Shown here: in pieces, positions 1 to 39,101 of the stretch
How the letters are laid out: each line of letters begins with the position of its first letter
Position numbering within the stretch: position 1 is the first letter of the stretch
From: Pseudomonadota bacterium
GTDB lineage: Bacteria > Pseudomonadota > Alphaproteobacteria > Rhizobiales > Beijerinckiaceae
DNA length: 39,101 nucleotides
Direction: 5' to 3'
Assembly (NCBI GenBank): GCA_021804825.1
Contig: JAJZGX010000013.1
Span: 1 to 39,101, forward strand
The notes under the pieces: generated by a model
Seen by the model: only the letters and a program-made list of their open reading frames with translations
Databases searched by the model: none
What the model was told of the DNA's origin: nothing
Translations under genes and position numbers: made by a program

Positions 1-32
1 ATTGCGAGGAGCGCAGCACCACGCCCACTCCC

Positions 33-138
33 CGTCATTGCGAGGAGCGTAGCGACGAAGCAACCTAGGGGTTTCGGGAGCCCTTGCGCAAAGATCAAGC
101 CAGCCCCCTGGGTTGCTTCGCTAACGCTCGCAATGACG
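33..138. repeat. Composite extragenic palindromic repeat, copy A
   Basis: The unit begins with CGTCATTGCGAGGAGCG and ends with the near-complementary CGCTCGCAATGACG, so the whole 106 bp can fold back on itself. Between the arms lie GAAGCAACC / GGGTTGCTTC, also complementary, and a central stretch with GGGGTTTCGGGAGCCC. An almost identical unit lies at 224-329. A further partial arm (ATTGCGAGGAGCGCAGC) opens the window at 1-17. This is the typical look of REP/BIME-like repeats scattered between genes of alphaproteobacteria. The open reading frames across it are by-products of the repeat and are not called as genes. Confidence 0.85.
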
Positions 139-185
139 GCGACGTTGGTCTCGCAACGACGGCGATGGGGAACATCATCAACCCC

Positions 186-218
186 CGTCATTGCGAGGAA
201 CGTAGCGACGAAGCAACC
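186..218 (+). repeat. Solitary palindromic-repeat arm
   Basis: A single 33-bp arm of the same repeat family (CGTCATTGCGAGGAACG followed by TAGCGACGAAGCAACC) stands between the two composite copies without its inverted partner. It sits 5 bp before the start of copy B, so the two are arranged head to tail. Confidence 0.8.
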
Positions 219-223
219 ACCCC

Positions 224-329
224 CGTCATTGCGAGGAGCGCAGCGACGAAGCAACCCAGGGGTTTCGGGAGCCCCTGCGCATAGATCAAGCCAACCCCCT
301 GGGTTGCTTCGCTAGCGCTCGCAATGACG
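224..329. repeat. Composite extragenic palindromic repeat, copy B
   Basis: This is a second 106-bp unit with the same arms and the same central stretch as 33-138. It differs at only a few positions, for example CAGCGACG for TAGCGACG and CTAGCGCTCG for CTAACGCTCG. The 3' arm ends at CGCAATGACG. It lies downstream of the converging minus-strand gene that ends at 461; the roughly 130 bp between the repeat and that gene show nothing further. Confidence 0.85.
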
Positions 330-460
330 CGATGGAGACATCATCAATGACGGCGATGGGGGCTTGCCATGGCGCCGCGTTGCCCCCGGTGCCGGTTGAA
401 ACGCTGCCGCAGTTCATGGATCAGGCGCGGGCACCAGATGTTCGCGCCTCTCGACCAGAC

Positions 461-1294
461 CTAACCCTCAGCAAAGCCAAACAGCCGCGAGGGTGTGTCC
501 CAGAGGATCTTGCGGCGCTCCGCCTCGTTGGGAAACAATTCGGCAAACAGGGTCAGCAGCGGCGCGTAATCGACACGTTCTGGCGCGCGCAGAAACGGCC
601 AGTCCGAGCCCCACATGCAGGCATCCGCGGTGAAAGCCTCGACCAGCGCGCGCACGAACGGCCAAGCATCTTCATAGGGATGGGATAGCTGCGAGAATTT
701 GATATAGCCCGAGAGTTTGACGCTGGCCCGGCCGCTGCGTCCCAGCGCCAGCAGCGCCTGAAATGCTGGTTGTTGCAGGCCAAGCGCCGGATCGGGTCGT
801 CCGCAATGGTCGATCAGCAAGCGCAGGCGCGAGCCCTGCACCAGCGGCAGCAGGCTCAGCAATTGATCGTCCTGAACCTGTATTTGCAGGAACATGTCGA
901 GCGATTCGAGTTTTGCCAACAGGCTGCCGCTGTTCAGATAATAATCAATGCCGTGAAACGGCACATTGAAGGCAACACCGACAATGCCCGCCCCCTTCAG
1001 CCGCTGCAATTCCGCGAGGCTCACATCGTGCGGCACGACGGCAACGCCTTTCAGACGGTGCGGGTTTGCGGCAATGGCGGCCAGCATGCAGCTATTATCC
1101 TCGCCATAACCGGAATTGGGCTGCACCAGCAAGGCGCGCACAACCCCATGCGCCTGCATCACGTGATGGAGTTGCTGACGCGTCGAGATCTCCTGCCCCG
1201 CAGGCTTGTAGTGCGTTGCCGCAGTATAAGGGAACCCGACGGGATCCAGCAGATGACAATGACAATCGATTTTCGCTTCGTTGAAGATGGACAT
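461..1294 (-). CDS. Amidohydrolase family protein (lactonase-like)
   Basis: A 277-residue TIM-barrel amidohydrolase of the COG3618 type, which includes 2-pyrone-4,6-dicarboxylate lactonase and sugar-lactone hydrolases. The N-terminus carries the metal-site-like DCHCH motif (His12, His14). A mid-protein LLIDHCGRPD segment and a C-terminal MWGSDWPF segment supply the conserved His and Asp of the family. No signal peptide is seen, so it is probably cytoplasmic. It is divergent from the arabinofuranosidase gene across a gap of about 160 bp. A role in opening a sugar lactone would fit that neighbour, but this is inference; the substrate cannot be read from the sequence. Some family members work without a metal. 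Confidence 0.8.
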   Translation of the reverse strand: MSIFNEAKIDCHCHLLDPVGFPYTAATHYKPAGQEISTRQQLHHVMQAHGVVRALLVQPNSGYGEDNSCMLAAIAANPHRLKGVAVVPHDVSLAELQRLKGAGIVGVAFNVPFHGIDYYLNSGSLLAKLESLDMFLQIQVQDDQLLSLLPLVQGSRLRLLIDHCGRPDPALGLQQPAFQALLALGRSGRASVKLSGYIKFSQLSHPYEDAWPFVRALVEAFTADACMWGSDWPFLRAPERVDYAPLLTLFAELFPNEAERRKILWDTPSRLFGFAEG

Positions 1295-1456
1295 GGCTAT
1301 CCGGCCGGGCAGGGATGATCAGGTCAGACTAAGCGAAGAGTGAGATGAACGAAACCCCGCGCGTGCCATTCAGACGCTCCGGCTTGACGTCCGTTCGCTG
1401 TGCGGCCTTAAGCTCGTTGAAGTCCGGCACGGCGTCAAAAATTTCAGAGGATGGGC

Positions 1457-2974
1457 ATGAAGGCATTCGTCACCGCGCATGGCGCCTATGACATCGCGCG
1501 CATTGATGAGCGCATCTATGGCGCTTTTCTCGAGCATCTTGGCAGGGCGATCTACACCGGCATTTTTGAGCCCGGCCATCCTGCCGCCGACACGGAAGGA
1601 ATGCGCACCGATGTGATCGATCTGGTGCGCGAATTGAACCCGCCGCTGGTGCGCTATCCGGGAGGAAATTTTGTCTCGGCCTATAATTGGGAGGATGGCG
1701 TCGGCCCCCGCGCCAGCCGCCCGACACGGCTTGATCTTGCCTGGCATACCTCCGAATCCAATGCTTTCGGCACGCATGAATTTGCCGCCTGGTGCGCCAG
1801 CGCCGGCACGGCCCCGATGCTGGCGATCAACCTCGGGTCGCGCGGCCTCGATGCGGCGCGCAATTTTGTGGAATATGTCAACGGCCCGCTCGGCTCCTAT
1901 TGGGGGGATTTGCGCAAGGCGCATGGTCATGCCGAGCCTTTCGGCGTCAAATACTGGTGTCTGGGCAATGAGATGGACGGCCCCTGGCAGATCGGCCAGA
2001 AAACCGCCGATGAATATGGCCGCCTTGCCGCCGAAGTTGCCAAAGCCATGCGGGCTTTCGACAAATCGCTCGAACTGGTTGTCTGTGGCTCATCCAGCTC
2101 CGACATGCCGAGCTTTCCCGAATGGGAGCGTATCGTCCTCGAGCACACCTATGATGTGATCGACCATATTTCCTTGCACATGTATGTCTCGCCTGAAAAC
2201 ACGGGTCTGGCGAATTATCTGGCGCTCAACCAGAAAATGGAGGGCTATATCGGCACCGTCGCGGCAATGATCGAGACCGTGCGCGCCAAAAAGCGCAGCA
2301 AGAAGCGCGTGACGATTTCCTTTGACGAGTGGAATGTCTGGTATCCCTCACGCGTGCCGGATCGCGCAGTGCTTGCCGGCGAAGCGGGCTGGCCGCACGC
2401 GCCGCGCCTGCATGAGGATGTCTATGACGTCGCCGATCTGCTGCAGGTCGGCTGCATCATCAACACCTTCATCCGTCGCGCCGATGTCGTAAAAATCGCC
2501 TGCATCGCTCAATTGGTGAATGTGATTGCGCCGATCATGACCGAACCTGGCGGCCCCGCTTGGCGACAGACCATCTTCCATCCTTTTTTTCTGGCCTCGA
2601 CCTTCGGGCGCGGCACGGCACTGAAGCTGGCGACCACCTGCCCGGGATATGATGCCGAAGTCGCACGCAATGTCCCTTATCTCGATATTGCCGGGGTGCA
2701 CGATGCCGAAGGCGGCTTTGTCACTTTCTTCGCCATCAACCGACATCCCGGCGAAGCTCTGGAGCTTTGCATCGAACTGACGGGTTTTGGTGCGCTCGTG
2801 CTAGCGGATCATCGCAGCCTTGCCAGCGACGATCTGTCGGCAACCAATGCTATGGCCCATCCCGATGTGGTGACCCCGCAACAAGCCAGCGGCGCTCGGC
2901 TCGACGCTGGGCGTCTCAGTGCATCGCTGCCACCCCTGTCCTATCACATGCTGCGCCTCAAGACCGCCAACTGA
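1457..2974 (+). CDS. abfA: GH51 alpha-L-arabinofuranosidase
   Basis: A 505-residue glycoside hydrolase of family 51, which releases terminal alpha-L-arabinofuranosyl residues from arabinans and arabinoxylan fragments. Family marks are IYGAFLEHLGR near the N-terminus, RYPGGNFVSAYNWEDGVG, WCLGNEMDGPW with the acid/base Glu172, and SFDEWNVWY with the nucleophile Glu291. The segment ACIAQLVNVIAPIMTE is also typical. There is no signal peptide, so it should act in the cytoplasm on imported oligosaccharides. Start choice: AGAGG at 1446-1450 gives 6-nt spacing to ATG 1457, whereas ATG 1451 in the same frame abuts the Shine-Dalgarno. With the earlier start the protein would be 507 residues. No sugar transporter or arabinose catabolic gene is visible next to it. 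Confidence 0.95.
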   Translation: MKAFVTAHGAYDIARIDERIYGAFLEHLGRAIYTGIFEPGHPAADTEGMRTDVIDLVRELNPPLVRYPGGNFVSAYNWEDGVGPRASRPTRLDLAWHTSESNAFGTHEFAAWCASAGTAPMLAINLGSRGLDAARNFVEYVNGPLGSYWGDLRKAHGHAEPFGVKYWCLGNEMDGPWQIGQKTADEYGRLAAEVAKAMRAFDKSLELVVCGSSSSDMPSFPEWERIVLEHTYDVIDHISLHMYVSPENTGLANYLALNQKMEGYIGTVAAMIETVRAKKRSKKRVTISFDEWNVWYPSRVPDRAVLAGEAGWPHAPRLHEDVYDVADLLQVGCIINTFIRRADVVKIACIAQLVNVIAPIMTEPGGPAWRQTIFHPFFLASTFGRGTALKLATTCPGYDAEVARNVPYLDIAGVHDAEGGFVTFFAINRHPGEALELCIELTGFGALVLADHRSLASDDLSATNAMAHPDVVTPQQASGARLDAGRLSASLPPLSYHMLRLKTAN

Positions 2975-3166
2975 CGCCAGACGCAAAGGCTCGTGACGGT
3001 CAAAGCAGACGGCCCCCCGCGGTCGACAGCGGCGGCTGCCCCTGAGGGCACGCGACCCTGTTGCAATCAGCCGAAAATTGCCTAAAGCCAAGGCAAGGCG
3101 CGAATGACATGCGCCAGCCAGTGCTTGATCGCACCGGCCGCAATTCTAGTCTTGGAGGTTCACGCC

Positions 3167-4390
3167 GTGTCATCGCCCAAAATCGCGCTTCTCACGGCCG
3201 GTGGCCTCGCGCCATGTCTTTCGGCTGCGGTTGGTGGCCTCATCCAGCGCTATGGCGAGATTGCGCCCGATGCAACGATCATCGCCTATCGAAACGGCTA
3301 TTATGGCCTGCTCAGCGGCCAATCGATCGAAATAACACCGGAGGCGCGGGCGCAGGCGGCCGCTTTGCTGCGGCACGGCGGCTCGCCGCTCGGCAACAGC
3401 CGCGTGAAGCTGACCAATGTCAAAGACTGCGTGAAACGCGGCCTGGTGAAGGATGGTGAAGACCCGTTGGAAGTCGCAGCAAAGCGTCTCGCCGCAGATG
3501 GCGTCACGATTTTGCACACCATTGGTGGCGACGATACCAATTTGACCGCCGCTGATCTCGCCGCCTATCTGGCACGGCACAAATCAACCCTGACCGTGGT
3601 TGGCCTGCCCAAAACCATCGATAATGACGTCATGCCGATCCGACAATCACTCGGCGCCGCGACTGCGGCCGAGCAGGGTGCAATGTTCTTCCAGAACATT
3701 GTCAACGAATGCTCGACCAACCCGCGCATGCTTGTGATCCATGAAGTGATGGGCCGCAATTGCGGCTGGCTGACTGCTGCAACGGCGCGGGAATATCGCG
3801 CGCGGCTCAACCATGTGCCCTTCGTGCCGGGCATGGACTTCACCCGCGCGCACCGCGATATTGATGGCGTCTATCTCCCTGAATTGGCGATTGATATTGC
3901 CGCCGAAGCGAAGCGGCTGAAACACCGGATCGACGCCAAGGGTTCAGCCAGTATCTTTGTCAGCGAAGGCGCCTGCCTCGGCGAAATTGTCGCGCAAATG
4001 CAAGGCGCAGGCATTGCAGTCGAACGCGATCCCTTCGGCCATGTCATGCTTGACAAGGTCAATGTCGGCAACTGGTTCGCCGGGCAATTCGGCAAATTGG
4101 TGGCGGCAGAAAAAACCCTCGTGCAGAAATCCGGCTATTTTGCGCGTTCCGCCGCTGCCAACAGTGAAGATCTGATGCTGATCAAGGGCATGGTGGATCT
4201 CGCCGTCGAGTGCGCCCTTGCCGGACGTTCAGGCGTGATCGGGCATGACGAAGGCCACGGCGGCATGCTGCGACCCATTGAATTCACGCGCATCAAGGGC
4301 GGCAAGGCGTTTGACATCAAACTGGCATGGTTCGCCTCTATGCTCGAAGATATTGGGCAGCCTGCGGCCCGCCCGGTCGTCATGGAATGA
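3167..4390 (+). CDS. pfp: Pyrophosphate-dependent 6-phosphofructokinase
   Basis: A 407-residue PfkA-fold enzyme that interconverts fructose 6-phosphate and fructose 1,6-bisphosphate using pyrophosphate. The residues that mark PPi use are visible: GGDDT at 120-124, where ATP enzymes have Gly in place of the second Asp, and PKTIDND at 148-154, where the Lys replaces the Gly of ATP enzymes. A VMGRNCGW motif for the sugar phosphate follows. Start choice: GTG 3167 has GGAGG 8 nt upstream. An in-frame upstream ATG at 3104 would add 21 residues of unlikely leader and lacks a good ribosome site. The length agrees with PPi-PFKs of alphaproteobacteria. The reaction is reversible, so it can serve glycolysis or gluconeogenesis. 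Confidence 0.93.
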   Translation: MSSPKIALLTAGGLAPCLSAAVGGLIQRYGEIAPDATIIAYRNGYYGLLSGQSIEITPEARAQAAALLRHGGSPLGNSRVKLTNVKDCVKRGLVKDGEDPLEVAAKRLAADGVTILHTIGGDDTNLTAADLAAYLARHKSTLTVVGLPKTIDNDVMPIRQSLGAATAAEQGAMFFQNIVNECSTNPRMLVIHEVMGRNCGWLTAATAREYRARLNHVPFVPGMDFTRAHRDIDGVYLPELAIDIAAEAKRLKHRIDAKGSASIFVSEGACLGEIVAQMQGAGIAVERDPFGHVMLDKVNVGNWFAGQFGKLVAAEKTLVQKSGYFARSAAANSEDLMLIKGMVDLAVECALAGRSGVIGHDEGHGGMLRPIEFTRIKGGKAFDIKLAWFASMLEDIGQPAARPVVME

Positions 4391-4586
4391 AGTGTTGGCG
4401 CGTTTCTTCCAGTTGGTTATTCCATGAGCTAGAAGTCGCGCGACATGCCCGGCCTTGAAGCTTGCGGACAGCCGATCTCGGGTCAGCCCATTGATCGATG
4501 ACCGGGCGAGCGTTATGAATGAAAACATAGCGTCTTGGCCGGGTGGACGGGGTGCCAGCAGAACAGACGAGGGGAACGCGTAGGTC

Positions 4587-5228
4587 ATGAACAATCTGGC
4601 GACTAAAAGGCCTTCGCAGCAGCGACGCCCATCGGGCAGTTCGTTGGCCGATCAAGCCCGCTTTTTCAAATCGTGGTTTGAAAACCCGGCGCGGGCCGGG
4701 GCCATCTCACCGTCCGGCCCGTTTCTGGCGCGCACCATGGCGGGCTGCTTTGATATTTCGGGCGAGGGGCCGATTCTGGAGCTTGGCCCTGGCACCGGCC
4801 CGGTGACCGCCGCACTTATCGAGCGTGGCATCGCCGAATCGCGCCTTGTCATGGTGGAATTTGATCCGACCTTCTGCGCCTTGCTGCGTGAGCGCTACCC
4901 GGCGGCGACCATCATTCAGGGTGACGCCTATGATCTGATGAACACGCTGGAAGGGCACCTGCCCATGCCCGCCGTCGCCATCGTCTCCAGCCTGCCGCTG
5001 TTGTTGCGTCCGCCGCAGGATCGTCAACGCGTGCTGGAGCATTCTTTCAGGCTCGGCCGCCCTGACGCACCCTTTGTGCAATTTTCCTATGGCTTGAAAT
5101 CGCCCCTGCCCCGCAGCGGCCTTACGGGCGAGATCGCCTATAATTCACGACGCCTGCCGCCGGTGCTGCTGAATGTGCCGCCAGCTCACGTCTGGGTCTT
5201 CAACCGCCTGCAGCAGATGAACCCATGA
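4587..5228 (+). CDS. pmtA: Phospholipid N-methyltransferase (PmtA-like)
   Basis: A 213-residue class I SAM-dependent methyltransferase of the COG3963 type. Members methylate phosphatidylethanolamine stepwise towards phosphatidylcholine at the inner face of the membrane. The N-terminal FFKSWFENPARAGAISPSG segment is the family signature and probably contacts the membrane. SAM-binding motif I is LELGPGTG at 64-71. The acidic end of strand 2 (VMVEFDP) and the ISSLPLLL-like motif (VSSLPLLLRPP) follow. The 3' end overlaps the next gene by 4 bp (ATGA), so the two are probably translationally coupled. Related membrane-lipid or rRNA methyltransferases of similar size cannot be fully excluded. Confidence 0.85.
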   Translation: MNNLATKRPSQQRRPSGSSLADQARFFKSWFENPARAGAISPSGPFLARTMAGCFDISGEGPILELGPGTGPVTAALIERGIAESRLVMVEFDPTFCALLRERYPAATIIQGDAYDLMNTLEGHLPMPAVAIVSSLPLLLRPPQDRQRVLEHSFRLGRPDAPFVQFSYGLKSPLPRSGLTGEIAYNSRRLPPVLLNVPPAHVWVFNRLQQMNP

Positions 5229-6343
5229 GCACGCGTGGCATTGGTGTCGGGCTGGTCGGCTCCGGCTTCATGGGCAAATGCCATGCGCTGGCCTGGCTGA
5301 ATGTCGCGGCGGTGTTTGGTGATGTCGCCGCGCCCAGGCTTGTGGCTTTGGCGGACGCTTCCCCCGATCTTGCGGCGCAAAAGGCGCGCGAATTCGGCTT
5401 TGCATCGTCTACCGGGGCGTGGCGTGACCTGCTCCAGCGCGATGACATCGACATTATTTCGGTGACCACACCCAATGAGTTTCATCCCGACATGGCAATT
5501 GCCGCCTTGCAGGCCGGCAAGCACGTCTGGTGCGAAAAGCCGATGGCGACCAGTCTGGCCGCGGCCCAATCCATGAATGACGCCGCCAAGGCAGCCGGAA
5601 AGACTGCGGCTCTGGGTTATAATTACATCCAGAATCCTTTGATCCGCGAGGTCAAGCGCCTGCTCAAGGACAAAGTCATCGGCGACATCAATCACGTCCG
5701 CTTTGAAATGGACGAAGATTACATGGCCGATCCCCTGTCGCCATTTACCGGTCGCAGCGCCGCTTCGGCCGGCTATGGCGCCCTCGATGATTTCGGCGTG
5801 CACCCGCTGAGCCTGCTCCTGACATTGCTGGGCAAGGTCACACGGGTGTTCGGTGACATGCGCAAGCCCTATGCCACCCGGCCCGATGGCAATGGCACCC
5901 GCGCCGTGGATAATTTCGACATTGCGACGGCGTTGATGGAACTCGAAAGCGGCGCTCAGGTCACCTTGTCGTGCAACCGCAGCGCCTGGGGTCGCAAGGG
6001 CCGGATTTTCATGCAGATTTTCGGCAACAAGGGCACGCTGGTTTATGATCAGGAGCGCCTCAACGAGGTGCAATTGTTCGTCAATGACGGCGCCACTGCC
6101 ACGCAAGGGTTTCGCACCATCATCTCTGGCCCGGCCCATGCGCCCTATGGCAAATTTGTGCCAGCACCCGGCCATCAGCTTGGTTTCAATGACCTCAAGA
6201 CCATCGAATGCCGCGAAGTGTTGCGGGCCATTGCGTGCGAACCGGCCCACCTCATCGGCTTTGAGCAGGGTCTGCATATCGAGGCCACAGTCCACGCCAT
6301 TGCCCGCGCGGCGGCTGAAGGGCGCTGGCTTGCCGTGGGCTGA
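5225..6343 (+). CDS. Gfo/Idh/MocA family oxidoreductase
   Basis: A 372-residue NAD(P)-dependent oxidoreductase. An N-terminal Rossmann domain shows GSGFMG at 12-17, and the family's EKP motif lies at Glu104-Pro106 with the catalytic-type Lys105. The C-terminal alpha/beta domain contains DDFGVHPLSLLL, which matches the GxHxxD-type active-site helix of the family, although the Asp precedes rather than follows the His. Such enzymes usually oxidise or reduce a hydroxyl on a sugar, inositol or sugar-derived compound. The start ATG overlaps the pmtA stop by 4 bp, and mog begins 3 bp after its stop, so the three form a tight transcription unit with no obvious shared pathway. The substrate is unknown. 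Confidence 0.88.
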   Translation: MSTRGIGVGLVGSGFMGKCHALAWLNVAAVFGDVAAPRLVALADASPDLAAQKAREFGFASSTGAWRDLLQRDDIDIISVTTPNEFHPDMAIAALQAGKHVWCEKPMATSLAAAQSMNDAAKAAGKTAALGYNYIQNPLIREVKRLLKDKVIGDINHVRFEMDEDYMADPLSPFTGRSAASAGYGALDDFGVHPLSLLLTLLGKVTRVFGDMRKPYATRPDGNGTRAVDNFDIATALMELESGAQVTLSCNRSAWGRKGRIFMQIFGNKGTLVYDQERLNEVQLFVNDGATATQGFRTIISGPAHAPYGKFVPAPGHQLGFNDLKTIECREVLRAIACEPAHLIGFEQGLHIEATVHAIARAAAEGRWLAVG

Positions 6344-6346
6344 GCC

Positions 6347-6895
6347 ATGAGCGAAGCCCCCCCGCGCCCGGCCCGCATAGGCGTCGTCACCGCTTCCGAT
6401 CGCGCCAGCGCCGGAATCTACAAGGATGAATCCGGCCCCGCCATCGAGGCCTGGCTGACGCATGCGCTGACCACGCCCTTCACGATCATGCGCCGCATCA
6501 TTCCCGACGGCTTGGAAAGCGTGCGCGACACGCTGATCGAGCTTGTCGACCGCGATCATTGTGACCTGATCCTCACCACCGGTGGCACCGGCCCGTCGCC
6601 GCGTGACCTCACCCCCGAAGCGACCGAGGCCGTTGCCCATCGCCACCTGCCAGGCTTTGGCGAACTGATGCGCCAGGTTAGTCTGCGCCACGTGCCAACC
6701 GCGATCCTGTCGCGACAAATGGCGGTGACGCGCGGCGCCTGCATGATCATCAACCTGCCGGGCAAGCCGGCCTCGATTGCCGTGTGCCTCGACGCCATAT
6801 TCGCAGCAGTCCCCTATGGTCTGGATCTGATGGGCGCTGCCAGAATTGAAACAAACCCGGCCGTCATTGCGAGTTTCCGCCCCAAAGGCGCCTGA
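6347..6895 (+). CDS. mog: Molybdopterin adenylyltransferase MogA
   Basis: A 182-residue MoaB/Mog-fold protein that adenylates molybdopterin before molybdenum insertion in cofactor synthesis. The N-terminal [20 protein letters not shown] and the [17 protein letters not shown] segment, with GGTG at 79-82, are the nucleotide- and molybdopterin-binding signatures. A LPGKPASI motif near the C-terminus is also typical. The size is slightly shorter than E. coli MogA (195). It follows the oxidoreductase by 3 bp. No other molybdenum cofactor gene is in the window, so it may serve enzymes encoded elsewhere. A MoaB-type assignment is the only close alternative. Confidence 0.9.
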
Positions 6896-7004
6896 TCAAC
6901 CTCGCAGCGTGCGCGCAGGCTTAAAAACCTCAAGCAGAGCTTGCCCGCATGTGCGCCCGCTGCTACCAGTCGCGCCAGCTTCTCCCATCAAAGCGCGACA
7001 GATC

Positions 7005-8657
7005 ATGGCACGACAGTTCATTTATCATATGCAGGGCCTCACCAAGGCCTGGCCCGGCGGCAAGAAGGTGCTCGATAATGTGCATCTTTCCTTTTATCCC
7101 GATGCTAAAATCGGTGTGCTTGGCGTCAATGGTTCAGGTAAATCAACGCTTTTGAAGATCATGTCGGGTCTCGACACGGATTTTACCGGCGAGGGCTTTG
7201 TCGCCGAAGGCGCGCGTGTCGGCTATCTGCCGCAGGAGCCGCAGCTTGATGAAAGCTTGAGCGTCACACAGAACGTCAAGCTCGGCGTCGCCGGCAAGGT
7301 CGCCATTCTTGATCGCTACAACGAACTGGCGATGAATTATTCCGATGAAACCGCCGATGAAATGACGCGCCTTCAGGACGAAATCGAGGCGCAGGGCCTT
7401 TGGGATCTCGATTCGCAAATCGAGCAGGCAATGGACGCCCTCGGTTGCCCTGATGACAGCGCCGTGGTGTCAACCCTGTCGGGTGGTGAACGCCGCCGCG
7501 TCGCGCTCTGTCGCCTGCTTCTCGAAAAGCCTGACCTGCTGCTGCTCGACGAACCGACGAACCATCTCGACGCCGAAACCGTCAATTGGCTCGAGGGGCA
7601 TTTGCGCGACTATCCCGGCGCGATTCTGATCGTCACCCATGACCGCTATTTCCTCGATAATGTCACCGGCTGGATTCTGGAACTCGATCGTGGTCGCGGC
7701 ATTCCCTATGAAGGCAATTATTCGAGCTGGCTGAAGCAGAAGCAGAAGCGCCTTGCCCAGGAAGGCCGCGAAGACGAAGCCCGGCAGCGCGCGCTCGAAG
7801 CTGAAAGCGAATGGATTGCCTCCAGCCCCAAAGCGCGTCAGGCCAAATCCAAGGCGCGTATTGCGCGCTATGATGAACTGGTGGCCAAGCAGAATGACAA
7901 GGCCCCGACCACGGCGCAGATCATCATTCCGGTCGCCGAGCGGCTTGGCCAGAATGTCGTCGATTTCTCGCATCTCTCCAAGGGCTTCGGCGAGCGCCTG
8001 TTGATCGATGACCTCTCCTTCAAGCTGCCCCCTGGCGGCATTGTCGGCGTCATCGGCCCGAATGGTGCAGGCAAAACCACGCTGTTCCGCATGATCACCG
8101 GCCAAGATAAGCCAGATAGTGGCAGCATAAAGGTTGGTGAGAGCGTCAAGCTTGGCTATGTCGATCAGTCACGCGATACGCTCGATGCCAACAAGACGCT
8201 GTGGGAAGAAATATCCGGCGGCAATGACATCATTCATCTCGGCAAGCGCGAGATGAATTCGCGCGCCTATTGCTCGACCTTTAACTTCAAAGGGCCGGAT
8301 CAGCAAAAGAAGGTCGGGATGCTGTCGGGCGGTGAACGCAACCGCGTGCATCTGGCGAAAATGCTGAAAACCGGGGCCAACCTGCTGCTGCTCGACGAGC
8401 CTACCAATGATCTTGATGTCGATACGCTGCGCGCGCTGGAAGAAGCGCTGACGGATTTTGCCGGCTGCGCCGTCATCATCTCGCATGATCGCTTTTTTCT
8501 CGATCGCATTGCCACCCACATGCTGGCCTTCGAGGGCGACAGCCATGTCGAATGGTTCGAGGGCAATTTTGCCGATTACGAAGACGACAAAAAGCGCAGG
8601 CTCGGTGCGGATTCTATCATCCCGCACAAGCTGAAATACAAGAAATTCGCGCGGTGA
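7005..8657 (+). CDS. ettA: Energy-dependent translational throttle protein EttA
   Basis: A 550-residue soluble ABC-F ATPase with two nucleotide-binding domains. Walker A motifs are GVNGSGKS at 40-47 and GPNGAGKT at 351-358. Signatures are LSGGERRR from 158 and LSGGERNR in the second domain, each followed by a LLLLDEPTN Walker B. Between the domains is the charged P-site tRNA-interaction linker ([17 protein letters not shown]). EttA binds the ribosomal E site and gates the first elongation step according to ATP/ADP level. The length matches E. coli EttA (555). The start is set by homology at ATG 7005 ([14 protein letters not shown]); the reading frame is open further upstream, but that stretch overlaps mog out of frame. 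A 109-bp gap separates it from mog. Confidence 0.95.
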
Positions 8658-8681
8658 GGGCAAGGCCCCACCCCGCATTCC

Positions 8682-9683
8682 TTACCCGCGCATGGGCACA
8701 AACACCGCACCGACCATGCCAAAGGCCTCTTCGCCATATTGATTGACGCCAAAGCTGCGGCTTTCGCACAGCGCCCAGCCCGGACGCGAGGTCGTGCGTT
8801 TTGTCAGGCTTTCGCTATAAAAATGCAGCGTATCGCCAGCCCGGACGGGTCGCGGCCATACGATGTCATGCACGCCGGGTGACGGCCCGGTGTCAGCAAC
8901 AAAACCACGCGCTGCAGCGGCGGCTTGGCCGCGATGGCGGGCATCAACCAGCATCCGCATATGCACCGCCGCGCTCTGCCAGCCGGAAGCCACCAGCCCG
9001 CCGAAATGGCTTCTTCGTCCCGCTTCCTCGCTCAAGTGAAATGATTGTGGATCGAATTGCCGCGCAAAAGCGATGATACTCTCGGCACTGAAATGGTAAG
9101 AGCCGATGAAAATCCGCTCTCCCGGCTCAATATCCTCATAAAATAGTGGCAGCAGCCCCAGCGGCTCTTGCGGTGGCGGTGCCAGCGGTGGGGTGGGCGC
9201 TACCACCGCCTGCGGGGCAGCAAAACCCCGACGCCCCACCATCACTGTCATGTCCTGGGTGAGCACCACCTCGCCGTGCTGGTTGAGCAAAGCTGAATGT
9301 ATCACGACCAGACCCATGGCAGGTCGGGATTTGGATTCACGTTTCGCGACGATTTCGCAGCGCGCCGACAGGCTGTCGCCCGGTCGCACAGGCTTCAGCC
9401 ATTTCACTTGATCGACGCCCGGCCCGCCCCATGAGGCAGAACGGTTCACAAAGGCATCGCAGGAGAGCCGCATGAGTATCCCGACACTATGCCACCCCGA
9501 TGCACTCAGGCCCCCGAGGATCGAGGCCTTGGCCGCGACTTCATCCAGATGGAAGACTTGCGGATCATAGACGCGGGCAAATTCCAGGATGGCTTGCTTG
9601 GTAACGAGATAGCTCTCCGAGGCGATGACATCGCCGGGGTTCATATCCTCAAAATAAAGCTCGATGTTACCAGCGCCCGTCAT
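8682..9683 (-). CDS. Double-hotdog MaoC-like dehydratase
   Basis: A 333-residue protein with two tandem MaoC/hotdog domains, about residues 7-155 and 180-330, joined by a Pro/Ala-rich linker (VVAPTPPLAPPPQ). Each half has an FxxDxxPG.. start (YFEDMNPGDV, FYEDIEPGER), a helix reading FAR.(F/Y)DPQ.FHL, and a GL.ASGW segment. Members hydrate or dehydrate (R)-enoyl/3-hydroxyacyl-CoA. The catalytic Asp-His pair of R-hydratases corresponds to the DPQ..H positions (the Asp and His of DPQVFHL and DPQSFHL), so both halves keep it. GAGGGAAAGCC precedes ATG 9683, a good ribosome site. It ends 24 bp from convergent ettA and follows ychF by 9 bp. It might serve the acyl-CoA cluster at 16818-25583, but this is inference. 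Confidence 0.85.
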   Translation of the reverse strand: MTGAGNIELYFEDMNPGDVIASESYLVTKQAILEFARVYDPQVFHLDEVAAKASILGGLSASGWHSVGILMRLSCDAFVNRSASWGGPGVDQVKWLKPVRPGDSLSARCEIVAKRESKSRPAMGLVVIHSALLNQHGEVVLTQDMTVMVGRRGFAAPQAVVAPTPPLAPPPQEPLGLLPLFYEDIEPGERIFIGSYHFSAESIIAFARQFDPQSFHLSEEAGRRSHFGGLVASGWQSAAVHMRMLVDARHRGQAAAAARGFVADTGPSPGVHDIVWPRPVRAGDTLHFYSESLTKRTTSRPGWALCESRSFGVNQYGEEAFGMVGAVFVPMRG

Positions 9684-9692
9684 GGCTTTCCC

Positions 9693-10790
9693 TCAATTCG
9701 CAAAGCGGAAATGCAGCGTATCGCCATCGGCGACGACATAATCCTTGCCTTCCAGCCGGAATTTGCCTGCCTCGCGCGCGCCAGCCTCACCCTTGCCCGC
9801 AACATAATCCTCGTAAGCAATGGTTTCGGCGCGAATGAACCCCTTTTCAAAATCGGTATGGATCACGCCGGCCGCCTGCGGTGCCCTTGTGCCCCGTGGA
9901 ATGGTCCAAGCGCGGGCTTCCTTCGGGCCAATGGTGAAATAGGTGATGAGGTTCAGCAGCGCATAACCCGCACGGATGACGCGGTTCAGCCCGGGTTCGG
10001 CAAGGCCGACGGCCTCCAGATAATCCGCCTGATCGGCCAGCGGCAGCAGCGCGATCTCGCTTTCGATGCGCGCCGACACCACCACGGCAACCGCGCCTTC
10101 GAGCGCCGCGCGTTCCTTGACCTTCTCGGAAAAGCCATTGCCCTTGTCGGCGCTGGCTTCCTCGACATTGCAAACGTAAAGCACCGGCTTTGATGACAAC
10201 AAGCCAAGCCCCTTGAAAATGCGCTCATTGTCACCCGTGGGCGTCGCAAGCCGTGCAGGCTTGCCATCGCGCAGCAGCGTGAGGCATGCGCTCATCAGAT
10301 CGACAACCTCCTTGGCCTCCTTGTCGCCGCCCTTGGCCCGCTTTTCGAGCGGAGGCAGGCGCTTCTCGAGGCTTTCGAGATCGGCCAGCATCAATTCGGT
10401 TTCGATGGTATCAATATCGCTCAAGGGATCGATCTTGCCCTCGACATGGGTGATGTCGCCATCCTCAAAACAGCGCACGACATGGGCGATGGCGTCGCAT
10501 TCGCGAATCGTGGCGAGAAACTGGTTGCCGAGCCCCTCGCCCTTTGAAGCACCGCGCACCAGCCCGGCAATATCGACAAAGGTGAGCCGCGTCGGGATCA
10601 ACTCGCGCGATGAGGCGATTTCGGCCAGCTTGGCGAGCCGCGGGTCAGGAACCGCGACATCGCCGACATTCGGCTCGATGGTGCAGAACGGATAATTGGC
10701 CGCCTGCGCCGCCGCCGTCTGCGTCAAGGCATTGAACAATGTTGATTTGCCGACATTGGGCAGACCAACAATACCGCATTTGAAACCCAT
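9693..10790 (-). CDS. ychF: Redox-regulated ATPase YchF
   Basis: A 365-residue OBG-family P-loop protein (YchF/OLA1). G1 is GLPNVGKST at 9-17, the G3 region is DIAGLVRGASKGEGLGNQFL, and the altered G4 is NVEE at 208-211 instead of NKxD, which gives ATP rather than GTP preference. The C-terminus holds the TGS-like domain (YFTIGPKEARAWTIPRGTRAPQAAG). YchF binds ribosomes and takes part in stress and redox responses. The length matches E. coli YchF (363). The MaoC-like gene follows after 9 bp on the same strand. In many bacteria ychF follows pth; here a membrane-protein gene lies upstream. Confidence 0.96.
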   Translation of the reverse strand: MGFKCGIVGLPNVGKSTLFNALTQTAAAQAANYPFCTIEPNVGDVAVPDPRLAKLAEIASSRELIPTRLTFVDIAGLVRGASKGEGLGNQFLATIRECDAIAHVVRCFEDGDITHVEGKIDPLSDIDTIETELMLADLESLEKRLPPLEKRAKGGDKEAKEVVDLMSACLTLLRDGKPARLATPTGDNERIFKGLGLLSSKPVLYVCNVEEASADKGNGFSEKVKERAALEGAVAVVVSARIESEIALLPLADQADYLEAVGLAEPGLNRVIRAGYALLNLITYFTIGPKEARAWTIPRGTRAPQAAGVIHTDFEKGFIRAETIAYEDYVAGKGEAGAREAGKFRLEGKDYVVADGDTLHFRFAN

Positions 10791-10903
10791 GGATGTGTAA
10801 CCCGCAAGAGCTGCGCGAGGGCGCCGCCGAAAAGTGATGGGGTGTCTCTCGCACGCGCGTCACACACCGCGCAAGGGGGCCACGCGTCGGGCCGGGGTCG
10901 CGA

Positions 10904-11674
10904 TCAGGCGTCGGCTTGCGCCGGGTGCTGCCCGGCCTTTTGCGGAACGAGCCAGACCAGCGCGACAATGGCGAGCATCAGCACCGCTGAAGCCGCGAAA
11001 CGGCTGAAGTTAAGGCCGCCCAGCGCCACCGGCTTGTCGAGCAGATCGCCAACAGTTGCCCCGAGCGGACGGGTCAACACGAAAGCCGCCCAGAACAATG
11101 TCACAGTTGAAACACGCGACATGAAATGCAGAGCGACGATGACAGCAAGTCCGGCGCTGAAAATCAGCGCACCGCCTTCAAAGCCCAGACTGTTGGACCC
11201 CGCCACCCAGTCGCCCAATGCGGTGCCCAGCGTCTGCGAGAACATGATCGTCACCCAGTAAAAGGCTTCAACGCGTGGCGTCGCCACCGTTTCGACTGCA
11301 ATGCTGCCTTCAAACCAGCGCCAGATGAGCAGCGAAAGCGCAAGTCCTGAAACCAGGATGGCGGTGCCGCCAAAATAACCAATGCCCAGCGAGCGATCGA
11401 CATAATCAGCGATGGTAGTGCCAAGCGTGGTGGTCGCGACTATGGCAATCCAATAAAGCGCCGGGTGGAACGCATGCGCCCGAACCTGGACGGTGACCGC
11501 ACCGATGAAAATCACCAGAAAAATAAGCGAACTGACCGCATAGCCGAGGTTCATCGACATGGAGAGGGCATCGCCACCGGTTTCTCCCAGCGTCGTCGCC
11601 AGAATTTTGACGATCCAAAACATCAAGGTCACTTCGGGAACCTTGCTTAGAACTTGGCTAACGGCATTTTTCAT
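10904..11674 (-). CDS. COG4705-type multi-pass membrane protein
   Basis: A 256-residue integral membrane protein with about eight hydrophobic segments and a short polar C-terminus. It carries four copies of an LG-x-(T/A)-x-(G/A)-D motif: LGETGGD at 29-35, LGTTIAD at 84-90, LGTALGD at 149-155 and LGATVGD at 204-210. The spacing 55/65/55 shows an internal duplication of about 120 residues. The repeated Asp and Thr inside membrane segments suggest a polar or ion-binding path; that is inference, since the family has no established role that I can name. Start ATG 11674 has AAAAGGA 10 nt upstream. The gene follows the PepSY gene on the same strand after a 137-bp leader containing a hairpin. Confidence 0.8.
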   Translation of the reverse strand: MKNAVSQVLSKVPEVTLMFWIVKILATTLGETGGDALSMSMNLGYAVSSLIFLVIFIGAVTVQVRAHAFHPALYWIAIVATTTLGTTIADYVDRSLGIGYFGGTAILVSGLALSLLIWRWFEGSIAVETVATPRVEAFYWVTIMFSQTLGTALGDWVAGSNSLGFEGGALIFSAGLAVIVALHFMSRVSTVTLFWAAFVLTRPLGATVGDLLDKPVALGGLNFSRFAASAVLMLAIVALVWLVPQKAGQHPAQADA

Positions 11675-11698
11675 CGATACATCCTTTTATCGGCGACA

Positions 11699-11731
11699 CC
11701 CCAACCCGTCCGGGAGGTGGACGGATCGGGG
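11699..11731 (-). other. Hairpin in leader of the COG4705-type gene
   Basis: CCGTCC (11706-11711) pairs with GGACGG (11719-11724) around a 7-nt loop. CCCC (11699-11702) pairs with GGGG (11728-11731) outside a 3 x 3 internal loop. On the minus strand it lies 25 nt upstream of the membrane protein's start and about 80 nt after the PepSY stop. No T-run follows in either direction, so it may be a processing, stability or weak termination structure between two co-oriented genes. Confidence 0.4.
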
Positions 11732-11811
11732 TGAGTTGTTAGTCTGGCTGCGAGCCTTGCATGAGCAAAATCTCGCCGCCTGATAGCCGCCAATAATGAG
11801 CAAAAAATGAG

Positions 11812-12138
11812 CTAGTCAGGATTTTTGCCTTCCATCCTGTTTTCCAGCACTTTGCCGGTTTTGGCATCGACACCAATTTCACTGGTCTTTGCGCCGTTTT
11901 TGATATCGAACGAAAAGCGCAGCCCGCTGCCGCCGGATTCGGTCTCCAACTCGGCATCAGTGATCTTGCCAGCATGGGCTTTCAAAGCGATTTTGCGCGC
12001 TTGTGCCATAGTGATTTTGGCGTCCTTCGCCAGATTTTCGCCCTTGTAAGCAAGAGCGGGCAAAGTGGTGAGCACGCCAAGGCCAAGAGCGAAAGCTGCG
12101 AAACCAAAGCCAACGCGTGATGTATGAGTGATTGTCAT
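11812..12138 (-). CDS. Periplasmic PepSY-domain protein
   Basis: A 108-residue exported protein. The N-terminus (about residues 1-30, MTITHTSRVGFGFAAFALG then LGVLTTLPALA) is a Sec signal peptide with a likely cut after ALA. The mature part is a single PepSY domain: KITMAQARKIALKAHAGKITDAELE, then LRFSFDIKNGAKTSEIGVDAKTGKVLE. Such small PepSY proteins are thought to inhibit or modulate periplasmic proteases or partner membrane proteins. Start choice: GGAG lies about 8 nt before ATG 12138; the frame stays open upstream, but that extension has no signal-peptide logic. It stands directly upstream of the COG4705-type membrane protein gene on the same strand, so the two may work together. Confidence 0.85.
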   Translation of the reverse strand: MTITHTSRVGFGFAAFALGLGVLTTLPALAYKGENLAKDAKITMAQARKIALKAHAGKITDAELETESGGSGLRFSFDIKNGAKTSEIGVDAKTGKVLENRMEGKNPD

Positions 12139-12628
12139 GAACTTTCTCCAATGCGCCCCAGCTCCAGACAACAACCTGAAGATGTTTCGAGTTTGGCAAC
12201 AACACGGCGAATTTGGCATTACGTTACGATGACATATTTGATCATCAGACGCACCCCACGCACCCACAAAACTCTTGCGCTGAATTAACATTCGGTGATG
12301 GGATGTTTCGAACCATGCGCCCAAACAGCAACTATTGCTGGATAAAGGCGAATTCAACGATCATGTCACGGATTTCGAGCTTGCATTTGCACTGCGATCC
12401 TCGCCCCGAGAAAGGGCGTCGGGAGAAAGACCGCGCTTCGAAACTTGGCCTTGTAAAGCAGGGGCAAATCGTGACGGGGCAAGCTTTGGCCATAATGCGC
12501 AACAGGCTCGTAGCCCTATGACATGATGCCTGCGCTTGGGCAGGCCTGAAGGTTGGCGTCAACCCGCGCTCAATGCGAGATTTCCGAGCAAGCTTCGCAA
12601 GCCGCACCAAGCGCCCCGTTGCGAGCGC
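12139..12628. other. Intergenic region without a convincing gene
   Basis: These 490 bp separate the start of the PepSY gene from the stop of the ArsR-type gene, both on the minus strand, so they should hold the PepSY promoter. Open frames of 60-100 codons exist on both strands. Their translations are rich in Arg, Ser, Pro and Cys, have no recognisable domain, and overlap one another, so I do not call them. The stretch is less GC-rich near 12200-12400 than the flanking genes. Confidence 0.5.
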
Positions 12629-12991
12629 CTACTGGATGCCGTTCTTGCAGAACACGGTATAGACCGAAGTCAGAATGGTGCGCACGTCATCATTGGCGAT
12701 GGTGTAATAAATCGCCTTGCCGTCCCGGCGCGTGTTCACAAACCCATCGAGCCTGAGCCGGGCCAGATGCTGCGAGACTGTAGCCTGGCGTTGCTCGAGA
12801 ATGGCACCAAGCTCCGAGACTGATTTTTCGCCGTCGAGCAGCGCGCACAAAATCAACAGCCGCGTTTCATGCGCCAGCGCCTTGAGGAAATCGCTCGCTG
12901 CTGAAGATTTCGTCGCCATCCCGCCGAGCATGGCGACATCAATGCTGTGATCAGGGTCCGGCGCGCCCCCCTGGTTGAAGTTCGACGACAT
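12629..12991 (-). CDS. ArsR-family regulator, SqrR/BigR-like cysteine pair
   Basis: A 120-residue winged-helix ArsR/SmtB repressor. The helix-turn-helix spans about residues 57-85 (SVSELGAILEQRQATVSQHLARLRLDG), and the wing is RRDGKAIYYTI. Cys49 (LLILCALL) and Cys115 (VFCKN) are the only cysteines and lie 66 residues apart. This is the same spacing as Cys41/Cys107 of SqrR and Cys42/Cys108 of BigR, which form a polysulfide bridge when sensing persulfide. No metal-binding CxC motif is seen in the recognition helix. Start: GGAGGTCTC directly precedes ATG 12991. Upstream is an oxidoreductase gene on the same strand, 156 bp away; no sulfide-oxidation gene is near, so its target is unknown. Confidence 0.88.
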   Translation of the reverse strand: MSSNFNQGGAPDPDHSIDVAMLGGMATKSSAASDFLKALAHETRLLILCALLDGEKSVSELGAILEQRQATVSQHLARLRLDGFVNTRRDGKAIYYTIANDDVRTILTSVYTVFCKNGIQ

Positions 12992-13147
12992 GAGACCTCC
13001 GCAAAGTCGCCGTTGCTGTAGCACAAATTGCAAAAAGCACCATGTTGAAATGTAAAATGGCGCGCAAACGTCGCAGATGCCAGCGCCCTGCCGCCCGATG
13101 TGCGGCTTGGCCGGAAGGCGGCGTCGTTCGTTCAATCAGCCCCCCGC

Positions 13148-14520
<1,373 letters not shown>

Positions 14521-16791
14521 ATGCGCGACCAGAACTCTGATGCCATTGCCTATCATCGGGAACCGCGGGCGGGAAAGCTCGAGATCGTTCCCACCAAGCC
14601 TCTTTCCAACCAGCGCGATCTTGGCCTTGCCTATTCGCCGGGCGTCGCTGAAGCCTCGCTGGCCATTCGCGACGAGCCCGCCGAGGCGGCAACCCTGACC
14701 ATCCGCTCCAATCTGGTGGCCGTCATTACCAACGGCACCGCCGTGCTGGGACTGGGCAATATCGGCCCGCTGGCCGCCAAACCGGTGATGGAAGGCAAAG
14801 CAGTGCTGTTCAAGAAATTCGCCGGCGTCGATTGCTTTGATATCGAAGTCGCGGAAACCGAGATCGAGCGTCTGGTCAATGTCATCGTGGCGCTGGAGCC
14901 GACCTTTGGCGGCATCAATCTGGAGGACATCAAGGCACCAGAGTGTTTCGAGGTCGAGCGGCTGTGTCGCGAGCGCATGAAGATTCCGGTCTTTCATGAT
15001 GATCAGCACGGCACGGCCATCATTGTCGGCGCGGCCGTCGTCAACGCGTTGCATCTGGCGAAAAAGGCGATCGGCGACATCAAGATCGTCGCCTCCGGTG
15101 CCGGTGCCGCGGCGCTGGCCTGCCTGAACCTGCTGGTCGCTTTGGGGGCGAACCGCAGCAATATATTCGTCAGCGACCTCGAAGGCGTGGTCTACAAGGG
15201 CCGCGCCAAGCTGATGGATCCCTGGAAGGAAATTTTCGCTCAGGACACCGATGCCCGCAGTCTTGGTGACGTCATTCATGACGCCGATGTCTTTCTGGGG
15301 CTTTCGGCAGGCAATGTCCTGAAGCCGGAATTATTGGCCAAAATGGCGCGCGATCCGCTGATTCTGGCGCTCGCCAATCCAACGCCGGAGATCATGCCCG
15401 AAGTCGCCAGAGCGGTGCGCCCGGACGCCATGATTTGCACCGGCCGTTCGGATTTTCCCAATCAAGTCAATAATGTTCTGTGCTTCCCCTATATCTTTCG
15501 CGGCGCGCTTGATTGTGGCGCCAGCGCCATCAACGAAGCCATGAAACAGGCCGCCGTCGAGGCGATTGCGGCACTGGCGCGCGAAGCGCCGTCCGATGTG
15601 GTGGCCCGCGCCTATGGCGGCTCCAGCGAAGTTTTCGGGCGCAACTCGCTGATCCCCTCGCCCTTTGATCCGCGCCTCATTTTGCGCATCGCGCCGGCCA
15701 TAGCCAAGGCGGCGATGGCGACGGGGGTGGCGACGCGCCCCATTGCGGATCTTGCCGCCTATGCGGCCTCGCTGGAGCGGTTTGTATTTCGCTCCAATCT
15801 GATCATGAAGCCGCTGTTCGCCGCGGCCCGAGCCCGCCCGATGCGGGTGATCTATGCCGATGGCGAGGACGAGCGGGTGCTGCGCGCCACGCAGGCTGTG
15901 CTCGAAGAAGGCATTGCCCTGCCGACGCTGATCGGCAGGCCCTCCGTGGTGATGGCGCGGCTGGAGCGACAGGGCCTGCGCATCAGACCGGAAAAAGATT
16001 TTGAACTGGTCAACCCCGAGGATGATCCCCGCTACCGAGATTATGTCGCGAGCTATCTGGCTGTGGCGGGACGCAAGGGCGTGACCCCTGAAGCGGCGCG
16101 GGTGCTGGTGCGCACCACGCCTTCGGTGATCGGCGCGCTGGCCCTACAACGTGGCGAAGCCGACGCGCTGATCTGCGGGCTGGAGGGCAGGTTTCGCTCC
16201 AAGCTTCGCCATATTCGCGAGATCGTCGGCCTGGCGCCCGGCGTTCACGAGCTTGCCGCCATGACGTTGATGATCAGCACCAAAGGGGTATTCTTTCTGA
16301 CCGACACCCATGTCCAGGCCGATCCCGATGCGTCGGCCGTGGCTGAAATTGCAATTCTCAGCGCCGAACACGTGCGCCGCTTTGGTCTTGCCCCGAAAAT
16401 CGCGATGATCGCACATTCGGATTTCGGTGCCTACGATACAGCCTCATCGCTCAAGATGCGCGCGGCGGTTGACCTCATCACGGCGCGGGCGCCGCATCTT
16501 GAAGTCGAAGGCGAAATGCAGATCGAGACGGCGCTGATGCCGGATTTGCGTCAGCACAAATTACCGGAAAACCGGCTGCACGGCGTTGCCAATGTTCTGG
16601 TCATGCCGGGGCTCAGCGCCGCCAGCATCGCCTCCGGCTTTGCCAAATGCCTCGGTGATGCCCTGCCCGTCGGCCCGATTCTGCTCGGTGCCGCTCGCCC
16701 CGCCCATGTGCTGACCGATACCGTCACCACGCGCGGGGTCGTCAACATGACCGCCATTGCCGTGGTCGAAGCGCAGAACGCCGCACCCTGA
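14521..16791 (+). CDS. maeB: NADP-dependent malic enzyme, MaeB type
   Basis: A 756-residue hybrid malic enzyme that decarboxylates malate to pyruvate with reduction of NADP. The N-terminal malic and NAD-binding domains (about 1-430) show YSPGVAEAS, then LGNIGP, the [10 protein letters not shown] metal-site segment, [12 protein letters not shown] for dinucleotide binding and [10 protein letters not shown]. The C-terminal 320 residues are a phosphotransacetylase-like domain ([26 protein letters not shown]) that in this family regulates activity, often in response to acetyl-CoA. The length agrees with E. coli MaeB (759). ATG 14521 follows an AGGGGG stretch; an in-frame TTG at 14497 would add eight residues. 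It supplies pyruvate and NADPH when acyl-CoA or C4 compounds are consumed. Confidence 0.95.
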
Positions 16792-16793
16792 GG

Positions 16794-16815
16794 GCGCCGC
16801 GCCAGCACGCGGCGC
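16794..16815. terminator. GC-rich hairpin between convergent genes
   Basis: A perfect 8-bp stem, GCGCCGCG (16794-16801) with CGCGGCGC (16808-16815), encloses a 6-nt loop. It begins 2 bp after the maeB stop and ends 2 bp before the stop of the convergent crotonase gene. It could end or protect transcripts from both sides. There is no T-run on either side, so intrinsic termination is uncertain. Confidence 0.55.
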
Positions 16816-16817
16816 GG

Positions 16818-17597
16818 CTAGCTGTCGGTCCAAGATGGCGTGCGCCGCGCGCTGAAGGCGGCAAAGCCCTCCTGAGCGTCCGCGGTCTGCGCGGCCAGGG
16901 TGATTTGCGCCTCGGCGAAGGCCATGGCGGCCTCGAAATTCATGTCTTCCATGGCGTTGAGCGCGAATTTGCCACGTTCCAGCGCTTGTGGTGAGGCGGT
17001 GCCAAGTTGCGCACAGAGCATCATGACGGCATCATCGAGCTTGTCGAGCGGCATGATGGCATTGAGCAGGCCCATGTCGCGCGCCTGCGCCGCATTGATC
17101 ATTGCCCCGGTCAAAGCCAGATAGCGCAGATGGCGCGGCGCAATCAGGCGCCGCAGCCAGACGGTGACCTGCATTGGAAACAGACCAAGCCGGGCTTCGG
17201 GCAGACCGAAGCGGGCATGGTCCGCCGCCAGCGCCACGTCGCACAGCGCCAGCAGGCCCATGCCGCCCGCGAGGCAATCGCCATTGATGCGCGCAACCAG
17301 CGGCTTGGGACACTGACGTGCCAGCCGCGCCAGTCGCCCGAAACTCGTCATGGGGCTTTCGACACCCTGGCTGAAGCCCTTGCCACCCTGGCTCAGATCC
17401 GCGCCGGAGCAAAATGCTTTGTCGCCCGCCCCGGTCAGCACGATGCTGCGCACCGAGGGGTCTCCGGCGGCCTCATCAAAAGCCTGCGACAGGCGCGCCA
17501 GCACGTCTTCATTCATCGCATTGCGTTGCTGCGGCCGATCAATGATCAGCCATAGCGCGCCGCCGCGTTGCTCCATGAAAAGGCCTGACTCATGCAT
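16818..17597 (-). CDS. Enoyl-CoA hydratase/isomerase (crotonase) family
   Basis: A 259-residue crotonase-fold enzyme acting on CoA thioesters. The oxyanion-hole segments are FCSGADLS at 62-69 and the LAGGMG stretch around 109-114. The general base/acid Glu of classical hydratases at the GGGxE position is Gly114 here, while the second Glu is kept as Glu134 (LPEARLG), exactly 20 residues later. Loss of the first Glu is also seen in some hydratases of leucine and terpene breakdown. From the operon I infer hydration of a 3-methylglutaconyl-CoA-like or isohexenylglutaconyl-CoA-like product of the adjacent carboxylase. GGAG stands 9 nt before ATG 17597. It lies 15 bp after the carboxylase alpha gene. 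Confidence 0.85.
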   Translation of the reverse strand: MHESGLFMEQRGGALWLIIDRPQQRNAMNEDVLARLSQAFDEAAGDPSVRSIVLTGAGDKAFCSGADLSQGGKGFSQGVESPMTSFGRLARLARQCPKPLVARINGDCLAGGMGLLALCDVALAADHARFGLPEARLGLFPMQVTVWLRRLIAPRHLRYLALTGAMINAAQARDMGLLNAIMPLDKLDDAVMMLCAQLGTASPQALERGKFALNAMEDMNFEAAMAFAEAQITLAAQTADAQEGFAAFSARRTPSWTDS

Positions 17598-17612
17598 CGG
17601 TTTGAACTCCAG

Positions 17613-19568
17613 TTAGGCTGTCGGCGCCCCCGCGCCGAGAATGGCCAGAATATCGCCTTCACTCACCCGATGCCCGACCTTGGCACGAAGGCCGGTGAGC
17701 GTGCCCGCCCGTGTGGCACGATGCACGTGCTGCATTTTCATGGCCTCGATGGTCAAGATGACGTCGCCCTGCTGAACGCTCTGGCCTTCTTGCACCACAA
17801 CCTCGACAATGCGCCCGCCGAGCGCTGCCCGCACCACGCCGTCGCCGTCCTGCAACCCGCGCGGTGCCGGCGCGGCCAGCGTCAGGTCGCGGCTTATCTC
17901 ATTGTTTGCGCCGATTTGCACAAACAGCCGGTCGGCCCGCATCAGCAGCGCCGCCTGACAAGTCACGCCGCCCTCTGCAAAGCGGCAGATGGCGCCATCA
18001 AAGGCGCTGACCCGAAAGCTGCGGGTGCCCCCGCCGATGCCCACCTGCACCTGCCCGTCACGCGCAAGAGTGATCTGCGCTTCGCTCACCGCGCCGCGGC
18101 ATTCAAACCTGAGCGGAGCCGGAAACCCTGCCGCCAGAAAGGGGCGCGGCCAGCCGATGTCACGCCCCCCCTTGCTGACATAAAGCAGCAAAGCCAGCAC
18201 GAAGGCATCTGCCGCTTCCCGCCCGGCATCGAATTGATCAAGAAAAGTCGTATCAGCCTTGCCAGCGATGAACCTTGGATCGGCAAGGCAGCGGGCAAGG
18301 AACCCGCGGTTGGTGGTAACGCCCAGCGCCACCGTATTGTCCAGCGCCGTGATGAGACGGCGGCGCGCCTCTTCGCGGCTGGCGCCATGCGTCACGATTT
18401 TGGCGATCAGTGAATCATACGTGCCCGAAACACGGCTGCCGTCATGAAGCGCGGTCTGCGTCAAGACAGCGCTCGCCGTCCGAAACACCGTCATCTCGCC
18501 GGTTTGCGGCATGAAATCCTTCGCCGGGTCTTCCGCACAAAGCCGCGCTTCGAGGGCATGACCATGGCAGGAGATTTCAGACTGAAGGCGCGGCAAAGCT
18601 TCGCCCATGGCAACACGCAACTGCCACTCGACGAGGTCAACGCCGGTGATCATTTCGGTAACATGATGCTCGACTTGCAGCCTTGTGTTCATTTCCATGA
18701 AATAGCTGCGGCCCTGTGCATCGACGAGAAACTCCATCGTGCCCGCGCCTTCATAGCCGATTTTCGCCAGTGCTGTGACCGCGCCTTCGCACAGCGCCCG
18801 GCGTTGTTGCGCATCAAAATTCGGGGCGGGTGCCTCCTCGATGATTTTTTGATGGCGTCGCTGCACCGAACAATCGCGCTCATAAAGATGCACGAGATGA
18901 CCATGCCGATCACCAAACACTTGCACCTCGATATGGCGAGGGCGCAGGATCGCCCGCTCCAGCATCAGCGCGCCATCGCCGAACGCAGCTTCAGCTTCGG
19001 CCCGCGCGCCTGCGAGCGCCATCGGCAAAGCCCCTGCCTCCGCCACCAGCCGCATGCCCCGCCCGCCGCCACCAGCCTTGGCTTTGATCATCAGGGGAAA
19101 GCCAAGCGCTTGCGCCGCCGCGGCAAAGGCTTCCGGCGTTTGGTCCTCCCCGAGATAGCCCTCGATACAAGCGAGCCCCGCGCTTCGCATCAGTGTCTTG
19201 GCTTCGGCCTTGTTGCCGAGTTGGCGCATGGATGTGGGGCGCGGCCCTACGAAAATCAGCCCCGCGTCATGGCATTCCTGCGCAAAATCGGCGCTCTCGG
19301 CCAAAAAACCATAGCCGGGATGCACCGCCTCGGCCCCACAGGCTTTGGCTGCGGAAATCAGGGCTGCGCCATCAAGATAGGGGCTTTTGCCGCTATCGCT
19401 GCGGATCATGACGATGTGATCGGCGGCCAGCCCATGCCGAGCATCGGTCTCATCGGGCGGCACAGCTACAAACACAATCAAGCCCATGCGCTGCGCAGTG
19501 TGGGTGATGCGCAGCGCGATCTCGCCGCGATTGGCAATGAACAGCCTTGTGAACGGGGTCAAGGTCAT
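17613..19568 (-). CDS. Acyl-CoA carboxylase biotin-carrying alpha subunit
   Basis: A 651-residue protein with an N-terminal biotin carboxylase (about 1-450: FIANRGEIALRI, KAKAGGGGRGMR for ATP, YERDCSVQRRHQKIIEEAP, EMNTRLQVEHHVTE). A poorly conserved BT-like linker follows, then a C-terminal biotinyl domain with EAMKM at 608-612, Lys611 being the biotin site. It uses ATP and bicarbonate to carboxylate biotin for the beta subunit encoded just upstream. ATG 19568 overlaps the beta-subunit stop by 4 bp. The size and arrangement match the alpha subunits of 3-methylcrotonyl-CoA and geranyl-CoA carboxylases (LiuD, AtuF). Which acyl-CoA is used cannot be settled from this subunit. Confidence 0.92.
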   Translation of the reverse strand: MTLTPFTRLFIANRGEIALRITHTAQRMGLIVFVAVPPDETDARHGLAADHIVMIRSDSGKSPYLDGAALISAAKACGAEAVHPGYGFLAESADFAQECHDAGLIFVGPRPTSMRQLGNKAEAKTLMRSAGLACIEGYLGEDQTPEAFAAAAQALGFPLMIKAKAGGGGRGMRLVAEAGALPMALAGARAEAEAAFGDGALMLERAILRPRHIEVQVFGDRHGHLVHLYERDCSVQRRHQKIIEEAPAPNFDAQQRRALCEGAVTALAKIGYEGAGTMEFLVDAQGRSYFMEMNTRLQVEHHVTEMITGVDLVEWQLRVAMGEALPRLQSEISCHGHALEARLCAEDPAKDFMPQTGEMTVFRTASAVLTQTALHDGSRVSGTYDSLIAKIVTHGASREEARRRLITALDNTVALGVTTNRGFLARCLADPRFIAGKADTTFLDQFDAGREAADAFVLALLLYVSKGGRDIGWPRPFLAAGFPAPLRFECRGAVSEAQITLARDGQVQVGIGGGTRSFRVSAFDGAICRFAEGGVTCQAALLMRADRLFVQIGANNEISRDLTLAAPAPRGLQDGDGVVRAALGGRIVEVVVQEGQSVQQGDVILTIEAMKMQHVHRATRAGTLTGLRAKVGHRVSEGDILAILGAGAPTA

Positions 19569-21184
19569 GGCCGCGCTACCGCAAACGACATGGTGCGCAA
19601 CCTCCGGGCCTCCGTTTCGGCGCAGATGCGCAGACATTCGATCAGCACGGCGCGGGTGTCGCGCGGATCAATGATGCCATCATCGAGCACCTGGGCGCTG
19701 AGACTGAGCGCATCGGCCTGGCTTTCAAACAACTCGGTAATCTGTGCCTTCATTTTGGCGCGCAACGCCGGATCGAGACTTTGCCCGCGTTTTTCCAGCG
19801 CCGCTTCCTGCACAATCGCCATGGTTTCGCCAGCCTGTTCGCCGCCCATTACCGCAGTGCGTGCATTCGGCCATGAAAAGGCAAAACGCGGCGCAAACCC
19901 GCGCCCGGCCATGGCATAATTGCCCGCGCCATAAGATGCGCCGCAATGCAGGGTGATTTGCGGCACGCTGGCACTGGCGACCGCCTGAATCATCTTTGAG
20001 CCGTGCTTGATCATGCCGGCCTCCTCGAAGGCACGGCCGACAAAAAATCCGGTGGTGTTCTGCAAATAAATCAGCGGTGTGCCGGTCTGGCAGCAGGTCT
20101 GGATGAAATGCGTGACCTTGTTGGCGCCAGCCGGATCGAGCGGACCATTATTGCTGATGATGCCGATGGCCAAGCCACCCAGCCGCGCCGTGAGACAAAG
20201 CGTTGCCGGCCCATAGCGTGCGGAAAATTCCAGAAATTCCGAACCATCGACGATCCGCGCCACGATCTCGCGCATATCGACCGGCTGGCGCAGATCCGCG
20301 GGCATCAATCCGATCAGTTCATCTGAATCATGGCTGGGCTCGGCAAAGCCCTGGCCCGCCGCTGGCGCGTTGCGGTTCCAGCCAAGGTTGGCGACAATAT
20401 CGCGGGCGAGGCCGATAGCGTGGCGATCATCTTCGGCAAGATAATCACCAAGCCCGGAAACGCTGGTGTGCATGTCGGCGCCGCCAAGTTCCTCCTCGGT
20501 GGCAATTTCCCCGGTGGCGGCCTTGAGCAGCGGCGGGCCTGCGAGAAAGGCGCGGGTGCGGCCGCGCACCATCACGATATAATCTGACAGGCCAGTCTGA
20601 TAGGCGCCGCCTGCGGTCGAAGACCCGTGCGTCACGGTAATCACCGGCAGGCCCGCCGCCGAATGCAGGGCAAGGTTGCGAAACAGCGCCCCGCCGCGAA
20701 TGAAATCGCCAACTTTGTAGCGCAGCAGATTGGCCCCGGCACTTTCGACCAGCTGCACCAAGGGCAGCTTGTTTTCCAGCGCCACGGCTTGCACCCGAAG
20801 TTGCTTGTCAAGCCCCATGGGCTGCAGCGCCCCCGCATCAATGCCGCTGTCGCTGGCTGAAATCATCACCCGCACGCCGCTGACCATGCCAATGCCGGCT
20901 ATGATGCCCGCCCCCGGCACCGAGGTCGCCAAATCGGCCGTGTCATGACCATAACCCGCCAGATTGCCGAGCGGAATGAATGGTGTTGCCGGGTCGAGAA
21001 GCAGCGCCACACGCTCGCGCGGCAGAAGCTGGCCGCGCGCCGCAAACCGCGCCTTGGCCTTTTGCGACGCTTCCGCAGCCCGCGCTTCCACGGCCCGCCA
21101 TGCGTCAATCAAGGCCCGCATCGCCGCGGCATTGCCATCAAATGCGGCACTTTTGACATCGATGTTGCTGATGAACCGTTCCAC
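19565..21184 (-). CDS. Acyl-CoA carboxylase carboxyltransferase beta subunit
   Basis: A 539-residue carboxyltransferase that moves CO2 from biotin to the gamma carbon of a beta-branched enoyl-CoA. It has paired crotonase-like domains. Glycine-rich oxyanion segments are visible in the N half (VESAGANLLRY, THGSSTAGGAYQTGLSDY) and in the C half (QNTTGFFVGRAFEEAGMIKHG, CGASYGAGNYAMAGRGFAPRF, WPNARTAVMGGEQAGETMA). The last two read like 3-methylcrotonyl-CoA and geranyl-CoA carboxylase beta subunits rather than propionyl-CoA carboxylase. The AMAGRGF stretch differs from the GMCGRAY usual in both, so the substrate pocket may be unusual. It lies 3 bp after the ligase gene and overlaps the alpha subunit by 4 bp. 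Confidence 0.92.
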   Translation of the reverse strand: MERFISNIDVKSAAFDGNAAAMRALIDAWRAVEARAAEASQKAKARFAARGQLLPRERVALLLDPATPFIPLGNLAGYGHDTADLATSVPGAGIIAGIGMVSGVRVMISASDSGIDAGALQPMGLDKQLRVQAVALENKLPLVQLVESAGANLLRYKVGDFIRGGALFRNLALHSAAGLPVITVTHGSSTAGGAYQTGLSDYIVMVRGRTRAFLAGPPLLKAATGEIATEEELGGADMHTSVSGLGDYLAEDDRHAIGLARDIVANLGWNRNAPAAGQGFAEPSHDSDELIGLMPADLRQPVDMREIVARIVDGSEFLEFSARYGPATLCLTARLGGLAIGIISNNGPLDPAGANKVTHFIQTCCQTGTPLIYLQNTTGFFVGRAFEEAGMIKHGSKMIQAVASASVPQITLHCGASYGAGNYAMAGRGFAPRFAFSWPNARTAVMGGEQAGETMAIVQEAALEKRGQSLDPALRAKMKAQITELFESQADALSLSAQVLDDGIIDPRDTRAVLIECLRICAETEARRLRTMSFAVARP

Positions 21185-21187
21185 CGA

Positions 21188-22792
21188 TCACGACCTCGCT
21201 GCATGGTCGAAATGGTGCTCATGAGTGCGGCGTAACTCCACTTTGCGCAATTTTCCTGTGGCTGTCATCGGGATGCCGGGCACCAGCTTCAGCAGTTTCG
21301 GCACTTGAAACCCACCGAGCGACCGGCGCACATGGGCCAGAAGCGCCTCTTCATCAGCACTTGCTCCCGGCTTCAGGACGACGAAGGCCGCGACCGCTTC
21401 GCTCCAGTGCGGGTGCGGCAGGCCGACGACGCCCACCTGAGCAACATCGGGGTGCGAGGCCAGCGCCGCCTCGATCTGGCTCGAGGCAATATTCTCGCCG
21501 CCGGATTTGATCATGTCTTTCTTGCGATCAATGAACAGCACCTCGCCCTGCGCATCGATCAAGGCCAGGTCGCCAGTATGGTGCCAGTCGTGCGTGCGCG
21601 CAGCAGCGGTTGCCGTCGGCTCGCGGTAATAGCCCAGCATCACATTGGGGCCGCGATGCACCAATTCACCGATTTCACCCATCGGCAGCAAACTGCCATC
21701 ATCAGCCATGATCGCGGTTTCAGTGACGCAGAGCGAATGGCCCCAATAATTGCCGAAGCGCTGCAAGCTGCGCATCGGCTGCGTGGCGGTGGTCATCGGA
21801 TACATTTCGGTTTGGCCGCTGGCACAAATGAGGTTCGGGCACAGTTCCGCCACGACGCGGCGCTGCAACGCCTCCCCCATCGGCGCAAGGCCATAGATGC
21901 ACAGCCGCAGCGATGATAAAACATGCGCCTTGCGCGCAGGATGTTCGAGCACCGCGCCAAACATCAGGGGATGGCCGACAAACAGCGTCAGCTTGTCCCG
22001 CGCGATGGTCTCGATCAGCACTTTGGGATCAAATCCGCGCATCAGCGCAAAGCAGCCGCCCGACACCAGCATGCTGACCAGCCCGGCATGAGCCGCGCAA
22101 TGAAACACCGGCAATTGCCCACTCATCGCATCTTGCGGCGTCAGGCTCCATTCAATCGCATTACTCATCGCGGCCATGACGATCGCCAGATGGCAATGCA
22201 TCGCGCCTTTGGGCCGCGAGGTGGTGCCGCTGGTATAAATGATCATGGCGAGGTCGCGGTCATTGATCTCGACGTCCGGCTCGTGATCGGGTTGGCCATG
22301 CAGCGCCTTCGTAAAGGCCGTTGTGCCATCCAGCGCTGTGGCTGCGGGCGTTGCAACGCCCACCAGCGGCAATTTCAACGCGGCCAGAATCTCCCGCTTC
22401 GACGCATCTGCGAGAATAGCGTCATCGACCACCGCGGCCTTGACGCCGGCATGTTCAAGAATATAGGCGACATCTTCCGCGCCCAGCATGGTATTGACCG
22501 GAACCCAGACCAATGCCGCCTTGTGAATGCCAAACAGCGCCGTGACCATGGCAATGGAATTGCCGGTGAGTGTTGCGACCTTGTCACCCGGCTTGAGCCC
22601 GCTGCCCAAGAGATAATGCGCGAAGCAATTGGCATTGCGCTCCAATTGCTCGTAGCTGATGTGCGTTTGCCCCTCGGTCAGGGCGATTTTTGCGCCAAAC
22701 CGCCGCGCCGAGCGGTGCAGGACATCGCCCAGGGCGACACGACCGATGCGGCCGGGCGGACTGACCCCGCCAGTGCTTGCAAACTCCATCAC
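21188..22792 (-). CDS. AMP-dependent acyl-CoA synthetase
   Basis: A 534-residue ANL-superfamily ligase that activates a carboxylic acid as acyl-AMP and then as CoA thioester. Motifs in order are the P-loop IIYTSGTTSRPKGAMH, the adenine-binding stretch ASGQTEMYPM, the hinge HTGDLALIDAQGEVLFIDRKKDMIKSGGENI, and the catalytic Lys in PMTATGKLRK near the C-terminus. No membrane segment is seen. The start overlaps the stop of the BKACE gene by 4 bp (ATGA), and the carboxylase beta gene follows after 3 bp. It probably delivers the cluster's substrate as CoA ester, a medium or branched acid by context; the exact acid is not readable from the sequence. Confidence 0.9.
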   Translation of the reverse strand: MMEFASTGGVSPPGRIGRVALGDVLHRSARRFGAKIALTEGQTHISYEQLERNANCFAHYLLGSGLKPGDKVATLTGNSIAMVTALFGIHKAALVWVPVNTMLGAEDVAYILEHAGVKAAVVDDAILADASKREILAALKLPLVGVATPAATALDGTTAFTKALHGQPDHEPDVEINDRDLAMIIYTSGTTSRPKGAMHCHLAIVMAAMSNAIEWSLTPQDAMSGQLPVFHCAAHAGLVSMLVSGGCFALMRGFDPKVLIETIARDKLTLFVGHPLMFGAVLEHPARKAHVLSSLRLCIYGLAPMGEALQRRVVAELCPNLICASGQTEMYPMTTATQPMRSLQRFGNYWGHSLCVTETAIMADDGSLLPMGEIGELVHRGPNVMLGYYREPTATAAARTHDWHHTGDLALIDAQGEVLFIDRKKDMIKSGGENIASSQIEAALASHPDVAQVGVVGLPHPHWSEAVAAFVVLKPGASADEEALLAHVRRSLGGFQVPKLLKLVPGIPMTATGKLRKVELRRTHEHHFDHAARS

Positions 22793-23667
22793 GTCTTCCC
22801 TTCCCTGCCAAGGCTCAACATGTCGCGCGCTTCGCGTGGCCCGACTATTTTGCGCCCCGCCGCGCGCGCGACCCTCGCCAACGCGTCAATGACCGCGCCA
22901 TTGGAATTGGCCTTGGCGCCATCGGGCAGATAGAACGTGTCTTCGAGGCCGCTACGCAGATTCCCGCCCATTTCGGCGCAAGCCCGGTGCAGTGGCCAGA
23001 TTTCGGCGCGACCAATGGCCGTGACGGCAAAGGGATTGCCCGCCAGTGCCAGATTTTTCAGGATCGGCAACAAGGCGGCGTCGGTGGGCATGCCGGAGGC
23101 CACGCCCATCACGAAATTATAGAGCAGCGGCCGCGCCACCATGCCCGCTTCATGAAACATGCCGACTGAGCGCACGATGCCCGTATCAAAACACTCGAAT
23201 TCGGGCGTGATGGCATGTTCTTTCATCACCGCAATATAGGCGGCAATTTTGCTGACCGGATTATCAAACAACATCGGCGGCCAGGCCCAATGCCCATCGG
23301 CCTTCAGCTTCAGATAGTTCAGCGAACCGGCATTGCAGGCGGCAATTTCCGGCCGACTGGCCGCAAGGCACGCCAAAGGCCCGGCTATATCCGGCCCCAC
23401 CGTCCCGGTGGTGTGGTTGATGATCACACCGGGACATGCCGCGCGAATGGCCGCGCTGACAGCACCAGAGAGATCCGGCTCCCAGCTTGGCAGGTGGCCG
23501 AGACCGCTCCCTTGCTGGCGCAGATGGATATGCATGACGCTGGCCCCGGCCTCAAAGGCGCGGCGGGCTTCGGCAGCCATCGCGGCGGGCGTCACCGGCA
23601 CAGGGTGTTGGCGCGGGTCTGTGAGGACGCCGTTCAATGCACAGGTGATGATGACGCGATCATCCAT
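22789..23667 (-). CDS. Beta-keto acid cleavage enzyme (BKACE, DUF849)
   Basis: A 292-residue TIM-barrel enzyme of the family founded by 3-keto-5-aminohexanoate cleavage enzyme (Kce). These Zn enzymes react a beta-keto acid with acetyl-CoA to give a new acyl-CoA and acetoacetate. The metal ligands His46 and His48 (MHIHLR) fall at the same numbers as in Kce with the ATG 23667 start, which supports it over ATG 23697. The RSGLED motif at 238-243 supplies the third metal ligand Glu242 with Arg238 and Asp243, the R-x3-ED pattern of Kce. The N-terminus RVIITCALNGVLT is also typical. It is first in the minus-strand operon and overlaps the ligase by 4 bp. Its own substrate is unknown. Confidence 0.9.
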   Translation of the reverse strand: MDDRVIITCALNGVLTDPRQHPVPVTPAAMAAEARRAFEAGASVMHIHLRQQGSGLGHLPSWEPDLSGAVSAAIRAACPGVIINHTTGTVGPDIAGPLACLAASRPEIAACNAGSLNYLKLKADGHWAWPPMLFDNPVSKIAAYIAVMKEHAITPEFECFDTGIVRSVGMFHEAGMVARPLLYNFVMGVASGMPTDAALLPILKNLALAGNPFAVTAIGRAEIWPLHRACAEMGGNLRSGLEDTFYLPDGAKANSNGAVIDALARVARAAGRKIVGPREARDMLSLGREGKT

Positions 23668-23718
23668 TGGCCCGCCCGTTGGACAAAACCATTGCAACTT
23701 GGCGCAGATGGTTTCACC

Positions 23719-23737
23719 TTAGTGAGACAAGCACTAA
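23719..23737. promoter_or_regulatory. Candidate operator, perfect inverted repeat
   Basis: TTAGTG-AGACAAG-CACTAA is a perfect 6-bp inverted repeat with a 7-nt spacer (19 bp). It sits in the middle of the 102-bp gap between the divergent BKACE (start 23667) and acyl-CoA dehydrogenase (start 23770) genes. The size fits a dimeric repressor of the TetR or similar type that could control both arms at once. No regulator gene is in the cluster. Confidence 0.5.
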
Positions 23738-23769
23738 CCTGCGCCTCGCGCAAGCACCGGAAACGCATC

Positions 23770-24945
23770 ATGCAGATTACGCCCGAACACGATGCTTTGC
23801 GCCGCAGCCTCGCCAAATTCATCGCCGCTGAAATCAACCCGCATGTTGATGGCTGGGAGCGCGACGGCATGTTCCCGGCGCATGGTCTCTTCAAGAAAAT
23901 GGGTGACCTTGGCTTTCTCGGTCTCACCAAGCCACCGGAATTTGGTGGCTCCGGCCTTGATTATTCCTATGCTCTGGTCATGGCCGAAGAGCTTGGCACG
24001 ATCACCTGCGGTGCTGTGCCCATGGCCATTGGTGTGCATACCGACATGGCCACCCCGGCGCTGGCACGCTATGGCTCTGATGCGCTTCGGGCGGAATTTC
24101 TGGCGCCCTCGATTGCCGGAGATCGTGTCGCTTGCCTTGGCGTTTCCGAGCCGGGCGCGGGCTCCGACGTCGCCTCGATCCGCACCAGTGCGCGCCTCGA
24201 CGGCGATGATTATGTCATCAATGGCGGCAAGATGTGGATCACCAATGGCGCGCAGGCCGACTGGATGTGCCTGCTCGCCAACACCAGCGACGGGTCGGCG
24301 CATCGCAACAAATCGCTGATTTGCGTGCCGATGAAGACCAAAGGCGTGCAGGTGGCGCGCACCCTCGACAAACTCGGGATGCGCGCCTCGGACACTGCGC
24401 AGATCTTCTTTGACGATGTCAGGGTGCCGCAATCCTGCCGTATCGGCGAGGAAGGCAGGGGGTTTACCTATCAGATGCAGCAATTCCAGGAAGAACGTCT
24501 GTGGGCCGGGGCGTCCTGCCTGAAAGCCTACGAACTGGCGATCACCCAGACAATCGACTACACGCGCGCCCGCAAGGCTTTCGGCAGGTCGATCCTCGAC
24601 AATCAGGTGGTGCATTTCCGCCTTGCCGAGCTTCAGACTGAGGTCGAATTATTGCGCGCACTGGTCTATCGCGCGGCTGGCCTGATGCTGGAGGGCGCCG
24701 ATGTCACACGGCTTGCCTCCATGGCCAAGTTGAAGGCTGGCCGTTTGGGGCGCGAACTCACCGACGCCTGCCTGCAATATTGGGGCGGCATGGGCTTTAT
24801 GAGCGAGACGCCGATCAGCCGCCAATGGCGGGACACCAGATTGACCTCGATCGGCGGCGGCGCGGATGAAGTGATGCTGGGCATCATCTGCAAGCTCATG
24901 GGGATTTTGCCGGGCGAATCCAATCAAGGCCGGGGGACACCATGA
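23770..24945 (+). CDS. Acyl-CoA dehydrogenase, citronellyl-/isovaleryl-CoA type
   Basis: A 391-residue FAD enzyme that introduces the 2,3-double bond into an acyl-CoA and passes electrons to ETF. Domain order is helical (to about 125), beta with the flavin segments CLGVSEPGAGSDVASI and WITNGAQADWM, and C-terminal helical with ARKAFGRSILDNQ and QYWGGMGFM. The MCAD-type catalytic Glu position is Gly in IGGGADE. The alternative helix-G Glu is present as Glu242 in QEERL, as in long-chain and isovaleryl-CoA dehydrogenases. The N-terminal stretch resembles citronellyl-CoA dehydrogenase AtuD as I remember it. Start ATG 23770 is set by homology (MQITPEHDALRRS). It overlaps the GST gene by 4 bp. Confidence 0.9.
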   Translation: MQITPEHDALRRSLAKFIAAEINPHVDGWERDGMFPAHGLFKKMGDLGFLGLTKPPEFGGSGLDYSYALVMAEELGTITCGAVPMAIGVHTDMATPALARYGSDALRAEFLAPSIAGDRVACLGVSEPGAGSDVASIRTSARLDGDDYVINGGKMWITNGAQADWMCLLANTSDGSAHRNKSLICVPMKTKGVQVARTLDKLGMRASDTAQIFFDDVRVPQSCRIGEEGRGFTYQMQQFQEERLWAGASCLKAYELAITQTIDYTRARKAFGRSILDNQVVHFRLAELQTEVELLRALVYRAAGLMLEGADVTRLASMAKLKAGRLGRELTDACLQYWGGMGFMSETPISRQWRDTRLTSIGGGADEVMLGIICKLMGILPGESNQGRGTP

Positions 24946-25583
24946 TCACGCTCTATCATTGCGCCGGGGCGCGTTCGTTTCGCCCGCTATGGGCGCTGGA
25001 GGAATTGGGGCTGGCCTACAAGCTTGAAATGCTGCCGTTTCCGCCACGCTTCCTGCAGCCGGACTATCTAAGCATCAATCCGCTCGGCACCATCCCGCTG
25101 CTGCTGGATGGCGCCGTGCGCATGACGGAATCCGTGGCAATCCTGCAATATCTCGCGGATAAATACGGGCCGACACCCTTGGCGGTGGCGAACCACGAAG
25201 CGGGCTTTGCCGATTACCTGAATTTCCTGCATTTTGGCGAAGCGACCCTGACGTTTCCGCAGACCATATATTTCCGCTATGCCATGCTCGAAGCGCCAGA
25301 AAAGCGTCAGCCAGTGGTTGCCGAAAATTACGCCCGCTGGTTCAAAAAGCGCATGGTGGGTATCGAGGCGCAACTTGCAAAGCACGATTGGCTTGCCGCC
25401 GATCGTTTCACATGTGCGGATATTTCAGTTGGTTTCGCGCTGCAATTCGCGCATTTCCTGAAACTCGACGACGAATTTTCGGAGCGCGTGCAGGCCTATG
25501 CGGCGCGCTTGCGCAAGCGGCCAGCCTTCATGCGCGCCCGCAATGCCGAAAGGCCTGCCGCAGCATCGGTGCCGACAGCATAG
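24942..25583 (+). CDS. Glutathione S-transferase family protein
   Basis: A 213-residue cytosolic GST. The thioredoxin-like N-terminal domain (1-80) has the glutathione-contact cis-Pro in NPLGTIPLL and the TESVAILQYLADKYG segment. The all-helical C-terminal domain has the N-capping/Asp motif FTCADISVGFAL. The usual Tyr/Ser/Cys near the N-terminus falls in HCAGARSFRPLW (Cys8 or Ser12). It overlaps the acyl-CoA dehydrogenase stop by 4 bp, so it is part of that operon. It may detoxify or isomerise an unsaturated intermediate by conjugation with glutathione; that is inference from context. Confidence 0.88.
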   Translation: MITLYHCAGARSFRPLWALEELGLAYKLEMLPFPPRFLQPDYLSINPLGTIPLLLDGAVRMTESVAILQYLADKYGPTPLAVANHEAGFADYLNFLHFGEATLTFPQTIYFRYAMLEAPEKRQPVVAENYARWFKKRMVGIEAQLAKHDWLAADRFTCADISVGFALQFAHFLKLDDEFSERVQAYAARLRKRPAFMRARNAERPAAASVPTA

Positions 25584-25956
25584 AGCAAAGCCCTCAAGGG
25601 CATGATTTTTGACATAAATTTGGCGGGCAGCAGCGCGTGAGACCCCCTTGACTCAAACGCCGAACAGAGTCCGTCATACCTTAACGCCAAGCTTGGTTAC
25701 AGCAGCCCCGGCACCGCGTGTTATCCCCACTAATGGCAGAAGTTTTCCGCGCACATCAAGATGTTGATCGAACAAATCGAGAATAGATCTCTATCAGTGA
25801 TTCGAGCGCGCTTCGTTCCCACGGCGTTCAAAAGCTTAATGTTGCCATCTTGAATTGTCGCATTCTGGCACAATTTGCGTTTTGCGGCCGATTGCTTCAA
25901 GAGGCGCTCGTGCCCCCGCAACGGGTGGAACACCAAGACACTGGAACCAGGAATTG
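25584..25956. other. Intergenic leader upstream of the helicase gene
   Basis: These 373 bp follow the GST stop and lead to the helicase start. They are markedly AT-richer than the genes, which fits a promoter region, although no clear -35/-10 pair with standard spacing stands out. A possible terminator for the GST operon is at 25590-25610. The helicase frame remains open in the last 100 bp, but the ribosome site CAGGA before ATG 25957 argues for the shorter protein. Confidence 0.5.
25590..25610 (+). terminator. Possible weak intrinsic terminator
   Basis: GCCC (25590-25593) pairs with GGGC (25598-25601) around TCAA, followed by ATGATTTTT with a five-T run ending at 25610. It begins 6 bp after the GST stop. 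The stem is only 4 bp, so its strength is doubtful. Confidence 0.35.
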
Positions 25957-28900
25957 ATGAACCTTGCGGTCCATCCGGCCTCGCTGACCGATCCCGTGCA
26001 TCGTAACGTCACGGCGGTGCTTGGCCCCACCAACACCGGCAAGACCCATTACGCGATCGAGCGGATGCTGGCGGCACCCAGCGGGTTGATGGGCTTGCCG
26101 CTGCGGCTTCTCGCGCGCGAGGTTTATACGCGTGTCGTGGCGCAGGTTGGTGTTGACGCGGTGGCGCTGATCACCGGTGAGGAAAAAATCAAGCCGCCAC
26201 GCGCGCGCTACACCATCGCCACGGTCGAAGCCATGCCGCGCGAGCGCAGCCCCGCCTTTGTGGCGATCGACGAAATCCAGCTCGCTGCCGATCTTGATCG
26301 CGGCCATCTGTTCACTGACCGGATGCTGCATCTGCGCGGCACGCATGAAACCCTGCTGCTCGGGGCCGGCACCATGGCCGAGACCGTCAAGGCGCTGCTG
26401 CCCGGCACGCATATCATCGGGCGAGATCGGCTGTCGAAACTGAGCTTTGCCGGTGAGCGCAAGCTGGCGCGCTTGCCGCCGCGCTCGGCCATTGTCGCGT
26501 TTTCGGCTGAGGAAGTTTACGCCATCGCCGAGTGGATCCGGCGGCAGAAGGGCGGGGCCGCGGTGGTGCTAGGCGCGCTCAGCCCGCGCACCCGCAACGC
26601 CCAGGTGGACATGTATCAGAACGGCGAGGTCGATTACATCGTTGCAACTGACGCCATTGGCATGGGCCTCAATCTCGATATCGACCACATCGCTTTCGCC
26701 GGGGATCGCAAATTCGATGGCTGGCATTACCGGCGTTTGAGCCGGGCCGAATTTGGTCAGATTGCCGGGCGCGCCGGGCGGCACGTTCGCGATGGGACCT
26801 TCGGCACCACCGGCCGTTGCCCGCCCTTTGAAGAAGAATTGATCGAGGCGCTGGAGGGCCACCATTTTGATCCGGTGTCGATGCTGCAATGGCGCAATCA
26901 CGCGCTGGATTTCTCGTCATTGCCGGATTTGCAGACCAGCCTCGACCGCCTGCCGCAGCGCGAAGGCCTGACGCGCGCGCCCATTGCGGCGGATCAGATG
27001 GTGCTGGAAGCAGCGCTGCGCGACCCCGAGATCCTGCGCATTGCCGCGACCCCCGCCGACATTGCGCGGCTGTGGGATGCCTGCCTCATTCCCGACTACC
27101 GGCGCTTGTCGCCCTCGGCCCATGCCGATCTGGCTTTGACCATTTACCGCTTCATTGTGCGCGCCGGAAAAATCCCCGAAGCCTGGTTTGCCCAGCAAAT
27201 CAGCCCTCTGGATCGGGTCGACGGCGACATAGATGCGCTGTCCGCACGAATTGCTCACGTCAGGACGTGGAGTTTTGTTGCAAATCGCGCCGATTGGCTT
27301 AAGAACCCGGAACATTGGCAAAGCGAAACGCGGCGTATCGAAGATGGGCTGTCGGATGCGTTGCATGCGCGCTTGGCGCAAAGATTTGTCGACCGCCGCA
27401 CCAGCCTTCTGGCGCGGCGTCTTAGAGAGAAAACCATGTTGGAAGCGCACGTGACATCGGCAGGCGATGTGTTGGTTGAGGGCGAGCATATTGGCCAGCT
27501 CCATGGGTTCAGCTTTACGGCTGACAGCAAAGCCGATCCCGATGCCGCAAAGCTGATCAACAGTGCAGCGGCACAGGCGCTGGCCGGTGAGATTGCCGCC
27601 CGCGCCACCCGCGTTCACGATGCCGTCGATGCCGCTTTCGTATTGGCGCATGACGACTTGTTGCGCTGGCTCGGCGAACCGGTGGCGCGCCTTTTGGCGG
27701 GCGACCATATTCTGCGACCGCGCGTGCAGGTTCTGGCTGATGAGCAACTGAGCGGCGCCGCGCTCGAGATGGTGCAAAAGCGCCTTGATCTGTGGCTGGC
27801 GCAACACATCACCAAATTGCTCGGGGCGCTCAACGAACTGGAAAACAACGCCGAATTGCAGGGCATGGCGCGAGGCATCGGTTTTGAAATCGCGGAAGCT
27901 CTTGGCGTGCTGGAGCGCGGCAAAGTGGCCGAGAATTTGCGCACTCTCGATCATGAAGGCCGGGCATCGCTGCGCCAGAAGGGCGTACGCTTCGGTGCCT
28001 ATCATCTGTTTTTGCCAGCGCTCCTGAAGCCAGCGCCGCGCGCCTTGGCAGCCCAGCTCTGGGGTCTGAAGCACGCCCGCCCAACTGCCCCAACGGAGGC
28101 AGCGGAAGCGCAAGCCTCGGCAAATGCTATCGATATTCCGCATCTCGCCGCCTCGGGCCGCACCTCTTTTGCAGTGGAAGGGCCGGTCGACAAGGGCTTT
28201 TACCGCGCCGCGGGCTTCAAGATCTGTGGCTCCCGCGCGGTGCGCGTTGATATTCTCGAACGGCTTGCCGACTTGATCCGCCCCGCCGTAACCTACCGGC
28301 CCGGCACGACGCCGGGCATCCCACCACAAGGCACGGCCGATGGCGACGGCTTTGTCATGACCCCCGCCATGACCTCGTTGGTTGGCTGTTCGGGCGAAGC
28401 CTTCGCGTCGATTTTGCAAGCGCTTGGCTATGAGAAGAAGGCCCGGACGGGCCCGGCCATCACAGTGACGCTGCTGCCCGAAGCACCGCGCCAGCCGGTC
28501 AAGCCTGAAGCAACTGCGGGCGAAACCGCCGACGACGCAGCGCCATCGCTGGAGGCAGGCATCGACGAGACGGCTGATGTCGATGAAAACCAGCTCGTGC
28601 TCGAACTCGACGCCGCGCCCGAGGCCCCGCCCCCCGCGGAAGAACCCGCCATGGAGGCAGCGCCGCCAGAGCCCGTGCAGGAGACGCCCGTCGTTGCAGA
28701 AACGACGCCCGACTTGGTGGCTGCGCCAGCAACCGAACCTGCCACGGCTGAAGAGGTCGCAACGCCGGCTGCCGAGATTGATGTCTGGCATCCGCTGCGC
28801 CATCAGCGCCAGCCACGCCGTCAGGGCGGGCACAAGGGCCGCAGCCACAAGCAAGACGACGCCGGCAAGAGCCGCCCCGATAATGCCGCGCGCCCGGCCC

Positions 28901-29184
28901 GACGCCCTCCGGCCAAACCTGCCCCGGTCTATCAGACCGCGCCCGACCCGGAAATCATCCGCAAAGCCGAGGAGCGCGAACGCGCCGCCCTCGAACGTCG
29001 GGCCAGAGAGCGCAAGGGGCATGAGGCGCGCAATAATGCACCGCCGCGTCGTGATCGCCCCACGGGCAGCACCTTCGCCTCCAGCGAACGCCCGCGCGCC
29101 AGTGAGCGCGCGCCCGATCCGCTATCTCCCTTCGCGAAATTGGCCGCCCTCAAAGCCAAGCTCGAAGGCAAGAGCGAGTCCTGA
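25957..29184 (+). CDS. SUV3-like DEAD/DEAH-box RNA helicase
   Basis: A 1075-residue superfamily 2 helicase related to mitochondrial Suv3. Motif I is GPTNTGKT at 23-30, motif II is DEIQ at 105-108, then motif III-like LLGAGTM, motif V ATDAIGMGLNLDI and motif VI QIAGRAGR at 268-275. A helical region to about residue 840 follows, with a winged or Suv3-type C-terminal core. The last 230 residues are low complexity: an acidic Ala/Pro/Glu stretch (about 845-945), then a strongly basic Arg/Lys-rich tail (about 945-1075) likely to bind RNA or a partner. Suv3 works with polynucleotide phosphorylase in RNA decay, so a degradosome-like role is plausible. Start ATG 25957 has CAGGA upstream. Confidence 0.9.
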   Translation: MNLAVHPASLTDPVHRNVTAVLGPTNTGKTHYAIERMLAAPSGLMGLPLRLLAREVYTRVVAQVGVDAVALITGEEKIKPPRARYTIATVEAMPRERSPAFVAIDEIQLAADLDRGHLFTDRMLHLRGTHETLLLGAGTMAETVKALLPGTHIIGRDRLSKLSFAGERKLARLPPRSAIVAFSAEEVYAIAEWIRRQKGGAAVVLGALSPRTRNAQVDMYQNGEVDYIVATDAIGMGLNLDIDHIAFAGDRKFDGWHYRRLSRAEFGQIAGRAGRHVRDGTFGTTGRCPPFEEELIEALEGHHFDPVSMLQWRNHALDFSSLPDLQTSLDRLPQREGLTRAPIAADQMVLEAALRDPEILRIAATPADIARLWDACLIPDYRRLSPSAHADLALTIYRFIVRAGKIPEAWFAQQISPLDRVDGDIDALSARIAHVRTWSFVANRADWLKNPEHWQSETRRIEDGLSDALHARLAQRFVDRRTSLLARRLREKTMLEAHVTSAGDVLVEGEHIGQLHGFSFTADSKADPDAAKLINSAAAQALAGEIAARATRVHDAVDAAFVLAHDDLLRWLGEPVARLLAGDHILRPRVQVLADEQLSGAALEMVQKRLDLWLAQHITKLLGALNELENNAELQGMARGIGFEIAEALGVLERGKVAENLRTLDHEGRASLRQKGVRFGAYHLFLPALLKPAPRALAAQLWGLKHARPTAPTEAAEAQASANAIDIPHLAASGRTSFAVEGPVDKGFYRAAGFKICGSRAVRVDILERLADLIRPAVTYRPGTTPGIPPQGTADGDGFVMTPAMTSLVGCSGEAFASILQALGYEKKARTGPAITVTLLPEAPRQPVKPEATAGETADDAAPSLEAGIDETADVDENQLVLELDAAPEAPPPAEEPAMEAAPPEPVQETPVVAETTPDLVAAPATEPATAEEVATPAAEIDVWHPLRHQRQPRRQGGHKGRSHKQDDAGKSRPDNAARPARRPPAKPAPVYQTAPDPEIIRKAEERERAALERRARERKGHEARNNAPPRRDRPTGSTFASSERPRASERAPDPLSPFAKLAALKAKLEGKSES

Positions 29185-29186
29185 GA

Positions 29187-29229
29187 CGGCGCGCCTGCGG
29201 CGCCGACGGTGCGAATCAACCGATTTTTT
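29187..29229 (+). terminator. Possible terminator after the helicase gene
   Basis: CGGCGC (29187-29192) pairs with GCGCCG (29200-29205) around a 7-nt loop just after the stop. A six-T run lies further on at 29224-29229, preceded by a small CGGT/ACCG pairing. The distance between the strong stem and the T-run is larger than in a standard intrinsic terminator. Confidence 0.4.
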
Positions 29230-29306
29230 CTGACAAGCGCATTTAACCCCTTTCTCACAGAGTCAAGCTGGGGCTAAAGTAAGCGAATCACTTGAGCGCC
29301 TCATCA

Positions 29307-29411
29307 TCGCCTCAGGCGAGGGGCATCTCAGGTTATGGAATGCCGTAGCGGCATCTGCAGAACTGCGGATGGACGCTTGGCGAAGCTTGATGGCGTGCGT
29401 GGCGTCTTTTT
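29307..29411 (+). other. Structured leader or small-RNA candidate
   Basis: In the 344-bp gap between helicase and sensor kinase three potential stems follow one another: TCGCC-TCA-GGCGA (29307-29319), ATGCCG-TAG-CGGCAT (29340-29354), and GACGC (29372-29376) with GCGTC (29402-29406) followed directly by TTTTT (29407-29411). The last looks like an intrinsic terminator with a long loop. The arrangement could be a small RNA or an attenuated leader of the kinase operon. It matches no RNA family that I recognise. Confidence 0.35.
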
Positions 29412-29528
29412 AAGTTTCAAAACCTTGCAAGCCTTTATTCTCTTTTAAGGTTGCAAGACAATTAATTGGTCAATTCGCCGCTTCGTGGCCCCTGACGGGG
29501 TGCGCAGCGCAAGGTCGAGACACGCACG

Positions 29529-32054
29529 ATGAAATTTCCCACCCGGTGGCACCAGCTGAGGCCAAGGTCGATCAAGCCGATGCGTGCTAGGAGGATGGTT
29601 GCCGCAGGCATGGTCTCCCTGTTGACGGCAACCCCGGCTCTGGCACAAGCGACGAGCGCCAATGGCGATCTTTCGGTATTGGCCGGGCAGATGCTGATTT
29701 CCGCCTTCAGCGTCATTACCGCTGTCACCGCCATCCTGCATCTGACCGGACGTGGCCGCTGGCTGAAAGAACAGGCCCGCCTTTCCGATGCACTTGCCGC
29801 CGAGCGGGCGCGCGCCGACCGGCTCCAGATGTTTCTGGCAGCCGAGCGGCAAATCAGCGTCGTATGGTCAGGTGACGCCGAGGCGCCCGAGATCGAGGGC
29901 GACACCACAATTTTGTCGGACCGCCCGCAAGCCCGCAAGGTTCTGGCCTTTGGCACGTGGCTGGGGGCAGCGCAGGCGCAAAGTGTCGAGCGCCTGGTCG
30001 ATGCCTTGCGTCAGCGCGGCGAGTTTTTCCATGTCACTGTGCAGACCCAGCATCAGCGTTACATCGATCTCGAGGGTCGCGCCCTTGGCGGCCACGCCGT
30101 CATGCGCCTGCGTGAAGTCTCGGGTGATAGGCTGGAATTGACCCAGATGCGCGAGCGCCACAACAAGGCCCTGGCGGAGATCGAGAATGGCCGGGCCTTT
30201 CTGGAAGCCCTGCCGGATGCCGTCTGGCAGCGTGGCGATGATGGCCGCATCGTCTGGGTCAACAGCGCCTATGTCAAAGCCGTCGATGCCGCCAGCGCCG
30301 AAGTGGTGCTGCGTGATGACATTGAGCTTCTCGACGCTGCCTCGCGCGATATTGCGGCACGAGCGCGCGGCAAGAGCGAAATCTGGCGCAGCGAATGCAC
30401 GGCGCTGCATCACGGCGAGCGTCGCAAATTGGCTGTCATCGATGTCCCGGTCTCCGGCGGTTCCGTCGCAACCTGCCGCGATCTCTCCGAAATCAACCGT
30501 ATCCGTGCTGATCTCGAGCGCCAGATGCAGGCCCATGAGCGCACGCTCGACCACCTCACCACAGCGGTGGCGATTTTTGACATTGGCAAAAGACTGGTCT
30601 TTCACAATGCCGCCTACCGCCGCCTGTGGGGACTTGACCAGCGCTTCTTGTCGCAAATGCCGACCGATGGCGAAATCCTGGATTCCCTGCACGCCGCTCA
30701 CAAACTGGAAGAGCGCGCCGATTTCCGTAGCTGGAAGCGTGATTTCCTGTCGCATTATCAATCGACCGAAATCACCAACACCACCTGGTTGCTGCCCGAT
30801 GCGCGGGCTATCGAAGTGGCGATATTCCCCAACCCGCAAGGCGGCGTGACCTATCTGATGGATAATGTCACCCGCCAGCAGGATCTGGAAGTGCGTAATT
30901 TCGGCCTGCTGCGCACACAGGAAGAAACACTCAACAGCCTGCGCGAAGGCGTGGCGGTGTTCGGCACCGACGGGCGCTTGAAGTTGCATAACCCCGCCTT
31001 TGCCGAATTGTGGAAGATGGAAGCCGCCGCCAGTCCGGAACTGCGCGAAAGCCATATCGAACAACTCGCGACCATGTGTCGTCCGCTGCTGCCCGATGAC
31101 GGGTTCTGGTCAGAGGTGGCAGGCCAGGTCGCCGGCCTGCATGACCGTCGCGAAGCCGAGCGCCGCATGGTTGAGCGCACCGACGGTTCGTTCCTCGATG
31201 TCTCGATGACGCCCTTGCATGAAGGCGCCACCTTGATGACCTTCTCCGATATGACTGCCGCGATCAAATTCGAGCGCGCGCTGACCGAGCGCAATCAGGC
31301 GTTGGTGGAATCACAAGCCCTGCGCAATGATTTCGTCCATCATGTTTCGTTCTCGCTGCGCTCGCCGCTCAACACGATCATGGGATTCACCGAGGTTCTC
31401 GGCGAGGCCAGCGTTGGCACGCTGAGTGCCAAGCAGCGCGAATATGTCGGCTATATCAGCAATGCCTCGACCAGCTTGCTGGCTATCATCGACGACATGC
31501 TCGATCTGGCAACCATCGACATGGAGCGCATGGAACTCTCGCTCGCGCCCGTCAACGTCGCCGCCTTGCTGCAATCGGTCGCCGATTATCTCTCCGACAC
31601 TTTGCTCGGCAACAACATTCACCTCAATCGCGTCGTTCTCGATGATGTCGGCACGATGGTCGCCGACGGCAAACGGTTGCGGCAGATGCTGTTCAAACTG
31701 GTTTCCAACGCCATTGCCTTTTCGGCACCGGGGCAATCTATCGGGCTTGCAGCGGTGCGGCGCGACGACCGGATTATTTTCACGGTTTCGGATCAGGGCC
31801 GCGGCATGGCACCGGAGGCACTTGCCAAGGTGTTCGATCGCTTCCATTCCGATCTGACGACCAGCCAGCATCGCGGCATCGGCCTCGGATTGTCGATCGT
31901 GCGGGCTTTTGCTGAATTGCACGGCGGCACGGTAACGGTGCAGTCCGTGCTCGGCCAAGGCACGGTTGTGACCTGCAGCCTGCCCGCCCGCTCAAGCGCC
32001 ATGGCCAAACCCGGCCCGGCATTTGCCGCCAAATTGCAAGCGAACCGCTCATGA
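29529..32054 (+). CDS. DivL-like membrane PAS sensor (pseudo)kinase
   Basis: An 841-residue sensor protein. The N-terminus has a signal-like segment (ending TPALAQ near residue 40) and a second hydrophobic helix (about 51-72), then a coiled coil. PAS-like domains follow at roughly 217-310, 335-440 and 455-565, then HisKA (about 597-665) and HATPase (about 710-820). The ATPase motifs look intact: N-box Asn727 in LVSNAIAF, DQGRGMAPE, FDRFHS and GIGLGLSIV. The H-box reads HVSFSLRSPL, so Phe608 stands where kinases have His and Caulobacter DivL has Tyr. It probably acts by binding, not by autophosphorylation. It begins an operon, overlapping the next gene by 4 bp. This position next to tsaE fits DivL of Hyphomicrobiales. 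Confidence 0.85.
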   Translation: MKFPTRWHQLRPRSIKPMRARRMVAAGMVSLLTATPALAQATSANGDLSVLAGQMLISAFSVITAVTAILHLTGRGRWLKEQARLSDALAAERARADRLQMFLAAERQISVVWSGDAEAPEIEGDTTILSDRPQARKVLAFGTWLGAAQAQSVERLVDALRQRGEFFHVTVQTQHQRYIDLEGRALGGHAVMRLREVSGDRLELTQMRERHNKALAEIENGRAFLEALPDAVWQRGDDGRIVWVNSAYVKAVDAASAEVVLRDDIELLDAASRDIAARARGKSEIWRSECTALHHGERRKLAVIDVPVSGGSVATCRDLSEINRIRADLERQMQAHERTLDHLTTAVAIFDIGKRLVFHNAAYRRLWGLDQRFLSQMPTDGEILDSLHAAHKLEERADFRSWKRDFLSHYQSTEITNTTWLLPDARAIEVAIFPNPQGGVTYLMDNVTRQQDLEVRNFGLLRTQEETLNSLREGVAVFGTDGRLKLHNPAFAELWKMEAAASPELRESHIEQLATMCRPLLPDDGFWSEVAGQVAGLHDRREAERRMVERTDGSFLDVSMTPLHEGATLMTFSDMTAAIKFERALTERNQALVESQALRNDFVHHVSFSLRSPLNTIMGFTEVLGEASVGTLSAKQREYVGYISNASTSLLAIIDDMLDLATIDMERMELSLAPVNVAALLQSVADYLSDTLLGNNIHLNRVVLDDVGTMVADGKRLRQMLFKLVSNAIAFSAPGQSIGLAAVRRDDRIIFTVSDQGRGMAPEALAKVFDRFHSDLTTSQHRGIGLGLSIVRAFAELHGGTVTVQSVLGQGTVVTCSLPARSSAMAKPGPAFAAKLQANRS

Positions 32055-33595
32055 GGGCTGCCAAAGCACCTGGAAATCCCGAATGGCACATTGATGTCGC
32101 CGATGAAGAGCAGCTCACTGCCGTTGCGGACTGGCTGGCAGGATGGCTTGCCGCCGGCGACATGCTGACGCTGAGCGGCGAATTGGGGGCCGGCAAAACT
32201 ACACTGGCACGGGCGCTGGTGCGCCAACTCACCGGCGATCCTGCCCTTGAAGTGCCAAGCCCCACCTTCACCCTGATGCAGACCTACGACGGCAAGGCCT
32301 TTCCCATCGTGCATGCCGATCTGTTCCGCATCCACGATCCGAGCGAACTTTCCGAGATCGGCTGGGACGATGCCGATGACGGCGCCTTGGTCGTGGTGGA
32401 ATGGCCCGAGCGCGCTGGCGCGAATTTGGCCGAGCATCGCCTCGACATCACTATCACCGGAGATAGCGCCAAGGGGCCGGAATTCCGCCGCATCAGGCTG
32501 TTTGGCCATGGGCGCTTTGCGGCACGGCTAGCGCGCGCCAGGCTGTTCGAGCGGCTGTTTGCCGATGCCGGATTTACGGGCGCAACCCGTGTGCACATGC
32601 AGGGTGACGCCTCCTCGCGCAGTTTTGAGCGGCTGCTCGCCGCCGATGGTCGCAGCGCCATTCTGATGATCATGCCACCGCGCGCCACCGCGCCAATTGT
32701 GCGTTACGGCAAACCTTACGGCGAGATCGCGCGGCTCGCACCCGACATTCGTGCCTTCGATGCCATGGATCACGGGCTTTTGAACCTCGGCCTCAGTGCG
32801 CCGAAGATTTACGCGATGGATGTGGCAACCGGAACCGCCATTCTGGAAGATCTCGGCAGCGAGCCTGTGACCAATGCCGACGGGCCGATCATCGAGCGCT
32901 ATCAGGTGGCGCTTGACGTGCTGGCGCAGCTCCACGGCAGGCCTTTGCCGACAACCGTGCCGCTGCCTGATGGCGGGGACTACGCTATCCCCCCCTTCGA
33001 TTATCAGGCCATGCTGATCGAAGTTGAGCTCCTCGCGGATTGGTATGCGCCCCATTGCGCCAAGATCGTGCTGCCCGCTTCCGCCTGCGCCGCCTTTGCC
33101 GACGCCTGGCGCAAGGTGCTGAGCGGCCATGAAGCCTGGCCGAAAACCTGGGCCCTGCGCGATTTTCATTCCCCCAATCTCATCTGGCTGGAGCATCGCG
33201 ACGGCCTTGCCCGCATCGGTCTGGTGGATTTTCAGGACGCAGTCCTCACCCACCCGGCCTATGATGTGGTGTCGTTGGCGCAGGATGCCCGGCTCGATGT
33301 CAGCGATGCCAACGAGATGAAATTGCTCGGCCATTATGCCAAGGCGCGGCGGCAGGCCGACAGCGAGTTCGACCTCAACGGCTTCCTGCGCGCCTATGCC
33401 ATTCTCGGCACGCAACGCAACACCAAGTTGCTGGGAATTTTCGCGCGGCTCGACAAGCGCGATCGCAAGCCGGCCTATCTCGCGCATCTGCCGCGCATCC
33501 GTCATTATTTGCGCAAGAATCTGGCGCATGTCGCGCTTGAGCCGGTGCGCAACTGGTATGAAACGCATTTGCCCTCCGTATTGACCGAAGGCTGA
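32051..33595 (+). CDS. tsaE: TsaE / AmgK-like phosphotransferase fusion
   Basis: A 514-residue two-domain protein. Residues 1-165 are TsaE, the ATPase that supports synthesis of threonylcarbamoyl-adenosine at tRNA position 37, with Walker A GELGAGKT at 43-50 and SPTFTLMQTY plus HADLFR following. Residues from about 170 form an aminoglycoside-phosphotransferase-fold kinase with LRDFHSPNL (Asp371) and GLVDFQDAV. This resembles AmgK, which phosphorylates the anomeric position of N-acetylmuramic acid and N-acetylglucosamine in cell-wall recycling. The AmgK role is supported by the MurU-type gene 6 bp downstream. The frame is continuous with no stop between the halves; such fusions occur in related bacteria. 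The start overlaps the kinase stop (ATGA). Confidence 0.9.
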   Translation: MRAAKAPGNPEWHIDVADEEQLTAVADWLAGWLAAGDMLTLSGELGAGKTTLARALVRQLTGDPALEVPSPTFTLMQTYDGKAFPIVHADLFRIHDPSELSEIGWDDADDGALVVVEWPERAGANLAEHRLDITITGDSAKGPEFRRIRLFGHGRFAARLARARLFERLFADAGFTGATRVHMQGDASSRSFERLLAADGRSAILMIMPPRATAPIVRYGKPYGEIARLAPDIRAFDAMDHGLLNLGLSAPKIYAMDVATGTAILEDLGSEPVTNADGPIIERYQVALDVLAQLHGRPLPTTVPLPDGGDYAIPPFDYQAMLIEVELLADWYAPHCAKIVLPASACAAFADAWRKVLSGHEAWPKTWALRDFHSPNLIWLEHRDGLARIGLVDFQDAVLTHPAYDVVSLAQDARLDVSDANEMKLLGHYAKARRQADSEFDLNGFLRAYAILGTQRNTKLLGIFARLDKRDRKPAYLAHLPRIRHYLRKNLAHVALEPVRNWYETHLPSVLTEG

Positions 33596-33601
33596 TGTCT
33601 G

Positions 33602-34321
33602 GTGACGAAGCTGCCTGATATCGCCATGGTATTTGCCGCCGGGCTGGGCACGCGGATGCGTCCGCTGACCCTCACAACCCCGAAGCCGCTCATCAAGGTT
33701 GCTGGCAAGACGCTGCTCGACCATGCTCTCGACACGCTGGCGGCAGCCGGGGTCACGACCGCAATTGTCAATGTGCATTACCTCGGCGAGCAGATCATCG
33801 CGCATCTGCAACATCGTGTGACGCCGAAAATCATCATCTCCGACGAACGCGCCTGCTTGCTTGATCAGGGCGGCGGCATTGCCAAAGTGCTGCCGCAGAT
33901 CGGCAATGCACCATTTCTCATGTGCAATACCGACGCCTTCTGGATCGAGGGGGCGGGCAGCAACCTGCTGCGGCTCGGCGCTGCCTTCGACCCTGCGAAA
34001 ATGGATGCCTTGTTGCTGGTTGCCAGCACCACCCAGGCGGTCGGCATTGATTGGCAGGGAGATTTCAACCTTGACCCTGCCGGGCACCTGACCCGGCGCC
34101 CCGAGGGCCAGATCGCCGCCTTTGCCTATACCGGTGCAGGCATTATCAAGCCCGAGCTGTTTCGCGGGCGCGGCGAGATTTTCAGGCTTGCACCGCTGCT
34201 GTTTGAAGCCGCCGAAAGACAGCGCCTCTTTGGCGTGCGCCTCGAGGGCCTCTGGCTTCACGTTGGCGCCCCCGAAATCATAGCGGAAGCTGAACGGGCC
34301 ATAGCGAACTCCAACCGCTAG
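33602..34321 (+). CDS. murU: N-acetylmuramate-1-phosphate uridylyltransferase MurU-like
   Basis: A 239-residue nucleotidyltransferase with the sugar-phosphate NTP-transferase signature AAGLGTRMRPLT followed by PKPLIKVAGKTLLDH. FLMCNTDAFW carries the metal-binding Asp. MurU makes UDP-MurNAc from MurNAc-1-phosphate, bypassing de novo synthesis and lowering fosfomycin sensitivity. The length is close to Pseudomonas MurU (about 223). It starts with GTG 33602, 6 bp after the preceding stop, with AAGG about 10 nt upstream; the next in-frame ATG would cut into the signature. A generic glucose-1-phosphate-type transferase is possible, but pairing with the AmgK-like domain favours MurU. Confidence 0.88.
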   Translation: MTKLPDIAMVFAAGLGTRMRPLTLTTPKPLIKVAGKTLLDHALDTLAAAGVTTAIVNVHYLGEQIIAHLQHRVTPKIIISDERACLLDQGGGIAKVLPQIGNAPFLMCNTDAFWIEGAGSNLLRLGAAFDPAKMDALLLVASTTQAVGIDWQGDFNLDPAGHLTRRPEGQIAAFAYTGAGIIKPELFRGRGEIFRLAPLLFEAAERQRLFGVRLEGLWLHVGAPEIIAEAERAIANSNR

Positions 34322-34404
34322 GCTTCACCTTCGCAAACTGCGTTTGCCTTGCGCCAAACACCTTCGCGCGCCATATCCTTGCCGCTTGAACAATTCGAGG
34401 TTCC

Positions 34405-35781
34405 ATGTCCGACGTCAGCAAGCGCTCTACCGCCAAATTCACCGAAGGCGATATCATGCGCCACGTCATCACCATGAGCCTGACCAGTGCCGTTGGCCTG
34501 ATGGCGATCTTTCTCGTCGATCTTTTGTCATTGCTCTATGTCTCGTGGCTTGGCAGCACCATGAAGATTGCCGCCGTGGGCTTTGCTTCGGTCATATGGT
34601 TTATCGCCCTGTCGGTGAATATCGGGCTGATGATCGCCGTCTCTGCCGTGGTCTCGAAGGCGCTCGGCGCTGGTGATCGCACTGGTGCGCGCCGGATTGC
34701 GGGCTCAGGCGTTGCCTGGATCGTGGTTTTGTCGCTGGCCACCAGCCTCGGCTTATGGTGGTTTCGCGATGCTTTGCTCGACGCACTCAACGCGGTTGGC
34801 CCAGCCAAGGCTCTTGCCTCACGCGTGCTGGCGGTGACCTTGCCGGCCAATGTCCTCATGGGCGCAGGCCTTGGCTATTCGGCCGTGCTGAGGGCAGCGG
34901 GCGATGCGCGCCGCGCCATGTATGTCACTCTCAGCGGCGGTATCGCGACAGCTTTCATTGACCCGACGCTGATCTTCGGCCTGCATCTCGATGTCATGGG
35001 CGCGGCCTATTCGGCGGTGATCTCGCGCGTGATATTTTTGGTGGTCGGCTATCGCGGCGCCGTGCGCCAACATGATCTCGTCGCCTGGCCGACATGGGAC
35101 GACATGAAAGCCGACATGCGGCCTCTGGCAGCCATTGCCGGGCCGGCGGTGCTCGCCAATCTCGCAACGCCGGTGGGCGGGGCGTTCCTCTCGCGCATCA
35201 TCGCGTCCTTTGGCAACGAGGCCGTGGCCGCAGGCGCCGTGATTGACCGCGTGACACCTATTGCCTTTGGTGGCTTGTTTGCGTTATCGGGCGCGGTCGG
35301 CCCGATCCTTGGCCAGAACTGGGGCGCCGGGCTTTACCAGCGGATGCAGCGCACCTTGCGCGATTCCTATGTGGTCGCCGCAAGTTATGTCATCGTCACC
35401 TGGCTGATCCTGATGCTGGCGCGCAACGGCATTGTCGCCATGTTCAAACTGGATGAAACCTCGGCGGATATTGTGCGCGCCTATTGCTTTGCCAGTGGCC
35501 CCGGCTGGATCGGTCTCGGGGCCATGTTTGTCGCCAATGCCTCATTCAACAATCTCGGGGCACCGTTGCGATCGACCCTGTTCAATTGGGGCCGCGCGAC
35601 GCTGGGCACCATTCCCTTCGCGCTGATTGGTGCGCATTATCTTGGTGCCTTGGGTGCCATGTTCGGTGTTCTGGCCGCGGGCGTCGTGTTCGGCGCCTTT
35701 GCGTCACTTTCGGCCTTTGGCGTCCTCAACCGCATCGCCATTGCCAAAGCCACGCCAAAAATCCATGGTCAAGCGGCATGA
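34405..35781 (+). CDS. MATE family efflux transporter
   Basis: A 458-residue inner-membrane protein with about 12 hydrophobic segments in two homologous halves. Family features are ITMSLTSAVGLMAIFLVDLLSLLYVSWLG at the start of the first half, the VGFASVIWF helix, and the GPAVLANLATPVGGAFLSRI start of the second half followed by GGLFALSGAVGPILGQNWGAG. MATE pumps export cationic drugs or metabolites using Na+ or H+ gradients. The start ATG 34405 is preceded by GAGG. It lies 83 bp after murU and overlaps the potassium-channel gene by 4 bp, so the two are probably translated together. The substrate is unknown. Confidence 0.92.
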   Translation: MSDVSKRSTAKFTEGDIMRHVITMSLTSAVGLMAIFLVDLLSLLYVSWLGSTMKIAAVGFASVIWFIALSVNIGLMIAVSAVVSKALGAGDRTGARRIAGSGVAWIVVLSLATSLGLWWFRDALLDALNAVGPAKALASRVLAVTLPANVLMGAGLGYSAVLRAAGDARRAMYVTLSGGIATAFIDPTLIFGLHLDVMGAAYSAVISRVIFLVVGYRGAVRQHDLVAWPTWDDMKADMRPLAAIAGPAVLANLATPVGGAFLSRIIASFGNEAVAAGAVIDRVTPIAFGGLFALSGAVGPILGQNWGAGLYQRMQRTLRDSYVVAASYVIVTWLILMLARNGIVAMFKLDETSADIVRAYCFASGPGWIGLGAMFVANASFNNLGAPLRSTLFNWGRATLGTIPFALIGAHYLGALGAMFGVLAAGVVFGAFASLSAFGVLNRIAIAKATPKIHGQAA

Positions 35782-36647
35782 AACGGCAAAAACCACGCAG
35801 GCAGATTGTCAGGCTCGCAGGCCGCAGCATCGTCGCTGTCGGCCAGCAGCGCCGCCCTTGGAGTGACTTCAGTCATCGCGCCATGGTGGTGAGTTGGCCG
35901 GTGTTCATCGCCTCGGTCGCCTTCATCATTTTGGCGCTGAACGGGCTGTTTGCCGGCCTTTATTTCCTCGGCAGCAATCCCGTCGCGCATGCAAGGCCGG
36001 GTTCGTTCAGCGATTTGTTTTATTTCTCGGTGGAAACGCTCTCGACCGTCGGCTACGGCGACATGCATCCGCAAACGCAATTTGGCCACATGGTCGCCAC
36101 TGTGGAGAGCTTTACCGGCATTTTCTTCATCGCCTTGATGACCGGCCTGATTTACGCGCGCTTCTCGCGCCCGCGCGCCCGCATCCTGTTCAGCGATATT
36201 GCGACAATTGCCAAGCGCGACGGCGTGCCGACCCTGGCCTTGCGCATGGCCAATGAACGTCACAATTACATCAGCGATGCCCATGCCGCTCTGTGGTTGC
36301 TCAGCGGCATCCGGACGAAGGAAGGGCGCAGTTTTCGCGGCTTCGAGCCCCTTGCACTCATGCGCGCCGAAAATCCGGCTTTTGCCCTCAGCTGGGCGCT
36401 GTTCCATGTGATCGACGCCTCCAGCCCGCTCTATGGCAAAACCGCACAGGATTTGGCCGACGACAACGCTCAATTCGTGCTGAACATGACTGGCTATGAC
36501 GAAACCTCCGCCCAGACCATTCATGCGCGCAAGGTGTACAACCATGAAGATGTGGTCTGGGGGAAACATTTTGTCGACATTCTCAGCGTCAAGGAAAGCG
36601 TCGCCACTTTGGATTACAATCGCTTCCATGACAGCGAAGAGGAATAG
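35778..36647 (+). CDS. KirBac-type inward rectifier potassium channel
   Basis: A 289-residue two-TM potassium channel. A basic, cytoplasmic N-terminus leads to an outer helix (about 36-58), a pore helix with selectivity filter TVGYGD at 90-95, and an inner helix (about 103-125, ending GLIYARFSRPRARILFS). The C-terminal 160 residues form the beta-rich cytoplasmic Kir domain (LALRMANERHNYISDAHAALWLL, and YDETSAQTIHARKVYNHEDVVWGKHFVDI). It should let K+ pass across the inner membrane under control of lipids or cytosolic ligands. ATG 35778 overlaps the MATE stop; an upstream open frame is just a shadow of the MATE gene. The length is near KirBac1.1 (333) and KirBac3.1 (about 295). Confidence 0.92.
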   Translation: MKRQKPRRQIVRLAGRSIVAVGQQRRPWSDFSHRAMVVSWPVFIASVAFIILALNGLFAGLYFLGSNPVAHARPGSFSDLFYFSVETLSTVGYGDMHPQTQFGHMVATVESFTGIFFIALMTGLIYARFSRPRARILFSDIATIAKRDGVPTLALRMANERHNYISDAHAALWLLSGIRTKEGRSFRGFEPLALMRAENPAFALSWALFHVIDASSPLYGKTAQDLADDNAQFVLNMTGYDETSAQTIHARKVYNHEDVVWGKHFVDILSVKESVATLDYNRFHDSEEE

Positions 36648-36661
36648 CCATTTGGCTTTTT
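36646..36661 (+). terminator. Possible weak terminator after the channel gene
   Basis: AGCC (36646-36649) pairs with GGCT (36654-36657) around ATTT, and the T of the stem runs into TTTT to 36661. It starts inside the channel stop codon. The 4-bp stem is short, but it is followed at once by the T-run and a 90-bp gap to the next gene, so it may separate the channel from the GTPase module. Confidence 0.4.
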
Positions 36662-36753
36662 CGCGATTAAGCTCGATTGCACAATATGCAACCTGGCCTC
36701 TTCCAAAGCCGGGCTGATTGCGGCATGGTAAGATCTCTTGAGGGGATTTCGTG

Positions 36754-37089
36754 ATGAGTAAAGCTGAAAGGCACGCCACCAATGACGTGCAAGAGTCTGT
36801 CGCCGCCAGCCAATCCACAACCAGCGCCGATACAATCGAACAAGTGCGCGAACTGCTGTTTGGCCACGAGAAGCGCTCGGCCGCGCAACGCGATATGGCG
36901 ATCAATGATCGGCTCAACGCGCTGAATGCCGATATGCTGGAGCGCATCGCCATGCTTGAAAGCCGCCTCGTCGAAACCGAGCGGGCGCTTGAAGCGCAGC
37001 ATAATGCGGCACTCGAGAACATTTCTTCTGCCATCAGCGAGCTTGGTTCACGCGTCGGGCAGATGGTCACGCATCGACGCGGCCGTTAG
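36754..37089 (+). CDS. Small coiled-coil protein of the OmpA/GTPase module
   Basis: A 111-residue, highly charged, helical protein without signal peptide or membrane segment. Residues from about 25 onward are a continuous coiled coil (IEQVRELLFGHEKRSAAQRDM, then LNADMLERIAMLESRLVETERALEAQ), ending in a basic HRRGR. I recognise no named family. Start choice: AGGGG at 36741-36745 lies 8 nt before ATG 36754; GTG at 36751 in the same frame would add one residue. The OmpA-domain gene begins 3 bp after its stop and the GTPase gene follows that, so the three form one transcription unit. It may be a cytoplasmic adaptor between the GTPase and the transmembrane protein; that is inference. Confidence 0.75.
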   Translation: MSKAERHATNDVQESVAASQSTTSADTIEQVRELLFGHEKRSAAQRDMAINDRLNALNADMLERIAMLESRLVETERALEAQHNAALENISSAISELGSRVGQMVTHRRGR

Positions 37090-37092
37090 CCC

Positions 37093-38904
37093 ATGGATAA
37101 AGCCGCGCGCAATCCGGGCGCGGAACCAGCCGTGCCGCTCGGCACGGCGCCAGACGATATGCGACGCCTGAAGGCGCTGCTCTTCACACCCGAGAGTAGC
37201 AGGCTCGAAGCGCTCGAAGCGCGGCTTGGCTCGCCGCAACGCCTCGAATCCGCCACCGCCGAAGTGATTGCGGATGCGCTGCGTCGCGCTGAAATCAGCG
37301 ATCATGACAATCTGTCGCGAGCCATCGCGCCGGTGGTGGTCGCGGTCATTCGCAGTGAAATCCGCAATTCCAAAGATATGATGGTCGAGGCGCTCTATCC
37401 CATCACCGGGCGCCTGGTATCGGCCGGCATTGCCGTTGCTTTCGCCGAAATGCTGGCGACACTGAACGCCAGACTGGATGCCTTACTTTCCGGCAATCAG
37501 CTGAAATGGCGTTACCTCGCCTGGCGCACCGGTCGGCCTTTGGCCGAACTGGTGCTTGCCGATGCGCGCCGCGCCAGATTGGAGCGATTGCTGTTTCTGG
37601 AACGCGGCAGCGGCCATCTCATCGCCCAGTGGCAGGCCGATCATGGGCAGGATGCCCGTGCCGATCTCCTCAGCGGCATGATTGCGGCACTGACGAATTT
37701 TGCCCGCACGGCGCTTGGCCATGAGGGCGGGGATCTGCGCCGCCTCGATCTTGGCGACAGCTTGCTTTATCTGCGCACCTCGGCAAGCCATATCATCGCC
37801 GCGGAATTCAATGGCGAACTGAAACCCGATCAAGAGCGCGCCCTCGATCGCGGCTTTCTTGATCTGCTCGATGCCAACATTGCTTCCGATAGCGACGCCG
37901 ACACCGATCTCGCCGGCCTTGCCGCAACCTTGGCTGAAGCGCCGACGGTGCCATCCAAGGCAAGGCGCAAAATTCGTCCGGTGTCGGTCTTAGCGGCGCT
38001 GCTGCTCGCAGGATTGGTCTGGTGGGGCGCCATATTGTGGCGCAACCACGCCAAATTTGCTTCCGTCGCCGGGGCGCTTGCAACATTTCGCGCCGAACAT
38101 CCACAAGTCGTCGGTTGGCCCTTGCGCCTGACCCAGCAATCGCGTCAGGTCACGCTCACCGGCCTGCTACCCTCCGGCGTGGATCGCCACGCGCTTCAGA
38201 GCCAGCTTGCTACCGCTGCCGCGCCCTGGAAACTGGTGACGCAACTTGGCAGCGGCGTTGCCGCAGGGCAAGCCGGGGCGCTGGCCCATTCTGAAGTCAC
38301 CGCGAGTCGGGAGCTCAACGCTTTAGCGACAAAGCTCGCTCAGGTGACGGCAAGCAATGCCCATGCTCAGGCGGGCTTCGATCAGGCCCTTGCCGGGCTG
38401 CACGCCAGCAATACCGCCATGGCGACCAGTCTGGCGACGGCAGCGGCCCACGCCGATACGCAGGCCGCCCATCTCGCCGCCGCCCAGAGCGCGCTGCAGG
38501 CCAAAGTCGCCACGCTGAGCGCTTCGATCACCACCCCGCAGGCGCAATTGGCAGCGGCGCTGCGCGGCTTTGCGGTATTCTTTGACAAGGCGACCAATGT
38601 GATTGATCCGGCGGACGTGGCCGCGAGACTAAGCGCCATCGTGCCCTTGGCCAAGGCGGCGGGCGGCATCCGGGTGATCGGCTACACGGATGACACCGGC
38701 AATATGCCGCTGAACCAGAAAATCTCGCTGCAACGTGCCCAATTAGTTGAAAAAATGCTAGAAGATGCGGGAATGCCGAAAGCCGGAATCGTCATTGTCG
38801 GCCGGGCTGACAGCAATCCGATTGAAGCCGTCAGCGGCGGCGCGCATAATACCAACCGTCGGGTGGAACTGCGCGGCATATTTGAGGGCGAAGTGGGGAA
38901 GTGA
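37093..38904 (+). CDS. Transmembrane OmpA-domain protein with cytoplasmic domain
   Basis: A 603-residue bitopic protein. Residues 1-290 are a soluble, mostly helical cytoplasmic domain of unknown fold. KARRKIR then leads into one transmembrane helix at about 297-316, so the C-terminus is periplasmic by the positive-inside rule. Residues 320-390 look like a small BON-like domain, and 395-480 are an Ala-rich helical spacer. The OmpA/MotB-type peptidoglycan-binding domain spans about 493-600. Asp533 (GYTDDTG) and Arg548 (SLQRA) lie 15 residues apart as in OmpA proteins that bind diaminopimelate, and NTNRRVEL follows. It is not an outer-membrane barrel. The Rab-like GTPase gene overlaps its stop, suggesting the cytoplasmic domain is the GTPase's partner. 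Confidence 0.85.
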   Translation: MDKAARNPGAEPAVPLGTAPDDMRRLKALLFTPESSRLEALEARLGSPQRLESATAEVIADALRRAEISDHDNLSRAIAPVVVAVIRSEIRNSKDMMVEALYPITGRLVSAGIAVAFAEMLATLNARLDALLSGNQLKWRYLAWRTGRPLAELVLADARRARLERLLFLERGSGHLIAQWQADHGQDARADLLSGMIAALTNFARTALGHEGGDLRRLDLGDSLLYLRTSASHIIAAEFNGELKPDQERALDRGFLDLLDANIASDSDADTDLAGLAATLAEAPTVPSKARRKIRPVSVLAALLLAGLVWWGAILWRNHAKFASVAGALATFRAEHPQVVGWPLRLTQQSRQVTLTGLLPSGVDRHALQSQLATAAAPWKLVTQLGSGVAAGQAGALAHSEVTASRELNALATKLAQVTASNAHAQAGFDQALAGLHASNTAMATSLATAAAHADTQAAHLAAAQSALQAKVATLSASITTPQAQLAAALRGFAVFFDKATNVIDPADVAARLSAIVPLAKAAGGIRVIGYTDDTGNMPLNQKISLQRAQLVEKMLEDAGMPKAGIVIVGRADSNPIEAVSGGAHNTNRRVELRGIFEGEVGK

Positions 38905-39101
38905 GCGTGCAAGCAAAAAGCCGCAGCGCCAAGGTGATGCTGCTCGGCGACATTGGCGTCGGCAAAACCTCATTGGCGCGTCGCCTGATCTTTGACAAGT
39001 TCGAGGGTGACTACAAAACCACCATCGGCGTCGATATTCTCACCTATGACTTGCAGCTTTCCGCCGCCTGCAACCATGAAACCATGCGGCTGGTATTATG
39101 G
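38901..39101 (+). CDS. Rab/Ras-like small GTPase (5' part, cut by window end)
   Basis: The first 67 codons of an open frame that runs off the window. The P-loop is GDIGVGKTS (16-24) and switch I reads YKTTIGVDI, very close to the YKATIGVD of eukaryotic Rab proteins. The last visible residue is a Trp in RLVLW, where the WDTAGQ of G3 would continue. GTG 38901 overlaps the OmpA-domain stop (GTGA). A second GTG at 38907 has GGGGAA 7 nt upstream and may be the true start. Bacterial Ras-superfamily proteins of this kind act as nucleotide-dependent switches, MglA being the best known. The coupling to a cell-wall-bound transmembrane protein suggests envelope or polarity control. The rest of the protein is not visible. 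Confidence 0.85.
   Translation, partial: MSVQAKSRSAKVMLLGDIGVGKTSLARRLIFDKFEGDYKTTIGVDILTYDLQLSAACNHETMRLVLW

What the first reader, a model, noticed from the sequence alone, without database searches (positions are those of the whole stretch)
36754..39101. Rab-like GTPase coupled to a peptidoglycan-anchored transmembrane protein and a coiled-coil partner
Seen: three genes in one strand with 3-bp and overlapping junctions. They encode a cytoplasmic coiled-coil protein, a one-TM protein with a 290-residue cytoplasmic domain and a periplasmic OmpA domain that keeps the Asp533/Arg548 peptidoglycan-binding pair, and a GTPase with P-loop GDIGVGKTS and Rab-like switch I YKTTIGVDI. Known: bacterial Ras-like GTPases such as MglA set polarity, and other prokaryotic Ras-like families remain uncharacterised. 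Inference: the GTPase switch reads or drives the state of a cell-wall tether across the inner membrane, a bacterial counterpart of small-GTPase control of surface attachment. The OmpA protein could be the effector and the coiled-coil protein an adaptor. What follows the GTPase (GAP, kinase, cyclase) is outside the window.
Basis: partly seen in the sequence, partly recalled or inferred. Interest (0 to 1): 0.75.

Follow-up and report, generated by a model that had tools for sequence, protein, structure and literature searches.

The report
Rab-like GTPase cell-wall signalling operon
This is one end of a known but unstudied bacterial operon that pairs a Rab-like molecular switch with a protein clamped to the cell wall; the previously unexplained inner half of that protein turns out to have the same fold (roadblock/longin) that regulates such switches in animals, yeast and gliding bacteria, which makes its function testable.

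Summary
Window 36754-39101 holds a coiled-coil protein, a one-TM protein with an OmpA domain, and the first 65-67 residues of a Ras/Rab-like GTPase; the contig ends there. It is not a new kind of system. Gene for gene it is the 'Group 1 Rup' system of Wuichet & Sogaard-Andersen 2014 (PMC4316618), which has no experimental work in the papers I could search. Homologous loci keep the order coiled-coil > OmpA protein > GTPase (42 loci read). In a sample of 349 Pseudomonadota genomes, 46 encode the cytoplasmic domain, 46 the GTPase and 44 both. A fourth, output gene usually follows; in all three same-genus loci it is a PAS-type histidine kinase. New here: the 'domain of unknown function' on the cytoplasmic side is a divergent roadblock/longin domain, the fold of MglB, Ragulator, TRAPP and Mon1-Ccz1. 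AlphaFold2, Foldseek, a second structural aligner and profile-profile comparison agree. Also new: outputs include class III cyclase, HD-GYP and sigma-54 activator; the coiled-coil and OmpA proteins share an N-terminal 'LLFG' motif. Best mechanism: envelope state is sensed through the OmpA anchor, passed by the roadblock/longin domain to the GTPase, then to the output enzyme. Fold and operon are well supported; signal direction and GAP/GEF role are inference.

The parts
36754..37089 (+). small cytoplasmic coiled-coil protein (111 aa) with N-terminal motif IEQVRELLFG
   Evidence: homologues at the same place in 42 loci; the 'LLFG' segment is shared with the OmpA protein
37093..38904 (+). wall-anchored inner-membrane protein (603 aa): LLFG motif and helices 1-158, roadblock/longin domain about 160-285, TM about 296-316, periplasmic linker, OmpA domain 497-586
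37537..37968 (+). roadblock/longin-like domain (segment used for the profile; residues about 149-292 of the protein)
   Evidence: AF2 strand/helix order bb-a-bbb-aa, pLDDT mostly 80-92; Foldseek and VIA; HHalign to Robl_LC7
38901..39101 (+). Rup (Rab-like) small GTPase, first 65-67 residues only (G1 and G2); cut by the contig end
   Evidence: full-length relatives L026:8004-8519 (98% identical over the fragment)

Best explanation
The locus is one end of a Group 1 Rup signalling operon. SHOWN by sequence and model: the OmpA-domain protein spans the inner membrane and keeps the peptidoglycan-binding Asp/Arg pair outside; inside it carries a divergent roadblock/longin domain; the next gene is a Rab-like GTPase that keeps G1-G5 but has no catalytic Gln in G3; in relatives the fourth gene is an enzyme or transcription activator behind a PAS-like domain and a helix with a conserved Gln, and in this genus it is a histidine kinase. 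INFERRED: the roadblock/longin domain, probably as a dimer, holds and regulates the GTPase as MglB holds MglA and longin GEFs hold Rabs; the state or position of the wall attachment sets the GTPase's nucleotide state; the GTPase then switches the output enzyme through its PAS-helix segment, whose Gln may complete the GTPase active site (a proposal of the 2014 paper). The coiled-coil protein shares the LLFG segment and probably docks at the same partner as an assembly or competitor subunit.
For: Operon identity. Fold: all top 50 Foldseek hits are roadblock/longin-superfamily chains, best E 5.5e-5; VIA Z 13.8 to a TRAPP complex chain, 12.4 to an Asgard longin, 12.2 to an Asgard roadblock, 11.6 to MglB in its MglA complex. 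Sequence, independent of the model: HHalign to a Robl_LC7 alignment 90-93% probability over about 102 columns, 0 of 200 column shuffles as high, four control families at most 0.2%; the only two PDB chains with E<10 to the profile are TRAPP BET5 and an Asgard roadblock protein. Outputs; PAS-like N-terminus. Rab-like. MglB acts as both GAP and GEF: PMC11016934; longins and roadblocks share their GTPase-binding mode: PMC3521125.
Against: No interaction was modelled or measured. The model has pTM 0.48, with the long N-terminal helices uncertain. No member passes Pfam's Robl_LC7 cut-off. Two loci (L074, L119) have the OmpA/coiled-coil genes but no GTPase next to them, and Rhodoblastus, Methylocystis and some others have no output gene directly downstream, so the set is not obligatory. 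Signal direction rests on analogy only. The window itself lacks G3-G5 and the fourth gene.
Confidence: 0.62

Rival explanations
1. Outward signalling: the GTPase is the controller and the OmpA protein its effector, so nucleotide state sets wall tethering or position.
For: The OmpA protein contacts the wall and the GTPase gene is adjacent. Roadblock/longin domains can also be passive platforms or effectors (general knowledge).
Against: The conserved fourth gene is an output enzyme of changing type behind a constant PAS-like segment, which fits a pathway ending in the cytoplasm. A Saprospiraceae version keeps coiled-coil, cytoplasmic domain, GTPase and kinase but has lost the TM and OmpA parts.
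Confidence: 0.18
2. Static scaffold: the roadblock/longin domain only recruits GTPase and output enzyme to a wall-fixed site (for example pole or septum); the regulated input is the PAS domain of the output protein and not the wall.
For: Roadblock/longin complexes such as Ragulator are membrane platforms (general knowledge). The output N-terminus is PAS-like and could sense a ligand.
Against: The PAS-like segment differs widely in sequence with only G, L and Q positions conserved, which does not suggest one shared ligand. It does not explain why the GTPase is kept.
Confidence: 0.15
3. The roadblock/longin match is a generic PAS/profilin-like alpha-beta resemblance and the domain is unrelated in function.
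For: Longin, roadblock and PAS folds are similar overall (PMC3521125). Single-sequence Pfam hits are sub-threshold.
Against: The top 50 Foldseek hits are all roadblock/longin superfamily and none is PAS, whereas the real PAS-like output domain retrieves PAS chains. Profile-profile score 43 against a shuffled maximum of 17. It sits beside a small GTPase.
Confidence: 0.05

Closest known systems
Group 1 Rup systems (Wuichet & Sogaard-Andersen 2014, PMC4316618)
   Same: Four-gene neighbourhood: coiled-coil protein, unknown domain-TM-OmpA protein, Rup GTPase without the G3 Gln, output protein with an N-terminal conserved Gln.
   Different: The paper names the middle domain 'unknown' and says Rup GTPases are not predicted to pair with MglB homologues; here that domain is roadblock/longin-like. 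It names GGDEF/EAL and histidine-kinase outputs as typical; class III cyclase, HD-GYP and sigma-54 activator are added here.
MglA/MglB polarity module
   Same: Small GTPase with a genetically linked roadblock-fold partner.
   Different: The GTPase is Rab-like with the G3 Asp kept (MglA has Thr there, PMC3000849 abstract); the partner domain is longin-like at its C-terminus, divergent, and fused to TM and OmpA parts.
Actinobacterial conservon (CvnA-D)
   Same: Histidine kinase, roadblock protein and small GTPase in one operon.
   Different: There the kinase is the membrane protein and the roadblock protein is a separate MglB homologue; here the roadblock/longin protein is the membrane, wall-bound part and the output is variable.
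Eukaryotic longin GEFs (TRAPP, Mon1-Ccz1, DENN) with Rab GTPases
   Same: Rab-like GTPase with a longin/roadblock domain; the best structural match is a TRAPP complex chain.
   Different: Eukaryotic ones act in vesicle traffic; the bacterial one is tied to the cell wall and to second-messenger or two-component outputs. GEF activity here is untested.

Membership tests
Group 1 Rup system | Ras-superfamily GTPase with eukaryote-like G1-G5 | tested here: met
   Window copy shows G1 and G2 only (cut). 30 relatives: K20, T39, D66/G69, NKxD and SA conserved; nearest 98% identical over the fragment
Group 1 Rup system | No catalytic Gln in G3 | tested here: met
   WDTDGD, WDLEGI, WDIEGA and similar, never Q after the G3 Gly in A4; the window copy ends just before the G3 Asp
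Group 1 Rup system | Adjacent cytoplasmic coiled-coil gene | tested here: met
   36754-37089; kept in 42 loci
Group 1 Rup system | Adjacent protein: conserved unknown domain, TM, OmpA | tested here: met
   37093-38904
Group 1 Rup system | Fourth gene: output protein with invariant N-terminal Gln | tested here: met
   Met in same-genus loci L026-L028 (histidine kinase); Gln in 25 of 28 outputs. Lies beyond the contig end in the window
Group 1 Rup system | Place in the Group 1 clade of a GTPase tree | not tested
   The reference sequences of the paper were not at hand
Group 1 Rup system | No association with MglB homologues | tested here: inconclusive
   No stand-alone roadblock gene was recognised among the neighbours scanned, but the OmpA protein itself carries a roadblock/longin-like domain
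roadblock/longin superfamily (cytoplasmic domain) | Fold: five-stranded sheet, bb-a-bbb-a(a) | tested here: met
   AF2 model and Foldseek/VIA
roadblock/longin superfamily (cytoplasmic domain) | Sequence-profile relationship | tested here: met
   HHalign 90-93%, 0/200 shuffles; the only two PDB profile hits are TRAPP BET5 and an Asgard roadblock, each weak
Pfam PF03259 Robl_LC7 | Gathering score reached | tested here: not met
   2 of 48 members hit at all, best E 0.027; so not filed as Robl_LC7 itself
roadblock/longin superfamily (cytoplasmic domain) | Dimerises and binds a small GTPase | not testable with these tools
   No complex prediction available
MglA family | Thr in place of the conserved G3 Asp, partner MglB | tested here: not met
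   D66 invariant in all 30 relatives; no stand-alone MglB gene seen next to it
OmpA/Pal peptidoglycan-binding domain | PF00691 with Asp/Arg binding pair | tested here: met
   E 1.5e-9, D533 and R548

The most novel reading that the evidence does not exclude
Group 1 Rup operons are bacterial Rab-longin modules: a cell-wall-anchored transmembrane longin/roadblock protein sets the nucleotide state of a Rab-like GTPase, which drives a plug-in output (kinase, cyclic-nucleotide cyclase, c-di-GMP enzyme or sigma-54 activator). This would be a GTPase-based wall sensor, and a bacterial counterpart, possibly a forerunner, of the Rab-longin pairing of eukaryotic membrane traffic.
Probability: 0.35. Interest if true: 0.85.

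Novelty: new member of a known kind. Interest (0 to 1): 0.6.

Why it matters
Rup GTPases are, in the 2014 analysis, the prokaryotic proteins most like Rab/Ran/Ras/Rho, and their partners and GAP were unknown. Finding a roadblock/longin domain in the conserved membrane partner supplies an obvious candidate regulator, links the Rup and MglA families under one partner fold, and bears on where the Rab-longin partnership of eukaryotes came from. It also turns an uncharacterised wall-to-cytoplasm signalling operon with exchangeable outputs into something that can be tested with two purified proteins.

Tried and rejected
The rest of the GTPase and the kinase were looked for elsewhere in the own genome: absent from the assembly. 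Defence-system reading: only weak MotB/OmpA matches to ZorB and one marginal partial match for the GTPase, rejected. MglA membership rejected (G3 Asp kept). Single-sequence Pfam search of the cytoplasmic domain shows nothing for the window protein. Natural fusions of the GTPase to the roadblock domain, which could show the interface, were not seen in the loci read. The Gly-zipper/YiaD and TssL matches of the OmpA part lie far below their cut-offs and only reflect the OmpA domain. The output type follows the GTPase tree with 9 changes against 23.5 for shuffled labels; ten loci counted as 'none' may have their output elsewhere.

Full report
WHAT IS THERE. The window is the whole of contig C129 of a 2.78-Mb, 163-contig genome. 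Its last 2.3 kb hold three + strand genes: a 111-aa coiled-coil protein (36754-37089), a 603-aa protein (37093-38904) and an open-ended GTPase gene from GTG 38901 or 38907. The 603-aa protein has one hydrophobic segment at about 296-316 and an OmpA domain at 497-586 (E 1.5e-9) with D533 and R548. The GTPase fragment matches Roc and Ras (E 8.8e-12 and 2.2e-9) and stops just before the G3 Asp. Neither the rest of it nor the expected kinase is on another contig.

CO-CONSERVATION. Relatives were found in the same genus (three loci), in other Hyphomicrobiales including Methylocystis and Rhodoblastus, and farther off in Spirochaetes, Calditrichaeota and Saprospiraceae MAGs. Adding searches of the class and phylum, I read regions from about 50 genomes; 42 distinct loci have the order coiled-coil, cytoplasmic-domain protein, GTPase on one strand. 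In an even sample of 349 genomes of the phylum, 46 have the cytoplasmic domain, 46 the GTPase and 44 both; 43 of 49 GTPase hits lie directly downstream of the domain. The Fisher value ignores shared ancestry (one family supplies many of the positives), so the adjacency is the better evidence.

IDENTITY. This is the Group 1 Rup neighbourhood of PMC4316618: coiled-coil protein, unknown domain-TM-OmpA protein, Rup GTPase lacking the G3 Gln, and an output gene with a conserved Gln in its N-terminal region. All gene-level features were tested and met. In the full-length GTPases of 30 relatives G1-G5 are kept and the residue after the G3 Gly is never Gln; the nearest solved chains are plant RabF2b, Rab22A and an Asgard Rab. 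The open paper library holds no later work on these systems.

THE UNKNOWN DOMAIN. AlphaFold2 on residues 1-295 with 14 natural sequences gives, for residues 162-282, strand-strand-helix-strand-strand-strand-helix-helix with pLDDT mostly 80-92 (mean 71.6, pTM 0.48, with the long N-terminal helices least certain). Every one of the 50 best Foldseek hits in the PDB is a roadblock/longin-superfamily chain or complex: Streptomyces roadblock, MP1/p14 and Ragulator, MglB alone and with MglA, a TRAPP subunit, Mon1-Ccz1, Rag proteins. VIA-align gives Z 13.8 (2j3t_D, TRAPP, rmsd 3.0 over 121), 12.4 (8yqg_A, Asgard longin, 3.1 over 120), 12.2 (9jue_A, Asgard roadblock, 2.2 over 101) and 11.6 (3t12_C, MglB, 2.7 over 104), spanning residues 160-287. 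The longin matches include both C-terminal helices, so the topology is closer to longin than to roadblock, though the Z differences are small. Sequence alone agrees: a profile of 48 homologues finds only two PDB chains at E<10, TRAPP BET5 (0.23) and an Asgard roadblock (0.37); profile-profile comparison with a 29-member Robl_LC7 alignment gives 90-93% probability over about 102 columns, score 43, against at most 17 in 200 column shuffles, 16 for the reversed alignment, and at most 0.2% for four control alignments. Single members do not reach the Pfam cut-off, so this is a divergent family of the superfamily and not Robl_LC7 as curated.

OUTPUT. Directly after the GTPase relatives encode: PAS-HisKA histidine kinases (this genus and most Alphaproteobacteria read), a kinase with a receiver (L112), class III adenylate/guanylate cyclases, GGDEF-EAL proteins, an HD-GYP protein (Spirochaetes) and a sigma-54 activator (Calditrichaeota). 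Their N-termini align, with a Gln kept in 25 of 28 at the start of a helix. The N-terminal model retrieves PAS structures, best E 2.2e-3. Output type follows the GTPase tree: 9 changes against 23.5 when shuffled.

SHARED MOTIF. The coiled-coil protein (IEQVRELLFGxE) and the start of the OmpA protein (MRRLKALLFxxE) resemble each other in nearly all lineages read, down to the Saprospiraceae pair (86.9% by HHalign; 0 of 200 shuffles, a few of which failed to run). I infer a common docking segment.

MECHANISM. Shown: domain make-up, membrane topology by prediction, co-inheritance. Inferred: the roadblock/longin domain regulates the GTPase, because this fold does so in MglB (both GAP and GEF, PMC11016934) and in longin GEFs, with a common binding mode (PMC3521125). 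I put inward signalling (wall anchor, domain, GTPase, output) above outward control of the tether, since the variable gene is the output enzyme and since the Saprospiraceae version dispenses with TM and OmpA while keeping the rest. Whether the domain is GAP, GEF or platform is open, as is the part of the output Gln.

JUDGEMENT. The locus is a new member of a system described from genomes but not studied. The roadblock/longin assignment is the new element; I found no prior statement of it in the library searched, which leaves out most subscription journals.

Noticed in passing
L070 (G252:C15) and L074 (G138:C12): Two copies of the roadblock/longin protein flank the coiled-coil gene; L074 has no GTPase next to them. 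A heterodimer of the two copies is conceivable.
   Followed up: partly
L119 (G373:C11:13000-24000): Cytoplasmic-domain protein with coiled-coil genes but no Rup GTPase found in the genome at E <= 1e-15.
   Followed up: partly
L042:3665-4462 (Saprospiraceae MAG): 265-aa version of the cytoplasmic-domain protein with no TM or OmpA part, in an otherwise complete operon.
   Followed up: partly
L039:1039-2802 (Spirochaetes MAG): Version with a different N-terminal region (no LLFG motif found), and BON plus OmpA domains after the TM.
   Followed up: no
L017, L018, L029: A LuxR-type response regulator lies next to the GTPase, convergent with it; in L018 a HisKA_3 kinase is beside it.
   Followed up: partly
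L125 (G476:C20): GTPase gene broken by several stops while a second copy elsewhere in the genome (G476:C4) is intact.
   Followed up: no
window:35769-36647: Inward-rectifier-type potassium channel (IRK_C E 3.3e-23) just upstream of the operon.
   Followed up: no
window:29529-34321: PAS histidine kinase, then an ORF that begins TsaE-like and ends kinase-like, then a nucleotidyltransferase: looks like the usual TsaE-AmgK-MurU wall-recycling neighbourhood (identification from memory).
   Followed up: no
L038:1385-3206 (Euryarchaeota MAG): Three small GTPase genes in tandem, each similar to the Rup GTPase.
   Followed up: no
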